DNA of 64,000 nt from Salinisphaera sp. Q1T1-3. Its GTDB lineage: Bacteria; Pseudomonadota; Gammaproteobacteria; Nevskiales; Salinisphaeraceae. Below the pieces are notes generated by a model. That model had not been told where the DNA came from. It was given only the letters and a program-made list of their open reading frames with translations, and did no database searches. This document shows positions 1 through 64,000 of the stretch, piece by piece. The translations under genes were made by a program, and so were the position numbers. How positions within the stretch are numbered: the first letter of the stretch is position 1; every line of letters starts with the position of its first letter. Where the stretch lies: assembly GCF_003602005.1 (NCBI RefSeq), contig NZ_QZWD01000002.1, positions 1 through 64,000 of the forward strand. The letters are read 5' to 3'.

Positions 1-235
1 TCAGAATCTGATCAGCAGCATGAGTGCGGTCGGGCATTGCGGTGACAACGCCGCATGCGAGGGCTTCTTCGGCATGCTCAAACGTGAGCGCGTCAGACGG
101 CGTCGTTATCGAACCCGCTCCGAGGCCGGATCAGATGTCTTCGACTACATCGAGCGATTTCACAATCACCGGATACGACGTAGGCTGGAAGCCGAGAAAC
201 AGCGGCTCTCAACCCGTTTCGAACCGTCCGTGTAA
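1..235 (+). mobile_element. IS3-family transposase (OrfB), C-terminal end, cut by window start
   Basis: The reading frame is open to the window edge and ends at 235. The protein end carries the typical IS3-family OrfB (DDE integrase) tail: a GHCGDNAACEGFFGMLK segment, which includes the last acidic catalytic residue, then an ERFHNHRIRRRLE segment and a final PSV. The N-terminal part lies outside the window, so it is not known whether the element is complete. The family is clear from these motifs and the exact IS is not. It marks the left edge of an accessory region that also carries two tyrosine integrases. No right inverted repeat of the element was recognised in the bases after the stop. 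Confidence 0.75.
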
Positions 236-301
236 ACGGGTGCTAACCCGGATAAAGCGTATGAAAATGCCATTTCTATTTACCGCGCACGTTCAGGCGT
301 A

Positions 302-574
302 GTGCATGGTGAATTTTCCCTCGGAGAACATACGCGGCAGAACATCCAAAAAGCAGAAGCGATGAGCCGAATGTGCCTCCTATGCTCGGCCCAACTTTAT
401 ACGATGATGTTGCGGGCCTTCGATAACCCGGATTCTGCCAAGCTCGAGGAGGTAATGAGCCGTATTGCTAACGAAGGGCTGGATTGGTTGATCGAGGCTG
501 CAGGCGGGCAGCCAGGGGAGTGGAGCCACCCGAGCCTACTCGACCGCTTTTGGTCGCTAACTGATCACGAGTGA
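302..574 (+). CDS. hypothetical small protein, possibly a remnant
   Basis: A 90-residue frame starts at a GTG, with a possible internal ATG start at 362. It lies between the transposase end and the broken integrase. No domain was recognised. The protein looks soluble, has a Cys-rich stretch (MSRMCLLCSA) near residue 22, and ends in an acidic/aromatic tail. No convincing ribosome binding site precedes either start. It may be a real small gene of the island or the 3' end of a decayed one. No function can be offered. Confidence 0.3.
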   Translation: MHGEFSLGEHTRQNIQKAEAMSRMCLLCSAQLYTMMLRAFDNPDSAKLEEVMSRIANEGLDWLIEAAGGQPGEWSHPSLLDRFWSLTDHE

Positions 575-616
575 TCGGTCGGATATTGACGGTTCCGTTC
601 AACAAAAGGAATCGTC

Positions 617-1258
617 ATGGAGTATATCGACCAATTGGAAGGCGCTCATTCTAAAGGCCCCATCATTCCGTGGAACAAGGGCCGCTTAGTAGGACCGAAA
701 CCGCCGCTAAAGCTCAAGGAGATATGGGGTATTAGAGTACGACTACAGCTAGCGACCCGGACAAGGGATCTCGCCCTGTTCAACCTTGCGATCGACAGCA
801 AGCTACGCGGGTGTGATCTGGTTAGGCTGAAGGTTTAAGACGTCGCGCACGGTGGTCGCGTACTGTCCCGCACCGCGATTGTTCAGCAGAAGACGGGCCG
901 ACCGGTACAGTTCGAACTGACAGAGCAAACGCGTACCTCGATTGAAGTATGGATAAGCGCCGTCGCGCTGCGAGCCAATGATTATTTGTTTCCGAGCCGG
1001 GTGTCGGATTCTCTACATCTATCCACGCGGCAATACGCCCGAATCGTTAAATCGTGGGTTAAGAGCATCGGCCTGGATCCGTTTGACTACGGCACGCACT
1101 CGATGCGTCGCACGAAAGCCACGCTGATATATAGGCGAACGCGCAATTTACGCGCCGTGCAGCTCTTGCTGGGACATACGAAGCTGGAAAGCACGGTGCG
1201 CTATCTCGGCATCGAGGTCGATGACGCGCTCGAGATGTCGGAACAGACAGAGGTATGA
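617..1258 (+). pseudogene. tyrosine recombinase/integrase, interrupted by an in-frame stop
   Basis: This is a small integrase of about 213 codons split by a TAA at 836-838. The two halves are in the same frame and together align end to end with the intact integrase at 8005-8649. For example, both carry LFNLAIDSKLRGCDLV upstream and HLSTRQYARIVKSWV downstream. All catalytic boxes remain in the DNA: the first Arg in SKLRGCD, the HSMR box, and LLGHTKLESTVRY with the final His and Tyr. Where the intact copy reads ACG ATC GAC, this one reads GTT TAA GAC. Unless the stop is read through, the product would lack the whole catalytic half. Divergence from the other copy is spread over the gene, so this is not a very recent duplication. 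Confidence 0.85.
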
Positions 1259-1265
1259 CGTTGCT

Positions 1266-1297
1266 GCCGAACGAGCCAACTGCGCGGCTCGTTCGGC
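1266..1297. repeat. perfect 12-bp inverted repeat after the broken integrase
   Basis: GCCGAACGAGCC (1266-1277) and its exact complement GGCTCGTTCGGC (1286-1297) flank an 8-base loop, starting 7 bases after the integrase stop. No T-run follows, so a simple intrinsic terminator is not well supported. A recombinase binding or attachment site is possible. No matching structure follows the second integrase copy. Confidence 0.6.
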
Positions 1298-1444
1298 GCC
1301 TACACGTATCGGCCAAGGCCAGTCATATGGCAGTGTTGGCCTGTATTGCTGATTATACCAGTTGCAGCTGGGCGAACGACAAGACAAGCCCAGGTTTTTA
1401 GCCAGGATGCGCTTTAGTGCGACGAGACCGGATGGTGTGGCCCC

Positions 1445-2218
1445 ATGCTTCTATTTCCAGAATGGAGCGTTGAAGAAGACCAAGATGTAGGCGCAAACAA
1501 TATTCGCCTGCTCACGGTAGCTGATCCGAAGCTAGATAAAGCTTGCGAGCGCGCTGCCGCCGTTGTTCCCGAACACTATACTTCCCCGGAACACTTCGCC
1601 AGAGTGTTTGAGAACCTCGGCAAGCCGGGTGTCGCCGGCCTACTGCGAACGAAGTTGCCAACAGAAAAGACAAAGCAGTCCGGTGATCTTGGCGAGATAC
1701 TCGCAACTGAATACATAGACGAGCGCACGGGCTTCTCCACGCCGATCAAACGACTTCGATGGAAGGACCATCGAGAAATGTCGATGCGTGGCGACGATGT
1801 GATTGGCATTCGCCTGCTACCGGGTGATGAAAGAATCGGTTTCCTAAAGGTGGAAGCCAAGAGCGCAGCAGCTCTTGGTGCGCGCACGATAGAAAACGCA
1901 CGTGAGGCTTTGGATGGCGACAGTGGCCTTCCTTCCAGCCACACGTTGACGTTTTTGTCCGAGCGCCTACTCGAGCTTGGGAAGGAAGATTTAGCCGATG
2001 CAATCGACATGGCGCAATTGCGCGACGGTATCTCCGCTGCGCAGGTAACGCAGATGATCTTCTCGTTCTCGGGAAATGATCCAGAAGGCTTTCTCAAAAC
2101 CGATTTGGAGAGCTATGGTGGCCAAGTTTCACAGCTTTCCGTGGGGCTCAGGATCATCCAGCATCAGGCATTCATCGCGAGTGTCTACGAAAAGGTTTTG
2201 AACGGCGATGAATCTTGA
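1445..2218 (+). CDS. hamA: Hachiman defence protein HamA (DUF1837, PD-(D/E)XK-like nuclease)
   Basis: A 257-residue protein of the DUF1837/HamA family, the effector of the Hachiman anti-phage system. In that system HamA is held by the helicase partner and released or activated to degrade DNA. The nuclease core can be read directly: GDLGE with Glu84, then RGDDVIG with Asp117/Asp118, then the VEAKS strand with Glu137 and Lys139, which is the usual PD-(D/E)XK order. The length fits the family. The next gene is a large superfamily 2 helicase starting inside this gene's last codons (11-base overlap), the standard hamA-hamB arrangement and a sign of coupled translation. Base use is lower in GC than the core genes. 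Assignment rests on motif pattern and gene pairing, not on a search. Confidence 0.85.
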   Translation: MLLFPEWSVEEDQDVGANNIRLLTVADPKLDKACERAAAVVPEHYTSPEHFARVFENLGKPGVAGLLRTKLPTEKTKQSGDLGEILATEYIDERTGFSTPIKRLRWKDHREMSMRGDDVIGIRLLPGDERIGFLKVEAKSAAALGARTIENAREALDGDSGLPSSHTLTFLSERLLELGKEDLADAIDMAQLRDGISAAQVTQMIFSFSGNDPEGFLKTDLESYGGQVSQLSVGLRIIQHQAFIASVYEKVLNGDES

Positions 2219-5200
2219 AGAACTCCAAAGCGCCGTAGAATCCGCGATTGAGCCGGCTTTCAGACGGCGACTTCTTGCACGAGGACAGGCCCGCGCAATG
2301 ATCTGGCGCGACGGCGTTTTGCCGGAGGATGCGCCCCCGTTTGCGGGCACTCTCTCATATGATCTCGCCTCCTATGGGGATTCGCTGTTGTCGCTGGCTA
2401 TGCGGCTCTGTAAGGAAAAGGGCAATGAAGCACTCGCGCGCTCCGCGTTCGAGCATGCCGGCGAAGCTATCGAGGCAGTCGTCTCGAGGGGAAATCCCGC
2501 AAGCCCTCAACGTGGTTTTCTCAAGCTCCTAGCAGCCTCGGCATTTCACCTAGGTCATCTTTCGGCGCGCGCGTTTTCCATGCTCTCAGCTTCGGTACAG
2601 AGCGCCAATCTTTCTAGAATCGAGCGTGCGCTAGCACTGCTTATTCTGCGCTCACTTGATGAAATCGAATCCGAAATAACCGCTTGGCGCATTGAGGGCG
2701 TTGCAGCAGATAGCCGGCTGGCAGAACAACTTGATAGCGAACTCGAAAATCTCGGGGACGCTGAATCGTCCGAGCCAGTAATGGACGCCTTGGACACTGC
2801 TCTTACGGATGTTTTCTATAGTGGTTTAGGGACGTTCATTGTTGCTCTTCAAACAGGCGAGCAGGATCTGGTTGAGCGTGCACGGGCCGAACTCGCGGTT
2901 GGCCTTGAACAATGCGGCGCGCTGAACTTGGTACCGCAGTGGTGGTGTTTTCGTCTTGCAATTCACCTTATTGAAGATTTGTGGCGTTCAAGCTTCCACA
3001 GCGTATTGCCATCTGATCCGCCCGAAGGTGACGAAGCGAACTGGCAATCACTACGAGGCCTATTCATCGCTTCTCTGTTAAAACGCCGCAGAGCGGAGAT
3101 TGACCTCTGGCCATCACAGATCGATGCCGCCCGGCGCGCGGTTGATGTTAGTGATGACCTCGTTGTCTCGCTTCCCACTAGCGCCGGAAAGACTCGTGTT
3201 GCAGAACTTTGCATCTTGCGTTGTCTTTCCGAAGGAAAGCGCGTTGTGTTTATTACCCCCCTGCGAGCTTTGTCTGCGCAGACTGAGATGAGTTTGCAAC
3301 GGACCTTCGGCCCGTTGGGTAAAAGCATTTCCTCTCTATATGGCAGCATCGGGACAAGCAACTTCGAGGGAGATGTTCTAAAAGCGCGAGATATTGTTGT
3401 CGCGACCCCAGAAAAGCTCGACTTCGCCCTTAGAAATGATCCGACCATCATCGATGATGTCGGACTTGTCGTTCTCGATGAAGGACACATGATTGGACTG
3501 GGGGAGAGGGAAGTACGCTATGAAGTGCAGATACAACGGCTGCTAAGAAGACCGGACGCCCACCAACGACGTATCGTGTGCTTGTCAGCCATCCTCCCTG
3601 ACGGTGACCAATTCGACGACTTTGCGTCTTGGGTCAGGCGTGACAAAGAAGGCGGTGCTGTCACTTCCGATTGGCGGCCTACCCGCATTCGCTTCGGTGA
3701 AGTTCTGTGGCGTGGAAATCATGCTCGACTAGACCTGCGTATCGGCGATGAATCGCCTTGGGTTCCCAATTTCTTCGGCCAAAGAGCTCCTACATCCGGG
3801 CGACGAACGGCGCTGTTTCCACGTGACCAAAGAGAACTCGTGCTCGCGACAGCTTGGCGCCTCGTCGAGGATGGCCAATCGGTCCTGATTTACTGCCCAA
3901 TTCGTAGGTCTGTCGAGCCTTTTGCGAAAGCTATCGTCGATCTCGTTTCGCGCGGAATCCTCGATTCCGTGCTTGAAGTCGATCAACACAAACTGGCGAG
4001 CGTTCTAGCTATCGGACGCGAGTGGTTAGGCGAAACGCATCCCATACTAGCGTGTCTTCAAATCGGCGTGGCCGTGCACCATGGTGCTCTTCCCGCACCT
4101 TTCCGAAAGGAAATGGAACGTCTGTTGCGAGACGGCGTCCTCAAGATCACAGTATCGTCGCCTACCTTGGCACAAGGGCTGAATTTGTCGGCAACTGCCG
4201 TAGTAATACATTCCTTGCACCGCGTTCGTAAAATCATACCCGCCTCAGAGTTCAAGAACGTCATAGGCAGAGCAGGACGCGCTTTCGTAGACGTTGAGGG
4301 ATTGGTTCTTTTACCGATCTTCAGCAACCACGAGTATCGGCGTAATCAATGGCACGAGTTGATAGGCGCAGCGAGAGGTCACGAAATGGAAAGCGGGCTT
4401 GTCCGGCTTGTCCTCACATTTCTAGTCCGACTCAACGTAGCCCTTGGCAATCCAGGCATTGTCGAGTTGCAGGAGTATGTGCTCAACAACGCCACCTGGG
4501 ACTTTCCTGAGATTGGTACTGAAAATGCCGATGATCGCCAGCAAGCAGAAGGCGACTGGCGCAAATATCTAGCGGTTCTGGATACCGCAATCCTCGGTCT
4601 GCTTGGAGATCAGGCCCTGACGGCCGACGAAATTGCTGCGGGCCTTGATGACGTTCTCGCATCATCACTCTGGCAAAGACGGATCGCGCATCGTAATCAA
4701 CCGATTCAAAACCTGTTGCGATCGGCACTAATCTCACGCGCAAGCACGATTTGGGCGAACAGCACGGTCTCACAAAGAAGAGGTTATTTTCTCGCAGGTG
4801 TCGGCCTTACTACCGGCCAACAGCTTGATGCCGCTTCTGTCGCAGCAAACCAGCTTCTTATTCAAGCGAATGGGGCAATTCTGGCCGGAGACGTCGAGCA
4901 AGCGGTAGCGTCGATAGTGGCGCTTGCCGAGATAATATTTGTCATTGCGCCGTTCATTCCCGCTCCTTTCCCTGGAAATTGGCGCGATATTCTCGCCGTC
5001 TGGCTGAGAGGCGCACCCATCGCTGGAGCCGGAATTGAGGTTGATTCCGATGTCCTCCGGTTTATTGAAAACGGCTTGATCTACAAACTCTCTTGGGGAA
5101 TGGAGGCCGTCCGAGTTAGGGCGCAGGCCAATGCCGATAACGTCGGCGGTGAGCTCGGCGAAATGACTATTGAAGACTTTGAAGTTGGCCTCGCCGTTCC

Positions 5201-5735
5201 CGCCGTAGAGACAGGCACCCTAGACCGACGCGCCGCCATGCTTATGCAAGCAGGTTTTGGCTCAAGGCTCGCAGCCATAAAAGCTGTGAGCGATACAGGC
5301 GCTGAATTTGCCAATCCATTTGAGCTCAACGCTTGGCTGAACTCAGATGAGGTAATAGCTCAGAGCGAGTCCCCGGATTGGCCGACACCGGATAGCCACG
5401 TGCTTTGGAACGAATTCAAAGAGAGTTACGCACCTCCAGAAGAGCAGATATGGTCCATCCGCACGGGTCAGTTCTCGGTTTCTTGGTATGACGGCATCGC
5501 GAGGCCAGCACCAGGCACTATCCTGGCGCTTCAATTCCTTGATGACGGAAGTCCCGTTGTCATGTCAGCCGGATTTCACCTGCTGGGACGCTTGGATGTC
5601 ACTACGGAAACCGCGCCCTCTGGTCTGTTCCATACCGTGGTCGCACCGGATGGCGCGCACCTGAATTACACTTATTACGGTCCGGACGATATCGAAAGCA
5701 GGCCGGGAGAGACTACGGTTTCCAGCCCGCTCTGA
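2208..5735 (+). CDS. hamB: Hachiman defence helicase HamB (superfamily 2 DEAD/DEAH-like)
   Basis: A 1175-residue helicase. The Walker A motif is LPTSAGKT (residues 322-329), motif II is DEGH (424-427), and motif VI is IGRAGR (686-691). This is the Ski2-like/HamB organisation, with about 300 residues before the motor and a long C-terminal part after it. In Hachiman, HamB is described as sensing DNA structure or integrity and controlling the HamA nuclease. The start overlaps hamA by 11 bases. Motifs I, II and VI were read directly and the frame shows no interruption, so the gene looks functional. A short repeat follows its stop directly, and ada follows 138 bases later on the same strand. Another defence helicase family is conceivable from this protein alone, but the DUF1837 partner makes Hachiman the best call. 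Confidence 0.85.
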   Translation: MNLEELQSAVESAIEPAFRRRLLARGQARAMIWRDGVLPEDAPPFAGTLSYDLASYGDSLLSLAMRLCKEKGNEALARSAFEHAGEAIEAVVSRGNPASPQRGFLKLLAASAFHLGHLSARAFSMLSASVQSANLSRIERALALLILRSLDEIESEITAWRIEGVAADSRLAEQLDSELENLGDAESSEPVMDALDTALTDVFYSGLGTFIVALQTGEQDLVERARAELAVGLEQCGALNLVPQWWCFRLAIHLIEDLWRSSFHSVLPSDPPEGDEANWQSLRGLFIASLLKRRRAEIDLWPSQIDAARRAVDVSDDLVVSLPTSAGKTRVAELCILRCLSEGKRVVFITPLRALSAQTEMSLQRTFGPLGKSISSLYGSIGTSNFEGDVLKARDIVVATPEKLDFALRNDPTIIDDVGLVVLDEGHMIGLGEREVRYEVQIQRLLRRPDAHQRRIVCLSAILPDGDQFDDFASWVRRDKEGGAVTSDWRPTRIRFGEVLWRGNHARLDLRIGDESPWVPNFFGQRAPTSGRRTALFPRDQRELVLATAWRLVEDGQSVLIYCPIRRSVEPFAKAIVDLVSRGILDSVLEVDQHKLASVLAIGREWLGETHPILACLQIGVAVHHGALPAPFRKEMERLLRDGVLKITVSSPTLAQGLNLSATAVVIHSLHRVRKIIPASEFKNVIGRAGRAFVDVEGLVLLPIFSNHEYRRNQWHELIGAARGHEMESGLVRLVLTFLVRLNVALGNPGIVELQEYVLNNATWDFPEIGTENADDRQQAEGDWRKYLAVLDTAILGLLGDQALTADEIAAGLDDVLASSLWQRRIAHRNQPIQNLLRSALISRASTIWANSTVSQRRGYFLAGVGLTTGQQLDAASVAANQLLIQANGAILAGDVEQAVASIVALAEIIFVIAPFIPAPFPGNWRDILAVWLRGAPIAGAGIEVDSDVLRFIENGLIYKLSWGMEAVRVRAQANADNVGGELGEMTIEDFEVGLAVPAVETGTLDRRAAMLMQAGFGSRLAAIKAVSDTGAEFANPFELNAWLNSDEVIAQSESPDWPTPDSHVLWNEFKESYAPPEEQIWSIRTGQFSVSWYDGIARPAPGTILALQFLDDGSPVVMSAGFHLLGRLDVTTETAPSGLFHTVVAPDGAHLNYTYYGPDDIESRPGETTVSSPL

Positions 5736-5767
5736 TGACCGCTATGGGTCGGAAGCAATCGCCCTTA
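5736..5767 (+). repeat. dispersed intergenic motif, copy 1
   Basis: TGACCGCTATGGGTCGGAAG and the bases after it begin immediately after the hamB stop. The same core, roughly TGWCCGCTNNGGGTCG, follows the stop of the integrase at 8649 and of the MFS gene at 11021. Confidence 0.6.
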
Positions 5768-5790
5768 CCGCAATATCAACGTGCCCAACG

Positions 5791-5803
5791 AATTACAAAG
5801 CAA
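5791..5803 (+). promoter_or_regulatory. Ada box (AAT-N6-GCAA) upstream of ada
   Basis: AAT at 5791-5793, six bases, then GCAA at 5800-5803 match the E. coli Ada operator (A box AAT and B box GCAA with a 6-base spacer). It lies 71 bases before the ada start, in the only gap available for its promoter. Clean -35 and -10 hexamers could not be assigned. It suggests autoregulation by methylated Ada. Confidence 0.55.
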
Positions 5804-5873
5804 CTTTCAGGACGTGCTATAGCGGCTGCGGATGTAAATTGGCTCGGAGTACTGAATATCGAGCCAGCCCGAT

Positions 5874-6959
5874 ATGAGCGAGCAGCAAGATGTAGACCGG
5901 TGGGCGTCGGTACTTGGCAACGACGCCCAAGCGGACGGTAAGTTCCTCTACGCAGTCAAAACAACGGGTATCTATTGTCGACCCAGTTGTCGATCGCGAC
6001 CACCGCGGCGCGAGAACGTCGTCTTTTTCGCGAGCGTGGAGGAAGCTAAGCACGCGGGCTTTCGGCCCTGCAAGCGATGCAGGCCGGATGGGCTGCCACG
6101 TTCAGCAGATAAAGCCGATCGCATTGCCCGCGCCTGTCGGCTCATTCAGGAAAGCGAAAAGGCACCACAGCTTTCCGTGCTTGCCGAGCAGGCTGGCATG
6201 AGTCGATTCCATTTCCATCGTCTATTCAAACAAGCGGTCGGAATGACGCCGCGTCAGTATGCAATCGCGTGTCGTGACGAGCGCGTCAGAGCCGCGCTTG
6301 CCGATGGTCAGCGAGTAACCGACGCAGTATTCGGCGCCGGTTACGAATCAAGCGGGCATTTCTATGCAGTAGGTAGCCGCTCGCTCGGTATGGCACCGGA
6401 GTCATATCGCAGCCAGGGCGCCGATCACGTCATTCGGTTTGCAATTGGTGAAACCAGGCTCGGTGCCATCTTGGTCGCCGGGACGACGCGTGGAATCTGC
6501 GCCATCACGATGTGCGACGATCCGGATGTGCTGATCAAGCAGTTACAGGATAGCTTCGCCTGCGCTGAACTAATCGGCGGAGACCCAGAGTTCGAAGCGC
6601 ATGTCGCGGCGGTCGTGGGGTTTGTCGAAAGGCCCGCGAACGGTCTCGATCTGCCGCTGGATATCCAAGGCACGGTTTTTCAGCAGCGCGTCTGGCGAGC
6701 ACTTCAACAAATTCCCTGTGGCGAGACGGCGAGTTACACCGAGATCGCGGAGCGAATCGGTGCACCGAAAGCAGCACGGGCGGTCGCGCGGTCATGTGCG
6801 TCCAATCTCTTAGCAATAGCGATTCCCTGCCATCGTGTCGTGCGAAGTGACGGAGAGCTATCGGGATACCGGTGGGGTATCGCTCGAAAGCGCGATTTGC
6901 TTGACCGCGAAGCGAAATCGGCGGTTAGCAGCCGTGAGCAAACCACGGCCGCCGATTAA
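5874..6959 (+). CDS. ada: bifunctional Ada: DNA methylphosphotriester/O6-methylguanine methyltransferase and AraC-type regulator
   Basis: The 361 residues are close to the 354 of E. coli Ada. The N-terminal zinc domain has Cys35 and Cys39 (YCRPSC) plus Cys66 and Cys69 (PCKRC). One of these accepts methyl groups from phosphotriesters and turns Ada into an activator. An AraC-type helix-turn-helix pair occupies roughly residues 85-180 (LSVLAEQAGMSRFHFHRLFK is the first). The C-terminal methyltransferase has the acceptor Cys319 in IPCHRVV. The domains are complete. The gene follows hamB on the same strand with its own Ada box, so it is probably transcribed from its own promoter. It sits inside the low-GC island and is cargo rather than core. 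Confidence 0.93.
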   Translation: MSEQQDVDRWASVLGNDAQADGKFLYAVKTTGIYCRPSCRSRPPRRENVVFFASVEEAKHAGFRPCKRCRPDGLPRSADKADRIARACRLIQESEKAPQLSVLAEQAGMSRFHFHRLFKQAVGMTPRQYAIACRDERVRAALADGQRVTDAVFGAGYESSGHFYAVGSRSLGMAPESYRSQGADHVIRFAIGETRLGAILVAGTTRGICAITMCDDPDVLIKQLQDSFACAELIGGDPEFEAHVAAVVGFVERPANGLDLPLDIQGTVFQQRVWRALQQIPCGETASYTEIAERIGAPKAARAVARSCASNLLAIAIPCHRVVRSDGELSGYRWGIARKRDLLDREAKSAVSSREQTTAAD

Positions 6960-7051
6960 TCGGATGAACGAAAGGGCAAGAATTAGACTGTGCCGCGATC
7001 TGTCGGTCGTTAGAACTATCGCGTGTCCTGTACCACGCGAGGTCTTCGGCG

Positions 7052-7973
7052 ATGAGTTCAATCAATCAACAGATGGGAGCGCGCGAGTGGGCCATGCTTT
7101 TGGGGCTCGCGCTTCTCTGGGGTGGATCATTCTTCTTTGTTGAAATCGCGATCGACGCGGTCTCGCCATTGGCGATCGTGTTCCTGCGGATTGCACTTGC
7201 GGCCATAGCACTTTGGTGCTTTTCGCTGTTTATCGGCCTCTCGATCCCGCGCGATCGCCGCATTTGGATGGCGTTTGCAGTAATGGCTGCACTGAACAAC
7301 GTGATCCCGTTTTCGCTGATCGTCTGGGGGCAGCGAGATATCGGATCGGCACTGGCTTCGATACTGAACGCGGCCACTCCATTTCTGACCGTACTAGTCG
7401 CCGGAGCGTGCCTGCCGGACGAGCGGATGACGCCGAACAAGCTGATCGGTGTGATCATCGGCTTCTTTGGTGTCGCGATGGTCGTTGGCTTCAGCAGCGT
7501 GATTCACATCGGCCAAAACCTGATAGCTCAGCTCACGATTATCGGCGCCGCTTTTTCTTACGCCTGCGCTAGGCGTGTACGGCCGACGGTTCAAACAAAT
7601 GCAAGTCGATCCAATCGCGGTTGCGACCGGTCAGGTCACGATGTCCAGCCTTGTGCTCCTAGTATTGATGCTCGTTTCTGGTTCCGTGTTGCCATTGCCG
7701 AACACCGGGTTGACGGTCTGGCTAGCACTCGTGGGTCTGGGGCTCTTTTCTACGGCGCTCGCTTACATCCTGTATTTCCGACTGCTGGAAAGTGCTGGTG
7801 CCACGAATTTGCTACTCGTGACGTTGTTGATACCGTCGGTCGCCACGGGCTTGGGGGTAGCAGTGCTCGGAGAGTCTCTTGATGCAGCGGATTATGCAGG
7901 TGTAGCCATGATCGGGGTTGGGCTTTTAACCATCGATGGGCGTTTGCTGGTAGCGGCGATGCCGAAACTTTAG
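7052..7973 (+). pseudogene. EamA/DMT-family transporter, frameshifted
   Basis: The first part (from 7052) encodes the N-terminal EamA repeat with multiple hydrophobic helices beginning WAMLLGLALLWGGSFF. It runs to about 7565, where the frame changes. The second EamA repeat continues one frame over, from about 7572 to the stop at 7973 (LALVGLGLFSTALAYILYF and on). The junction reads GCGCTAGGCGTG; removing one base would restore ...YACAGVYGRR.... A one-base insertion, or a sequencing error, explains it. As written, only a half transporter would be made. The family exports small metabolites and no substrate can be named. Neighbours are ada upstream and the intact integrase downstream. Confidence 0.8.
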
Positions 7974-8004
7974 CGACGATTATCTACGAGAGGAGGCATC
8001 GCTG

Positions 8005-8649
8005 ATGGTTGATCAAGAAATAGACGCGATCGACTCGATTTCGGCCACAGTACGTTTGCCATGGAATAAAGGGCGGCTCGTCGGTCCCAAGCCGCCGCTT
8101 AAGCTTCCCGAGATATGGGGTATTCGGGTTCGATTGCAGCTTGCGCAGCATACGCGAGACTTGGCTCTCTTTAATCTTGCAATAGACAGCAAGCTTAGAG
8201 GCTGCGATCTCGTTACGCTAAGGACGATCGACATCTCCCATGGTGGTCGGGTGTTACCCCGCGCTGCAATTGTTCAACAGAAAACGAAACGGCCTGTTCA
8301 ATTTGAGTTGACCGAACAAACCCGTGTTGCCATCGCTGCTTGGGTCGCTGTAGCTCAACTGCGAAAGCATATGTATCTCTTCCCAAGTCGATCGAACCCA
8401 GAGTCACATTTGTCTACACGACAGTACGCCAGGATCGTGAAATCCTGGGTTGAAAGCATTGGACTCGATCCGCTCGAGTATGGGACGCATTCGCGTCGTC
8501 GCACGAAGGCGACATTGATTTACCGACGCATCCGAAACCTGCGAGCGATTCAACTTCTTCTCGGCCATTCGAAGCTCGAGAGCACCGTGCGGTATCTCGG
8601 GATCGAGGTCGATGACGCTCTCGAGATGGCGGAGCAGACCGAAGTGTAA
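8005..8649 (+). CDS. small tyrosine recombinase/integrase, intact copy
   Basis: A 214-residue catalytic-domain integrase without a long N-terminal arm-binding domain. The catalytic set can be read: first Arg in SKLRGCDLV, HSRR box (His-x-x-Arg) in GTHSRRRTKAT, then LLGHSKLESTVRYLG with the second His and the nucleophile Tyr. It closely resembles the broken copy at 617-1258 and is in the same orientation. One difference is Arg for Met inside the HxxR box. A good ribosome binding site (GAGGAGG) lies 7 to 13 bases before the ATG. Its likely role is site-specific recombination of the island or of a cassette in it. It ends directly at a copy of the dispersed intergenic motif. Confidence 0.85.
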   Translation: MVDQEIDAIDSISATVRLPWNKGRLVGPKPPLKLPEIWGIRVRLQLAQHTRDLALFNLAIDSKLRGCDLVTLRTIDISHGGRVLPRAAIVQQKTKRPVQFELTEQTRVAIAAWVAVAQLRKHMYLFPSRSNPESHLSTRQYARIVKSWVESIGLDPLEYGTHSRRRTKATLIYRRIRNLRAIQLLLGHSKLESTVRYLGIEVDDALEMAEQTEV

Positions 8650-8670
8650 ATGTCCGCTTCGGGTCGCTTC
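8649..8670 (+). repeat. dispersed intergenic motif, copy 2
   Basis: ATGTCCGCTTCGGGTCGCTT begins at the integrase stop codon. It shares the TGWCCGCTNNGGGTCG core with copies at 5736 and 11021 but is less conserved after the core. Confidence 0.5.
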
Positions 8671-8692
8671 TTGTTGGAAGAGAGGATCAGAC

Positions 8693-9583
8693 TCAGATTT
8701 CGCAGTCCTCTTTCAGAAATCTTTCAAGCAGGTCAGCTACGCGAAATACAGATACGTCGGTGGCTGAGCTACGCGTTGCAACCACATATCGGCCGCCCGA
8801 GGTTGCGTTCGTTCCTATGGGCGCGACCAATCGCCCGTCACGGAGCATTCGGCTGACGAGCGGAAGGCGCCCGATTGCCACGCCATGCCCTTGAGCTGCG
8901 GCTTCAAGCGTCATCGTCGAATCGGCCATGCGCGTTGTTGGCTCGATGCGAGCTGTTCCATCATGTTCTTTGCTTTGCCAGCGTGACCAGTCATCTGGGT
9001 GGGCTTCATTACCGATGACGCGTCCCGATTTCATATATGCCCAGAATTCGCTCGGCGACTGCGCGACAGCCGGCGCACAAACGGGAAACGCGTGTTCGGA
9101 AAATCCCGCTGGATGCCTCTCCGCGCTATCGCTATTCGAGCGATACCGAATCGCAATGTCGATTTCATCTCTCTCCAGATTCAAGATACGCATAGTCGTC
9201 GCCAAGCGCAGCGAGATATCGGGCTCGAGTGCTTCAATCTCGCCAAGCCGAGGTATAAGCCATAGCGTCGCCAATGATGGCGAGAGTGTGAGGCTGACAC
9301 CCGACGATGCATTGGGCGTGCGATTCAGTCTGGCAGCCGCTTCATCGATCGAGTTGAAAGACGGTGCGAGTAACCGAGCGTAGCTAAGGGCGATCGGCGT
9401 CAACTGAATCCCTCGGCCGTGTTTTTCTAACAGCGTCTCACCGAGTCTGCGCTCCAGGCTACGTATTTGATGGCTAATCGAGGATTCCGAGCGTTTCAGC
9501 CCGCGCGCTGCCTCCCGAATGCTTTGGGTTTTCGCAACCTCTAGTAGCACGCGAAGGCCGTGATAAGGCGGAAGGCTGTCCAT
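8693..9583 (-). CDS. LysR-family transcriptional regulator (GcvA-like)
   Basis: A 296-residue LysR protein with an N-terminal winged helix (TQSIREAARGLKRSESSISH region) and a substrate-binding domain ending near residue 290. The start at 9583 (MDSLPPYHGL) was chosen because the family normally begins about 10 residues before the helix-turn-helix. An in-frame start at 9661 would add 26 unsupported residues. It is divergent from an MFS transporter gene, with about 150 bases between the chosen starts, so it probably controls that gene. The effector is unknown. Base composition is island-like. Confidence 0.8.
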   Translation of the reverse strand: MDSLPPYHGLRVLLEVAKTQSIREAARGLKRSESSISHQIRSLERRLGETLLEKHGRGIQLTPIALSYARLLAPSFNSIDEAAARLNRTPNASSGVSLTLSPSLATLWLIPRLGEIEALEPDISLRLATTMRILNLERDEIDIAIRYRSNSDSAERHPAGFSEHAFPVCAPAVAQSPSEFWAYMKSGRVIGNEAHPDDWSRWQSKEHDGTARIEPTTRMADSTMTLEAAAQGHGVAIGRLPLVSRMLRDGRLVAPIGTNATSGGRYVVATRSSATDVSVFRVADLLERFLKEDCEI

Positions 9584-9733
9584 CACACATGAAATTATTG
9601 CAAGTAACCTCGGCTCATTATTCAGCAGACAGCACGCTACGGCCACCGGAATATAGTGCATCCTTTGCCAATCAGCGTTCCGAGCACGCTTGAATGCTTT
9701 CGATTGGTCCGGTTTTGATCGAACGGAGCAGTG

Positions 9734-11020
9734 ATGCCTTGGCCAATATTCCGCAGATCATCGCGGCAAATTGTTCTGACGATTTTTCTGCCTTTCACCG
9801 CCGCGTATTTGATCTCCGAGTTGTATCGCAACGTCAACGGCGTCATCGCGCCGGAGCTTCGCCAAACGTTCGATATCGGCCCCGTCGGACTCGGCTTTCT
9901 ATCCAGTGTCTTCTTGATCGCGATCGCTGCGGCACAAATACCGGTCGGTGTCCTGCTTGATCGCTATGGCTCGCGACGGGTTGTAGCTCCGATGTTGCTG
10001 CTCGCCGCTGCCGGCGCCGTGCTGTTCACAATGCCTAGTTACCCAGCTGCGGTGGGTGGAAGACTGTTGCTCGGTCTCGGGCTTGGCGCCTGCTGGGCCG
10101 GTGCCTATCGCGCCAATGTCTTATCGTGGCCTCGAGAACGGCTCCCGCTGGTCAACGGCGCCTTGCTTGGACTCTCCGGGTTAGGAGCACTGGCTGCAAC
10201 GCGCCCGGTCGAAGCTGTATTAAGCCTCATCTCGTGGCAGTCGTTTTTTCTTGGCCTTGCTGCTATCACGACGTTGCTTGCTATTCTGATTTTTGCTGTT
10301 GTTCCTTCCGAATCCGAGGACATCGATGCCTCGGGATCAGAGACGCTGGCAGAAGTGTTGCACGGGTTCCGAAAAGTCGTAGGGCACCCGCTGTTCCGAC
10401 GGGTTTGGCCGCTCACATTTATGTGCGAAGGGACGTGGCTCGCGTATCAAGGTCTGTGGGGCGGCGTGTGGTTACGCCAAGTCAGCGATCTCGACTCGAC
10501 TGCGGCCGCGAACGTTTTATTTGCTTTTGCGCTGGCAATCGTTGTCGGTCAGATCGTGTTGAGCGGATTGACCGGATGGTTGGTCAAACGTGGTGCGCGC
10601 CTGGAATGGATGATGGCCGGAATTACCGGCGGTTTCATTGCAACTCAATGCTTCATTGCATTTTTCCCGCGCGCTATGCCAACCGCGTCCTGGACCTCGT
10701 TGGGCCTACTGACTGCGGGGCCGATCTTGGCGTACGCGTGGCTTACGACGGAGTTGCCGCACGCCTGGGCGGGGCGTGTCGTCAGCCTAATCAATCTCTG
10801 TGCGACGCTCGCCGGGTTTTTGCTTCAGTATGCCGTGGGTGGGTTGATCGACTTGTTTTCGATCGTTTCTGGATCAGAGCCTAATGCCCAGCGCTGGGCG
10901 TTCGGTCTGCTGATTGGTGGCGAAGCGACCGCACTGCTTTGGTTCTTAGCTTCGAATTGGCTACCCCGGCGAATGTGGGCAACGCAAGTGCGAGAAGTGG
11001 CCGGCCAAATCGATAGATGA
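9734..11020 (+). CDS. MFS transporter
   Basis: A 428-residue major facilitator with twelve probable membrane helices. The loop between helices 2 and 3 carries the family signature (GVLLDRYGSRR), and a longer charged central loop lies around residues 195-220. GGAGCAG precedes the ATG at 9734; a GTG one codon earlier is also possible. It is divergent from a LysR regulator, the usual layout for a regulated exporter or uptake carrier. The substrate cannot be told from sequence. It is the last gene of the lower-GC island before core genes resume, and a dispersed motif copy follows its stop. Confidence 0.8.
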   Translation: MPWPIFRRSSRQIVLTIFLPFTAAYLISELYRNVNGVIAPELRQTFDIGPVGLGFLSSVFLIAIAAAQIPVGVLLDRYGSRRVVAPMLLLAAAGAVLFTMPSYPAAVGGRLLLGLGLGACWAGAYRANVLSWPRERLPLVNGALLGLSGLGALAATRPVEAVLSLISWQSFFLGLAAITTLLAILIFAVVPSESEDIDASGSETLAEVLHGFRKVVGHPLFRRVWPLTFMCEGTWLAYQGLWGGVWLRQVSDLDSTAAANVLFAFALAIVVGQIVLSGLTGWLVKRGARLEWMMAGITGGFIATQCFIAFFPRAMPTASWTSLGLLTAGPILAYAWLTTELPHAWAGRVVSLINLCATLAGFLLQYAVGGLIDLFSIVSGSEPNAQRWAFGLLIGGEATALLWFLASNWLPRRMWATQVREVAGQIDR

Positions 11021-11050
11021 AGTCCGCTTTGGGTCGAAAGCAGCCGCCCC
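11021..11050 (+). repeat. dispersed intergenic motif, copy 3
   Basis: AGTCCGCTTTGGGTCGAAAG then CAGCCGCCCC follows the MFS stop directly. It matches copy 1 (5736) along nearly its whole length. Confidence 0.6.
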
Positions 11051-11054
11051 ACAC

Positions 11055-11084
11055 AAAAAAGCCCCGATCAACAGATCGGGGCTT
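11055..11084 (-). terminator. intrinsic terminator of ettA
   Basis: AAGCCCCGATC and GATCGGGGCTT form an 11-bp stem (11059-11069 with 11074-11084) and an AACA loop. On the minus strand it is followed by TTTTTT. It lies 27 bases after the ettA stop and may also slow plus-strand transcription from the MFS gene. Confidence 0.85.
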
Positions 11085-11110
11085 GATTGGGTCGCGATGC
11101 CGTGTGGCAA

Positions 11111-12772
11111 TCAGGCCAGCTTGCGGTGCTTGGCCTTGCCCGAGCCTTCGGCCGCGCTGCCGAGGCGGCGTTTGCGGTCGGTTTCGTAATCCTGGTAGTT
11201 GCCTTCCAGGAAGACGACGTCGTCGTCTTCGAACGACAGGATGTGGGTGGCAATCCGGTCGAGGAACCAGCGATCGTGCGAGATGACCATGACGCAGCCC
11301 GGGAATTCGAGCAGGGCCTGTTCCAGAGCACGCAGGGTTTCGACGTCGAGGTCGTTGGTCGGTTCGTCGAGCAGCAGGACGTTGCCGCCTTTCTGCAGCA
11401 GCTTGGCCAGCTGTAGCCGATTGCGCTCACCGCCCGAGAGTTCCGAGACCAGTTTCTGCTGGTCGGCGCCCTTGAAGTTGAAGCGCCCGAGATAGGCTCG
11501 CGAAGGCACTTCATAGGTGCCGATGGTCAGGATGTCCTGGCCGTTGGAGACTTCTTCCCAGACGGTCTTTTCGGAATCCAGTTCCTCGCGCGACTGGGTC
11601 ACGTAGGCCAGCTCGACCGTGTCGCCGACGCGGATTTCGCCGGAATCCGGTGTTTCCTCGCCGGTGAGCATGCGGAACAGGGTGGTCTTGCCGGCGCCGT
11701 TGGGCCCGATGATGCCCACGATCGCACCCTGGGGCACCTTGAGCGAGACATCGTCGTAGAGCGTGTGCTCGCCGTAGGCCTTGGAGACATCGTGCAGCTC
11801 GAAGACCAGATCGCCCAGGCGCGGGCCCGGCGGGATATAGATTTCGTTCGTCTCGGAGCGTTTCTGGTATTCGCGCGATTGCAGTTCCTCGAACTGACGC
11901 AGACGCGCCTTGGATTTGGCCTGCCGGCCCTTGGCGTTCGAGCGCACCCATTCCAGCTCGGCGGAGACGGCTTTCTTGTGCGCGGCCTCGGACTTGGCTT
12001 CCTGTTCGAGGCGTTTTTCCTTCTGTTCCAGCCAGGAGGAATAGTTGCCTTGCCAGGGAATACCGTGACCGCGGTCCAGTTCGAGGATCCAGCCGGCGAC
12101 GTTGTCGAGGAAGTAGCGATCATGGGTCACGGCGACGACCGTGCCCGGGAAATCGCTCAGGAAGCGCTCCAGCCAGGCCACCGACTCGGCATCGAGATGG
12201 TTGGTGGGCTCGTCGAGCAGGAGCATGTCCGGTTTGGACAGCAGCAACCGGCACAGGGCGACACGACGACGCTCGCCGCCGGACAGCCTGGCGACGTCGG
12301 CGTCCCAGGCTGGCAGGTTCAGGGCTTCGCCGGCGCGGTCCAGCGTGTTGTTGATGTCCCAGCCGTCGGCCGCGTCGATGGCTTCCTGCAGCTCGGCCTG
12401 TTCGGCGAGCAGGGCTTCGAAGTCGGCATCCGGCTCGGCAAACGCTTCGCTGATCGCGTTGAAGCGGGCGAGCTTGTCGGCGAGCTCGCCGAGGCCGTCC
12501 ATGACGTTGGCCCGAACGTCCTTGGCGTCGTCGAGTTCCGGTTCCTGCGGCAGATAGCCGATGTTGATACCGGGCATCGGCCGGGCTTCGCCTTCGTACT
12601 CGGTGTCGATGCCGGCCATGATGCGCAGCAGGGTGGATTTGCCGGCGCCGTTGTAGCCGAGCACGCCGATCTTGGCGCCCGGGAAAAAGGACAGGTTGAT
12701 ATCCCGCAGGATATGTTTCTTCGGCGGGACAACCTTGCCCACGCCGTTCATGGTAAAGATGTATTGAGCCAT
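11111..12772 (-). CDS. ettA: energy-dependent translational throttle protein EttA (ABC-F ATPase)
   Basis: The 553 residues compare with 555 in E. coli. It has two ABC ATPase domains with no membrane part. The first Walker A is GYNGAGKST (residues 39-47), followed by LSGGE and LLLDEPTNHLD (Glu188). The second Walker A is GPNGAGKTT (356-364), again followed by LSGGE and DEPTNDLD. The linker around residues 240-310 is the charged P-site tRNA interaction motif typical of ABC-F proteins. EttA binds the ribosomal E site and gates the first elongation steps according to ATP/ADP. It is the first clear core gene after the island and stands alone, with its own terminator downstream. Confidence 0.95.
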   Translation of the reverse strand: MAQYIFTMNGVGKVVPPKKHILRDINLSFFPGAKIGVLGYNGAGKSTLLRIMAGIDTEYEGEARPMPGINIGYLPQEPELDDAKDVRANVMDGLGELADKLARFNAISEAFAEPDADFEALLAEQAELQEAIDAADGWDINNTLDRAGEALNLPAWDADVARLSGGERRRVALCRLLLSKPDMLLLDEPTNHLDAESVAWLERFLSDFPGTVVAVTHDRYFLDNVAGWILELDRGHGIPWQGNYSSWLEQKEKRLEQEAKSEAAHKKAVSAELEWVRSNAKGRQAKSKARLRQFEELQSREYQKRSETNEIYIPPGPRLGDLVFELHDVSKAYGEHTLYDDVSLKVPQGAIVGIIGPNGAGKTTLFRMLTGEETPDSGEIRVGDTVELAYVTQSREELDSEKTVWEEVSNGQDILTIGTYEVPSRAYLGRFNFKGADQQKLVSELSGGERNRLQLAKLLQKGGNVLLLDEPTNDLDVETLRALEQALLEFPGCVMVISHDRWFLDRIATHILSFEDDDVVFLEGNYQDYETDRKRRLGSAAEGSGKAKHRKLA

Positions 12773-12809
12773 AACGATGCGCGTGCGTGATCAAGCCGGG
12801 CCGCAATTC

Positions 12810-12843
12810 TAGGGCCTGTTGCGGTTTCGTGCGAGCCCGCGCC
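12810..12843 (+). repeat. dispersed TAGGGCCTGTT repeat, copy A
   Basis: TAGGGCCTGTTGCGGTTTCG followed by TGCGAGCCCGCGCC matches the repeat ends at 24025, 56385 and (inverted) 56669. It lies between the ettA start and the cysH promoter. It is a solo end here; no inverted partner is seen nearby. Confidence 0.65.
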
Positions 12844-12879
12844 AAGCGTGCTCGGCTCCGGGCAGCTTGTTCTGCCCGC

Positions 12880-12909
12880 TCGACGACGTGAGAATGCTAT
12901 GGATATAAC
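12880..12909 (+). promoter_or_regulatory. probable promoter of cysH
   Basis: TCGACG (12880-12885), 18 bases, then TATAAC (12904-12909) resembles a sigma-70 promoter in an unusually A/T-rich patch. A 7-bp hairpin (CGGGCAG/CTGCCCG, 12859-12878) lies just upstream. A symmetric GATAT-N9-ATATC overlaps the -10. Assignment is by eye. Confidence 0.4.
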
Positions 12910-13011
12910 CACATAATATCTATGCCGGGGTTTTAAATAACCAGAAAGCGTTTACCATGCCGCACAAGAAAGGCCGAAACGCCGGCCGACGTTTGTGATG
13001 AGGTAAACGCC

Positions 13012-13641
13012 ATGAATATCGATACCGCGAAAGCCAACGCTGAACTCGCCGGCCAGCACCCGCAGCAGATCGTGAACTGGGCTGCGAGCCTGGGCGGCAA
13101 GACGATCGTGACGACGAACTTCGGGCCGTATGAAGCGGTCATTCTGCACTTGGCGGTGCAGGCCAAGCCGGACATCGATGTCGTCTGGATCGATTCGGGC
13201 TATGCCACGCGCAAGACGTATCTGTTCGCCGAGAAGCTGATCGCGGACCTGAACCTGAACATCCACGTGTTCAATCCGTTGTCCTCGGCGGCGCGACGCG
13301 ATGCGCTGATGGGTATTCCGGACGTGGATGACCCGCAGCACGAAGAGTTCACGAATCAGGTCAAGCTCGAGCCGTTTGGCCGGGCCATGCGCGAAATGGC
13401 GCCGGACGTCTGGCTGACGGCGGTACGTCGTGACCAGACCGCGTTCCGTCAAGGCATGGATATCGTCTCGCAGGACAAGCCGGGCGGCGTGGTCAAGGTG
13501 GCGCCGGTGCTGGAATGGACGGAGCTCGACATGGAGCGCTATCTGACCGAGCACGATCTGCCGAACGAGAAGAATTACTACGATCCGACGAAGGTGCTGG
13601 GCAACCGCGAATGCGGCCTGCACAACCGCTTCAGCGCCTGA
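13012..13641 (+). CDS. cysH: phosphoadenylyl-sulfate (PAPS) reductase family protein
   Basis: A 209-residue member of the adenylyl-sulfate reductase family, which reduces activated sulfate to sulfite with thioredoxin or glutaredoxin. An adenosine-phosphosulfate binding region lies near residues 23-45, an RRDQ motif near residue 141, and the catalytic Cys in ECGLH at the C-terminus. No CC...CC cluster motif is present, which points to the PAPS-type (cluster-free) enzyme over the APS type. It is somewhat shorter than E. coli CysH (244). No other sulfate-assimilation genes adjoin it. It has its own promoter-like region and a strong terminator. Confidence 0.78.
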   Translation: MNIDTAKANAELAGQHPQQIVNWAASLGGKTIVTTNFGPYEAVILHLAVQAKPDIDVVWIDSGYATRKTYLFAEKLIADLNLNIHVFNPLSSAARRDALMGIPDVDDPQHEEFTNQVKLEPFGRAMREMAPDVWLTAVRRDQTAFRQGMDIVSQDKPGGVVKVAPVLEWTELDMERYLTEHDLPNEKNYYDPTKVLGNRECGLHNRFSA

Positions 13642-13666
13642 TCAACGTTTCGTAGGCGGTACGAAA

Positions 13667-13697
13667 AGCGCGCGGTTGCCGACCGCGCGCTTTTTTT
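13667..13697 (+). terminator. intrinsic terminator of cysH
   Basis: AGCGCGCGGT (13667-13676) pairs with ACCGCGCGCT (13682-13691) around a TGCCG loop and runs into seven T residues, 25 bases after the cysH stop. Confidence 0.9.
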
Positions 13698-13995
13698 GTC
13701 CTGCCGATACGAGCCGGCTGGGCCTGTGTGGTTTGCCTTGTCCGGCGCCGGGTGACGGCGGCCCTGGATGTCGCTCTCACCGCGGCCGGGGCGTGCGAGC
13801 CCGGGCCGGTCACGACTGCGGTCGGGCCAGACCGCAGGCCGGTGGTCCGCTCGCCGATGTGAATGGGTGACGCGGTTGTATCATTGGCGTTGCCTGCAGC
13901 GGATGCCACCGACGGGCAATGCCCGCTCGGGCCTGTCGTGGCGGGCCGGTGTGGCCGTGCGAGGTGACGACGACGGATTTTCTTGTCGCTACCTA
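13698..13995. other. gene-free GC-rich stretch before tRNA-Ser
   Basis: About 300 bases between the cysH terminator and the tRNA promoter. Frames here are only GC-driven, lack recognisable domains and have no ribosome binding site. Nothing further was identified. Confidence 0.5.
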
Positions 13996-14024
13996 TTGGG
14001 AAAGCCGATCGGATCGTTTACCAT
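13996..14024 (+). promoter_or_regulatory. probable promoter of tRNA-Ser
   Basis: TTGGGA (13996-14001), 17 bases, then TACCAT (14019-14024), about 50 bases before the mature tRNA. Both hexamers match the sigma-70 consensus at four of six positions. Confidence 0.35.
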
Positions 14025-14075
14025 ACGCGACTTCGCTGATCGGGAGCCGCCAGGCAGCCGGCAGCGAGCGACAAT

Positions 14076-14167
14076 GGAGAGGTACCGAAGCGGTCATAAC
14101 GGCACCGACTCGAAATCGGTTGGGGGTTTGTAGCCCCACGTGGGTTCGAATCCCACCCTCTCCGCCA
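14076..14167 (+). tRNA. tRNA-Ser (anticodon CGA)
   Basis: The acceptor stem GGAGAGG (14076-14082) pairs with CCTCTCC (14157-14163), followed by G and an encoded CCA (14165-14167). The anticodon arm is ACCGA, loop CTCGAAA, TCGGT, giving anticodon CGA, which reads UCG. A long variable arm (GGGGGTTTGTAGCCCCA region) and a GTTCGAATC T-loop are present, as expected for a class II serine tRNA. Total length is 92 bases. No repeat of its 3' end was noticed, so there is no sign that it served as an integration site. Confidence 0.95.
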
Positions 14168-14203
14168 TTACCCCATCTCCCCGGTCCTCGTACCCGACGC
14201 CTC

Positions 14204-14551
14204 ATGGCCGACGCCGATTCCAAGCATCGTCTATATCGCGTGGCGTTCTACAATCAGGGCGAGGTCTACGAAGTCTATGCGCGCGAGATCGCGCAGGGCA
14301 GCCTGTTCGGCTTCGTCGAGATCGAGCAGCTCGTCTTTCGTGAGCGCACCACGGTGGTGATCGACCCGGCCGAGGAGAAGCTGGCGGACGAATTCGCCGA
14401 CGTGCGTCGCAGTTATATCCCGATGCATTCCATCATCCGTATCGATGAAGTCGATCGGCGCGGTCCGGCGAAGGTCAAGCCGGCGGAAAGCGGCGAGGCC
14501 GGCAAGGTGCGCCCGTTTCCGATCTATACGCGATCCGGCCCGGGGTCGTGA
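14204..14551 (+). CDS. DUF1820 family protein
   Basis: A 115-residue soluble protein beginning MADADSKHRLYRVAFYNQGE, matching the small gammaproteobacterial DUF1820 family of unknown function. An in-frame upstream extension to 13919 would run through the tRNA-Ser gene, so the ATG at 14204 is the start. Family members are about 100-115 residues and carry the same YRVAFYNQGEVYEVYAR opening and GSLFGFVEIEQLVF segment. It overlaps the following MBL-fold gene by four bases (GTGA), so the two are probably co-transcribed. No catalytic motif is evident. Confidence 0.85.
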   Translation: MADADSKHRLYRVAFYNQGEVYEVYAREIAQGSLFGFVEIEQLVFRERTTVVIDPAEEKLADEFADVRRSYIPMHSIIRIDEVDRRGPAKVKPAESGEAGKVRPFPIYTRSGPGS

Positions 14552-15330
14552 GTTCGTCGGAGCTGCGTTTCGCGCTGCTCGGCAGCGGCAGTAAAGGCAA
14601 TGCACTGGTCGTCGAATGCGGCAGCACCCGGCTGCTCGTCGATTGCGGCTTCTCCGCGCGCGAGATCGAACGCCGTCTGGCGCGGTTGTCGCTCACCCCG
14701 GCCGATATCGATGCGATCGTCATCACCCACGAGCACGACGATCACTGGAAGGGCGTATCGCGGTTTTCGCGCGCGCACGATCTGCCGGTGTGGCTGACGC
14801 CGGGTACGCGGGCGGCCAAGAATGCCGATGCGCTCGCCGCCACCGAGCTCTATTCGCCGCACGAGCCGTTCGCGGTCGGGGATATCGAGCTGTTTCCCTA
14901 TCCTGTTCCCCATGATGCGCGCGAACCGGCGCAGCTGGTGATCGGCAACGGGGACAAGCGGCTGGGCATCCTGTCGGATATCGGCGTCGTGACGCCGCAC
15001 GTGCGCGGCATGGTCGATGCCTGCGATGCGCTCGTCATCGAATCCAATCATGACCCGGCCCTGCTGGCCGGCGGCCCGTACCCGCCCGCACTCAAGGCCC
15101 GCGTGGCCGGTCGGCTCGGGCACTTGAGCAATCAGCAGGCGGCCGAACTCCTGTCCGATATCGACACGCGCGCGCTTCAGCATGTCGTGGTCGCCCATCT
15201 TTCCGAATCCAACAATCGCCCGGAACTGGCCCGGGCCGCGCTCGCCGAAGCGCTGGCCTGCAGCCCCGACTGGGTGCATGTGGCACATCAACGCGAGGGG
15301 CTCTCGTGGCGCAGTCTGAGCAACCGATAG
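14548..15330 (+). CDS. MBL-fold metallo-hydrolase (WalJ/YycJ-like)
   Basis: A 260-residue metallo-beta-lactamase fold protein. The metal-binding HEHDDH motif is near residue 60, and further conserved His and Asp residues sit around 128 (PVPHDA), 145-150 (GILSDIG) and 221 (VVAHLSESN). The opening LLGSGSKGNALVVECG is typical of the YycJ/WalJ group, thought to act on nucleic acid or phosphodiester substrates. The GTG start at 14548 overlaps the DUF1820 stop, and the 3' end overlaps purL by 25 bases, so it is translationally linked on both sides. The physiological substrate is not known. Confidence 0.85.
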   Translation: MSSSELRFALLGSGSKGNALVVECGSTRLLVDCGFSAREIERRLARLSLTPADIDAIVITHEHDDHWKGVSRFSRAHDLPVWLTPGTRAAKNADALAATELYSPHEPFAVGDIELFPYPVPHDAREPAQLVIGNGDKRLGILSDIGVVTPHVRGMVDACDALVIESNHDPALLAGGPYPPALKARVAGRLGHLSNQQAAELLSDIDTRALQHVVVAHLSESNNRPELARAALAEALACSPDWVHVAHQREGLSWRSLSNR

Positions 15331-18300
15331 AACATATCGCCATCTATGCCGGCGCACCGGCACTGGCCGAATTCGAACGCGATCGGCTGGCCGTCGGCCT
15401 GGCGCAGGCCGGGCTGGACAGCGCCGGCCTGCGGGCCCAGGTCGTCTATATCGCGGCGTTCGCCGCGCATGCCGACGAGGCGGCCACCACGCGGCTGAAG
15501 CAGGTGCTCGAGGTCGACGGCAGCGCACCGGAGCCGCACGGCGTGCTCGTGCTGCCGCGGCTCGGCACGGTGTCTGCCTGGTCCACGAAAGCCGCGGATA
15601 TCGCGCAGAACGCGGGCGTGACGGGGCTCATGCGCCTCGATCGTGCACTGGTCTATCGGTTCGATGATGCGGCCCCGGCGCTCGCCGATCTGGCGGCGTC
15701 AGGCGTGCTGCACGATCCGATGACCGAGTCGATGACCGACGACTGGTCGCTGCTCGAAACCCTGTTCTCCCAGCCCAGGCCGCGCCGCCTGCGACGTGTG
15801 CCGCTGGCCGCCCGGGGCGAGACGGCCCTGCACGAGGCCAATCGCGACTGGGGCCTGGCGCTCGACGAGGCCGAAATCACGTATCTGGCCGAGCAATACA
15901 CGGCCCTCGAACGGGATCCGACCGACGTCGAGCTGATGATGTTCGGCCAGATCAATTCCGAGCACTGTCGGCACAAGATCTTCAACGCGGCATTCGTCAT
16001 CGACGGCCAGCCCCAGGCCGATTCGTTGTTCGACATGATCCGGGCGTCCTACAAGGCGGCGCCGGACGGGGTGCTGTCGGCGTATCGAGACAACGCGGCG
16101 GTTGTCGAAGGCCCGATGGCTACCCGGCTGACGGTCGACGGTGAACGGACCTATCGGCTGGTTGAAGAGCCGGTGCATCTGTTGATGAAGGTCGAAACCC
16201 ACAACCACCCGACGGCCATTGCGCCATCGCCCGGCGCGGCGACCGGCGCCGGCGGCGAAATCCGCGACGAAGCCGCCACCGGCCGCGGTGGCAAGCCGAA
16301 GGCCGGCCTGACCGGTTTTTCGGTCGCCGATCTGTGCATCCCGGGCCACGAGCAGCCCTGGGAAACCGATCGCGATCGGCCGACGCATCTGGCGAGCGCG
16401 CTGGATATCATGCTGGCCGCGCCGATCGGGGCGGCACGCTACAACAACGAATTCGGCCGGCCGGCGCTCGGCGGCTATTTCCGGGCCTACCAGCATGAAT
16501 CGGCGGCCACCGGCCTGCGCGGTTACCACAAGCCGATCATGATTGCAGGCGGCATGGGCAATGTGCGCCCCGGCCACGTGGAGAAGCAGGCGGTGCCGGT
16601 CGAGGCCTGTCTCGTGGTGCTCGGCGGGCCGGCGATGCTGATCGGCCTGGGCGGCGGGGCGGCCTCGTCGATGGCCAGCGGCGCGGACTCCGCGGAACTG
16701 GATTTCGCCTCGGTCCAGCGCGCCAACCCGGAAATGGAGCGGCGCGCGCAGGAAGTCATCGAGGGCTGTATCGCTTTCGGTGACGACAATCCCGTCGCCT
16801 CCATCCACGACGTCGGCGCCGGCGGCCTGTCCAACGCGCTGCCCGAGATCATCGACGCCGATGACCGGGGCGGGTCGATCCGGCTGCGCGATATTCATTC
16901 GGCGGATCCCGGCCTGTCGCCGATGGAGATCTGGTGCAACGAATCGCAGGAACGCTACGTGCTGGCGATCGCCGCCGATCGGCTCGGTGATTTCGAGGCA
17001 TTGGCCGCGCGCGAGCGCTGTCCGTACGCGGTTGTCGGCCGGGCCACCGCGGAAAGCCAGCTCGTGGTCGAGGACAGCGCGGCGCGCAGTGCGGAGGATG
17101 CGCGCCCGGTCGACATGCCGATGTCGGTCCTGCTGGGCCGCACGCCACGCATGACCCGCGAGGCCACGCGCGAATCGCTGCGGCCGGCGGCGTTCGGACA
17201 TCGCGATATCGACATCGCCGAGGCATTCGATCGCGTGCTGGGCGTGCCGAGTGTCGCGAGCAAATCGTTTCTGATCACCATCGGCGATCGCAGTATCGGC
17301 GGCATGACCGCGCGCGACCAGATGGTCGGACCGTGGCAGGTGCCGGTGGCCGACGTCGCGGTCACCACGACCGCCTTCACCGGCGACACCGGCGAAGCCA
17401 TGGCCATGGGCGAACGCGCGCCGGTCGCCCTGATCGATGCGCCGGCCTCGGGCCGCATGGCCGTGGCCGAGGCGATCACCAACATCGCCGCGGCCCGCAT
17501 CGAGCGACTGACCGATGTCCGCCTGTCGGCCAACTGGATGGCCGCCTGTGGCGATGCCGTCGAGGACGCACGTCTCTATGACACCGTGCGCGCGGTCGGC
17601 GCGGAGCTCTGCGCCGAGCTCGGTCTGGCCATTCCGGTGGGCAAGGATTCGTTGTCCATGCGCGCCCGCTGGACCGATGCCGAAGACCGCGAACGCACCA
17701 TGAGCGCGCCGGTTTCGCTGGTCGTCTCGGCCTTTGCGCCGACCGTCTCGGCCCGCGGTACGCTCACCCCCCAGCTTCAGCCCGCCGAGGCCGGGGCGAC
17801 GCGTCTGATCCTGGCCGATCTCGGGCAGGGGCGGAACCGCCTCGGGGGCAGTGCGCTGGCCCAGGCCTACGGTGCGCTCGGCGACCAGGCGCCGGATCTG
17901 GATCGACATGCCGCGCTGGCCGGTTTCTTCGATGCCATCCAGAAGCTCGCGGCGGCCGGGCGCATCCTGGCCTATCACGATCGTAGCGACGGCGGGCTTG
18001 CGGCCTGCCTCGCCGAAATGAGTTTCGCCGGCCATCTCGGCGTCGATGTCACGCTGGACGCTCTGGATGCCAGTGCGGTCGCCGCGTTGTTCGCCGAGGA
18101 ACTCGGCGCCGTGCTGCAGGTGGCTGCCGACGACGTCGAAACCACGCTGGCCACGCTGCGCGATGCCGGTGTCGCCGCGAGCGATATCGGCACCATCACC
18201 GATGATGATCGCCTGACCTTCCGGCACGACGGGGCGGTTGTGTTCGCCGCGCCGCGCGTGGATCTGCACCGTCGCTGGGCCAGCCTGAGCCATGCCATGG

Positions 18301-19208
18301 CCACGCGTCGCGATGAGCCGGCCTCGGCGGATGCCGAATACGATGCGCTTCTGGATACGGCCGATCCGGGGCTGCCGGCCGAAGTGTCCTTCGATCCGGA
18401 TGCCGATGTCATCGCGCCCTACATCAACACCACGCGCCCGCGTGTGGCCATCCTGCGCGAGCAGGGCGTCAACGGCCACAACGAAATGGGGTTCGCCTTC
18501 ACCCAGGCCGGTTTCGATGCCATCGATGTCCACATGTCCGAAGTGCTCGCCGGACGCGTGAATCTGGCCGAGATGCAGGGTCTGGCTGCCTGTGGCGGGT
18601 TCTCCTACGGCGATGTGCTGGGCGCCGGGCAGGGCTGGGCTCGTTCGATCCTGTTCAACCGACGAGCGCGGGCGGCCTTTGCCGATTTCTTCGCGCGCGA
18701 GGACACGTTCGCGCTCGGTGTCTGCAACGGCTGCCAGATGCTCTCTGCGCTGGCCGAGCTGATTCCGGGCACGGACGGCTGGCCGCGCTTCGTGGCCAAT
18801 GCATCACGACAGTTCGAAGGGCGCACCAGTGCGGTCGAGATTCTCGAATCCCGCGCGGTGCTCCTCGAGGGCATGGCCGGCAGCCGAGTGCCGGTTGCCG
18901 TAGCGCATGGCGAGGGACGGGCCGAGTTTGCCAGCGCAGCCGCCCCGGACCGGCTGGCTGAGGCCGGCCAGATCGGCATGCGTTACACCGCGAACGCCGG
19001 CGGGCCGGCAACGACGTACCCGGCCAACCCCAATGGGTCGCCGGCAGGCGTGACCGGTCTGTGCAATGCCGATGGCCGCGTGTTCATCTGCATGCCGCAT
19101 CCGGAGCGCGTCACGCGCAGCGTCAACCTCTCGTGGGCGCCGTCGAGCTGGGGCGAGGCCAGCCCCTGGGCGCGTCTGTTCGCCAACGCAAGACGTTTCG
19201 TCGGCTGA
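15306..19208 (+). CDS. purL: phosphoribosylformylglycinamidine synthase (FGAM synthase), large single-chain form
   Basis: At 1300 residues this is the proteobacterial single-chain PurL, catalysing the fourth step of purine synthesis: FGAR + glutamine + ATP to FGAM. Order of domains: PurS-like N-terminus, two AIRS-type synthetase halves (KVETHNHPTAIAPSPGA near residue 296 is the signature of the first) and a C-terminal glutaminase. The glutaminase nucleophile Cys is in GVCNGCQ, and CMPHPER near the end carries the His/Glu pair. The GTG at 15306 lies inside the preceding gene; family alignment of the N-terminus (EHIAIYAG...) supports a start at or near it. Intact throughout. purH lies 21 kb away. 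Confidence 0.95.
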   Translation: MAQSEQPIEHIAIYAGAPALAEFERDRLAVGLAQAGLDSAGLRAQVVYIAAFAAHADEAATTRLKQVLEVDGSAPEPHGVLVLPRLGTVSAWSTKAADIAQNAGVTGLMRLDRALVYRFDDAAPALADLAASGVLHDPMTESMTDDWSLLETLFSQPRPRRLRRVPLAARGETALHEANRDWGLALDEAEITYLAEQYTALERDPTDVELMMFGQINSEHCRHKIFNAAFVIDGQPQADSLFDMIRASYKAAPDGVLSAYRDNAAVVEGPMATRLTVDGERTYRLVEEPVHLLMKVETHNHPTAIAPSPGAATGAGGEIRDEAATGRGGKPKAGLTGFSVADLCIPGHEQPWETDRDRPTHLASALDIMLAAPIGAARYNNEFGRPALGGYFRAYQHESAATGLRGYHKPIMIAGGMGNVRPGHVEKQAVPVEACLVVLGGPAMLIGLGGGAASSMASGADSAELDFASVQRANPEMERRAQEVIEGCIAFGDDNPVASIHDVGAGGLSNALPEIIDADDRGGSIRLRDIHSADPGLSPMEIWCNESQERYVLAIAADRLGDFEALAARERCPYAVVGRATAESQLVVEDSAARSAEDARPVDMPMSVLLGRTPRMTREATRESLRPAAFGHRDIDIAEAFDRVLGVPSVASKSFLITIGDRSIGGMTARDQMVGPWQVPVADVAVTTTAFTGDTGEAMAMGERAPVALIDAPASGRMAVAEAITNIAAARIERLTDVRLSANWMAACGDAVEDARLYDTVRAVGAELCAELGLAIPVGKDSLSMRARWTDAEDRERTMSAPVSLVVSAFAPTVSARGTLTPQLQPAEAGATRLILADLGQGRNRLGGSALAQAYGALGDQAPDLDRHAALAGFFDAIQKLAAAGRILAYHDRSDGGLAACLAEMSFAGHLGVDVTLDALDASAVAALFAEELGAVLQVAADDVETTLATLRDAGVAASDIGTITDDDRLTFRHDGAVVFAAPRVDLHRRWASLSHAMATRRDEPASADAEYDALLDTADPGLPAEVSFDPDADVIAPYINTTRPRVAILREQGVNGHNEMGFAFTQAGFDAIDVHMSEVLAGRVNLAEMQGLAACGGFSYGDVLGAGQGWARSILFNRRARAAFADFFAREDTFALGVCNGCQMLSALAELIPGTDGWPRFVANASRQFEGRTSAVEILESRAVLLEGMAGSRVPVAVAHGEGRAEFASAAAPDRLAEAGQIGMRYTANAGGPATTYPANPNGSPAGVTGLCNADGRVFICMPHPERVTRSVNLSWAPSSWGEASPWARLFANARRFVG

Positions 19209-19246
19209 GCACTCGGTCCCGGGCGCGGCGGTGGCCCGGCGCGCCG

Positions 19247-20200
19247 TCAGTCCGGGATCGCGGGTGTCGAAAAACGGATGATCTGGAATATCGGGCCGGT
19301 CGCGGCCATGTCATGGCCCGCCGATTCCGCCCGGCGGGCCCGATCCCGGATCATCCGGATCGCGAAATCATCCAAATTCTCGTAGCCGCTGGAGCGCTGT
19401 ATGCGCACGGCGCCCGGGTCATGGGCCGCGTGAGCGGGTCGAATCGCCAGGCTCGCCCAGGGAATACGCGCCGGATCATCGGGCACCACGGGCTGGCCGA
19501 GTGACCGGGACAGGCCCCGATTGATCGTGGCCAGCTCGGTCGCCATGGGCTGGCGATACGCGTCGAACAACGACCGACCGCGATAGACGATGTCGTCGAC
19601 CTGCCAGCGAGCCATGCCGGCCGCCGGAGATTTGTCGATTGCATGACGCACGAGATGCCAGTGCAGCGTCAGCGGCATGTCATCGCCGTTGGCCAGACGG
19701 ATGACGCAGTTCGTCAGTGCGGTCTCGTGCGATGGGCCGAAGTGACCGGTGGTGAGCAGGATATCCTCGAAATCCTGGGCCACTTCCGCGAGCGGCGCCC
19801 GTGCGTCCTCGGCGAGTCGGGCCTGAAGCAGCCAGGTGAACCTTTCCTGTGTCTGCGCATCGGCGCGCGGCCATGCCCGAGGTGCGATTTGGCGGCCGAT
19901 CGCGCGCAGGTCGAGCAAATCGCCCAGCGTGGCTGCGATCAGATCCCCCTCGTCGGCGGGCCCGTTGTTCTGGGTCAGGATGCGGGCACGGGCCCGCGGG
20001 TCGTCGTCGTGCGCCAGAAGCCAGGTCAGCGTCTGGTAGAGCATCTTGTTCGGTGGTGTGGGGCGATCCGGCCAGAGCAGGCGCGGGTCGAACACGAGAG
20101 ACGAGGTGGCCGACCGATCCGCGGCCAGGGCATTGCCGGCTACGCCGAGACAGGCCGCCAGTGCCAACGCCAGAACGGCGCCGGTTCGTTGTCGCATCAT
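19247..20200 (-). CDS. secreted MlaC-like protein with a TonB-like C-terminal domain
   Basis: A 317-residue exported protein. The start at 20200 gives a clear signal peptide (MMRQRTG, hydrophobic core ALALAACLGVAGNALA). Residues of about 65-240 resemble MlaC/Ttg2D, the periplasmic phospholipid carrier. They include a LLDLRAIGRQIAPRAW segment like LIDLPYMSRLVLGRYS of MlaC, TLHWHLV like LQLHLV, and WQVDDIVYRGRSLFDAYRQ like WKVYDGSVGNLSFVTNYRG in the window's own MlaC. The last 60 residues read like a TonB C-terminal fold: AVRIQRSSGYENLDDFAIRM. The pairing is unusual. It stands alone, convergent with purL, 3 kb from the mla operon. Function is inferred only as periplasmic lipid or partner binding. 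Confidence 0.6.
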   Translation of the reverse strand: MMRQRTGAVLALALAACLGVAGNALAADRSATSSLVFDPRLLWPDRPTPPNKMLYQTLTWLLAHDDDPRARARILTQNNGPADEGDLIAATLGDLLDLRAIGRQIAPRAWPRADAQTQERFTWLLQARLAEDARAPLAEVAQDFEDILLTTGHFGPSHETALTNCVIRLANGDDMPLTLHWHLVRHAIDKSPAAGMARWQVDDIVYRGRSLFDAYRQPMATELATINRGLSRSLGQPVVPDDPARIPWASLAIRPAHAAHDPGAVRIQRSSGYENLDDFAIRMIRDRARRAESAGHDMAATGPIFQIIRFSTPAIPD

Positions 20201-20425
20201 CGATGTTTCCGGGCCGCGAGGCGAGTTGAGACCGAGTATCGGCGCAGGCTCGACCCGGACGCAAGCCGCACGATGGCCATGTGCGCCTGGCCCGGTCCAA
20301 TCGTTCGGCCGCGATGCATCCGCCTTGCGAGGTGGGCGGCCCGGCTCGCGAGGCCCGCGGCCCAGGCGATGGCCGGACAACTGCTATCCTGTCGTCCTGC
20401 CTGTTCGTGCATTGGAAAGTGGCCT

Positions 20426-20958
20426 ATGCAAAGTCGAATACCTCCGTGGCTCATCGGTGTGGCCGGCGCGGCGGCTGTGGCCGTGGCAACACCTGTGATG
20501 GCGGCGGGCCTGTCTCTATCGTCTCCGCAAATCAAGCCGAACGCGGCTATCCCGGCCTCGTTTACCTGCGACGGCGCCGGACAGTCCCCGACGCTGATGA
20601 TCCAGGGCGTGCCGAGCGGTGCCGCCTCGCTGGTGGTCGAGGTGATCGATCCGGACGCGCCGCACGGCGATTTCTTGCACTGGGGGCTCTACAATCTGGC
20701 CACCAATACGGCATTCCTGGCCGCCGGTGCGGCCGGTCATGATCTGCCCGGGCCTGCCACCAGCGTGACCAACGGTTACGACAAGCCGGGGTACGGCGCA
20801 ATCTGTCCGCCGTCCGGCCAGACGCACCATTACCGGTTCGTCTTGTATGCGCTCGACACACGGCTGTCCGGCCAACCCGACGACAAAGCGGCACTGGATG
20901 CGGCGATGCAGGGGCATGTCATGGCGCAGACGGATTTCACGGCCCGCTACACGCGACC

Positions 20959-20962
<4 letters not shown>
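20426..20962 (+). CDS. exported YbhB/YbcL family (PEBP-like) protein
   Basis: A 178-residue phosphatidylethanolamine-binding-like protein with a signal peptide (LIGVAGAAAVAVATPVMAA). The family signature is present: PASFTCDGAGQSP, then VVEVIDPDAPHGDFLHWGLYN, which holds the DPDAP and HW residues lining the ligand pocket, and later HHYRFVLYALD. The cytoplasmic E. coli relatives are YbhB and YbcL. The start at 20426 was chosen as the one that opens the signal peptide. The stop overlaps the start of the acetoacetyl-CoA synthetase by four bases (ATGA), so they form an operon. No substrate is known. Confidence 0.88.
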
Positions 20963-22956
<1,994 letters not shown>

Positions 22957-22982
22957 AAAAAGCCGCGGCATGCCGCGGCTTT
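22957..22982. terminator. bidirectional intrinsic terminator
   Basis: AAAGCCGCGGCA and TGCCGCGGCTTT form a near-perfect palindrome directly after the ligase stop. It is followed by TTTGTCTT on the plus strand and by a TTTTTT run on the minus strand, so it can end both the ligase operon and the mla operon, whose last stop is at 23013. Confidence 0.85.
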
Positions 22983-23012
22983 GTCTTCTGGCGCTTTTTT
23001 ACGGTCGTGCGG

Positions 23013-23318
23013 TCAGGTCCGGCCCGAGACGTCGATCACATCCCCCAAGCCCGAGAAGTCGATGATGGCACGCATCTGAGCCGGCGCGTTGGCAAAACGC
23101 AGTGTCGTGCCGGCCCGGCGGGCATCGCGCATCCATTCCAGCAGCAGCGCGACGCCGGCACTATCGGCACGCACGACGCCGCCGAGATCGATGACCGTCT
23201 CGTGGCCCGCGCTGAACCAGTTCGCTGATTTCTTCAGCCGGCCGGGCACACTGTTCTTGTCCAGCTCGCCCTCGACGCGCACGGTCTGAATGTCGTCATC
23301 GGTGCTCGTATCGGACAT
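23013..23318 (-). CDS. mlaB: MlaB, STAS-domain subunit of the phospholipid ABC transporter
   Basis: A 101-residue single STAS domain. In the Mla system MlaB binds the cytoplasmic face of MlaF and supports ATPase activity. The helix-capping segment DLGGVVRADSAGVALLLEW is the STAS signature, with Ser in the place often occupied by Thr. The start at 23318 (MSDTSTDD) was chosen because the upstream in-frame extension enters mlaC. It is the last gene of mlaFEDCB, separated by 8 bases from mlaC and ending just before a bidirectional terminator. Confidence 0.88.
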   Translation of the reverse strand: MSDTSTDDDIQTVRVEGELDKNSVPGRLKKSANWFSAGHETVIDLGGVVRADSAGVALLLEWMRDARRAGTTLRFANAPAQMRAIIDFSGLGDVIDVSGRT

Positions 23319-23326
23319 GCGACGAA

Positions 23327-23941
23327 TCACGAACCGGGGTTGTAACGTTTTTCCATCTGCTCGATCACGTTCTCGAGCCCGTTGCGACGGATCTGAGCGT
23401 TGATCTGACCGCGGTAATTGGTCACGAACGACAGATTGCCGACGCTGCCGTCGTAGACCTTCCACTCGTCATTGACCAGATGCAGCTGCAGACTGACCGG
23501 CGTGTCCTGGCCGTTCTGCGAGTGGATGACGGCGTTGAACGTGACGTTCTTGGCGTCGTCGTCGGCCCGTACCGGCTTGTACTCGATATTGACGTTGTCA
23601 TTGAAGCCGAGCAGCGCACTGCCATACGTACGGATCAGCATGTTCTTGAAGGCGGTCTGGAAGCGCTTGAGCTGTTCCGGCGAGGCCTCGCGAGAGTAGC
23701 GGCCAAGGACCAGGCGTGACATGTAGGGCAGGTCGATCAACGGCACCAGATCGCGATTGATCAGGTCGTAGAGCGCCTGCGGATTCTTGCGCAGTTCATC
23801 GCGCTTGCCGTTCATGTCCGACAGGACTTTCTGAACCGTCTGCTTGGCCAGTGTCTCCGGCGGCGTCGGCGCTGCATTGGCCAGCGCCGGCAACATGAGG
23901 GCGAGGGTCAGAAAGGGGATGAATTTACGAGTCCAGCGCAT
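23327..23941 (-). CDS. mlaC: MlaC, periplasmic phospholipid-binding protein
   Basis: A 204-residue MlaC/Ttg2D protein with a signal peptide (FLTLALMLPALANA). It ferries phospholipids between the outer-membrane MlaA complex and the inner-membrane MlaFEDB transporter. Family segments seen: LVPLIDLPYMSRLVLGRY, QTAFKNMLIRTYG, VSLQLHLVNDEWKVYD, and SFVTNYRGQINAQIRRNG. It is preceded by mlaD with an unusually long 156-base gap that contains a dispersed repeat, while the other mla genes are nearly contiguous. mlaA is not in the window. Confidence 0.94.
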   Translation of the reverse strand: MRWTRKFIPFLTLALMLPALANAAPTPPETLAKQTVQKVLSDMNGKRDELRKNPQALYDLINRDLVPLIDLPYMSRLVLGRYSREASPEQLKRFQTAFKNMLIRTYGSALLGFNDNVNIEYKPVRADDDAKNVTFNAVIHSQNGQDTPVSLQLHLVNDEWKVYDGSVGNLSFVTNYRGQINAQIRRNGLENVIEQMEKRYNPGS

Positions 23942-24024
23942 GGCCTAGGCCTCTGATGAAGAAATAATAAGCGCAGAGAGCAAGTTTGCGTTGATGCCCT
24001 GAATGGCCCCTGAAACAGTCGGCT

Positions 24025-24105
24025 CAGGGCCTGTTGATGTTTCGTGCGCGTCCGCACGACAGCACTTGTCCCGAAGGGTTGGGCCGCAAATCCCGCCCTA
24101 GGGGC
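24025..24105 (+). repeat. dispersed TAGGGC repeat element, copy B, inside the mla operon
   Basis: CAGGGCCTGTTGATGTTTCG and TGCGCGTCCGCACGAC match the repeat ends at 12810, 56385 and 56669. The element continues through TGTCCCGAAGGGTTGGGCCG, which resembles, inverted, an internal part of the 56385 element, to CGCCCTAGGGG at the mlaD stop. Both ends carry CAGGGC/CTAGGGC in inverted orientation. The TAG stop of mlaD lies inside its right end. Confidence 0.6.
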
Positions 24106-24700
24106 GCGACGAAGCGCCACCCGTGTCCTGGCCCGAGCTCGCGGGGGGCGCGAACATATCGTTGCCACTGCCGTTCTGGCTGTTTTTCTGGCTGTTCTGA
24201 TTGTCGCTGCTCCCATGCTGGCCGCTACCGGCGTCATCGTCGGATGAGCCGCCGGCGAAAGAGGTCATGAACTGGCCGATGAGGTTTTCGAGCACGATCG
24301 CGCTCTGCGTGAGCATGAACTTGTCGCCGTTCTTCATGTTGTCCGGGGCGCCCCCGGGGCCGACGCCGATGTACTGGTCGCCGAGCAGGCCGGAGGTCAG
24401 GATCGAGGCATCCGAATCCGACGGGATCTTGTACTGGTCGGCGATCCGCATGGTGGCCACGGCGCGATATGTCGTCTGATCGAGCTTGATGTCGGTCACG
24501 CGTCCGATCCGCACGCCGGCCAGATCCACCGGCGCGCCCACTTTCAGTCCGCCGATGTCGTTGAAGGCCGCGGTCACGGTATAACCCGATGCATCGCTGC
24601 GATCGGCCAGATCGCTGACGCGGTAGGTGAGAATGAAGATCGCGGCGATGCCGAGGCATACGAACAGCCCGACCAGCATCTCGACGGCTCTCGATTGCAT
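24098..24700 (-). CDS. mlaD: MlaD, MCE-domain membrane-anchored lipid channel subunit
   Basis: A 200-residue protein with one N-terminal membrane helix (residues 7-24) and an MCE domain: a long beta segment around AAFNDIGGLKVGAPVDLAGV and VGRVTDIKLD-like continuation, then LLGDQYIGVGPG. In E. coli MlaD forms a hexameric ring that passes lipids between MlaC and MlaE. The last 40 residues are a low-complexity Ser/Asp/Gln/Asn-rich tail. The TAG stop lies within a dispersed repeat, so the C-terminal end may have been altered by insertion of that repeat. mlaE lies 15 bases upstream. Confidence 0.94.
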   Translation of the reverse strand: MQSRAVEMLVGLFVCLGIAAIFILTYRVSDLADRSDASGYTVTAAFNDIGGLKVGAPVDLAGVRIGRVTDIKLDQTTYRAVATMRIADQYKIPSDSDASILTSGLLGDQYIGVGPGGAPDNMKNGDKFMLTQSAIVLENLIGQFMTSFAGGSSDDDAGSGQHGSSDNQNSQKNSQNGSGNDMFAPPASSGQDTGGASSRP

Positions 24701-24715
24701 AGACGTTCTACCCTG

Positions 24716-25501
24716 TTAGCTACTGCTGAACATGACAGCAGTGAGCATGAGATTGGCGGCCAGGATCGCCAGCGAGGCGATCACCACGGTGTTGGTGGTC
24801 GCGCGCGACACGCCTTCCGACGTGGGCGGCGCATGATAACCCTGATAGACGGCGACCCAGGTGATGATGGCACCGAACACGCCACTCTTGATGAAGACGT
24901 TCAGGATGTCCTTGTCGAACTCGACGCTCGACTGGATGCCGTTCCAGTAGGCGCTGGCATCCACGCCGAGCATGTCGACACCGATGAAATAGCCGCCGCC
25001 GGCACCGATGGCCATGATGCAGAAGATCGAGGTCAGCAGCGGCATCGCGATCACCCCGGCGAGAAAACGCGGCGCGACGATCCGGCGGACCGGATCCACG
25101 GCCATCATTTCCATGCCCGAAAGCTGATCGGTAGCCTTCATCAGGCCGATTTCGGCGGCCAGCGCGCTGCCGGCGCGCCCGGCGAACAGCAGGCCCGTCA
25201 CCACGGGGCCGAGTTCACGGACCACGACCAGTGCGACCGATGTGCCGAGTGCGTTTTCGGCGCCGAAATCGGCCAGGGCCCGATAACCGGACAGGGCCAG
25301 GACCATGCCGACGAAGATGCCGGCGACCACCACGATCAGCAGCGACAGCACGCCGACCGAGTAGATCTGCTCGACGAGCAGCCGCGGCTTGGTGAGCAGA
25401 CGCGGAATGGCAGCTAGCACCCGCGCCAGAAAGATGGCGCTGCGCCCGAGTTCCGCGAGCCAGCCGAAGGTCTGGTTGAAGATGCGGCTCGTGCGTTGCA
25501 T
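24716..25501 (-). CDS. mlaE: MlaE, phospholipid ABC transporter permease
   Basis: A 261-residue inner-membrane permease with five or six hydrophobic segments. The conserved ALVVVRELGPVVTGLLFAGR stretch, which contains the E-L-G-P-V motif contacting the ATPase, is near residue 95-115. The start at 25501 overlaps the mlaF stop by one base (TGATG), so the two are translationally coupled. A longer in-frame start at 25600 lies inside mlaF and was rejected. Works with MlaF, MlaB and MlaD. Confidence 0.94.
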   Translation of the reverse strand: MQRTSRIFNQTFGWLAELGRSAIFLARVLAAIPRLLTKPRLLVEQIYSVGVLSLLIVVVAGIFVGMVLALSGYRALADFGAENALGTSVALVVVRELGPVVTGLLFAGRAGSALAAEIGLMKATDQLSGMEMMAVDPVRRIVAPRFLAGVIAMPLLTSIFCIMAIGAGGGYFIGVDMLGVDASAYWNGIQSSVEFDKDILNVFIKSGVFGAIITWVAVYQGYHAPPTSEGVSRATTNTVVIASLAILAANLMLTAVMFSSS

Positions 25502-26334
25502 CACCGGCCGGCTCCGAGCAGATCCTGGCCGTAGGACGCCGCACCGTAGTGAAACGGGACCGGGCCGTCGGCCGAGGCGTGGATGAACTGCTGAACCCAT
25601 TCGGATTCGGAATGACGGATGTGTTCCGGGTCGCCGTGATCGATCACTTCGCCGTCCGAGATGACATAGACATAGTCGGCAATGCCCAGGGTTTCCTTGA
25701 CGTCGTGGCTGACCACGATCGCCGTCAGGCCGAGCACGTCGTTGAGCCGCCGAATCAGACGCAGCAGCACGCCCATGGAGATCGGGTCCTGACCGGCGAA
25801 CGGCTCGTCGTACATGATCATTTCGGGGTCGAGCGCGATCGCGCGGGCCAGGGCAACGCGGCGTGCCATGCCGCCCGACAGCTGAGCCGGGAACAGATCG
25901 CGCGCGCCGCGCAGACCGACGGCCTCGAGCTTCATCAACACGATGTCGCGTACCAGCCGTTCAGGCAGGCGCGTGTGTTCGCGCAGCGGGAACGCGACAT
26001 TATCGAACACCGACAGGTCGGTCAGCAGCGCCCCGGACTGGAACAGCATGCCCATGCGCTTGCGCAGCTCGAACAGTCGGCTCTGCGACAATGAATCGAT
26101 GGCCTGACCGTCGAAGGTGACCTCGCCGGCATCGGCACGCCACTGGCCGCTGATCAGGCGCAGCAGTGTGGTCTTGCCGGTGCCCGAGGGACCCATGATG
26201 GCGGTGATGCGACCGCGGGCGATATCGATATTCACGCCCTTGTAGATCGTTCGTTCGCCCAACGAAAAATACAGGTCGCGCACCGCAACCAGATTGGGTG
26301 TCTCGTCTTGCCGGGAGGCGAACGCATCGGACAT
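25501..26334 (-). CDS. mlaF: MlaF, phospholipid ABC transporter ATPase
   Basis: A 277-residue ABC ATPase. Walker A is GPSGTGKTT near residue 49-57, the signature is LSGGMARR, Walker B is EMIMYDEPFAGQDPIS, and a switch His lies in VVSHDVKE. The YDEPFAGQDPI variation is typical of MlaF. It powers lipid movement through MlaE/MlaD. It begins the mla block 28 bases after lipB with no terminator between them, so the mla genes may be read through from the cell-wall cluster upstream. Confidence 0.95.
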   Translation of the reverse strand: MSDAFASRQDETPNLVAVRDLYFSLGERTIYKGVNIDIARGRITAIMGPSGTGKTTLLRLISGQWRADAGEVTFDGQAIDSLSQSRLFELRKRMGMLFQSGALLTDLSVFDNVAFPLREHTRLPERLVRDIVLMKLEAVGLRGARDLFPAQLSGGMARRVALARAIALDPEMIMYDEPFAGQDPISMGVLLRLIRRLNDVLGLTAIVVSHDVKETLGIADYVYVISDGEVIDHGDPEHIRHSESEWVQQFIHASADGPVPFHYGAASYGQDLLGAGR

Positions 26335-26362
26335 GGGCGAGATCCGTATCGAGTCGAGGCGG

Positions 26363-27028
26363 CTAGCCTACCAGAGACAGGGCATCGGCCTCGGAAACCC
26401 TTGTTTCGACGCCGAGTTCTGTGGCCAGATGTGTCGCCAGGTCGTCCGCGACGACGCCCAGCTCGGCGGGCCCGCCGCAGGCGGCGATCTGTGTCATGCG
26501 CAGTCCGTGATAGCCACAGGGATCGATGCGCGAAAAGGGCTCGAGGTCCATGTCCACGTTGAGTGCCAGACCGTGGAAACTACGCCCGCGCGACACCCGC
26601 AGGCCGATCGAGCCGATCTTGTCACCGTCGACGTACACACCCGGGGCATCGCGTCGCGCGCTGGCCTCGATGTCGTAACCGGCCAGCGTCGCGATCATGG
26701 CTGATTCCAGCATGCTGACCAGGCTGCGAATGCCGATGCCGTGTCGCTTCAGATCGAGCATGACATAGGCCATGAGCTGGCCCGGGCCGTGATAGGTGAC
26801 CTGACCGCCCCGATCGATCGGCACCACGGGGATGTCGCCAGGGGCGATCACGTGTTCGGGGCGTCCGTTGCGGCCCTGGGTGAACACCGGCGCGTGATTG
26901 AGCAGCCAGAGCTGGTCAGGCGCGGTCTCGTCACGCTCGGCCGTGTAGCGCTGCATGGCGTGCCAAACGGGGGTATAGGGCCGGGGTGTCCAGCCGAAAT
27001 GCACGAGCTCGAGCGGGGATGTCATCAC
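26363..27028 (-). CDS. lipB: octanoyl-[acyl-carrier-protein]:protein N-octanoyltransferase
   Basis: The 221 residues match LipB, which moves octanoyl groups from ACP to lipoyl domains of 2-oxoacid dehydrogenases and the glycine cleavage H protein. The active-site pair is present: Lys137 in GDKIGSIGLRVSRG and Cys171 in DPCGYHG. RGGQVTYHGPGQ at about residues 73-84 is the other family signature. It overlaps the preceding DUF493 gene by four bases, the common ybeD-lipB pairing. lipA, often next to lipB, is absent here; mlaF follows instead. Confidence 0.95.
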   Translation of the reverse strand: MMTSPLELVHFGWTPRPYTPVWHAMQRYTAERDETAPDQLWLLNHAPVFTQGRNGRPEHVIAPGDIPVVPIDRGGQVTYHGPGQLMAYVMLDLKRHGIGIRSLVSMLESAMIATLAGYDIEASARRDAPGVYVDGDKIGSIGLRVSRGRSFHGLALNVDMDLEPFSRIDPCGYHGLRMTQIAACGGPAELGVVADDLATHLATELGVETRVSEADALSLVG

Positions 27029-27294
27029 AACGACATCAGCACCTGGTCGCTATCGGTCAGGGCCTGATAGATCGCGTCGAGCTGTGCCTTGCTCTCGGCC
27101 CGGATCGAGGCCGTGACAGCGAGATAGCGGCCGCCGCTGGAAGAGCGCGCCGAGATGTCGTTCTGCGTGAGTGCCGGCGCGTGCGCCTTGACCAGCTCAT
27201 AGACCGTCTGTTCGAAGTCGGTGTCGTGCCGGCCGAAGGCCTTGACATCGAAGGCGCAGGGGAATTCAAGCAGGGTGTCGTCGGATTTGGCCAT
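27025..27294 (-). CDS. DUF493 (YbeD-like) small regulatory-fold protein
   Basis: An 89-residue protein with an ACT-like ferredoxin fold: LLEFPCAFDVKAFGR, then SSSGGRYLAVTASIRAESKAQLDAIYQALT. The E. coli relative is YbeD, also upstream of lipB. The start at 27294 (MAKSDDTLLEFP) is taken because the family begins there; an extension to 27351 would approach dacA. The 4-base overlap with lipB suggests coupled expression and perhaps a link to lipoate attachment, but the function is not established. Confidence 0.9.
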   Translation of the reverse strand: MAKSDDTLLEFPCAFDVKAFGRHDTDFEQTVYELVKAHAPALTQNDISARSSSGGRYLAVTASIRAESKAQLDAIYQALTDSDQVLMSL

Positions 27295-27357
27295 AAAAAT
27301 GCTTTGGATGGGCGGGACCGGCGGACAGTCGGTGTCTGCCGGCCCCGGCACATCGGA

Positions 27358-28503
27358 TCACTGGAACATCATCAACACTTCGTCGATGGCCTGACGGATG
27401 TAGCCACCGGTGGGCACGGTCTCGCCGGCATACAGCGGGACTTCCTTGAGTGTCTTGTCGTTGTACTTGACGGCCAGCGTGCCCAGACGCTCGCCTTTCT
27501 TGACCGGGGCGGTGAGCTGGCCGGGGAGTTCCGCGCTGGTGGTCAGCTTGTCGCGCTTGCCGCGCGGATAGGCCACGGTCACCGCGCCGTGGGCGACCAC
27601 CGGCACGTCGGACTGCTCCCCCTTCCAGACCCGAACCTTGGAGATCTGCGCATCCGGCTTGAACAGCTCGGCCTGCTGATAGAAACGGAACGCATAGCTG
27701 ATCAGGGCCTCGCACTGGCTCTTGCGCGCGGTCTCCGAGTCGGTGCCGGTCACCACGGAGATGACCCGCATGCCGTTGTCCTTGGCCGAGGCGACCAGGT
27801 TGTAGCCGGCCGTCTCCGTATGCCCGGTCTTGCCGCCGTCGACACGCTCGTCGGACCACAGCAGCGTGTTGCGGTTGTATTGCTGGATGCCGTTATAGGC
27901 GAATTTCTTCTCGTGGAAGTATTCGTCGTAGAGCTTCGGATAGTTGCGCACGATCGCCGAATACAGCGTCGCGATATCGCGCGCGCTCATGTAGTGATCT
28001 TCGTGCGGCAGGCCGTTGACGTCCATGAAATGACTGTTGGTCATGCCCAGCTGCTTCGCGTACTGGTTCATGTAATCCACGAATGTCGATGTCGTACCGG
28101 CGATGTGTTCGGCCAGCGCCACCGCGGCGTCGTTGCCCGAGGCCGTGATCAGGCCGTGGAGCAGTTTCTCCACCGAGACCTTGTCGCCGACCTTGAGAAA
28201 CATCTGGGAGCCTTTCATCTCCCATGCCTTCTTGCTGACCGTGACCAGCGCGTCCGGCGACAGGTTGCCCTGCTTGATCTCATCGAACGTTATGTAGGCG
28301 GTCATCAGCTTGGTCACGCTGGCCGGCTCGATGCGCTTGTCCGGATTCTTCGCTGCCAGGACCTGACCGGAACTCTGGTCGACGAGAATATAGGTCTTGG
28401 CTCCCAACGACGGCGCGCTCGGGATCGGCAGGTCAGCAGCCGTCGCGGCCAGGCTGACCAGCATCAACAGGCTCGCAAGAAAAAGACGTTGGGCTTGCAG
28501 CAT
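27358..28503 (-). CDS. dacA: D-alanyl-D-alanine carboxypeptidase (penicillin-binding protein 5/6 type)
   Basis: A 381-residue low-molecular-weight PBP with a signal peptide (FLASLLMLVSLAATA). Active-site motifs: SVTK (Ser62 and Lys65), SGN (122-124) and KTG (225-227). A PBP5 C-terminal beta domain (from about residue 285) ends in a short amphipathic tail (GYIRQAIDEVLMMF) that anchors the protein to the inner membrane. It trims the terminal D-Ala from peptidoglycan stem peptides. It lies in the shape/envelope block between rlpA and DUF493-lipB, as in many gammaproteobacteria. Confidence 0.95.
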   Translation of the reverse strand: MLQAQRLFLASLLMLVSLAATAADLPIPSAPSLGAKTYILVDQSSGQVLAAKNPDKRIEPASVTKLMTAYITFDEIKQGNLSPDALVTVSKKAWEMKGSQMFLKVGDKVSVEKLLHGLITASGNDAAVALAEHIAGTTSTFVDYMNQYAKQLGMTNSHFMDVNGLPHEDHYMSARDIATLYSAIVRNYPKLYDEYFHEKKFAYNGIQQYNRNTLLWSDERVDGGKTGHTETAGYNLVASAKDNGMRVISVVTGTDSETARKSQCEALISYAFRFYQQAELFKPDAQISKVRVWKGEQSDVPVVAHGAVTVAYPRGKRDKLTTSAELPGQLTAPVKKGERLGTLAVKYNDKTLKEVPLYAGETVPTGGYIRQAIDEVLMMFQ

Positions 28504-28579
28504 CGTAGAGAAGACTCGTGGCGAAGAATGAATGAGGGCCGGTCGGCCGCAAAAGTTTAGCGTTTCGAGCAGGCAGCGG

Positions 28580-29560
28580 CTAACGTTTCACCCGTCTGAC
28601 AGCATAGCCGTCGGCAACCAGCCGACGCGCGACCGCGTCGCGGTGTGCAAGCGTCGAGAAGGGGCCCACGCGCACACGATACAGCGCCAGCCGGGATGTG
28701 GGGGCGAGAATCACCACCGGACCGAACCCGTCCCCCTCGATACGTGACTTGAGTTCCTGGGCATTGCCACGGCCACTGAATGCGCCGATCTGGAGCATGT
28801 CGCCGTTCGCACGGCTGTGATGAACGGTCGAGGGCGAGGCCGGGCCGCCGCGATCGGCGACGGATGATGCGGTGGTCGCGGGCTGGGTCGAAGCGGCGCC
28901 GTCCGGTGGCGGGTTGGCCGCCGAGCGTAGCGGCGCGTCCGGTTCATCGGTGTCGTTGGCGGCGATCCGGTGCTTGTTGTAATCGTCCGGCGTGACTGTA
29001 CGAATGCGTACCGGCGCGCTGCCGTGCGAGACGATGCCGAGTTTGCGGGCGGCCACGTACGACAAATCGATGATGCGGCCGTCATGGAACGGGCCGCGAT
29101 CATTGACCTTGACCACGATCTGACGACCGTTGTTGAGATTGGTCACCTGGACCCAGCTCGGAATCGGCAGGCGTTTGTGGGCCGCGGTCATGGAGAACAT
29201 GTTGTACGGCTCGCCCGACGACGTGCGCTCGCCGTGAAACTGTCGGCCGTACCAGCTCGCACGGCCGGTCTGCGTGAAGCCGGCCGCGCTCTTGAGCACG
29301 TAATAGCGTTTGCCGAGCGCGGTATAGCTTTTCGGGTTGCCGTATTTCGACAGCGGTTCATGCTTGGGCACGGCATCGGGAATGGCGGCGATGTCGACGT
29401 TGGTGTCGTCCGGCGGGCCGTCGTCCTGGTAATAGCCGCCGCCCGCGCCGCCACCGCCACCGGCCGGGTGGTGGGCACAACCCGCCGCGAACAGCAGGCC
29501 CGTGCTCGCCAGGGCGGCGAGCAGCCGCCGGGCCAGGCGATCCGGTCCGGCCCCGTTCAC
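28580..29560 (-). CDS. rlpA: RlpA-like septal ring lytic transglycosylase, lipoprotein with SPOR domain
   Basis: A 326-residue outer-membrane lipoprotein. The lipobox LLFAAGC is at about residues 22-28. A double-psi beta-barrel contains GRASWYG, HGERTSSGEPY and VNDRGPFHDGRIIDLS, with the catalytic Asp in the last. A low-complexity linker follows, then a C-terminal SPOR domain (MLQIGAFSGRGNAQELKSRI) that binds denuded septal glycan. It cleaves glycan lacking stem peptides during division. It overlaps mltB by four bases and is 76 bases upstream of dacA. Confidence 0.93.
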   Translation of the reverse strand: MNGAGPDRLARRLLAALASTGLLFAAGCAHHPAGGGGGAGGGYYQDDGPPDDTNVDIAAIPDAVPKHEPLSKYGNPKSYTALGKRYYVLKSAAGFTQTGRASWYGRQFHGERTSSGEPYNMFSMTAAHKRLPIPSWVQVTNLNNGRQIVVKVNDRGPFHDGRIIDLSYVAARKLGIVSHGSAPVRIRTVTPDDYNKHRIAANDTDEPDAPLRSAANPPPDGAASTQPATTASSVADRGGPASPSTVHHSRANGDMLQIGAFSGRGNAQELKSRIEGDGFGPVVILAPTSRLALYRVRVGPFSTLAHRDAVARRLVADGYAVRRVKR

Positions 29561-30582
29561 GAATCGCGGCCCGATTCGTCGAAGGACTCGATCATGCGGC
29601 CGAGCTGGTAGACCGCCATCGCGTACAAGGGGCTGGTGTTGTAGGTCGTGATGACGAAGAAATTATGTTCGGCCAGCCAGTATTCGGGCTGGTCGTGGGG
29701 CCCCTTGAAGGCCAGAAGCCCGACGCGTGTGTCCGCCGCCGGCGGATCCTGTACCTGCACGCCGCGATCGGCGAGCTGCTGCCAGCTGTAGCGCGTCTTG
29801 CGCTTGCTGGGCTGGATATCGTCGATGTCGTCTTCGGCATGCAGCTGGGCCGGCTGAGCGATCGGGCCGCTGCGCTGCCAGCCGTTCTTGGCCAGATAGT
29901 TGGCCACCGAATCGATGATGTCAGCCGGTTCGTGCCAGAGATCGCGCTTGCCGTCGTTGTTGCCATCCACGGCGTACGCGTCGTAGCTCGAGGGCATGAA
30001 CTGGCCGAGCCCCATCGCACCGGCATACGAGCCGACGTCATTGCGACAGTCCAGGTGTTCCTGCACGCACAGGGTGATGAACTTGCCGAGTTCCTTGGTG
30101 AAGAACGGGCTGCGGGGCGGATAATCGAAGGCCAGCGTGGACAGGGCATCGAGCACGCGATCCTTGCCGATGAAGCGGCCATATCGGGTTTCGACGCCGA
30201 GAATGGCCGCCACGATGTAGCGCGAAACGCCGTACTTGGCCTCGGCATGGGCGAACAGGTCGCGATGGGCAGCGATATAGTCCGCGCCCTGCTGGGCCCG
30301 GTCCGGTTGCACGAAAATCGGCCGATAACGGCCCCATGTCATGGTCTTTTCGGCCGGCCGTTCCATCTTGGCCACGATTTCGGGCTGATACGTCGCATCG
30401 GCGAGGAGCTGGCGTGTGGTCGCCCGCGGAATACCGCCCTCCTTGTGGAGTTTTTCGATCAGCGCCTTGCCGGCCTGGCTGTCGGCGTAGTCGCCCTTGG
30501 GCGTATCGGCGGCCAGGGCGGTGCCGGTGGCGAGGGGGGCCGTCAGCGCAGCCATGGCAAGCAATCGAGCACGAATCGTCAT
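29557..30582 (-). CDS. mltB: membrane-bound lytic murein transglycosylase B family
   Basis: A 341-residue SltB-type lytic transglycosylase. The catalytic Glu131 is in AAILGVETRYGRFIG. A bacterial EF-hand-like loop (VDGNNDGKRDLW) and GAMGLGQFMPSSYDAYAVDG are typical of Slt35/MltB. Unlike E. coli MltB, the N-terminus looks like an ordinary cleaved signal peptide (LATGTALAADTPK) without a lipobox Cys, so the enzyme may be soluble periplasmic. It overlaps rodA and rlpA by four bases each. Confidence 0.93.
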   Translation of the reverse strand: MTIRARLLAMAALTAPLATGTALAADTPKGDYADSQAGKALIEKLHKEGGIPRATTRQLLADATYQPEIVAKMERPAEKTMTWGRYRPIFVQPDRAQQGADYIAAHRDLFAHAEAKYGVSRYIVAAILGVETRYGRFIGKDRVLDALSTLAFDYPPRSPFFTKELGKFITLCVQEHLDCRNDVGSYAGAMGLGQFMPSSYDAYAVDGNNDGKRDLWHEPADIIDSVANYLAKNGWQRSGPIAQPAQLHAEDDIDDIQPSKRKTRYSWQQLADRGVQVQDPPAADTRVGLLAFKGPHDQPEYWLAEHNFFVITTYNTSPLYAMAVYQLGRMIESFDESGRDS

Positions 30583-31700
30583 GTGGCGAGCAGTTTCCGG
30601 TGTGTATGAATGGACATCAGAATGCCGAACGACGCCAGCAACATGACCATGGAGGTGCCACCGAACGAGATCAGCGGCAGCGGCACCCCGACCACCGGCA
30701 GCAGACCGGCGACCATGCCCATGTTGACGAAGGCGTAGAAGAAGAATGTCAGAGACAGGCTCGCGGCGGTCAAACGCTGGAACGTGTCCTGACTCTTGAC
30801 GGCGATGAAAAGCCCCCGTGCCACGACGAAAAGATAGATGGCGATCAGCCCGAGCACACCGAAAAGCCCGGTTTCCTCGGCATAGACGGCAAACACGAAA
30901 TCGGTGTCGGCTTCCGGCAGGAAGTCCAGATGGGCCTGGGTGCCGTTGAGCCAGCCCTTGCCGAACAGGCCGCCCGATCCGATCGCGATCTTCGACTGCG
31001 TGATGTGATACCCGGTTCCCAACGGATCACGTGCCGGATTGAGGAATGTCAGCACGCGCTGCTGCTGATAGTCGTGCAGGTTGAACCATATGACCGGCAG
31101 CGCGGCGGCACCCAGGATGAGCAGCAGCACGATGATCCGCCACCGCAGGCCGGCGAAGAACAGAGCGAAGCCCCCGCCGGCGATGATCAGCAGCGCCGTG
31201 CCGAGGTCCGGCTGCTGGACGACGAGCGCGACCGGCAGGGCCATGATCAGCCCGGCCACCAGCACGTGGGACAGCCGTGGTGGCAGGGAGCGATGATGGA
31301 AGTAGGCCGCCACGGTCAATGGCACGACCAGTTTGCAGATCTCCGACGGTTGGAATCGCACCACGCCGAGATCGAGCCAGCGCTTGGCGCCCATGGCGGC
31401 ATCACCGATGAACAGTGTTGCCAGCAGCAGCAGGACGCCGATCAGATAGACCCAGGGCGCGGCAGCGCGATACCAGTGCGGCGGCACCTGAGCCAGCACG
31501 ACCATGCCCACGAGACCGACGCCCAGGCGCACCGCCTGATCGAACACGATCGTGTCCGAGCGGCCGGAGGCGCTGTAGAGCACGAACAGACCGAGCAGCC
31601 CGCCGCAGATCAGCGCAGCGGCCAGGGGCAGATCGATACGCCAGTAGACCAGCCACTCGGACAGTGTCGATGGATCGTCGTTGGCGGTCGTGGTGCTCAT
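30579..31700 (-). CDS. rodA: RodA, SEDS-family peptidoglycan glycosyltransferase
   Basis: A 373-residue polytopic protein of about ten helices, polymerising lipid II in the rod-elongation complex with PBP2. The SEDS active-site loop contains LDFLPEADTDFVFAVYAEE, whose first Asp is the likely catalytic residue, and PLISFGGTSM occurs near the C-terminus. It overlaps mrdA upstream by four bases, the conserved mrdA-rodA pairing. It is part of the minus-strand elongasome block. Confidence 0.95.
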   Translation of the reverse strand: MSTTTANDDPSTLSEWLVYWRIDLPLAAALICGGLLGLFVLYSASGRSDTIVFDQAVRLGVGLVGMVVLAQVPPHWYRAAAPWVYLIGVLLLLATLFIGDAAMGAKRWLDLGVVRFQPSEICKLVVPLTVAAYFHHRSLPPRLSHVLVAGLIMALPVALVVQQPDLGTALLIIAGGGFALFFAGLRWRIIVLLLILGAAALPVIWFNLHDYQQQRVLTFLNPARDPLGTGYHITQSKIAIGSGGLFGKGWLNGTQAHLDFLPEADTDFVFAVYAEETGLFGVLGLIAIYLFVVARGLFIAVKSQDTFQRLTAASLSLTFFFYAFVNMGMVAGLLPVVGVPLPLISFGGTSMVMLLASFGILMSIHTHRKLLAT

Positions 31701-33610
31701 GAATCCTGTTGCGATGGCGAAGCGGATGCGTTGTCGGCCTGGCGGCTGTCGTTCTGCGACTGCTGGTCGAGATAATGATCGATCACCTCGCGCGCGATCG
31801 GACCCGCCACACTCGAGCCGCCGCCGCCGTGCTCGACCAGAACGGCCACCGCGATCTTCGGATGCTCGATCGGCGCGAAGGCAATGAACAGCGCATGCTC
31901 GCGAAGCTTGTAGGGAATGCTGGCCAGATCGGGTGCGACCTCATTCTGTGGCAGGCCGGCCACCTGCGCGCTGCCCGACTTGCCGGCGATCGGGTATTTG
32001 AGATTCATGCCGACATAGTGATGCGCGGTCCCGTGCGGATTGTCGATCACGCCGCGCATCGCGTTGATCACGGTGTTCCAGTGGCGTTCGTCCTTGAGCT
32101 GGATCGGGGGCAGCGCCTCCGGCTTGTAGGGCGTGACCTCGCCGCTCTGCGGGTTCTTGGTCGCCTTGAGGACATGCGGGCGATAGGCATGCCCGCGCTC
32201 GGCGATCTCCGAGACCATGGAGGCCAGCTGCAGCGGCGTGCTCGTCGTATAGCCCTGACCGATGACGGTGATCAGGGTCTCGCCCGGATACCAGGGCTGG
32301 CCGCGGTTGCCGCGCTTCCATTCCCGCGACGGCATGATGCCCGCGTTCTCGCGCGGCAGATCGATGCCGGTCTTGTGGCCGAGGCCGAACATGGAGCCGT
32401 AGCGATGGATATCGTCGATGCCGAGCTTCATGCCCAGCTTGTAGAAATACACATCCGAGCTGCGCTCGATCGCCTGGGTGAGATTGATCCAGCCCTGGCC
32501 GGATCGCTTCCAGTCGCGATAGTGGTGATCCGAGCCGGGCAGCGTGATGTAGCCCGGACACCAGACTTTCTTATCGGGGTCGATCACCCCGGTCTCCAGC
32601 GCCCCGATGGCCATTACCGGCTTGATGGTCGAGCCGGGTGGGTACTGACCCTGCAACGCCCGATTGTAGAGCGGCTTGTGCGGATCGCTGATCAGCTTGG
32701 CGTAGTTGGCATGGCTGATGCCGTCGACGAACAGGTCCGGGTTGTAGCCGGGTTTGCTGACCAGTGCCAGCACGCCACCGTTCTGCGGATCGAGTGCGAC
32801 GACCGCGCCGTCCTTGTCGCCGAGGGCGTTGTAGGCGGCCTTCTGCAGGCCGGAGTCCAGCGTGAGAATCAGGCTGTCGCCAGCCTTGGCCGGGGTCTCG
32901 TCGAGCTGGCGCAGGGCTCGGCCGCTGGCGTTGGTCTCGACCACGCGCGAGCCCGGATAACCGTGCAGAGCCGACTCGTAGGCCAGCTCCACGCCGGATT
33001 TGCCGATATGCGAGGAGCCGCGATAACGTTTTTTATCCACGTTGGACAGATCGCGTTCGGTGATGCCGCCGACGTAACCGACGATGTGGGCCGCGTACTT
33101 GCCGAGCGGGTAGTGACGCGTCAGCCCGGCCCGGATATCCACGCCGGGAAACTGTTCGCGGTTGACCTCGAAGCGTGCGACCTCGGCCTGGGTCAGACTG
33201 AGCTTGATCGGGGTGCCCCGGAATGACGGGGTCTGGTTCAGCCGCGAGAAGAAGCGTTCCCGGTCGGCATCCGAGATATCGACGATCCGGCCCAGACGGT
33301 CGATGGTCTGGCGGACCGTCCCCTTGACCTGCTCGGGCACGATTTCGAGCTGATAGGCAGGCCGATTGTTGGCCAGCAGCTGGCCGTCGCGATCGAAGAT
33401 CAGACCGCGCACGGGCGGGACCACCGCCATGCGCATGCGATTGTCCTGCGACCGGGTCTCGTAATAGCCGTGCTTGTAGACCTGCAGATAGTAGATGCGG
33501 GCGAACAGCAGCCCGATCAGTAGTGTCAGCAGACCACAGGCGACAACCGTACGGATGACGAACAGCCGCCGCTCGGCTGCGTGGTTCTTGATGGCATCAT
33601 CGCCGGCCAT
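31697..33610 (-). CDS. mrdA: penicillin-binding protein 2, elongation transpeptidase
   Basis: A 637-residue class B PBP with one N-terminal membrane helix (about residues 18-40), a dimerisation/pedestal domain and a C-terminal transpeptidase domain. Active-site motifs: STIK (Ser327, Lys330) in QYPPGSTIKP, SSD in IERSSDVYFY, and KSG in IAGKSGSAQ. KSG replaces KTG, as is normal for PBP2. It cross-links new peptidoglycan with RodA under MreB control. The C-terminus has a low-complexity Gln/Ser/Asp tail. Gap to mreD is 120 bases. Confidence 0.95.
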   Translation of the reverse strand: MAGDDAIKNHAAERRLFVIRTVVACGLLTLLIGLLFARIYYLQVYKHGYYETRSQDNRMRMAVVPPVRGLIFDRDGQLLANNRPAYQLEIVPEQVKGTVRQTIDRLGRIVDISDADRERFFSRLNQTPSFRGTPIKLSLTQAEVARFEVNREQFPGVDIRAGLTRHYPLGKYAAHIVGYVGGITERDLSNVDKKRYRGSSHIGKSGVELAYESALHGYPGSRVVETNASGRALRQLDETPAKAGDSLILTLDSGLQKAAYNALGDKDGAVVALDPQNGGVLALVSKPGYNPDLFVDGISHANYAKLISDPHKPLYNRALQGQYPPGSTIKPVMAIGALETGVIDPDKKVWCPGYITLPGSDHHYRDWKRSGQGWINLTQAIERSSDVYFYKLGMKLGIDDIHRYGSMFGLGHKTGIDLPRENAGIMPSREWKRGNRGQPWYPGETLITVIGQGYTTSTPLQLASMVSEIAERGHAYRPHVLKATKNPQSGEVTPYKPEALPPIQLKDERHWNTVINAMRGVIDNPHGTAHHYVGMNLKYPIAGKSGSAQVAGLPQNEVAPDLASIPYKLREHALFIAFAPIEHPKIAVAVLVEHGGGGSSVAGPIAREVIDHYLDQQSQNDSRQADNASASPSQQDS

Positions 33611-33730
33611 GGGTATGAATCGCTATCCCCGTGCTGAATGCGTGCGTGCGACGTTCATGTCGTCGTCTCGATTCGGGCAGGGCGCCCGCTCCCGTGCGCG
33701 GTACCGGGCCGAGCCGGGCGGCGCGCATCG

Positions 33731-34216
33731 TCATTCGACTTCAAATTCGGCAATCCGTTCCAATAGATACGCCCAGGCCGGCCAGAGCAGCGTCGACGAA
33801 ATCACCGGCAGCCAGCGCCATGACGGGGCCACGTCCAGGCCAGCAACACCGTCGACCCAGAACAGCACGAACTCGTAGGCCACGAGAATCGGGGCGATGA
33901 GCAGTGTCTGCTGAACGACCGGCATGGTCCAGAGCCAGCCACGCACCTTGATGAGAGCATAGGTCGCCACCGCCATGGCCAGGCCGTGCTCGGAAAGCGG
34001 CGTGGTGTAGAGGATATCCATCACCACGCCGGCCAGCCACGCCGCGAGCAGGCCGAAGCGCTGAGGCTGATTGGCCGCCCAGAAAAGCACCGTCATGGTG
34101 TAGAAGGCCGGCCGGAACGGCGCAATCAACGTGGGCAGGGGCACGAGCATCAGCACCAACGAGACCACGAGTGTTGCAAGCATCAGGACAATACTGACGC
34201 GGGCGTTGACGATCAT
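33731..34216 (-). CDS. mreD: rod shape-determining protein MreD
   Basis: A 161-residue inner-membrane protein with about five hydrophobic helices and little else conserved, as usual for MreD. FRPAFYTMTVLFWAANQPQRFGLLAAWLAGVVMDILY covers the family's most recognisable region, split here over residues 33-70. It overlaps mreC by four bases and acts with MreC in the elongasome. Identification rests on length, topology and position in mreBCD. Confidence 0.92.
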   Translation of the reverse strand: MIVNARVSIVLMLATLVVSLVLMLVPLPTLIAPFRPAFYTMTVLFWAANQPQRFGLLAAWLAGVVMDILYTTPLSEHGLAMAVATYALIKVRGWLWTMPVVQQTLLIAPILVAYEFVLFWVDGVAGLDVAPSWRWLPVISSTLLWPAWAYLLERIAEFEVE

Positions 34217-35151
34217 TGCGTGTCGTCGGCGTCGTTATCGTCGGCGTCGCTCGACGTCTCGGAATCGGCCGGATCAGCCCCATCAGCCCCATCGGTGTCG
34301 CTGCTCTGCTGGTGGGTGCTCCACACCAGCAGTGCCTCACGTCCGCGATCGAGCTCGGCCGTGGGTGCGGCGGTCACGTCCAGAAAATCGCCGCCGGGCC
34401 GGTGGTTGACCGCGGTGACCCGCGCGACCGGATAATCGGCGGGATATCGACCGCCCAGCCCGGAGGAGACCAGCAGGTCTCCGACCTGCACGTCGGCGTT
34501 GTTGGGCAGAAACGGCAGCGTGAGTTCCTCGGAATGGCCGGTGCCCTGCGCGATCGTCTGCAGCCCGGTGCGATTGATCTCCACCGGCACGCCGTTGTTG
34601 GGGTCGGAGATCAGAATCGCGCGTGAGGACAGCGGCGAGACATTGGTGACCTGGCCCATGATGCCGTGGGCATCGATCAGCGCCTGGCCGACGAATACGC
34701 CGTCGGTGCTGCCCTTGTTGAGTTTGACGTACTGACGATAGGGATCCGGGCTGACCGACAGGATGCGCGCGATGAGTACGTTCTGGTCGAGCGCGCTCGC
34801 CGAGGCCAGCAATGCGCGGATGCGCTCGTTCTCGGCTTCGAGTGCGGCCAGACGCTGCAGGCGACCCTGCAGAAGCAGGTTCTTCTGACGCAGCTGGTCG
34901 TTCTCGCGAATCAGGGCGCCGCGATTGAAATAGCGATCGAGATAGCCGAGCGCCCGGCCGGGCCATTCCGCGGCCATCTGTACCGGCTGTACGACCACCG
35001 AGAGCGCATCGCGTACCCGGTCGAGTCGATTGCTGTTGTTGTCCAGCATCATCACGCCGATGGACGCGATCGCGATCAACACGATGGCCAGTCCCGGCGC
35101 GACGCGCCGGCCGAGGACGCGCGGCTTGTCGTCGTCGGACAGACCGAGCAC
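34213..35151 (-). CDS. mreC: rod shape-determining protein MreC
   Basis: A 312-residue bitopic protein: one membrane helix (residues 19-36), a coiled coil (about residues 75-115, REN...LRQKNLLLQGRLQRL), then a beta-barrel region containing LIDAHGIMGQVTNVSPLSSRAILISDP. The C-terminal 35 residues are an Asp/Ser-rich low-complexity tail longer than in E. coli, possibly reflecting an acidic (halophile-like) surface. It activates PBP2 in the elongation complex. Overlaps mreD; lies 145 bases after mreB. Confidence 0.94.
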   Translation of the reverse strand: MLGLSDDDKPRVLGRRVAPGLAIVLIAIASIGVMMLDNNSNRLDRVRDALSVVVQPVQMAAEWPGRALGYLDRYFNRGALIRENDQLRQKNLLLQGRLQRLAALEAENERIRALLASASALDQNVLIARILSVSPDPYRQYVKLNKGSTDGVFVGQALIDAHGIMGQVTNVSPLSSRAILISDPNNGVPVEINRTGLQTIAQGTGHSEELTLPFLPNNADVQVGDLLVSSGLGGRYPADYPVARVTAVNHRPGGDFLDVTAAPTAELDRGREALLVWSTHQQSSDTDGADGADPADSETSSDADDNDADDTQ

Positions 35152-35296
35152 TAATACCCTCCCGCGATACGAAGTCGCGGCGGGCCGAGTCGAAGCGATG
35201 GACGGATCAGTGCAGTCACGGCGAGCACGTAGGCGAGAACAAACCAGCGATCACAATACACATCGGTCATGCGCGCCGACCGACGGTCGAACGGGC

Positions 35297-36421
<1,125 letters not shown>

Positions 36422-36600
36422 CTAGCAACCGGAACAGGCCGCGGCAACGAGCGCGAGCAAACGGCCGGGCCCTGCGCGAAACGTGGGGTCACGGTCTGTT
36501 TTATGCTAGTTTCTGCGCCGCTGCGCCAACGCGCCGATCGATTCCGGCGCGGTGCCGGCCGCCGTTGAAAATCAAGCGAATCCACGTAGCGAGACGATCC

Positions 36601-36888
36601 GTGAGTCTAACTCCTGACGACGTGCGAAAGGTCGCTCATCTGGCCCGTCTGGGGCTGGACGAGACCCAGGTCGCCGAATACGCCACCGAGCTGTCGAGCA
36701 TTCTGGACGTGGTCGATCATCTGGCCACGGCGCAGACCGACGACGTCGCCCCCATGTCCCATCCGCTGGATCTGAGCGCGCGCCTGCGTCCGGACGTGGC
36801 GCAGGCCACGGTCGATCGCGAGGCCTTCCAGGCGATCGCGCCGGATACGGCCGACGGTGTCTATCGCGTGCCCAAGGTGATCGAATGA
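36601..36888 (+). CDS. gatC: aspartyl/glutamyl-tRNA amidotransferase subunit C
   Basis: A 95-residue GatC, the small stabilising subunit of the tRNA-dependent amidotransferase. It opens [18 protein letters not shown], typical of the family, and ends YRVPKVIE. The GTG at 36601 is chosen over longer in-frame starts because alignment begins there. It overlaps gatA by four bases. Presence of gatCAB implies that Gln-tRNA(Gln) and/or Asn-tRNA(Asn) is made by the indirect route in this organism. Confidence 0.95.
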
Positions 36889-38330
36889 TCCACGAACGTT
36901 CCATCGCCGAGCTGATCGCTGCGCGGGCGACCGGCGAATTCTCCGCCGCCGAGCTGACGGCGCATTACCTCGATCGCATCGCGCGTTTCGACGACGGCCT
37001 GAACAGCCTGATCACGCGTACCGACGAGGCCGCACGCGATCGCGCTGCGGCGCTGGACGACGGTGTCGGCGCGGCGCTGTCCGGTATCCCGGTGCTCCAG
37101 AAGGACATTTTCTGCACTCGGGGCGTGCGCACTTCCTGTGCTTCGCGCATGCTCGACAACTTCATCGCGCCCTACGATGCCGGCGTGGTCGAGCGGCTCG
37201 ACGAAGCCGGCATGGTCATGCTGGGCAAGACGAACATGGACGAATTCGCCATGGGCTCGTCCAGCGAGAACAGTTTCTACGGCCCGGTGCGCAACCCCTG
37301 GAACGCCGCGCACGTCCCCGGCGGCTCGTCCGGCGGCTCGGCCGCCGCGGTGGCGGCCGGCCTGGCCCCGGCCGCCACCGGCACCGACACCGGCGGCTCG
37401 ATCCGTCAACCGGCCGCGCTATGTGGTGTGACCGGCATCAAACCGACCTATGGCCGGGTGTCGCGCTACGGCATGATCGCCTTCGCCTCCAGCCTCGATC
37501 AGGGCGGCTGTTTTGCCCGATCGGCCGAGGACTGTGCACACGTGCTCGGGGCGATGGCCGGTTTCGACGAGCGTGATTCCACCAGCGTGGAACGCGAGGT
37601 GCCCGACTATGCCGGGCAACTGGACGGCGATGTCTCGGGGCTGACCATCGGCCTGCCGACGCAGTATTTCGCCGATGGGCTGGAGGCCGAGAGCCGTGAC
37701 GTGCTCGATGCCGCGATCGCGACGTACGAGAAACTCGGCGCACGCGTGGTCGAGATCGACATGCCGCATACCGATCTCGCGGTCTCCACGTATTACGTGA
37801 TTGCACCGGCCGAGGCCTCGTCCAACCTGGCCCGTTTCGACGGCGTGCGCTATGGCCATCGCTGTGCCGACCCGGTCGATCTCGAGGATCTGTACACCCG
37901 CTCGCGGGCCGAGGGCTTCGGGGCGGAGGTCCAGCGGCGCATCATGATCGGTGCCTACGTGCTGTCCGCCGGTTATTACGATGCCTATTATCTGAAGGCG
38001 CAGAAGACACGACGGCTGATTGCCGACGACTTCCATAAGGCCTTTGCCGAGGTCGACCTGATCGCGGCCCCGGTCACCCAGGCGCCGGCCTTTGCCATCG
38101 GCGAGAAAGCCGATGACCCGGTTGCCATGTATCTCAACGATGTCTATACGCTGCCGGCGAGCCTGGCCGGCGTGCCGGGCATGTCGGTACCGGCCGGATT
38201 CTCGAACGGCCTGCCGGTCGGCCTGCAGCTGATCGCGCCCTGGTTCGCCGAGGGCCGGCTGCTCAACGCGGCCCACGCCTATCAGCAGGTCACCGACTGG
38301 CATACCCGTCGCCCGCCGGGCTTCGAATAG
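36885..38330 (+). CDS. gatA: aspartyl/glutamyl-tRNA amidotransferase subunit A
   Basis: A 481-residue amidase-signature protein that releases ammonia from glutamine for the amidation carried out by GatB. The Ser-cisSer-Lys triad can be placed at Lys73 (LQKDIF), Ser148 (GGSSGGS, 146-152) and Ser172 ([11 protein letters not shown]). Length fits the family. It overlaps gatC upstream by 4 bases and precedes gatB by 13 bases, in the order C-A-B. Confidence 0.97.
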
Positions 38331-38343
38331 GAACGAGCGCGCC

Positions 38344-39801
38344 ATGAACTGGGAAACCGTCATCGGGCTGGAAGTGCATATCCAGCTCGCGACACAGAGC
38401 AAGATCTTTTCGAGTGCGCCGACCGCTTACGGTGCGGCGCCGAACACGCAGGCCAATGCGGTGGACATCGCGCTGCCGGGCGTGTTGCCGGTGATCAACG
38501 CCGAGATCGTGCGCATGGCCACCCGTTTCGGCCTGGCGATCGATGCCGAGATCGCGCCGCGGTCGGTCTTCGCGCGCAAGCATTATTTCTATCCGGATCT
38601 GCCCAAGGGCTATCAGATCAGCCAGTACGACCTGCCCACGGTGGCCGGCGGTCATCTGGATATCGTGACCGAGGCCGGCGGTGCGCGGCGTATCGGCATC
38701 ACGCGGGCGCATCTCGAGGAAGACGCCGGCAAATCGCTGCACGAAGCCTTCGATCGCGAGACCGGTATTGATCTCAACCGGGCCGGTACGCCGCTCATCG
38801 AGTGTGTTTCCGAACCCGAGATCACGAGTGCGGCCGAAGCCGCGGCCTACGCGCGCAAGCTGCATTCGCTGGTCCGTTATCTCGGTATCTGCGACGGCAA
38901 CATGGCCGAGGGCAGTTTTCGTGTGGATGCCAACGTCTCGGTGCGCCCGGCCGGCACCCGGGAGTTCGGCACGCGGACCGAGACCAAGAACGTCAACTCG
39001 TTCCGGTTTCTCGAGCGCGCCATCGAGTACGAGATCGAACGACAGATCGACGTGCTCGAGTCGGGCGGCACGATCGTGCAGGAGACGCGCCTGTTCGACC
39101 CGGACTCCGGCGAGACCCGCGCGATGCGGTCCAAGGAAGAGGCCCACGACTATCGGTATTTCCCCGATCCGGATCTGTTGCCGGTCGAGATCGATGCCGC
39201 GTTCATCGAATCGATTCGGGCCGATATGCCCGAACTGCCGGATGCCAAGGCCGCGCGTTTCGTTGCCGAGTACGCGCTCGGCGAGGCCGATGCCGCAGCG
39301 CTGACCGGCGACCGCGCCTGGGCCGATTACTTCGAGGCCACGGTTGCAGCCGCCGGCGGCAAGAAGGCGACCCAGGGCAAGCCGGCCGCCAACTGGATCA
39401 CCACATCGTTGGCCGGCGAGCTCAATCGTTCGGGCACGACGATCGACGAGGCGCCGATCAGCGCCGATCAGCTGGGTGGGCTGTTGGCGCGTATCGCCGA
39501 CGACACCATTTCCGGCAAGATCGCCAAGCAGGTCTTCGATGCGCTCGTGGCCGGCGAGGGCGAGACCGCCGATGCGGTCATCGAGGCCCGCGGGTTGAAA
39601 CAGATCACCGACACCGACGCCATCGAGGCGCTGGTCGACGAGGCGATCGCCAACAATCCGGATCAGGTCCAGCAGTATCTGGACGGCAAGACCAAGATCG
39701 TCGGCTTTCTGGTCGGCCAGGTCATGAAAGCCTCGCAGGGCAAGGCCAACCCCAAGGACGTCAACCAGCGTCTGGTGGCCAAGCTGGACGCGATGGCCTG
39801 A
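38344..39801 (+). CDS. gatB: aspartyl/glutamyl-tRNA amidotransferase subunit B
   Basis: A 485-residue GatB. The N-terminal kinase/amidation domain begins [16 protein letters not shown] and contains [19 protein letters not shown] helical/YqeY tail domain follows from about residue 330, ending [18 protein letters not shown], which binds tRNA. It phosphorylates and amidates Glu- or Asp-charged tRNA with ammonia from GatA. It is the last gene of gatCAB; a 163-base gap separates it from yjbQ. Confidence 0.97.
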
Positions 39802-39964
39802 CAAGGCCGGCCCCCGGGCGGGCGGCTTGTACCGTGCGTTTGCGGCCCGTCTGTACCATGGCCGGCAATCGGTTGCCGCGCATGGCCCCGGTCGACAAGG
39901 GCTCGTGCCCAGGTGGCCGATGTCGGCCGCGCTTCATTCGCACGTTCTTCCGGGAGAGGATTTC

Positions 39965-40378
39965 ATGCAGAAGACCCTGACGTTCAATACCGCCGGTCGT
40001 GGCACCGACGACATCACGCGCGATGTCGATGCCGTGGTGCGCGAGTCCGGTATCGAGGCCGGGCTGGCTCATGTCTTCATCCAGCACACCTCGGCTTCGC
40101 TGATGATCTGCGAAAACGCCGACCCGGACGTGCGTGGCGACGTGGAGCGCTGGCTGTCGGCGACGGTCCGCGACGGCGATCCGATGTATGCGCACGATAT
40201 GGAAGGTCCGGACGATATGTCAGGCCATATCCGCTCGATTCTGACCAGCATGGATCTCACCGTGCCGGTCAGCGACGGTCGGCTGAATCTGGGCACCTGG
40301 CAGGGCATCTATCTTTACGAGCATCGCAGCGCGCCGCATACACGTCGTGTGGTGATCACCGTCACCCGCGCCGGCTAA
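39965..40378 (+). CDS. yjbQ: YjbQ family (UPF0047) protein
   Basis: A 137-residue single-domain protein of the secondary thiamine-phosphate synthase-like YjbQ family. Conserved residues are visible in VFIQHTSASLMICENADPDVRGD (the His-Thr-Ser and Asn-Asp cluster), DDMSGHIRS and LGTWQGIYLYEHR. A strong ribosome binding site (GGGAGAGGA) precedes the ATG at 39965; longer frames upstream were rejected. The true role is uncertain. A hairpin (40386-40407) follows but has no T-run. Confidence 0.92.
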   Translation: MQKTLTFNTAGRGTDDITRDVDAVVRESGIEAGLAHVFIQHTSASLMICENADPDVRGDVERWLSATVRDGDPMYAHDMEGPDDMSGHIRSILTSMDLTVPVSDGRLNLGTWQGIYLYEHRSAPHTRRVVITVTRAG

Positions 40379-40561
40379 ACGCACCGGGCGGCCTGACAGA
40401 GCCGCCCATGCACGCGGCTGTCGTCGGCCGAGGTCGCCTCCCGAAAGCGAGGAGGCGATCCGCAAGAGTCAGCACTGCGCCGTGAGATGTCTGCGCGCGC
40501 TCAGGTCGCGCCCGTGGCCGACTTGGGCTGTGCCCGGCTGTCGAAAGACAGGCTGGGTATG

Positions 40562-40574
40562 CAACACGCCCTAG
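40562..40574 (-). repeat. dispersed TAGGGCGTGTT repeat end, copy E, at the purH stop
   Basis: On the minus strand CTAGGGCGTGTTG starts one base before the purH TAG stop and includes it. It differs by one base from CTAGGGCCTGTTG at other copies. No inverted partner is seen within the following 190 bases. Confidence 0.45.
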
Positions 40575-42160
40575 TGGCGGAAGTGGCGCATGCCGGTAAA
40601 CAGCATGGCGATGCCGGCTTCGTTGGCGGCCGCGATGACTTCCTCGTCACGGATCGATCCGCCGGGCTGGATTACCGCGGCTACACCGGCCGCGGCGGCC
40701 GTATCGATACCGTCGCGAAACGGAAAGAACGCATCGGAGGCCATGACCGAGCCGGCGACGTCGAGGCCGGCATCCTGGGCCTTGGTCTGGGCGATGCGCG
40801 CCGAGTCCACGCGGCTCATCTGGCCGGCGCCGATGCCGACGGTTGCGCCGTTCCGGGCATAGACGATCGCATTGGACTTGACGAATTTGGCCACGCGCCA
40901 GGCGAACATCAGATCCTGGAACTGTGTGCCGTCCGGTTCGTTTTCCGAGGCGACCTGCAGCTGACTTCGGTCCAGTAGCTGGGTGTCGGCATCCTGGACG
41001 AGCAGGCCACCGGCAATGGGTTTGACCGTCAGCTCGGCATCGCTCGCGGTTTGCCACTCGCCGATGGCCAGCACGCGCAGGTTCTTCTTGCGTGCGAACA
41101 CGGCCAGCGCATCTTCGGCAATGGAGGGCGCCAGGATGACCTCGGCGAACTGGTTATCGACGATGGCCTCGGCGGTGTCGGCCTCCAGATGTCGGTTGAA
41201 GGCCAGAATGCCGCCGAACGAAGACACAGGGTCGGTCGCGAACGCACGCTTGTAGGCCGCGGTCAGATCCGGGGCGACCGCCACACCGCAGGGGTTGGCA
41301 TGCTTGACGATCACGCAGGCCGGCGACTGGTCGAAGGCCCGCACGCAGGCCAGCGCCGCGTCGGCGTCGGCGAGATTGTTGTAGGACAGTGCCTTGCCCT
41401 GGACGACACGGGCATCGACGAGACTCACGCCGCTGCTGGTGTTACCCGCATAGACGGCAGCCCGCTGATGCGGGTTTTCGCCGTAGCGCAGGTCCGCGCG
41501 CTTGGCAAAGCCCGGTGCATAGCGTTCCGGCAGATCATCGGACGTCTCGCCTGCCGGCGCTTCCGTGCGCAGATAGCTGGCGATCGCGCTGTCGTAATGG
41601 GCGGTATGCGCGAAGCCCTTGGCCGCCAGGCGGCGGCGCGTGGCCGTCTGGGTGCCGCCGTGGGCACCCAGATCGGCCAGCACTGTCTCGTAATCGGCCC
41701 CGTCGACGACCAGCGTGACATCCGCGTGGTTCTTGGCTGCTGCCCGCAGCATGGCCGGCCCACCGATATCGATCGTCTCGACCGCTGTCGCGTGGTCGGT
41801 TCCGGGTTTGGCGATGGTCTGCTCGAAGGGATAGAGATTGACCACGACCAGATCGATCGGGGCGATGTCATGTTCGGCCATGACGGCATCGTCGGTACCA
41901 CGGCGGCCGAGAATGCCGCCGTGAATCTTCGGATGCAGCGTCTTGACCCGGCCGGCCATGATTTCCGGAGCGCCGGTGTGGGCCGAGACATCGGTAACCG
42001 CCACACCGGCCTCGCGCAGCGCGCGCGCAGTGCCACCGGTCGACAGGATCTCCACCCCGTGGTCTTCGACGAGCTGTTTGGCGAACTCGGCCACGCCGGT
42101 CTTGTCCGATACGCTCACGAGCGCGCGACGAATCGGGGCGATGGTGTGTCCCTGCGACAT
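40571..42160 (-). CDS. purH: bifunctional AICAR formyltransferase/IMP cyclohydrolase
   Basis: A 529-residue PurH performing the last two steps of IMP synthesis. The N-terminal cyclohydrolase (MGS-like) domain runs from [16 protein letters not shown] through [14 protein letters not shown]. The formyltransferase domain starts near residue 200 with [14 protein letters not shown] and contains [19 protein letters not shown] and [13 protein letters not shown]. It follows fis by 66 bases on the same strand, a common gammaproteobacterial order. Its TAG stop lies in a dispersed repeat end. Confidence 0.97.
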
Positions 42161-42226
42161 GCGTTTCCTGCTGGGTGAAGGGGATTCGGGCGAGGCAGCG
42201 CGCGGTATCGGCCGGCGCGCGCTGGT

Positions 42227-42487
42227 CTACTGATCGAGGTTGTAGGTCCGCAGTTTCTTGCGCAGCGTGCCCCGATTGATACCGAGCATCTCCGCCGCTC
42301 GCGACTGGTTGCCCCGGTTGTAGGCAAGCACGCGTTCGAGCAGCGGTCTTTCCACCTGCTCGAGAATCATGCGGTAGAGATCGTTGGGCGGCGCGCTGCC
42401 GTTGAGCGACTCGAAGTACCGGTCGAGACTGGCACCGACGTAGTGGCTCAGGGGCTGGGCATTGTCGTCGGCGTCGTCTGCGCGCAT
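42227..42487 (-). CDS. fis: DNA-binding protein Fis
   Basis: An 86-residue nucleoid protein, slightly shorter than E. coli Fis (98). The C-terminal helix-turn-helix (RAAEMLGINRGTLRKKLRTYN) is well conserved, as is PLLERVLAYNRGNQS before it; the flexible N-terminal arm is shorter and acidic. It bends DNA and modulates rRNA and growth-phase promoters. It is downstream of prmA, where many relatives have dusB in between; dusB is absent here. A -10-like TATAGT lies in the 79-base gap upstream. Confidence 0.95.
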   Translation of the reverse strand: MRADDADDNAQPLSHYVGASLDRYFESLNGSAPPNDLYRMILEQVERPLLERVLAYNRGNQSRAAEMLGINRGTLRKKLRTYNLDQ

Positions 42488-42519
42488 CCAAATGACCGTG
42501 AGCTTCCAAACAGCGCGCC

Positions 42520-42525
42520 ACTATA
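42520..42525 (-). promoter_or_regulatory. probable -10 element of the fis promoter
   Basis: On the minus strand TATAGT lies about 33 bases before the fis ATG, in the 79-base gap after prmA. The -35 region 17 bases upstream (TTTTTC) is weak, as is common for stringently controlled fis promoters. Confidence 0.4.
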
Positions 42526-42566
42526 ACGGCAACGCGATCCGAGAAAAAGACGACTAAAGGCTTGTT

Positions 42567-43451
42567 CTACGCCGTCGTGCGGCGTTTGCCGGTCAGACGG
42601 GCCCAGTCGTCCTCGAGGGTGGGTGGCTCGAGCGCGAAGTCCGACGCATAGGCGACACGCACCTCGTCGATCTGGCGGGACAACAATCCGGCCAGAACGA
42701 TCGGGGCCTCGGCCTGTGCGTGGCCGGCCAGTGTCGGTGCCAGCTCGATCAGCGGGCGCGCGAGAATATTGGCCAGCACGATATCGAACGGGCCGTGCTC
42801 GATCGCATCGATCGGTGGCGTGTGCACTCGATTCGCCACCCCGTTATGGGCCGCATTCTCACGCGTGGCCTGGACGGCCTGATCGTCGATATCGACCGCC
42901 ACGACTTCGGCGGCACCGAGCAGAACAGCGGCGATCGCCAGGATCCCGGAGCCACAGCCGTAGTCGAGCACGCGCTTGCCGGTCAGGTCGGTTTCGGCGA
43001 GCCAGGCCAGGCATAGCCGGGTGGTCGGGTGCGTGCCGGTGCCAAAGGCCAGCCCCGGGTCGAGCCGCATCACGATGGCATCGGGTCCGGCCTCGACGGT
43101 GGCCGTATGCGGCGCCACCCAGAGCCGGTCGCCGAATTGCATCGGCGGATGCTCGGCGAGCCAGGCGCTGGCCCAGTCCTGATTCTCCAGCGTCTGGGTC
43201 TCGACGGTCACGTCGTCGCCCAGTGTTTCCCGCAGGGCCGCGACGATCGGCTCGGCGAGCGTGCCCTGCGTGAACAGCCCCAGCACCCGTGCCCGCGCGA
43301 AGGCGGGCATGGCGTTGGGGCTCATTTCGACCGTCAGCTCGTCGCCGGCGTCCAGCTCGGTGATCGCGTCCGCGCCGAACTGCTCGAATACCGCCTCGGC
43401 GAGTGCCGTGCGATGTGTTGTCGCCGTGATCTGGAGCCAGGAGATGGTCAT
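42567..43451 (-). CDS. prmA: ribosomal protein L11 methyltransferase
   Basis: A 294-residue PrmA, trimethylating ribosomal protein L11. The SAM site is VLDYGCGSGILAIAA near residue 162, with PFDIVLANILARPL (NIL motif) near residue 225 and FGTGTHPTTRLCLAWL near residue 140. The start at 43451 overlaps the accC stop by one base (TGATG). A longer frame upstream runs inside accC and was rejected. accB-accC-prmA order is standard. Confidence 0.96.
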   Translation of the reverse strand: MTISWLQITATTHRTALAEAVFEQFGADAITELDAGDELTVEMSPNAMPAFARARVLGLFTQGTLAEPIVAALRETLGDDVTVETQTLENQDWASAWLAEHPPMQFGDRLWVAPHTATVEAGPDAIVMRLDPGLAFGTGTHPTTRLCLAWLAETDLTGKRVLDYGCGSGILAIAAVLLGAAEVVAVDIDDQAVQATRENAAHNGVANRVHTPPIDAIEHGPFDIVLANILARPLIELAPTLAGHAQAEAPIVLAGLLSRQIDEVRVAYASDFALEPPTLEDDWARLTGKRRTTA

Positions 43452-44806
43452 CAGTCCTTGCCGAGCCGCTGACGGATCTTCTTCTCGAGCCAGTGAATGG
43501 AAACGCCGCCGTGTGCGAATTCCGGATCGTTGATGATCCACTGATGCAGCGCAAGATTGGTGTGAATGCCTTCCACGACCATTTCCGACAGGGCCATGTC
43601 CATGCGCGCCCGGGCGGCATCGCGCGTGTCGCCGTGGGCGATCAGCTTGCCGATGAGCGAGTCGTAGTGGGGCGGCACCGAATAGCCGGCATACATGTGG
43701 CTGTCCATGCGAATGCCGGGGCCACCGGGCGCATGATACTGCTCGACCTTGCCGGGCGAGGGCACGAAGGTCTCCGGATGCTCGGCGTTCACGCGACATT
43801 CGATGGCGTGGCCACGCAGGCGGATATCATCCTGCGTGTAGCGCAGTTTCTCGCCCGCGGCGATGCGCAGCTGCTCGGCGACGAGATCGACGCCCGTGAC
43901 CATTTCGGTGACCGGATGCTCCACCTGGATGCGCGTGTTCATCTCGATGAAATGGAACTCGCCCTTCTCGTAGAGAAACTCGAAGGTGCCGGCACCGCGA
44001 TAGCCGATGCGCTTGCAGGCCTCGACGCAGAGCGCGCCGATTTCGTTGCGCTGTGCCTCGGTGATACCCGGGGCCGGCGATTCCTCGACGACTTTCTGGT
44101 GGCGGCGCTGCGGCGAGCAGTCCCGCTCGCCGAGATGGATCACGTTGCCATGTTCATCGGCCAGCACCTGGATCTCGATATGCCGCGGCAGTTCGAGATA
44201 CTTCTCCATGTAGACGGCCGAATTGCCGAAGAAGCTCGAGGCCTCGCGTCGCGCCATGTCCACGGCGCCGGCCAGATCGTCGGCTTCATAGACAACGTGC
44301 ATGCCGCGACCGCCGCCGCCACCGGCGGCCTTGATGATCACCGGATAACCGATGCGCTCGGCGATCTGGCGGTTCTCGGCATCGTCGGCGGTCAACGGCT
44401 TGCCCGAGCCGGGCACGCAGGGCACGCCGGCAGCCATCATCTCCTGAATGGCCGAGGTCTTGTCGCCCATCAAGCGGATCGTCTCGGCTCTCGGGCCGAT
44501 GAACGTGAAACCCGACTGCTCGACGCTTTCGGCGAAATCGGCGTTCTCGGAAAGAAAACCGTAGCCCGGATGGATGGCGGTCGCGCCAGCGACTTCGGCC
44601 GTCGACATCAACGAAGCCATGTTCAGATAGCTGGCCGTGGCCGCGGGCGGGCCAATGCAGACCGCTTCTTCGGCCAGCAGCACGTGTTTCTGGTCGCGAT
44701 CGGCCGAGGAATAGGCCGCAACGACCGGAATGTCGAGCTGGCGACAGGCGCGCAGGATACGCAGCGCGATCTCGCCGCGGTTGGCGATCAGGACTTTTTC
44801 GAGCAT
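43451..44806 (-). CDS. accC: biotin carboxylase subunit of acetyl-CoA carboxylase
   Basis: A 451-residue ATP-grasp enzyme that carboxylates biotin on AccB. Signatures: [12 protein letters not shown] at the start, glycine-rich [13 protein letters not shown] near residue 163, [15 protein letters not shown] near residue 230, and [14 protein letters not shown] near residue 290, with the catalytic Glu and Arg. Length matches E. coli (449). It overlaps the accB stop by one base (TAATG), so the subunits are translated in tandem. Confidence 0.97.
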
Positions 44807-45285
44807 TACTTCACCACGAACAGGGGCTGATCGTATTCGACCGGCTGGCCGTTCTCGACGAGGATCTCGGCGATTTCACCGGAGACCTCGCCCTCGATCT
44901 GGTTGAGCATCTTCATGGCTTCGATGATGCACAGCGTGTCGTTCGGGCCGACCGTATCACCGACTTCCACGAAGGATTTCGCATCCGGTGCCGGCGCCCG
45001 ATAGAACGTGCCGACCATGGGCGAGCGTACGACGTGACCCGAGGGCGTGTCGTCCTGCGCGGGCGTGGATGCGGCACCCGCGTCATCGCTCGGGGCGGCC
45101 GGTGCGGGCGTACCTGCTGCGGCCGGGGCGCCGACCGCGTACTGAGCCGGCGCGGGCGCCGGCTGGCTGGCGGCCGGCGCATAACGGCCGATCCGCACGG
45201 ACTCCTCGCCCTCGGTGATTTCGAGTTCGGCAATGCCCGAGTCTTCGACGAGCTCGATCAGCTTCTTGAGTTTGCGGATATCCAT
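44806..45285 (-). CDS. accB: biotin carboxyl carrier protein
   Basis: A 159-residue BCCP. The N-terminal helix is [18 protein letters not shown], followed by an Ala/Pro-rich linker (about residues 36-80). The C-terminal biotinyl domain has the biotin-accepting Lys125 in the EAMKM motif. The start at 45285 is chosen because MDIRKLKKL is the family N-terminus, and GGAGCAG precedes it. The 256 bases upstream separate it from the tlpA-like gene and probably hold the acc promoter; no clear hexamers were assigned. Confidence 0.96.
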
Positions 45286-45541
45286 GGGGTCGGCTGCTCC
45301 TGTCGCGCATGTGGCCGATCGCTGCCGTGCGGCCGGCTGCGTCACCGGCGCCCTCGCATCGTGCGTCGGCGTCCATCTGCGAGCAAGTTTGCCGCATGCG
45401 AACGGGTGGCACAACTGCGATTCTGCAATCGCTGCCGTTCGGTGCCGTATTGCCGGACAATCGCCAACGTTCGAGGCAATCGAATAGGCATGAGCCGCCA
45501 TTCCGGCGCCTGCAGAGCGTTTGAAACCGGCAAAATCAGGG

Positions 45542-46072
45542 TCATTCGGCGCCGGAGTCGCCCGATATCGGTGCCAAGGCGCGTCGGAGCCGACGTTCGG
45601 TGAGTTCGCCGATCAATTGCGACTGGATCCGACCCGATCGGCCCACGATCACCGTGAGCGGCACAACGCGAGATGCGCGTTCGGTCGCTGCATAGCGCGG
45701 CTGCAGTGCGGCGCCGCCCCGGGCGATGATCGGATAATCGACCGGGGCGTCTGCGAGGGCGCGCGCCACATCGTTCGGCGTGGTTTCGACCGCGATGCCG
45801 AGAACACGCACGCCGTGCGCGGCGTGCCGTCGGGCAAAACGATTCAGCATCGGCATCTCGCGGCGACACGGCGCACACCAGGGCGCCCAGAAATTCATGA
45901 TCAGAATGTCGCCGTGATAGTCGGCAAGTCGATGGGGGTGACCGGCTCGATCCGTCAGCGAGAACGACGGGGCGGCCGGCGGCTGTGAGGCGATGCGCGC
46001 GAACCAGGCCAGCCCGGCGATCAGCCCCGCCAGGGCCAGCAGGGCGATGAGGTAAGCCGTTGCACGCCTCAT
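45542..46072 (-). CDS. TlpA-like membrane-anchored periplasmic thiol-disulfide oxidoreductase
   Basis: A 176-residue protein: one N-terminal membrane helix ([19 protein letters not shown]) and a thioredoxin-fold domain with active site [13 protein letters not shown]. The cis-Pro region ([14 protein letters not shown]) is present. It overlaps the dsbD stop by four bases, so DsbD is its likely electron donor; its target (cytochrome c maturation or envelope repair) is not shown. The start at 46072 begins just before the helix; longer frames enter dsbD. Confidence 0.88.
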
Positions 46073-47955
46073 GGCGTGCGTGCGGTGTTGTCGAGGCCGC
46101 CAAGCCGGCCGAGCAGGGTTTCGGCGTCGATCGTGCCGGTGACTCGTGCATCCGGGTTCGTATCCCCGTCGGCGCGATAGAACACGAGTGTGGGCGGGCC
46201 GAAGATGGACATCGCGCGCAACGCCTGTCGCTGGTCGGCCGTGTAATCGGTGATGTCGAACTCGATGGCCACGATATCGGTCAGGGCTGTGCGCACCGCC
46301 GGGCGTGCGAACACCGTGTGCTTCATCCGGACGCACTCCACGCACCAGTCGGCATAGACATCGACCATGGCCGCTCGATTCGTCTCACGGGCGCGTGCCA
46401 GGGCCCGTTTGAGCCCGGCCTGTGTGGTCACGCGCTCGAACGGACTCTTCGAGGCGGCCGCCCCCGTCGGATCGGATGTCGAGGCCAGCCCGGCGAGTGG
46501 GGCGGTCGGGCGGCCGTTGCCGATCGCCAGACCGGCCATCGCCAGGGCGACATAGCCGCCAAGCAGGGCGACGGCGACGCGACGGGACACGAGCAGACTC
46601 GTTCGCGATACTGGCCGGGTCGACAGATACGCCCCGTAGACCAGCGCGAGTCCGCCCCAGGCAGCCAGCGCTACGGCGGCGGGCGCCAGGCGCAGCCCGA
46701 GATAGAAGCCGGTCGCCAGCAGCAGGACGCCGAAGAAGACACGAATCTCGGCCATCCAGGCCCCGGTGCGCGGCAACACGCTGGCGCCGAAGACCGCCAG
46801 GGCGATCAGGGGCAGGCCCATGCCCAGACCGAGACAGAACAACGCCAGCCCACCCAGCAGGATGTTGCCGCTGGTCGAGATGTACAGCAGCGCACCGGCC
46901 AGCGGCGGCGCGACACAGGGTCCGGCAATGAGCGCGGCGGCGAATCCGAGTCCGGCTGCGCCGGCCAGGCTTCGGGAGTTGGTCGTCTCCGGGCCGGAAA
47001 GGCGCGCGCGCAGCGCGCCGGGCATCTGGAAGTCGAACCATCCGAAGCTCGCGCCGGCCAGAAGCAGGAACAGGCCAGCGAACGGCAGCAATACCAACGG
47101 CCGTTGGAGTGCGGCCTGGATATTGGCGCCGAAGTAGCCGGCGACGACGCCGAAGACAGCATAGGCCACGGCCATGGCGATGACATAGGCCAGCGCGAGC
47201 GCGAACGCCCGGGCACGCGAGACGTCACGGCTGCCGATCAGCCCGGCGACGATCGGGATCATCGGCAGGATGCAGGGCGTGAATGCCAGCCCGAGCCCGA
47301 GCAGGAGAAAAAGCCCGAGCGTGGCGACATGCGGCGCGTTGGCCAGCCGCTCGGCCAGCGTTGTCGTCGTATCGGCGTTGGACGGCTGCGTCGTGGTCGT
47401 CTCCCCGCCCGCGCGGCTGGCCAGCCGCGCAGCGGTCCGGGCGGTCTGCGTTATGTCTCGGGCGTTCTCGGGTGGGCCGGCGTTGGCGGTGGCGGTGGCG
47501 GAGACGTCATCGGGGATCGGCCGGGTTTTCTCCTGGGGGGGATAACACAGGCCGGCGTCGGCACAACCTTGATAGGAAACCGCGAGCCGGGCCGTCGACG
47601 GCAGATCGCCCTGCACGGGGATGCGGATATGCACCGTATGGCGATAGGTCTCGACCGGGCCGAAATATTCATCCGTATGTCGATTGCCCTCGGGAATCGT
47701 CGGCGGGCCGAGGCGCGCATCACCGGCGTCCTGGAGCGCGAAGGCGAAGGCGTGGCGATATAGATAATAGCCGTCGGCGATCTGCCAGGAGACCGACAGG
47801 GTATGCGGGCCGTCGCGCGAGACCTTGGGGGCGAAGGCCTTGTCGACCGGCAGCAGCGTGCTCGTGTCGGCCGCCGTTGCGGTAATGGCCGCGCTCAAGC
47901 AGACCAGAAGCACGGCGAGATACAGACATGACCGTGCCAGGGCGTTGTTCATCAT
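46069..47955 (-). CDS. dsbD: thiol:disulfide interchange protein DsbD
   Basis: A 628-residue three-part electron carrier. Signal peptide (LYLAVLLVCLSAAITATA), then an N-terminal periplasmic domain with a Cys pair around CADAGLCYPPQ. Next come eight hydrophobic helices with LGLAFTPCILPMIPI and GFAAALIAGPCVAPPL holding the membrane Cys pair. The C-terminal thioredoxin domain has DWCVECVRMKH. It passes reducing power from cytoplasmic thioredoxin to periplasmic proteins. The start overlaps the cutA stop by four bases (ATGA). cutA-dsbD adjacency is common in gammaproteobacteria. Confidence 0.96.
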   Translation of the reverse strand: MMNNALARSCLYLAVLLVCLSAAITATAADTSTLLPVDKAFAPKVSRDGPHTLSVSWQIADGYYLYRHAFAFALQDAGDARLGPPTIPEGNRHTDEYFGPVETYRHTVHIRIPVQGDLPSTARLAVSYQGCADAGLCYPPQEKTRPIPDDVSATATANAGPPENARDITQTARTAARLASRAGGETTTTQPSNADTTTTLAERLANAPHVATLGLFLLLGLGLAFTPCILPMIPIVAGLIGSRDVSRARAFALALAYVIAMAVAYAVFGVVAGYFGANIQAALQRPLVLLPFAGLFLLLAGASFGWFDFQMPGALRARLSGPETTNSRSLAGAAGLGFAAALIAGPCVAPPLAGALLYISTSGNILLGGLALFCLGLGMGLPLIALAVFGASVLPRTGAWMAEIRVFFGVLLLATGFYLGLRLAPAAVALAAWGGLALVYGAYLSTRPVSRTSLLVSRRVAVALLGGYVALAMAGLAIGNGRPTAPLAGLASTSDPTGAAASKSPFERVTTQAGLKRALARARETNRAAMVDVYADWCVECVRMKHTVFARPAVRTALTDIVAIEFDITDYTADQRQALRAMSIFGPPTLVFYRADGDTNPDARVTGTIDAETLLGRLGGLDNTARTP

Positions 47956-48299
47956 GTCTCGGGTGTGGTCTGCTCGACGAGCCACTGCATGTAGGCCGGT
48001 GCGCCGTCGACGATCGGCAAGGCGATGCGTTCGGGGACATCGTCGGGATGCAGCGTTGCCAGGCGCGCGTCGATGGCAGCGAGACGGGCCTGTCGCGTCT
48101 TGATCACCAGCAGCTGCTCCGTGTCGCGCTCGATTCGCCCCTGCCAGCGATAGACCGACTGCACGCCGGCGACGATATTCACGCAGGCGGCCTCGTGATG
48201 TTCGACCAGGGCAGCGGCGATCGAATCGGCGATGGTCCGGTCCGGCGTGGTGACATAGACCACCACAGGGGCATCTTGATCCGGTGATGAGGCAGACAT
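47952..48299 (-). CDS. cutA: divalent-cation tolerance protein CutA
   Basis: A 115-residue trimeric ferredoxin-like protein. The family strings can be read: ALVEHHEAACVNIVAGVQSVYRWQG, split across residues 30-54, then EQLLVIKTR and WLVEQT near the end. The start at 48299 (MSASSPDQD) is used, as longer frames run into the divergent promoter region. Linked with dsbD by a 4-base overlap. A role in metal tolerance is traditional but not well defined. Confidence 0.95.
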   Translation of the reverse strand: MSASSPDQDAPVVVYVTTPDRTIADSIAAALVEHHEAACVNIVAGVQSVYRWQGRIERDTEQLLVIKTRQARLAAIDARLATLHPDDVPERIALPIVDGAPAYMQWLVEQTTPET

Positions 48300-48389
48300 G
48301 AAGCGATATCCAGAGGCTTGGGACTCCCAAGACCATATAAGAATAGGTCTGAAGGTTGGGGCACGATCGGCGTCGCACCATGGCTGCAT

Positions 48390-48398
48390 TGTTATACT
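48390..48398 (+). promoter_or_regulatory. extended -10 promoter of the peroxiredoxin gene
   Basis: TGTTATACT fits the extended -10 form TGnTATAAT with one mismatch, about 33 bases before the ATG. No good -35 is present, as expected for an extended -10 or activator-dependent promoter. OxyR control is possible but no site was recognised. Confidence 0.5.
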
Positions 48399-48430
48399 TG
48401 AGCCCATTATCGGACCAAGGAGAACGCGCA

Positions 48431-49066
48431 ATGAGCCTGAGACTGGGTGACACCGCACCGAACTTCACTGCTGACACCACGGAAGGCCACATCGATTTTC
48501 ATGAGTGGCTCGGCGACGGCTGGGGCGTACTGATGTCGCATCCGGCCGATTTCACGCCGGTCTGCACCACGGAAATCGGGGCGACGTCGCGGCTGTCCGA
48601 AGAATTCGCCAAGCGTAATGCGAAAGCGATCGTGGTCTCCGTGGATTCGGTCGAGGACCACAAGAAGTGGGGCGAGGACATCGAGCGCACGCAGGGGACA
48701 CCGCTGACCCTGCCGCTGATCGGCGACACGGATCGCAAGGTCGCCGAACTCTACGACATGATTCACCCGAACGAGGGTGACACCTCGACCGTGCGCAGTG
48801 TCTTCGTGATCGATCCGAACAAGAAGATCCGGATGACGCTGACGTATCCGAAGAGCGCGGGGCGTAACTTCGCCGAGATCCTGCGCGTGATCGATTCGCT
48901 GCAGTTGACCGACAATTACAAGGTGACCACGCCGGCCGACTGGCAGAACGGCGATGACGTCATCATTTCGCCGGCCCTGTCGGACCAGGATGCAGAAAAG
49001 CTCTTCCCCGAAGGCTGGAACGCGCTGACGCCGTATCTGCGCATGACCAAGCAGCCCAATCGCTAG
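48431..49066 (+). CDS. 1-Cys peroxiredoxin (Prx6/AhpC-TSA family)
   Basis: A 211-residue peroxiredoxin of the 1-Cys Prx6 group. The peroxidatic Cys45 is in HPADFTPVCTTEIG. No obvious resolving Cys is seen, and the long C-terminal extension (TPADWQNGDDVIISPALSD) is characteristic of Prx6-type enzymes. It reduces hydrogen and organic peroxides. AGGAGA precedes the ATG at good spacing. Monocistronic: its own promoter, and a strong terminator about 80 bases downstream. Confidence 0.93.
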   Translation: MSLRLGDTAPNFTADTTEGHIDFHEWLGDGWGVLMSHPADFTPVCTTEIGATSRLSEEFAKRNAKAIVVSVDSVEDHKKWGEDIERTQGTPLTLPLIGDTDRKVAELYDMIHPNEGDTSTVRSVFVIDPNKKIRMTLTYPKSAGRNFAEILRVIDSLQLTDNYKVTTPADWQNGDDVIISPALSDQDAEKLFPEGWNALTPYLRMTKQPNR

Positions 49067-49147
49067 GTGTTCAGTCCCGCCAAGCCAGTTGTTGGCGGAA
49101 CTCGACACCTAGAACCCGGTCTGCGGTGACTGGCACCGCAGCGCCCA

Positions 49148-49179
49148 CGCCTCGGCAGAGACTGCCGGGGCGTTTTTTT
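49148..49179 (+). terminator. intrinsic terminator after the peroxiredoxin gene
   Basis: CGCCTCGGCAG (49148-49158) pairs with CTGCCGGGGCG (49162-49172) with one G-T wobble and an AGA loop, followed by seven T residues. Confidence 0.88.
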
Positions 49180-49301
49180 GCGCGACATGCCGGAATGCGA
49201 CCGACAACATGAAGCCGCCCGTCCCGGCGTGGCGCTCATGTCGGTTTGGTGTGCCGTACAGGCGCTCGGCATAATGACGCTGACGTACAAGGAGACCATC
49301 G

Positions 49302-51002
49302 ATGGCCGAAGACACGCCCAAACCGCGCCGCAGCCAGATCGTGACCCAGGGCACGGCCCGGGCCCCCAACCGCGCGATGCTGCGCGCGATGGGCTACACC
49401 GACGAGGATTTCGACAAGCCGATCGTCGGCATCGCCAATGGATATTCGACGATCACGCCGTGCAACATGGGCTTGAACAAGCTCACCGCGCGCGCTGAAA
49501 CCGCTCTGGAACACGGCGGGGCGAAATCGCAGACGTTCGGCACCGTCACCGTTTCCGACGGTATCTCGATGGGCACGCCGGGCATGAAGTACTCGCTGGT
49601 TTCGCGCGAGGTGATCGCCGATGCCGTCGAGACCGCCGTTCAAGCGGAGTCGATGGACGGCGTCATGGCCATCGGGGGCTGTGACAAGAACATGCCGGGC
49701 GCGATGATCGGCATCGCCCGCATGAACGTCCCGGCCATCTTCGTCTACGGCGGCACGATCAAGCCGGGCCATCTGGACGGCGAGGATCTGACGATTGTTT
49801 CGGCCTTCGAGGCCGTCGGCCAGCGCGTGGCCGGTCGCATCGACGATGCCCAGGTCAAGCGGGTCGAATGCGCGGCCTGCCCCGGGGCAGGCTCCTGCGG
49901 GGGCATGTTCACCGCGAACTCCATGTCGAGTGCATTCGAGGCGATGGGCATGAGCCTGCCGTATTCCTCGACGATGGCCGCCGAGGATGCCGAGAAGGCC
50001 GATTCGACCGCGGCATCGGCCGAGGCGCTGATCACGGCGATCGAAAAAGACATCAAGCCGCGCGATCTGCTCACCTTCAAGGCGTTCGAGAACGCCATCG
50101 CGCTGATGATGGCCGTGGGCGGCTCCACCAACGCAGTGTTGCATCTGCTGGCCATCGCCCAGGCAGCGAATGTGGATCTATCGCTGGACGACTTCGAACG
50201 TATTCGCGCCAAAGTGCCGGTCTTCTGCGATCTCAAGCCGTCGGGCCGTTATGTCGTCACACAGCTGCACGCAGCCGGCGGGATTCCGCAGGTGCTCAAG
50301 ATTCTGCTGAACGCCGGGCTGATCCATGGCGACACGCTGACCATCACCGGCCAGACGCTGGCCGAGGTGCTGGCCGATGTCCCGGATGCCCCGCCGGCGG
50401 GGCAGGATGTGATTCGTCCGATCGATCAGCCGCTCTACGAGACCGGGCATCTGGCCATCCTGAAGGGCAATCTGGCCGAAGAAGGGGCGGTGGCCAAGAT
50501 CACCGGGCTGAAGAAGCCGTCGATCACTGGCCCGGCCAAGGTCTTCGATTCGGAAGAGCAGGCCATGGCGGCGATCGTCGATGAGTCGATCGTGGCCGGT
50601 GATGTGGTGGTCATCCGTTATGAAGGCCCGAAGGGTGGGCCCGGCATGCGTGAGATGCTGGCCCCGACCTCGGCGATCGTCGGCCGCGGGCTCGGCGAAA
50701 AGGTCGGGCTGATCACGGACGGCCGTTTCTCCGGCGGGACCTACGGCATGGTCGTGGGGCACGTCGCGCCGGAGGCCGCCGTTGGCGGTGGCATCGCGCT
50801 CGTCGAGAACGGCGATACCGTGACGATCGATGCCCACGCACGACAGCTGCATCTGCATGTTGACGATACAGAGTTCGCGCGTCGTCGCGCGGCCTGGCAG
50901 CGTCGGGCACCCAACGCCACCCGGGGTGTGCTGGCCAAATACATGCGCCTCGTCGGCAGTGCCGCCAAGGGCGCGGTGACCGATCAGCCGCCGGAGGACT
51001 GA
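49302..51002 (+). CDS. ilvD: dihydroxy-acid dehydratase
   Basis: A 566-residue IlvD/Edd protein producing 2-keto acids for valine, isoleucine, leucine and pantothenate. Three cluster-ligand cysteines are placed at Cys54 (TPCN), Cys127 (GGCDKNMPG) and Cys199 ([14 protein letters not shown]). The shorter length and Cys pattern suit the [2Fe-2S] class better than the 616-residue E. coli [4Fe-4S] enzyme (inference). The C-terminal [20 protein letters not shown] motif is present. ACAAGGAGA precedes the ATG. Stands alone; ilvA lies 10 kb away on the same strand. Confidence 0.96.
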
Positions 51003-51147
51003 TTCCATGCGAGCCCGGCGTCTTGCGAGCCGCCGGGCTCGGCCTGTTGCCATGCGCTAGGCGAGATACGGATGGCCGGCGTGATCCCGTCACGCTGTCA
51101 AGCGGGCGCGATCCCGAATCGGGCCAAGCCCATGTCGGCGGCCTCGT

Positions 51148-51636
51148 TCAGTCGCTGAAGCGATCCACCAGAGCGGATAGACCGCGACGCACGAGAATCG
51201 GGCGGGCCGTGAACATCAGCGTGCGCCGCAGCGCCGGACTGGCGGCCAGCAACACGCCGGCCGAGAGGGCACCGGCAGTCAGCAACCCCGGGTTCGCACG
51301 CGCCCACTGCATGGCCCGGTCGCCCAGCACCGGACGCAGTTGATCCTCGAGAAACGTCTCGGACTGTGGATGCGAGGGTTCTTCGACAAGATGACCATGT
51401 TTTCTGGCACGTCGACGCAGCGCCGAGATCAGCCAAATCGTCAACAGCCCGAGGCCGAGCAGTACCAGCAGGCTGCCGGCGACGGTGAATGCCGCAGCCG
51501 CCGGGCCGAACGTGGGCTGCAGCCAGAGAAACAGCCCGGTCGCGGCAAAGGCAATGGCGATGATGACCACGAACAGGGCCAGCCAGATGAGGTAATGCAG
51601 CGATATGGCGGCCGCAACTCGGCTTTTAATGCTCAC
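51148..51636 (-). CDS. small membrane protein with two N-terminal helices (phage-holin-like/DUF family)
   Basis: A 162-residue protein from a GTG start. Two strong hydrophobic helices (about residues 12-38 and 46-71) are followed by a basic patch RRRARKHGH, then a soluble tail with another hydrophobic stretch (LLTAGALSAGVLLAASPAL). It resembles holin-superfamily or YqjE-type accessory membrane proteins that often accompany DUF883/YqjD proteins. The next upstream gene on the same strand is such a DUF883 protein. Function is unknown; stress-related envelope association is only inferred from the neighbour. Confidence 0.65.
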   Translation of the reverse strand: MSIKSRVAAAISLHYLIWLALFVVIIAIAFAATGLFLWLQPTFGPAAAAFTVAGSLLVLLGLGLLTIWLISALRRRARKHGHLVEEPSHPQSETFLEDQLRPVLGDRAMQWARANPGLLTAGALSAGVLLAASPALRRTLMFTARPILVRRGLSALVDRFSD

Positions 51637-51782
51637 GCGCGTGACTCCATCGGGCGATCGGTGAAAGCGTTACCGGACATGGCCCGCGCCGGCGCATCCG
51701 GCGTGGTGCCGATGTAACGGCAGGGCCGCGAACAGGGCCTGGAGATGCCAGGCCGACAATCTCGACGGCCCTTTGTGGCGGA

Positions 51783-51795
51783 CAACACGCCCTAG
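51783..51795 (-). repeat. dispersed TAGGGCGTGTT repeat end, copy F, at the DUF883 gene stop
   Basis: On the minus strand CTAGGGCGTGTTG includes the TAG stop of the DUF883 gene and is identical over 13 bases to copy E at the purH stop. Confidence 0.45.
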
Positions 51796-52058
51796 CGGAA
51801 AATCTTGCCCAGAATCAGGCCAATGACAAAAGCGGCGATGACGCTCGTGAAGGGACGTGCCTCGATCTCCGCGCCAACTTCCTTACCGCGCTTGCGCGCT
51901 TCCTTGGCATAGGTTTCGTAGGTGTCCTGGGCCTGTTTGCCGACCCGACGTGCCTGGTTCTCGCCACTCTGGCGAAAGCCTTCGGCCAGTTCTCGCAGGT
52001 CCTTTCGCAGGGATTCGACGTCGCGTTTGATGGCGTCGGTATCGGTGTTCTGACTCAT
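51792..52058 (-). CDS. DUF883 (ElaB/YqjD-like) tail-anchored protein
   Basis: An 88-residue protein: a charged amphipathic helical N-terminus (DVESLRKDLRELAEGFRQ), a coiled middle (QDTYETYAKEARKRGKEV) and a C-terminal membrane anchor (FTSVIAAFVIGLILGKIF). This matches the YqjD/ElaB family of membrane-anchored, stationary-phase ribosome-associated proteins. The start at 52058 is preceded by AGGAG. Its TAG stop is embedded in a dispersed repeat. Ribosome binding is known for relatives, not shown here. Confidence 0.88.
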   Translation of the reverse strand: MSQNTDTDAIKRDVESLRKDLRELAEGFRQSGENQARRVGKQAQDTYETYAKEARKRGKEVGAEIEARPFTSVIAAFVIGLILGKIFR

Positions 52059-52132
52059 GAAGCGCTCCTGTGATCGTTGTTTCAACTCAGCATAGCGGCT
52101 ACATCGCGTCACCGCCATCGGGTGAATCCGGA

Positions 52133-52936
52133 TCAGGACACAAGGCGATCCGGTAGTGCGAAAAAGCGGGCGGCGTTGGCCTGAGTGACGTGTTCGACGT
52201 GTTCGGGCGCCTGGTTCCGGGCATCGGCGACGCGATCACGCACCCAGGGCAGATACGCCGGCTCGTTGCGTCGGCTTCTGGGCTTCGGCCGGATAGTCCG
52301 GGGCAACAGGTAAGGACAATCCGTTTCGATCAGCAGGCGATCGTCGGGAATGGCGGGGACCGCGTCGAACAACGCCCGGCCGCGTCGCTCGTCGCAGATC
52401 CAGCCTGTAATGCCGATATGACAGCCAAGCGCCAGATAATCGTCGAGTGCGGCCGCGCTGTCGGTGAAACAGTGGACCACGGCGCGCGACAGATCGGGCA
52501 GGTGCTCGGCCAGGATGGCATGGAAATCGTCGTGCGCTTCGCGCTGATGCAGGAACATCGGCAACCCGGTGTCGACGGCCATGGCCAGTTGCTCGGCAAA
52601 GACCCGCTTCTGGACATCGCGCGGGCTGATGTCGCGGAAATAGTCGAGCCCGGTTTCGCCGATCGCGACCAGGCGGTTTCGAGCGGCGAGGTCGCGCATC
52701 TCGGCAGCGATCTCGGTATTCCAGTCCTCGGCGTGATGCGGATGCAGCCCGGCTGTGGCCGACAGATGCTGCGGGTCGGCTTCGGCCAGCGCGCTGGCGC
52801 GGGCGTTGCTCTCGCGGTCGCTACCGGTGACCACGCAGTGCGTGACGCCGGCGGCCTCGGCGCGTGCCATGACGGCTTCGCGGTCGTCGTCGAAACCGTC
52901 GTGGGCGAGATTCGCGCCGATATCGATCAGGGCCAT
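52133..52936 (-). CDS. tatD: TatD-family metal-dependent deoxyribonuclease
   Basis: A 267-residue TIM-barrel hydrolase. Metal-binding positions can be read in TAGLHPHHAEDW, IGETGLDYFR (Glu and Asp), LHQREAHDDF, VVHCFTDS and LLIETDCPYLLPR. TatD enzymes are 3'-5' DNases active on damaged or single-stranded ends. MALIDIGANLAHDGF is the family start; a much longer in-frame extension was rejected. The ending PNEPAYLPWV-like segment fits TatD over YcfH/YjjV. Divergent from the SH3-domain gene across 153 bases. Confidence 0.9.
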   Translation of the reverse strand: MALIDIGANLAHDGFDDDREAVMARAEAAGVTHCVVTGSDRESNARASALAEADPQHLSATAGLHPHHAEDWNTEIAAEMRDLAARNRLVAIGETGLDYFRDISPRDVQKRVFAEQLAMAVDTGLPMFLHQREAHDDFHAILAEHLPDLSRAVVHCFTDSAAALDDYLALGCHIGITGWICDERRGRALFDAVPAIPDDRLLIETDCPYLLPRTIRPKPRSRRNEPAYLPWVRDRVADARNQAPEHVEHVTQANAARFFALPDRLVS

Positions 52937-53089
52937 GATGCGGGTCAGTGAGAAATCGCGCCCGACAGTGTAGCGTGCCCGACAAGCAGGGCCCGGGCGT
53001 TTGGCCTGCTTTGCTACACTCCGCCTCTTGCGGCGCGCGCGTGCGCGAGGGGACCTGTGGGTTTGGGATATTCCGTTTCGAGGGCTTTC

Positions 53090-53770
53090 ATGCGAAAGAC
53101 GAGAGCGCGGACGCGCTTTGCGGCGATGTGTCTGATGGGGCTGTGCCTGGTCTCGGTCGGCACGGCATCCGCGGCGACCCGCTATGTCAGTGATCAGTTG
53201 TCGATCAACATGCGCAGCGGGCCGGGCAACCAGTATCGGATCGATCGGCTGCTGGATGCCGGCGATCAGCTCGAAACACTGTCTTCCAACAACGGCTGGA
53301 CCAAGGTCCGGACGCGCGACGGCAAGGTCGGTTTCGTGCTGACTCGATTCCTGGCCGATTCGCCGGCCGCCGAGAGTCAGCTCGCCGACGCGAAGAACAA
53401 GGCCGACAACCTGTCGTCCGAGAACCAGGATCTCAAGAAAGAGTTGTCCGAGGCGTTGCATGGTTCCGACCAGCTCGGCGAGCTGAAGAAGAATCTCGTC
53501 GCCGAGAACAAGTCGCTCAAGGCACAGCTCCAGAAAATACGCGAGACCTCGGCCGATGCGATCCGCATCGGCAACGAGAACGAGAAATATCGCCAGCAGA
53601 TCATGCAATTGCGCTCGACCGTCGACCGGCTCAAGCACGAGAACGAGTCGCTCCAGTCGCGGCGTGAGGGCATGCAGGTCGGGGCGCTGATCCTCACGGG
53701 CGGCATTCTCATCGGCCTCTTTCTGCCGATGCTGCGGCGGCGTCGCAAGGGCAACTGGGACTCGTTGTAG
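53090..53770 (+). CDS. exported SH3-domain, coiled-coil, C-terminal membrane-anchored protein (YgiM-like)
   Basis: A 226-residue protein of the TIGR04211/YgiM type. Signal peptide (MCLMGLCLVSVGTASA), bacterial SH3 domain (YVSDQLSINMRSGPGNQYRI through VGFVLTRFL), a long coiled coil (about residues 100-200, rich in Lys/Glu/Leu) and a membrane helix (VGALILTGGILIGLFLPML) ending in a basic RRRRKGN tail. The ATG at 53090 starts the signal peptide; an in-frame GTG at 53057 is possible. Probably an envelope scaffold binding peptidoglycan; function is not established. Confidence 0.88.
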   Translation: MRKTRARTRFAAMCLMGLCLVSVGTASAATRYVSDQLSINMRSGPGNQYRIDRLLDAGDQLETLSSNNGWTKVRTRDGKVGFVLTRFLADSPAAESQLADAKNKADNLSSENQDLKKELSEALHGSDQLGELKKNLVAENKSLKAQLQKIRETSADAIRIGNENEKYRQQIMQLRSTVDRLKHENESLQSRREGMQVGALILTGGILIGLFLPMLRRRRKGNWDSL

Positions 53771-53818
53771 TCTCGACCAGTCACACGCCGACACGGCGGT
53801 TACCGGTACTTCGCATCG

Positions 53819-55741
53819 ATGGGACATCATCTTTCGCTACTTCTGATCGCGATACTCGCCCTGGGCGTGTTCTCGCAATGGATCGCCTGGCTGCTGCGCA
53901 TTCCGGCGATCGTGCTTTTCCTTGTCTCCGGCGTGATCGCCGGGCCGGTGCTGGGCTACGTCAACCCCACCGAGGACATCGGGCCAGTGCTTTCGCCGAT
54001 GGTTGGCCTGGCCGTCGCCGTGATCCTTTTCGAGGGCGGGCTGAGCCTGCGACTCCACGAATTCAAGGAAGCCGCATCCGGGGTGCGGCGTCTGGTCACG
54101 CTCGGCTCGGTCCTCTCCTGGGGGCTCTATTCGATCGCAGCCTATTACGTGGGCGGGCTGAGCCTGCCGGTCTCGCTGCTGTTCGGCGCGATCCTGGTCG
54201 TCACGGGGCCGACAGTCATCATCCCGATGCTGCGACAGGCCGGCCTGAACCGGCGTACTGCCTCCTATCTGAAGTGGGAAGGGATCATCAACGATCCCAT
54301 CGGCGCGCTGCTGGCCGTGCTGGTGTTCCAGTACTTCGTGCTGTCCGGCGCCTATCCGGGCGGCGGCACGCAGGTCTTTCTGGAGCTCGGCCTGGCGGTG
54401 ATCATTGCCCTGGTGCTCGGTGGTGGCGTGGCCCTGGCGCTCGGCTGGGCGTTCAACCACATCTGGGTGCCGGAATATCTCAAGGCCCCGCTGACGATCG
54501 CCTTCGTGCTCGTGATCTATGGCGTGGCCAGCGAGATCTTTGCCGAGGCCGGCCTGCTCGCGGTGACGGTCATGGGTATGGTGATGGGCAACATGTCCAT
54601 CGCCGGCATGGCCGAGCTGAGACGGTTCAAGGAATACGTCACCGTCCTGCTGGTCTCGATCGTCTTCATCGTGCTCACCGCCGATCTCGATCCGAAGGTG
54701 CTGCTGCACCTGGACTGGCACGCGGCTGCACTGGTGGCCGTGGTGCTGTTCGTTGCCCGGCCGGCAGCGGTGTTTCTGGCGACCATGTTCACCGACATGA
54801 ATTGGCGGGATCGGCTGCTCGTGGGCTGGATCGCGCCGCGCGGGATCGTGGCCGCGGCCGTCGCGGGTGTGTTCGCGCCCACGCTGGTCGAGGCCGGTTA
54901 CGGCGGGGCCCAGCAGCTGTTGCCGCTGATCTTCGCGGTGGTATTTACCACGGTCGTGCTGCACGGCTTCTCGCTTGGCCGGCTGTCGCGCTGGCTGCGT
55001 CTGTCGGCCGAGCCCAACGGCGTGCTCATCGTCGGTGCCTCACCCTGGTCGACCGAACTGGCTCGGGCGCTGGCCAACGAACTGCACGTGCAGGTCCTGC
55101 TCGTGGATTCGTCGTGGCACCGCCTGCGCACCGCGCGGCTGGCCGGCGTGCGCGTGCTCTACGGCGAGGTGTTGTCCGAGACGATCCAGCAATCACTGGA
55201 ACTCAACGAAATCGCCTGCATGATCGCGGCCACGAGCAATGATGCCTACAACGCGCTCGTGTGTTCGCACTTCGTCAACAGCCTGGAGCATGATCGCGTC
55301 TTCCAGCTGCCGATGTACGATGCCGACGAGAACAACGACTCCAAGGTCGTGGCGCGTCCGCTGCGTGGTCGGCCGGCGTTCCATGACAACGCCCAGTACG
55401 AAGAGCTCTGGCGGCGTCATCACCAGGGCTGGCAGTTCTACAAGACCAAGCTCACCGAGGCCTACGGTTTCGATGATCTCAAGCGCGACCGCGCCGAGGA
55501 GTCGATTCCGATCGCGGTGCTGCACGACGACAAGACACTGCTGCTGTCCCCGGCCAAGGGGGGCAGCCGGCCGGAAGTGGGCGACACGATCATCTATTAT
55601 GCGCCGCGCCGCAGCGACGAGGACCGTCGTCGTGCCCGGGCCGAACGGGCCGAGGCTGCCAGTACCCGTGGCAACGGCGAGTTGCCGGCGGATCTGCCGG
55701 ACCCGGCGCGTACAGAGAACCCGACGAGCGAGAACCAATGA
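53819..55741 (+). CDS. CPA1-type cation:proton antiporter with C-terminal RCK (TrkA-N) domain
   Basis: A 640-residue protein: about twelve membrane helices (residues 1-390), including GAILVVTGPTVIIPML and the WEGIINDPIGALLAVLVF segment, which carries the ND pair of CPA1 antiporters. A Rossmann-type RCK domain follows (VLIVGASPWSTELARAL... LLVDSS), then an acidic low-complexity tail. Relatives exchange Na+ or K+ for H+. It overlaps the next gene by four bases. In a salt-tolerant organism a role in ion homeostasis is likely; the transported ion is not determined. Confidence 0.9.
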   Translation: MGHHLSLLLIAILALGVFSQWIAWLLRIPAIVLFLVSGVIAGPVLGYVNPTEDIGPVLSPMVGLAVAVILFEGGLSLRLHEFKEAASGVRRLVTLGSVLSWGLYSIAAYYVGGLSLPVSLLFGAILVVTGPTVIIPMLRQAGLNRRTASYLKWEGIINDPIGALLAVLVFQYFVLSGAYPGGGTQVFLELGLAVIIALVLGGGVALALGWAFNHIWVPEYLKAPLTIAFVLVIYGVASEIFAEAGLLAVTVMGMVMGNMSIAGMAELRRFKEYVTVLLVSIVFIVLTADLDPKVLLHLDWHAAALVAVVLFVARPAAVFLATMFTDMNWRDRLLVGWIAPRGIVAAAVAGVFAPTLVEAGYGGAQQLLPLIFAVVFTTVVLHGFSLGRLSRWLRLSAEPNGVLIVGASPWSTELARALANELHVQVLLVDSSWHRLRTARLAGVRVLYGEVLSETIQQSLELNEIACMIAATSNDAYNALVCSHFVNSLEHDRVFQLPMYDADENNDSKVVARPLRGRPAFHDNAQYEELWRRHHQGWQFYKTKLTEAYGFDDLKRDRAEESIPIAVLHDDKTLLLSPAKGGSRPEVGDTIIYYAPRRSDEDRRRARAERAEAASTRGNGELPADLPDPARTENPTSENQ

Positions 55742-56388
55742 CTGATCTGACATGGCCGACCGGCACGGACAAGCGCGCCAGCGGTTTCATCGATGGCCCG
55801 GACGGGCGTCTGGAAGTCGATGTGGAGCTGCCCGGCGACCCGCCGCGTGGAGTCGTCGTGGTATGCCATCCGCATCCGCAGCAGGGCGGTACGAAAGACA
55901 ACAAGGTCGTCTACATGACCGCACGGGCGGCGCGTGAGTCCGGGTTCGCGACGCTGCGTTTCAATTTTCGTGCGACGGGTGCCAGCGAGGGCCGCTACGA
56001 CGAGGGCCGGGGTGAGCAGGACGACCTGCGGGCCGTACGGGACTGGGCGCTCGCGGCGTCCGGGCTCTCGCTGGCCGGTCTGGCGGGGTTTTCCTTTGGC
56101 TCGGCGGTCGCCCTGCGCGTGGCCGCGGCCGACGGGGCGCCGTCGCTGCTTACCATCGGATTGCCAAGCGCCTATTTCGACAACGAGCTCCCACGCCCGG
56201 ATTGCCACTGGCTGGCCGTCTTCGGCGACGCCGACGATGTGATTGACGTGGAGACGGCGATCAAAACGGTGCGCGCGCTCGACCCGGCGCCGGCGCTCGT
56301 GATTCTCGAAGACGCCGGTCATTTCCTGCACGGCCGTCTGAGCGAGCTGCGCCGACACGCGCAGACATTCTGGCAAGCCGAGTGCTAG
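55738..56388 (+). CDS. alpha/beta hydrolase (COG2945-like)
   Basis: A 216-residue alpha/beta hydrolase: VVVCHPHPQQGGTKDNKVV at the oxyanion region, FNFRATGASEGRYDEGRGE, nucleophile elbow GFSFGSAV with the Ser, then a later Asp (GDADDVIDVETAI) and His (DAGHFLHGRL). The HPHPQQGG signature is typical of the small COG2945 hydrolases; the natural substrate is unknown. It overlaps the antiporter stop by 4 bases, suggesting co-expression. Its TAG stop forms the first bases of a MITE-like element, so the original C-terminus may have differed. Confidence 0.88.
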   Translation: MTDLTWPTGTDKRASGFIDGPDGRLEVDVELPGDPPRGVVVVCHPHPQQGGTKDNKVVYMTARAARESGFATLRFNFRATGASEGRYDEGRGEQDDLRAVRDWALAASGLSLAGLAGFSFGSAVALRVAAADGAPSLLTIGLPSAYFDNELPRPDCHWLAVFGDADDVIDVETAIKTVRALDPAPALVILEDAGHFLHGRLSELRRHAQTFWQAEC

Positions 56389-56702
56389 GGCCTGTTAGGT
56401 TTCGTACGAGCGCCTTTTCGTCGAGAGGCCGCAGTGTGTCCGGCAAGGCGCGAGTTGCCGATCGGGGCGTGCCACGATCAAGGCTCGCAACGCCCGCCGG
56501 GCGCCCATCGTCGATTTTTAATGGGCGGCCCAACCCGAAGGGACAGGCGTCCCAAAATCAAAAACACGACGGCAATCCAGCGTTCTGACACGCCGGCGCA
56601 GAGTGGCTGCACGGCGCGTACGACGCTTCGTTTTGCCGCCGCCCATCGTCAATTTCCGGGCGCACTGGGCGCGGACGCGCACGAAACCTCAACAGACCCT
56701 GG
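56385..56702. mobile_element. MITE-like element with ~30-bp inverted ends (repeat copies C and D)
   Basis: The left end CTAGGGCCTGTTAGGTTTCG TACGAGCGCC and the right end (complement) CCAGGGTCTGTTGAGGTTTC GTGCGCGTCCGCGCC are inverted copies of the dispersed repeat, about 318 bases apart. No transposase frame lies between. Internally, CGCCCATCGTC occurs twice (near 56501 and 56639), and GGCCCAACCCGAAGGGACAG resembles an inverted part of copy B at 24025. A non-autonomous element derived from an IS is the likeliest reading. Which IS family is not established. Confidence 0.6.
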
Positions 56703-57065
56703 ATAGGCAGGGGCCACCCGAAGAGCCAGCGGCCAGGCAACGACAATCCGGCGTTATCGCGCGCTCACATGGCTGGGCCACGCCATGCTCTCGATACCTC
56801 GTTATTGCTGCCGCTTGGCCGCGGGTGCGACGTCTCATCTCGTGACGACGCGCCCCAAGGCCTCGGGCGCAGCTGTCCAGGCCCGGACGACATATTTCGT
56901 GTCCTGGCGCCCGGATTCGTTGCCTTGGTCGGGTGTCGTTTCGTGCCAGGCGGCGTGGCGGCACCACGCCGTGTTACCGGATACGGCGAGCGTCTGCGCC
57001 TTGCGTGGTACAAAGAATCACTCGACATTCATGTCACGAACCGACGTCACAGGACACTAGAGATC
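56703..57065. other. gene-free stretch after the MITE-like element
   Basis: About 360 bases with no convincing gene. CGACAATCCGGCGTT near 56739 echoes CGGCAATCCAGCGTT near 56571 in the element, so the left part may be further repeat debris. A hairpin-forming GGCGTGGCGGCACCACGCC lies near 56952. The segment must hold the promoter of the TerB-like gene, which was not resolved. Confidence 0.4.
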
Positions 57066-57518
57066 ATGGGCCTTTTCGATCGTCTCAAGGATGCCATCCA
57101 GCCGGCCGCCGGGGGCCAGCGTGACCCGGTTCGGGCACAGCGAATCGCGGCGGCCGTGCTTTTGCTGGAGATGGCACACGCCGACAACAATCACGACGCC
57201 GCCGAATACGATGAAATCCGGCGTCAGCTCAAGACCCATTTCGGTCTTACCGATGGTGAGGTCGAGGAGCTGATCGTGGCTGCCGCGCCCGAGGCCGAGT
57301 CGGCGGTTTCGCTCTATCAGTATCTGAAGACGCTGAACGAAGGGCTGGACGAGCACGAGAAACGCGAAGTTCTGGAGATGCTCTGGCGTGTTGCCTATGC
57401 CGATGACGAGCTCGATGCTCAGGAAGAAGTCCTGCTGCGCGAACTCGCCGACCTGCTGTATCTGTCGCACGAGCAGTTTCTGCGGGCCAAGTTCGCGGTG
57501 ACCGGCGAATCGACCTGA
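57066..57518 (+). CDS. TerB-family (tellurite resistance-like) protein
   Basis: A 150-residue all-helical TerB/DjlA-type domain protein: VLLLEMAHADNNHDAAEYDEI and MLWRVAYADDELDAQEEVLL are the two repeated metal-binding-like helices with conserved Asp and Glu residues. Many such proteins are unrelated to tellurite and have unknown roles. The start at 57066 (MGLFDRLKDA) is the family N-terminus; the in-frame extension upstream has no coding character. It stands alone, convergent with metW. Confidence 0.88.
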   Translation: MGLFDRLKDAIQPAAGGQRDPVRAQRIAAAVLLLEMAHADNNHDAAEYDEIRRQLKTHFGLTDGEVEELIVAAAPEAESAVSLYQYLKTLNEGLDEHEKREVLEMLWRVAYADDELDAQEEVLLRELADLLYLSHEQFLRAKFAVTGEST

Positions 57519-57671
57519 GCGCGTTGCGTCGGGCGCTGTCCCGCTGTGTCCGGCCGCAGGTGGCCCGCAAGACTGGCGGCCGGGGGCGTCGCGTGACGTG
57601 TCCTCGACTGTCGTATTCAGATCGACGGCTACCTGAGTCTCCGGCAACCCGTGTCCGGAGAGTGCTCGGCC

Positions 57672-58307
57672 TCAGCCGGTTCGGCCGTCACGAAGCCGGT
57701 AGAGGGCAATCTCGCAAAGCAGGTTGGGGACCAGTCGCATGGCGGCCTGCGCCCGGTGGGCGTGATTGACGAAATGCCGGCGCACGATGTGCGCTTTCTT
57801 GTCCTGGCACAGACGCTCGAAGTCCCGCACCGTACACAGGTGGATGTTCGGCGTGTCGTACCATCGATTGGGCAGGGCGCGTGAGGACGGCATCACGCCG
57901 CGCAGGGCGATCTTGGTTCGCAGTCGCCAATGGGCGAAATTCGGAAAGGTCACGATCGAGTCACGGCCGATGCGCAGCATGTCGTCGAGCAGTGCGTTGG
58001 GCGCCGCCACTTCCTGAATCGCCGAACTCATCACGACATAGTCGAAGCTGTTGGTCTCGAACTGGGCGAGGCCGTCGTCCAGATCGACCTGCAGGACATT
58101 GACGCCCGCCGCGACGCTGGCGATCACGTTGTCGGGGTCGATCTCCAGGCCGTAGCCGCGTACGTGCTTGGTCTGCTGGAGGTGCGCCAGTAACGTTCCG
58201 TTGCCGCAGCCCAGGTCCAGCACGCGCGACCCGGGCGCGATCCAGTCGGCGATCAGCGCCAGATCGGCACGCAGGCCGTTACGCGTGGGGGTGCTTTGTG
58301 TGTTCAT
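57672..58307 (-). CDS. metW: methionine biosynthesis protein MetW
   Basis: A 211-residue class I methyltransferase fold: [16 protein letters not shown] near residue 30-45, DVDDGL-like motif at [10 protein letters not shown], and [13 protein letters not shown]. It is always found with metX and is thought to assist homoserine acylation or the following step. It overlaps metX by four bases. The extended in-frame region to 59219 lies antisense or out of frame within metX and was rejected. The exact biochemical role remains unsettled. Confidence 0.93.
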
Positions 58308-59452
58308 GCGCCCACCTCGGCTGCCACGCGGCCCATGTAGGCCTTCATCGTGTTCACGTAGTGCGGCATGGTCAGCAGGAAGTCGTCGTGGCCCAGGTCG
58401 GAAGCCACCTCGGCATAGGCGACCTCTTTGCCGGCCTGGACCAGCGCATCGACGATCTCGCGCGAGCGAGCCGGCGCGAACCGCCAGTCGGACGTGAACG
58501 AAATCACCATGAAGCGCGCCGTCGCCGGGCCAAAGGCAGCGGCCAGGTCCCCGCCGGTGGCATAGGCCGGATCGAAGTAGTCGAGCGCCTTGGTCATCAA
58601 CAGATACGTATTGGCATCGAAGCGGCCGACGAACGACTCGCCCTGGTAGCGCAAGTACGACTCGACCTGGAACTCGACGTCGAAACCGTAGCCGATACGA
58701 CCGGCCCGCAGGTCGCGCCCGAATTTCGCGCGCATGGCCTCGTCTGACAGATACGTGATGTGGCCGAGCATGCGGGCCAGCATCAACCCGCGGCGTGGGA
58801 CCACGCCGGCTTCGTAATAGCGCCCGGCATGGAATTCCGGATCGGTGACGATGGCCTGACGCGCGATCTCGTTGAAGGCGATGTTCTGGGCCGAAAGCTT
58901 GGGTGCGCTGGCGATCACCACGGCATGACGCAGCCGATCCGGGAAATCGATCGCCCATTGCATGACCTGCATGCCGCCGAGGCTGCCGCCGACGACCGCT
59001 GCCCATGTCTCGATGCCCAGATGTGCCCGCAGGATGTTCTGGGCGCGCACCCAGTCGCCGACCGTGACCACGGGAAAGTCCGGGCCATAGTGGCGCCCGG
59101 TCTCCGGATTGATGCTGCCCGGGCCCGTGGAGCCGTTGTAGGCGCCGAGGTTGGCCGAGGCCACGACGAAGAATCGATTGGTATCGATCATCTTGCCGGG
59201 GCCGATGCACTTGTCCCACCAGCCGGGCTTGGCATCGTCGGCCTGATGACGCCCGGCGGCATGATGGTTGCCCGACAGGGCATGACAGACCAGCACCGCG
59301 TTCGAGCCATCGGCGTTGAGTGTCCCGTAGGTCTCGTAGTCGAGATCGAATTCGCAGAGCTGCTTGCCGCAGTCCAGCGCCATCGGCGCGGCGACGTGCA
59401 GTGTCTCCGGCGTGACCAGTCCGACCGAATGGGGGCTTGCGTGATCCGACAT
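58304..59452 (-). CDS. metX: homoserine O-acyltransferase (MetX family)
   Basis: A 382-residue alpha/beta hydrolase-fold transferase. The nucleophile is Ser157 in GGSLGGMQ, oxyanion region in [13 protein letters not shown] (residues 56-68), and late catalytic Asp and His near [12 protein letters not shown] and [10 protein letters not shown]. It acylates homoserine in methionine synthesis; proteobacterial MetX proteins with metW often use succinyl-CoA rather than acetyl-CoA, and the donor was not decided here. The start at 59452 (MSDHASPHS) avoids a frame running into yggT. yggT is 10 bases upstream. Confidence 0.94.
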
Positions 59453-59462
59453 GACGGTGGCG

Positions 59463-60026
59463 TTACCGGAACAGGCCCGGCAGCGGCAGCAGGCGCGAGA
59501 TGAGCTGCAGGCCGATGATCGCGACCAGCGGCGACAGATCGATGCCGCTGATGGTGGGCACGATGCGCCGGATCGGCCGCAGCAGCGGCTCATTGATGGT
59601 GAACAGGATCGCGGTGGCCGGCGTGTACTGGTTGGGCGAGATCCAGGACATCACGGCCTGCACGATGATGGTGAAGAAATACAGATTGCAGACCAGCGTT
59701 GCGCCCTTGAGGATCGCCCAGGCCACGGCCGGAATGAACTGCGGACCGAAACCCGGTGCGCCGAGCGCAAGATCGATCTGGATCAGCAGATAACAGAGGA
59801 TGAAGGCGAACAGCAGCGCGGGCACGTCCAGATTGCGCCAGCGTGGGACCACGTTGCGCAGCAGATTGACCGGTGTGCGGGTCGTCTGCCAGACGAACTG
59901 CGATACCGGATTGCGGAAGTCGGCGTGGACGAGCTGCAGGACCACCCGCAGCAGCACGACGAGGATGTAAAGCGACAGGACCGTATCGACGAGAAACAGC
60001 AGCGCTTGGTTCGTGTTCGAGATCAT
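59463..60026 (-). CDS. yggT: YggT family membrane protein
   Basis: A 187-residue protein containing two YGGT repeats, each a pair of membrane helices ([23 protein letters not shown] at the N-terminus and [21 protein letters not shown] in the second half). [27 protein letters not shown] is the conserved C-terminal motif, read over residues 152-178. It is commonly next to proC, here overlapping it by four bases. Roles in osmotic or envelope stress are suggested for relatives; not certain. Confidence 0.93.
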
Positions 60027-60877
60027 GTTGAAGCTTGGTCGTCGGATTCGCTGTCGTCTTTCGACAGTTTGCCTGCCAGAACGTCCGCCCGTTCGGCCGC
60101 CGCGCGCATCGCCCCGCGCACCAGCCCGTTCAGATCACCCTCGGCAAAGTGGGCGAGCGCTTCGGCGGTCGTGCCGCCCTTGGAAGTCACCTTGGCCCGC
60201 AGCGTGGCCGGGTCGTCGCCCGACTCATGCGCCATGCGCGCGGCGCCGAGCGCGGTCTGCAGCACGAGGCGCCTGGCATCCTCGGGCGTCAGGCCAAGCT
60301 CGGTGGCGCCGTCGATCATCGCTTCCATGAACGCGAAGTAGTACGCCGGTCCGCTGCCCGAGGTCGCGATCACCGCATCGATTCTATCCTCGGTGTCCAC
60401 CCAGGCGTTGATGCCGGCCGTGGCCATGACAGCATCGGCCAGCTCGCGCTGTTCGGACGTGACGCTATCGTCCGCATAGAGCCCGGTCGCGCCGATGCCG
60501 AGCAGCGACGGCGTGTTGGGCATCGTGCGTACGCAGGCGAAATCACCGCCCAGCCAGCGCTGCAGGGCCGCCAACGGGATACCGGCGGCAATGGACAACA
60601 TCAACGGACGCCGTGGGCCCAGAGCCTGTACGAGATCGGCCACCGCAGCCTGCATGACCTGTGGTTTGACGGCGAGCACCACGGCGTCGACCGCCAGATC
60701 GGCTGCATCGACGTGCGATGCCGTGGTCACACCGTGGCGATCGGCCAGTGCCGCGCACTTGTCGGCGTTGCGATCGATCACGACGATATCGTCGCCGGCC
60801 CAGCCCGCGCTCCGCAGGCCGGAGACAAGGCTGGCCGCCATGTTGCCGCCGCCCAGAAATGCGATACGTGTGCTCAT
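60023..60877 (-). CDS. proC: pyrroline-5-carboxylate reductase
   Basis: A 284-residue ProC, the last step of proline synthesis. The N-terminal Rossmann motif is IAFLGGGNMAASLVSGL, and the C-terminal catalytic region reads ATSGSGPAYYFAFMEAM, then TSKGGTTAEAL. The start at 60877 (MSTRIAFLGG) is the normal N-terminus; longer frames upstream enter the divergent promoter region before ilvA. proC-yggT-metX-metW runs on the minus strand with tiny gaps or overlaps and looks like one operon. Confidence 0.96.
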   Translation of the reverse strand: MSTRIAFLGGGNMAASLVSGLRSAGWAGDDIVVIDRNADKCAALADRHGVTTASHVDAADLAVDAVVLAVKPQVMQAAVADLVQALGPRRPLMLSIAAGIPLAALQRWLGGDFACVRTMPNTPSLLGIGATGLYADDSVTSEQRELADAVMATAGINAWVDTEDRIDAVIATSGSGPAYYFAFMEAMIDGATELGLTPEDARRLVLQTALGAARMAHESGDDPATLRAKVTSKGGTTAEALAHFAEGDLNGLVRGAMRAAAERADVLAGKLSKDDSESDDQAST

Positions 60878-60996
60878 GGCCTTTCGCTCGGCAAAGGGCG
60901 CCATCATAAGACATGCAATGGCCACGGGCGAGCCGTGCTGTGGCTCTCGGCAGGGCGACGGTTTAGCATGAGTCGTTTTTCGCAACGAGCCGCGCG

Positions 60997-62577
60997 ATGA
61001 ATAGCCAGAATCTGAAGCAGATCGCCGAGGGCGGCGGCGCCCCCGCGGTGGACGTGGGCGACGCCGATTATCTCAAGCGGATCAATGCCGCGCGGGTCTA
61101 CGATGTCGCGATCGAAACACCGCTGATGGCCGCGCCGCAGCTGTCTTCGCGGATCGGCAATTCGATCTTCCTGAAGCGCGAGGACATGCAGCCCGTGCAT
61201 TCGTTCAAGCTGCGCGGCGCCTATAACAAGATCGCGAATCTCTCGGCCGAGGAAAAGGCACGGGGCGTGATCTGCGCCTCGGCCGGCAACCATGCACAGG
61301 GCGTGGCCTTGTCCGGTCGTCATCTGGGCATCCGCGCGGTGATCGTGATGCCGCGCACCACGCCGGCGATCAAGGTGCGTGCCGTGGCCGGTTTTGGCGG
61401 CGAAGTGGTGCTGCACGGCGACGGCTACGACGAGGCGGCCGCGCATGCGAGCGAGCTGATGGCACGCGACGGTCTGGTCTATATCCACCCTTTCGACGAC
61501 CCGGACGTCATTGCCGGTCAGGGCACGATCGGCATGGAAATGGTGCGCCAGCATCCGGGCGATATCCACGCTGTCTTCGTCTGCGTGGGCGGCGGCGGCA
61601 TGCTGGCCGGTATTTCGGCCTATCTGAAATCGGTGCGCCCGGGGATCCGGGTCATCGGCGTCGAGCCGGAGGATGCGGCGAGCATGGGCGCGGCACTGGC
61701 GGCCGGTGAGCAGGTCACGCTGCCGGAAGTCGGCCTGTTTGCCGACGGCGTGGCCGTCAAGCGCGTCGGCGACGAGACGTTCCGGGTCTGCCAGCGACAC
61801 GTCGATGCGATGATGACGGTATCGATCGACGAGCTGTGCGCGGCCACGCGCGACATCTACGAAGACACGCGCGCGTTGACCGAGCCGGCGGGCGCCCTGG
61901 CCGTGGCCGGCGCCAAGAAATATGCGCAGGAAACGGGCATCCGCGACGAGCATCTGATCGCGGTGACGTCCGGGGCGAACGTCAATTTCGATCGTCTGTC
62001 GTACATCGCCGAGCGCGCCGAGCTCGGCGAGCACCGGGAAGCGCTGCTGGCCGTGACCATCCCGGAGCGTCCCGGCTCGTTCTTGAAGTTCTGTCACATC
62101 GTCGGCGATCGACCGATCTCCGAGTTCAATTATCGTTATGCCGATGACAGCGAGGCCCAGGTGTTCTGCGGTATCAAGCTGGCCAACGGCACGGCCGAGC
62201 GCGACGCGCTCATCGCCGACCTGCGCGACGCCGATTACGATGTACTTGATATGTCGCGCAACGAGATGGCCAAGCTCCACGTGCGGCACATGGTCGGCGG
62301 CCGAGCGCGCGGCGTCGGTACGGAGGTGCTCTATCGCGTTCAGTTCCCCGAACGGCCGGGCGCGTTGCTGAAGTTCCTGCAATCGATGGGCGATCGCTGG
62401 AACATCTCGTTGTTCCATTACCGTAATCACGGCCATGCGCACGGCCTTGTCCTGCTCGGCATGCAGGTCAGCGATGCCGATCGCCAGGCCTGCCGCGCGG
62501 CCCTCGATGCCATCGGCTACGAATACGCCGAAGAAACCGACAACCCGGTTTATCAACGGTTTCTCAAGGCGCCGTAG
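60997..62577 (+). CDS. ilvA: threonine ammonia-lyase, biosynthetic
   Basis: A 526-residue PLP enzyme making 2-oxobutanoate for isoleucine. The PLP Lys71 lies in HSFKLRGAYNK, the glycine loop in CVGGGGMLAGI, and two C-terminal ACT-like regulatory domains begin near residues 345 (LLAVTIPERPGSFLKFCHIV) and 440 (VQFPERPGALLKFLQSM), the site of isoleucine feedback. Length is slightly above E. coli IlvA (514) because of an N-terminal extension. Divergent from proC across 119 bases. Confidence 0.96.
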   Translation: MNSQNLKQIAEGGGAPAVDVGDADYLKRINAARVYDVAIETPLMAAPQLSSRIGNSIFLKREDMQPVHSFKLRGAYNKIANLSAEEKARGVICASAGNHAQGVALSGRHLGIRAVIVMPRTTPAIKVRAVAGFGGEVVLHGDGYDEAAAHASELMARDGLVYIHPFDDPDVIAGQGTIGMEMVRQHPGDIHAVFVCVGGGGMLAGISAYLKSVRPGIRVIGVEPEDAASMGAALAAGEQVTLPEVGLFADGVAVKRVGDETFRVCQRHVDAMMTVSIDELCAATRDIYEDTRALTEPAGALAVAGAKKYAQETGIRDEHLIAVTSGANVNFDRLSYIAERAELGEHREALLAVTIPERPGSFLKFCHIVGDRPISEFNYRYADDSEAQVFCGIKLANGTAERDALIADLRDADYDVLDMSRNEMAKLHVRHMVGGRARGVGTEVLYRVQFPERPGALLKFLQSMGDRWNISLFHYRNHGHAHGLVLLGMQVSDADRQACRAALDAIGYEYAEETDNPVYQRFLKAP

Positions 62578-62719
62578 ACGCGTTATGCATCGCACGGCGT
62601 CTTCGAAAGCGGGTGCGGTTGCCAAGCGCCGACGTTGTGTAGACTGAGCGCATTTCGCCGCCTGTATGGCGCAGGCCGGCCGATTCGCTCGGCCGGTGAC
62701 ACCGAGCCGAGCAAGTCCG

Positions 62720-63706
62720 ATGTCCGATTCCAATTCGAAGTTCGTAATCCTGGCGGCGATGGGCGGCAACGGCCTGATCGCGGTTTCCAAATTCGTTGCC
62801 TCGGCCTTCACCGGCTCGACGGCGATGCTCGCCGAGGGCATTCACTCGGTGATCGACACCGGCAACCAGGGGCTGCTGCTGCTGGGCATGCGTCGCGCCC
62901 GCAAGCCGCCGGACGAGAAATTCCCGTTCGGCTACGGCAAGGAGATCTATTTCTGGAGCTTCATGGTCGCCGTGCTGTTGTTCACGCTCGGCGCCGGTAT
63001 CTCGATCTTCGAGGGCGTGGAGAAGATTCTCCACCCACACCCGATCGATCATCCGCTGGTCAACTACATCGTTCTCGGGCTGGCGATCTGTTTCGAAGGC
63101 ACGAGCTGGTTGATCGCGGCCAAGGAGTTCCGTCGCATCAAGGGCAGCTGGGGAGTCCTGGAGACCGTACGACGTGGCAAGGACCCGAACAAGTTCCTGA
63201 TTCTGTTCGAGGACACGGCCGCGATCGCGGGTCTGGTGTTGGCGATCCTCGGGCTCGCACTGGTCCAGCTGACCGGCATCGAGATCTTCGATGGCATCGC
63301 TTCGATCGCGATCGGCTGCATTCTGGCGTTCTCCTCGGTCTGGCTCGCGATCGAGACCAAGGGCCTGCTGATCGGCGAGGCCGCCAACCAGTACGTTGTC
63401 GAAGAGATCCGCAAGATCGTCGGCGCCCATCCGTCGGTGGCCAAGGTCAACGAGGTGCCGACCATGCATATCGGGCCGGAATTCGTGCTGGCCAATATCA
63501 GCCTGCGTTTCAAGAACGGGTTGTCCGGCACCGAGCTTCAGGATGCGATCGCCGACATGGATCATCGCATCAAGCAGCAGTGCCCGACGGTCAAACGGAT
63601 CTTCATCGAGGCCGAGTACAACGCCGATCCGGCGCCGAGTCATGATTCGGCGCCGCAATCGATGGAAGACGGCGAGGCCGACGACGACCCGAACGCGTTA
63701 TCGTGA
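62720..63706 (+). CDS. cation diffusion facilitator, SLC30A9/ZnT9-like subgroup
   Basis: A 328-residue CDF protein of about six helices plus a cytoplasmic domain (HPSVAKVNEVPTMHIGPEFV onward). Helix 2 has the metal-site HSVID (HxxxD). The expected second HxxxD in helix 5 is replaced by FEDTAAIAG, a pattern I associate with the ZnT9-like branch, together with SVIDTGNQGLLLLG. The C-terminal tail is acidic. The start at 62720 (MSDSNSKFVI) is chosen over 62666. It overlaps the next gene by four bases. Metal specificity is unknown. Confidence 0.85.
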   Translation: MSDSNSKFVILAAMGGNGLIAVSKFVASAFTGSTAMLAEGIHSVIDTGNQGLLLLGMRRARKPPDEKFPFGYGKEIYFWSFMVAVLLFTLGAGISIFEGVEKILHPHPIDHPLVNYIVLGLAICFEGTSWLIAAKEFRRIKGSWGVLETVRRGKDPNKFLILFEDTAAIAGLVLAILGLALVQLTGIEIFDGIASIAIGCILAFSSVWLAIETKGLLIGEAANQYVVEEIRKIVGAHPSVAKVNEVPTMHIGPEFVLANISLRFKNGLSGTELQDAIADMDHRIKQQCPTVKRIFIEAEYNADPAPSHDSAPQSMEDGEADDDPNALS

Positions 63707-64000
63707 GCGAGCCCCCACGGCGCGACACGGTGGATGCCGTCGCGGTGCCGCGACGGGTCTGTCTGCTGCGGCTTTCCGCACTCGGTGATTGCGCCAACGT
63801 CGTGCCGGTCGTGCACACGCTGCAGGCGGCGCGCCCGGATATCGAGATCACCTGGGTGATCAACCGCGCGGAGGCCGGGTTGGTCGCGGATCTGCCGGGC
63901 GTGGAATGTCTGGTCTACGACAAGCACCGCGGACGGGCGGCGCGGCGCGATCTGCGTCGCGCGCTGGCCCGGCGCGACTTTGATGTGTTACTCGACATGC
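63703..64000 (+). CDS. glycosyltransferase family 9 (heptosyltransferase-like), 5' part only
   Basis: The first 99 residues of a protein cut by the window end. After a short leader it reads RVCLLRLSALGDCANVVPVV, the N-terminal nucleotide-sugar fold of family-9 glycosyltransferases that add heptoses to lipopolysaccharide core. ITWVINRAEAGLVADLPGV continues the family pattern. The GTG start overlaps the CDF stop by four bases. Substrate and full length cannot be known from this window. Confidence 0.8.
   Translation, partial: MSEPPRRDTVDAVAVPRRVCLLRLSALGDCANVVPVVHTLQAARPDIEITWVINRAEAGLVADLPGVECLVYDKHRGRAARRDLRRALARRDFDVLLDM

Follow-up and report, generated by a model that had tools for sequence, protein, structure and literature searches.

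An MlaC-like protein of Salinisphaera sp. Q1T1-3 with a C-terminal extension that resembles a TonB C-terminal domain

Gene X and its neighbourhood

The window, by which we mean the whole 64,000-nucleotide stretch of the Salinisphaera sp. Q1T1-3 genome that was analysed, carries an intact ORF of 317 codons on its minus strand, with an ATG at position 20200 and a stop codon ending at 19247. We refer to this ORF as gene X, and to its product as X. The genome itself (G000 in our set) is assembled in 59 contigs and is 99.97% complete. Gene X is convergent with purL, the stop codon of which ends at 19208, and divergent from ybhB, which starts at 20426. The features discussed below, in window positions, are as follows.

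19247..20200, minus strand: gene X, encoding an MlaC-like protein that is predicted to be exported, with a C-terminal extension (open frame, codon use, MlaC matches)
20123..20200, minus strand: predicted signal peptide of X, residues ~1–26 (sequence, and general signal-peptide rules)
19496..20062, minus strand: MlaC-like domain, residues 47–235, from the PTPP..L..QT stretch (alignment, profile, model pLDDT)
19610..19642, minus strand: 11-residue insertion, residues ~187–197, separating two MlaC-fold strands (alignment)
19250..19495, minus strand: C-terminal extension, residues 236–317, TonB-C-like (profiles, shuffles, model)
19370..19393, minus strand: SSGYENLD, residues 270–277, the strongest TonB-C-like point (profile, motif scan)
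20426..20962, plus strand: ybhB, PEBP family (PF01161), with a signal-peptide-like start, the divergent neighbour of gene X (Pfam)
23327..23941, minus strand: the window's own mlaC, for comparison (Pfam MlaC, E 2.2e-44)
23013..26334, minus strand: mlaFEDCB operon, for comparison (Pfam)

The first-pass annotation had described the gene as standing apart from the mla operon. This is the case: the two lie ~2.8 kb from each other, separated by ybhB and by an AMP-binding gene of the acyl-CoA synthetase type, both of which are on the plus strand.

In each of four segments of the gene, including the one that encodes C-terminal residues 226–317, the frame of X has the top codon score of the six frames. 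We therefore set aside the possibility that the C-terminus is a reading-frame artefact, since residues 226–317 score best in X's own frame. A foreign origin of the gene is likewise without support, its GC content by codon position being close to that of ybhB. A plus-strand open frame at 19643–20962, antisense to gene X, runs on into ybhB; over gene X its codon score is below that of X, and only its ybhB part is gene-like. A promoter and terminator scan returned a single promoter-like site, located within gene X, and no terminator, and a PHROGs search with X returned no match.

Judged by eye rather than with a predictor, the N-terminus of X resembles a signal peptide, with a likely type I cut between ALA and A. 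Residues 14–17, LAAC, match the lipobox rule, so X could be a lipoprotein. We infer from these sequence features that X is exported and periplasmic, and possibly lipid-anchored.

The MlaC-like region

The proposal that the exported protein is related to MlaC is supported by pairwise BLASTP, by a genus profile and by the predicted fold. A single pairwise BLASTP comparison aligned X with the window's MlaC along 138 residues at 27% identity (37.0 bits, E 1e-7). The alignment of X with MlaCs holds through the W-x-V-x-D...S....YR region, and the PTPP..L..QT stretch is common to X and the MlaCs of the genus. The Pfam MlaC profile (PF05494) matched residues 81–224 with 21 bits (E 3.1e-4), beneath its cut-off of 26 bits, and with 22.2 bits, still below the cut-off, in a whole-genome search. 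Against profiles built from 13 MlaCs of the genus, 18 other MlaCs and four HpnM sequences, X scored 26.4, 14.7 and 0.7 bits, respectively; the corresponding best scores among 5000 shuffles were 7.2, 8.3 and 6.8.

X was compared by tblastn with 54 loci, MlaC and HpnM genes among them; after X itself, the 11 top matches were all MlaCs of the genus. The best three MlaCs of sister species scored 43–47 bits (47.0 in G010 and 45.4 in G013). The MlaC locus of X's own genome, one of the 54, yielded no MlaC match to X by tblastn, even at E 1000. By tblastn and BLASTP scores, X thus matches the MlaCs of sister species better than the MlaC of its own genome. We aligned X with the window's MlaC and 34 of 38 MlaC/HpnM proteins (alignment A1; L061, L044, L057 and L048 were omitted). 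The 36 rows share four invariant columns, and X keeps each of them, as D97, W199, S210 and R216. Judging from these sequence comparisons, residues 47–235 of X are a diverged relative of MlaC. In a tree of X and the 35 relatives, the branch of X is ~10 changes per column long and its placement is not secure. With the closest profile and the closest matches being those of genus MlaCs, a duplication within the MlaC lineage of the genus is the likeliest source of X, though not a proven one.

An AlphaFold2 model of X, computed with 35 MlaC/HpnM rows, had a mean pLDDT of 69.3. Within residues 91–230 the pLDDT was mostly 85–94, dropping to 78 and 74 in two blocks of ten residues. Foldseek searches with this model gave ten matches under E 0.001, all of the MlaC/Ttg2D type by name (best E 7.6e-7), and VIA-align superimposed it on 11if (Z 15.7, 3.3 Å, 166 residues) and on E. 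coli MlaC, 5uwa (Z 14.5, 3.2 Å, 165 residues). Since the input rows were themselves MlaCs, the model is consistent with X keeping the MlaC fold but is not independent proof of it. In a PDB search, X alone found two matches (E 0.031 and 2), neither of them MlaC; with alignment A1 as the query there were eleven matches, most of which carry the name MlaC or toluene tolerance protein.

We compared X with the 35 relatives at 14 positions where MlaC meets its partners, with E. coli numbering from two published studies (PMC10245069, PMC10719372) and the MG1655 protein. K84 was left out of the list because the MG1655 letter at that position is not K, and R186 because it falls in a badly aligned stretch. 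According to these studies, a change at L76 of E. coli MlaC abolishes MlaD binding, R90 is a charge that contacts MlaA, and V171 lies at the mouth of the cavity (PMC10245069, PMC10719372). At seven of the 14 positions X departs from the commonest letter of the family. L76, which is L in 32 of the 35 relatives, is replaced by Q104, and Y72 (Y in 24) by A100. Y206 stands for A168 (V in 26 relatives, A in five, I in four), R209 for V171 (L, I or V in all 35) and D213 for T175 (T in 25). The remaining two are H158 at the position of K128 (A in 27) and Q217 at that of N179 (G in 25). X has a minority family letter at two further positions, Q118 for R90 (R in 26 relatives, Q in six) and N164 for R134 (R in 11, N in ten), and T160 at the variable position of I130. 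The commonest family letters are found at the positions of Y82, R153, R147 and S172, as W110, H182, P176 and S210. Our reading of these sequence positions is that the partner-facing surface of X has probably been shifted rather than lost. The window's own MlaC has S at the position of Y82, where 29 of the 35 relatives have W, the letter that X keeps.

The C-terminal extension

The first-pass annotation had X end in a TonB-C-like segment, at RSSGYENLDDFAIRM. The resemblance stands, because it exceeds that of shuffled sequences and of unrelated ORFs; the segment resembles TonB_C over 25 residues only, however, and with a score below the cut-off, which does not establish a full TonB domain. Pfam TonB_C (PF03544) matched X with 12.5 bits (E 0.22) over those 25 residues, its cut-off being 24.6 bits, and the NCBIfam model tonB_Cterm (TIGR01352) matched under its cut-off (E 0.17). 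In a whole-genome search, X scored 14.5 bits with TonB_C, with an E value (0.155) similar to those of noise rows in the genus search. X thus falls below the Pfam cut-off for both MlaC and TonB_C; homology to MlaC is supported over most of that domain, and a TonB-type domain is likely but not proven.

A profile was built from the genus's TonB_C ORFs, 30 in number; X residues 226–317 scored 17.8 bits against it, as compared with 12.8 for the best of 20,000 shuffles. When 3481 ORFs were ranked by the genus TonB profile, the TonBs came first, followed by TolA (21.3 bits), X (15.0) and then an unrelated ORF (7.6). As the tail beats both the shuffles and the unrelated ORFs, the match is above chance, for this one named family. 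Nearly all of the TonB signal lies within 24 residues around SSGYENLD. A scan of 630,852 translated residues, from loci that are enriched for TonB, found the pattern SSG...LD at 34 places; five of these are copies of X and the remaining 29 are within TonB_C ORFs. In X, SSG...LD, a motif of the genus's TonBs, is at the start of a modelled helix, and it sits at a TonB-like distance from the C-terminus.

We also compared the extension with individual TonBs. Against eight close TonBs, none of 2000 shuffles matched the whole C-terminal part of X. The parts flanking the motif, scored alone, gave weak signals. For pre-motif windows of three lengths, 69, 381 and 172 of 2000 shuffles reached the best score, and 252, 449 and 423 did so by mean; for the post-motif part, 824 of 2000 reached the best score and 825 did so by mean. 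Against 27 TonBs, the tail of X was reached by 25 of 1000 shuffles by best score and by none by mean, and the pre-motif part by 468 and 657, respectively. In this 27-TonB test, the control values, from two genuine TonB_C tails, were 227 and 24, and 932 and 599; since the true controls scored poorly, the test has little power.

The domain order of TonB is strand-strand-helix-strand. A single-sequence model of residues 232–317 (pLDDT 58.5) has strands at 250–255 and 265–268, a helix at 276–293 and a strand at 305–310. In the full AlphaFold model, pLDDT is under 50 at residues 245–273 and 301–317. Structure searches with the C-terminal model returned no TonB row (best Foldseek PDB match E 2.7, best VIA-align Z 3.4) and, against BFVD, nothing convincing (best E 0.2). 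Structure prediction is thus consistent with the MlaC fold, from a model fed with MlaC rows; for the TonB fold it gave the expected order of strands and helix at low confidence, and the structure searches gave no match. The absence of a structural match says little against a TonB fold, because the C-terminal model is poor.

These observations have to be weighed against another account, in which X is a diverged MlaC relative with an extension unrelated to TonB. SSGYENLD would then be a coincidence, and the tail would be specific to the lineage, with an unassigned fold or partial disorder. The shortness of the match (~24 residues, below cut-off), flanks that mostly do no better than shuffles, pLDDT under 50 in parts of the extension, the lack of a structural match and an E value of 0.155, near noise, are all in keeping with this account. 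Set against it are a profile score well above that of the best shuffle (17.8 versus 12.8 bits) and about twice that of the next unrelated ORF, a motif that is correctly spaced from the C-terminus, and agreement in the order of strands and helix. We regard coincidence as a credible explanation, if not the one we would choose. A TonB origin of the C-terminal extension is slightly favoured, and the extension looks like a worn-down TonB docking domain, although this is not proven.

A separate ORF of the same genome (L040:2235-3101, on contig G000:C57) encodes a protein of 288 aa that carries a C-terminal TonB_C domain scoring over the cut-off and has, by eye, a lipoprotein-like N-terminus and no TonB anchor. 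TonB domains on proteins that are not transducers may therefore occur in this genome.

Origin, proposed role and likeness to known systems

Searches of 13 congeners, of the order (84 other genomes, congeners included) and of 368 other genomes drawn from the class (369 with its own) turned up no orthologue of X. At the E limits of these searches, the only other matches were MlaCs of the genus. Two genome-contig scans, one of which gave three matches judged from their contigs and positions to be genus MlaCs, and one viral-contig scan also contained no orthologue; such scans with a single protein pattern reach close relatives only. There was none among plasmids at E 1. X is absent from the stretches around purL in the 13 congeners, where the gene directly after purL is ybhB in G001, G005 and G007 and the synthetase in G009, G010 and G013, the other congeners being arranged otherwise. 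A weak MlaC match in G010 (C19:48095) was rejected, as inspection of the ORF by eye suggests a periplasmic binding protein that is unrelated to MlaC. By the genus TonB profile, none of 38 distinct MlaC/HpnM proteins has a TonB-like tail, and no ORF in their loci scores more than 7.6 bits. In titles and the beginnings of abstracts, the literature matches listed for Mla, TonB and the Salinisphaera outer membrane mention no MlaC-TonB fusion.

Our preferred reading, tentative and at a little under even chances, is that X is a fast-evolving MlaC duplicate that has kept the MlaC fold, changed its partner surface and gained a C-terminal docking extension that is probably derived from TonB. Several observations speak against it: the MlaC and TonB_C scores are under their Pfam cut-offs, X matches MlaCs of sister species better than that of its own genome, the TonB signal is weak beyond the 24-residue motif, the C-terminal model has a low pLDDT and no TonB match, the branch of X is long and insecurely placed, and several of its contact positions are like those of the family. 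An mlaC of the genus lineage would have been duplicated, and the copy would have diverged very fast to give X. With the MlaC fold kept, X would probably still bind a lipid, or some other hydrophobic molecule, within an MlaC-type cavity; with the partner-facing surface changed, it would probably no longer shuttle in the ordinary way between the standard MlaA and MlaFEDB. The 80 added residues would most likely be a shortened C-terminal domain of the TonB/TolA type, and would allow X to dock at a new place, by adding a strand to a protein of the envelope. X may thus represent a side branch of lipid traffic at the outer membrane that is particular to its lineage.

A stronger version of this proposal is that X is a lipid carrier that docks on TonB boxes. 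A TonB C-terminal domain, captured from the genus's own tonB and joined to its own mlaC, would tether the MlaC cavity to one of two partners, either a TonB-dependent receptor or the third MlaA described below, and lipid exchange would be placed at Ton-addressed sites. We consider this version a long shot.

Alternatively, X might be a decaying or non-functional mlaC duplicate with no present role. Its extreme divergence, at 27% identity and ~10 changes per column, its changed contact residues and the lack of an orthologue in the genomes searched would fit such a fate, but decay is unlikely in view of 317 open codons, a signal-peptide-like start, coding-like codon use in four segments and the retention of all four family-invariant residues.

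A search for MlaA identified three mlaA genes in this genome, as compared with two in 12 of the 13 other genomes of the genus and one in G010, which is 81% complete. The third is unique to this genome among the 14 of the genus:

L112:3226-4083, on contig G000:C56: third MlaA, with a lipoprotein-like start (MlaA search)

The third MlaA is 53–60% identical to the first MlaA type of the genus, beside which it branches in a midpoint-rooted tree of the three MlaAs of this genome and 13 of the 25 MlaAs of the congeners. Its gene is divergent from a response regulator/sensor kinase pair and is itself followed by an FKBP-type isomerase-like gene, both identified by eye. The presence of X and a third MlaA in the same genome is suggestive only. 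Together with the changed MlaD and MlaA contact positions, the third MlaA gives an indirect hint of the second lipid route, docking on an outer-membrane partner, that the first-pass annotation had put forward as a possibility. That the two form a complete second outer-membrane lipid route is improbable: the extra MlaA, with its lipoprotein-like start and its identity to the first type, would suit such a route, but X is on contig C22 and the third MlaA on C56, and co-occurrence cannot be shown from one genome.

If, as in our preferred reading, the extension is of the TonB type, X would unite, in one natural protein, a lipid carrier of the periplasm and a module for docking at the outer membrane, and so offer a way to aim lipid exchange that the listed literature does not describe. 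Even as a plain paralogue, X has diverged strongly from other MlaC relatives and is altered at partner positions, and could provide a handle on how Mla components choose their partners.

X can be compared with three known systems. HpnM (TIGR03481) is a hopanoid-associated relative of MlaC that, like X, belongs to the MlaC superfamily, is encoded outside the mla operon and has a C-terminal tail. X gave no NCBIfam match to HpnM at E 10, and the four-sequence HpnM profile of the genus gave only the 0.7 bits noted above. An HpnM-like candidate in the same genome (L039:4017-4778, on contig G000:C43) encodes a 253-aa protein that ends in a long tail, and its neighbours are of the hopanoid type, by eye; the counterpart in G010, of 249 aa, has a tail too.

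With the TonB C-terminal domain (PF03544/TIGR01352), X shares SSG...LD and the helix that follows it, a last strand near the C-terminus and, in its low-confidence model, the strand-strand-helix-strand order. It differs in that the initial stretch of the domain (YP..A.....EGtV) is ~8 residues shorter in X, and its score is below the cut-off. The TonB energy transducer has an N-terminal transmembrane anchor with a motor-binding S-H-L-S motif, as described in a published study (PMC12204202). X has neither an N-terminal membrane anchor nor a proline-rich spacer, and inspection by eye of its N-terminus revealed no S-H-L-S motif. X itself is not an energy transducer, because the TonB membrane anchor and the motor-binding motif are absent.

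With MlaC/Ttg2D (PF05494), X shares a signal-peptide-like start, the modelled fold, an alignment over residues 47–235 and the conserved D, W, S and R. It differs from these proteins in its sub-cut-off Pfam score, its location outside the mla operon and its changed MlaD and MlaA contact positions, and it adds to them an insert of ~20 residues after the signal peptide, the 11-residue insertion and the 80-residue C-terminal extension.
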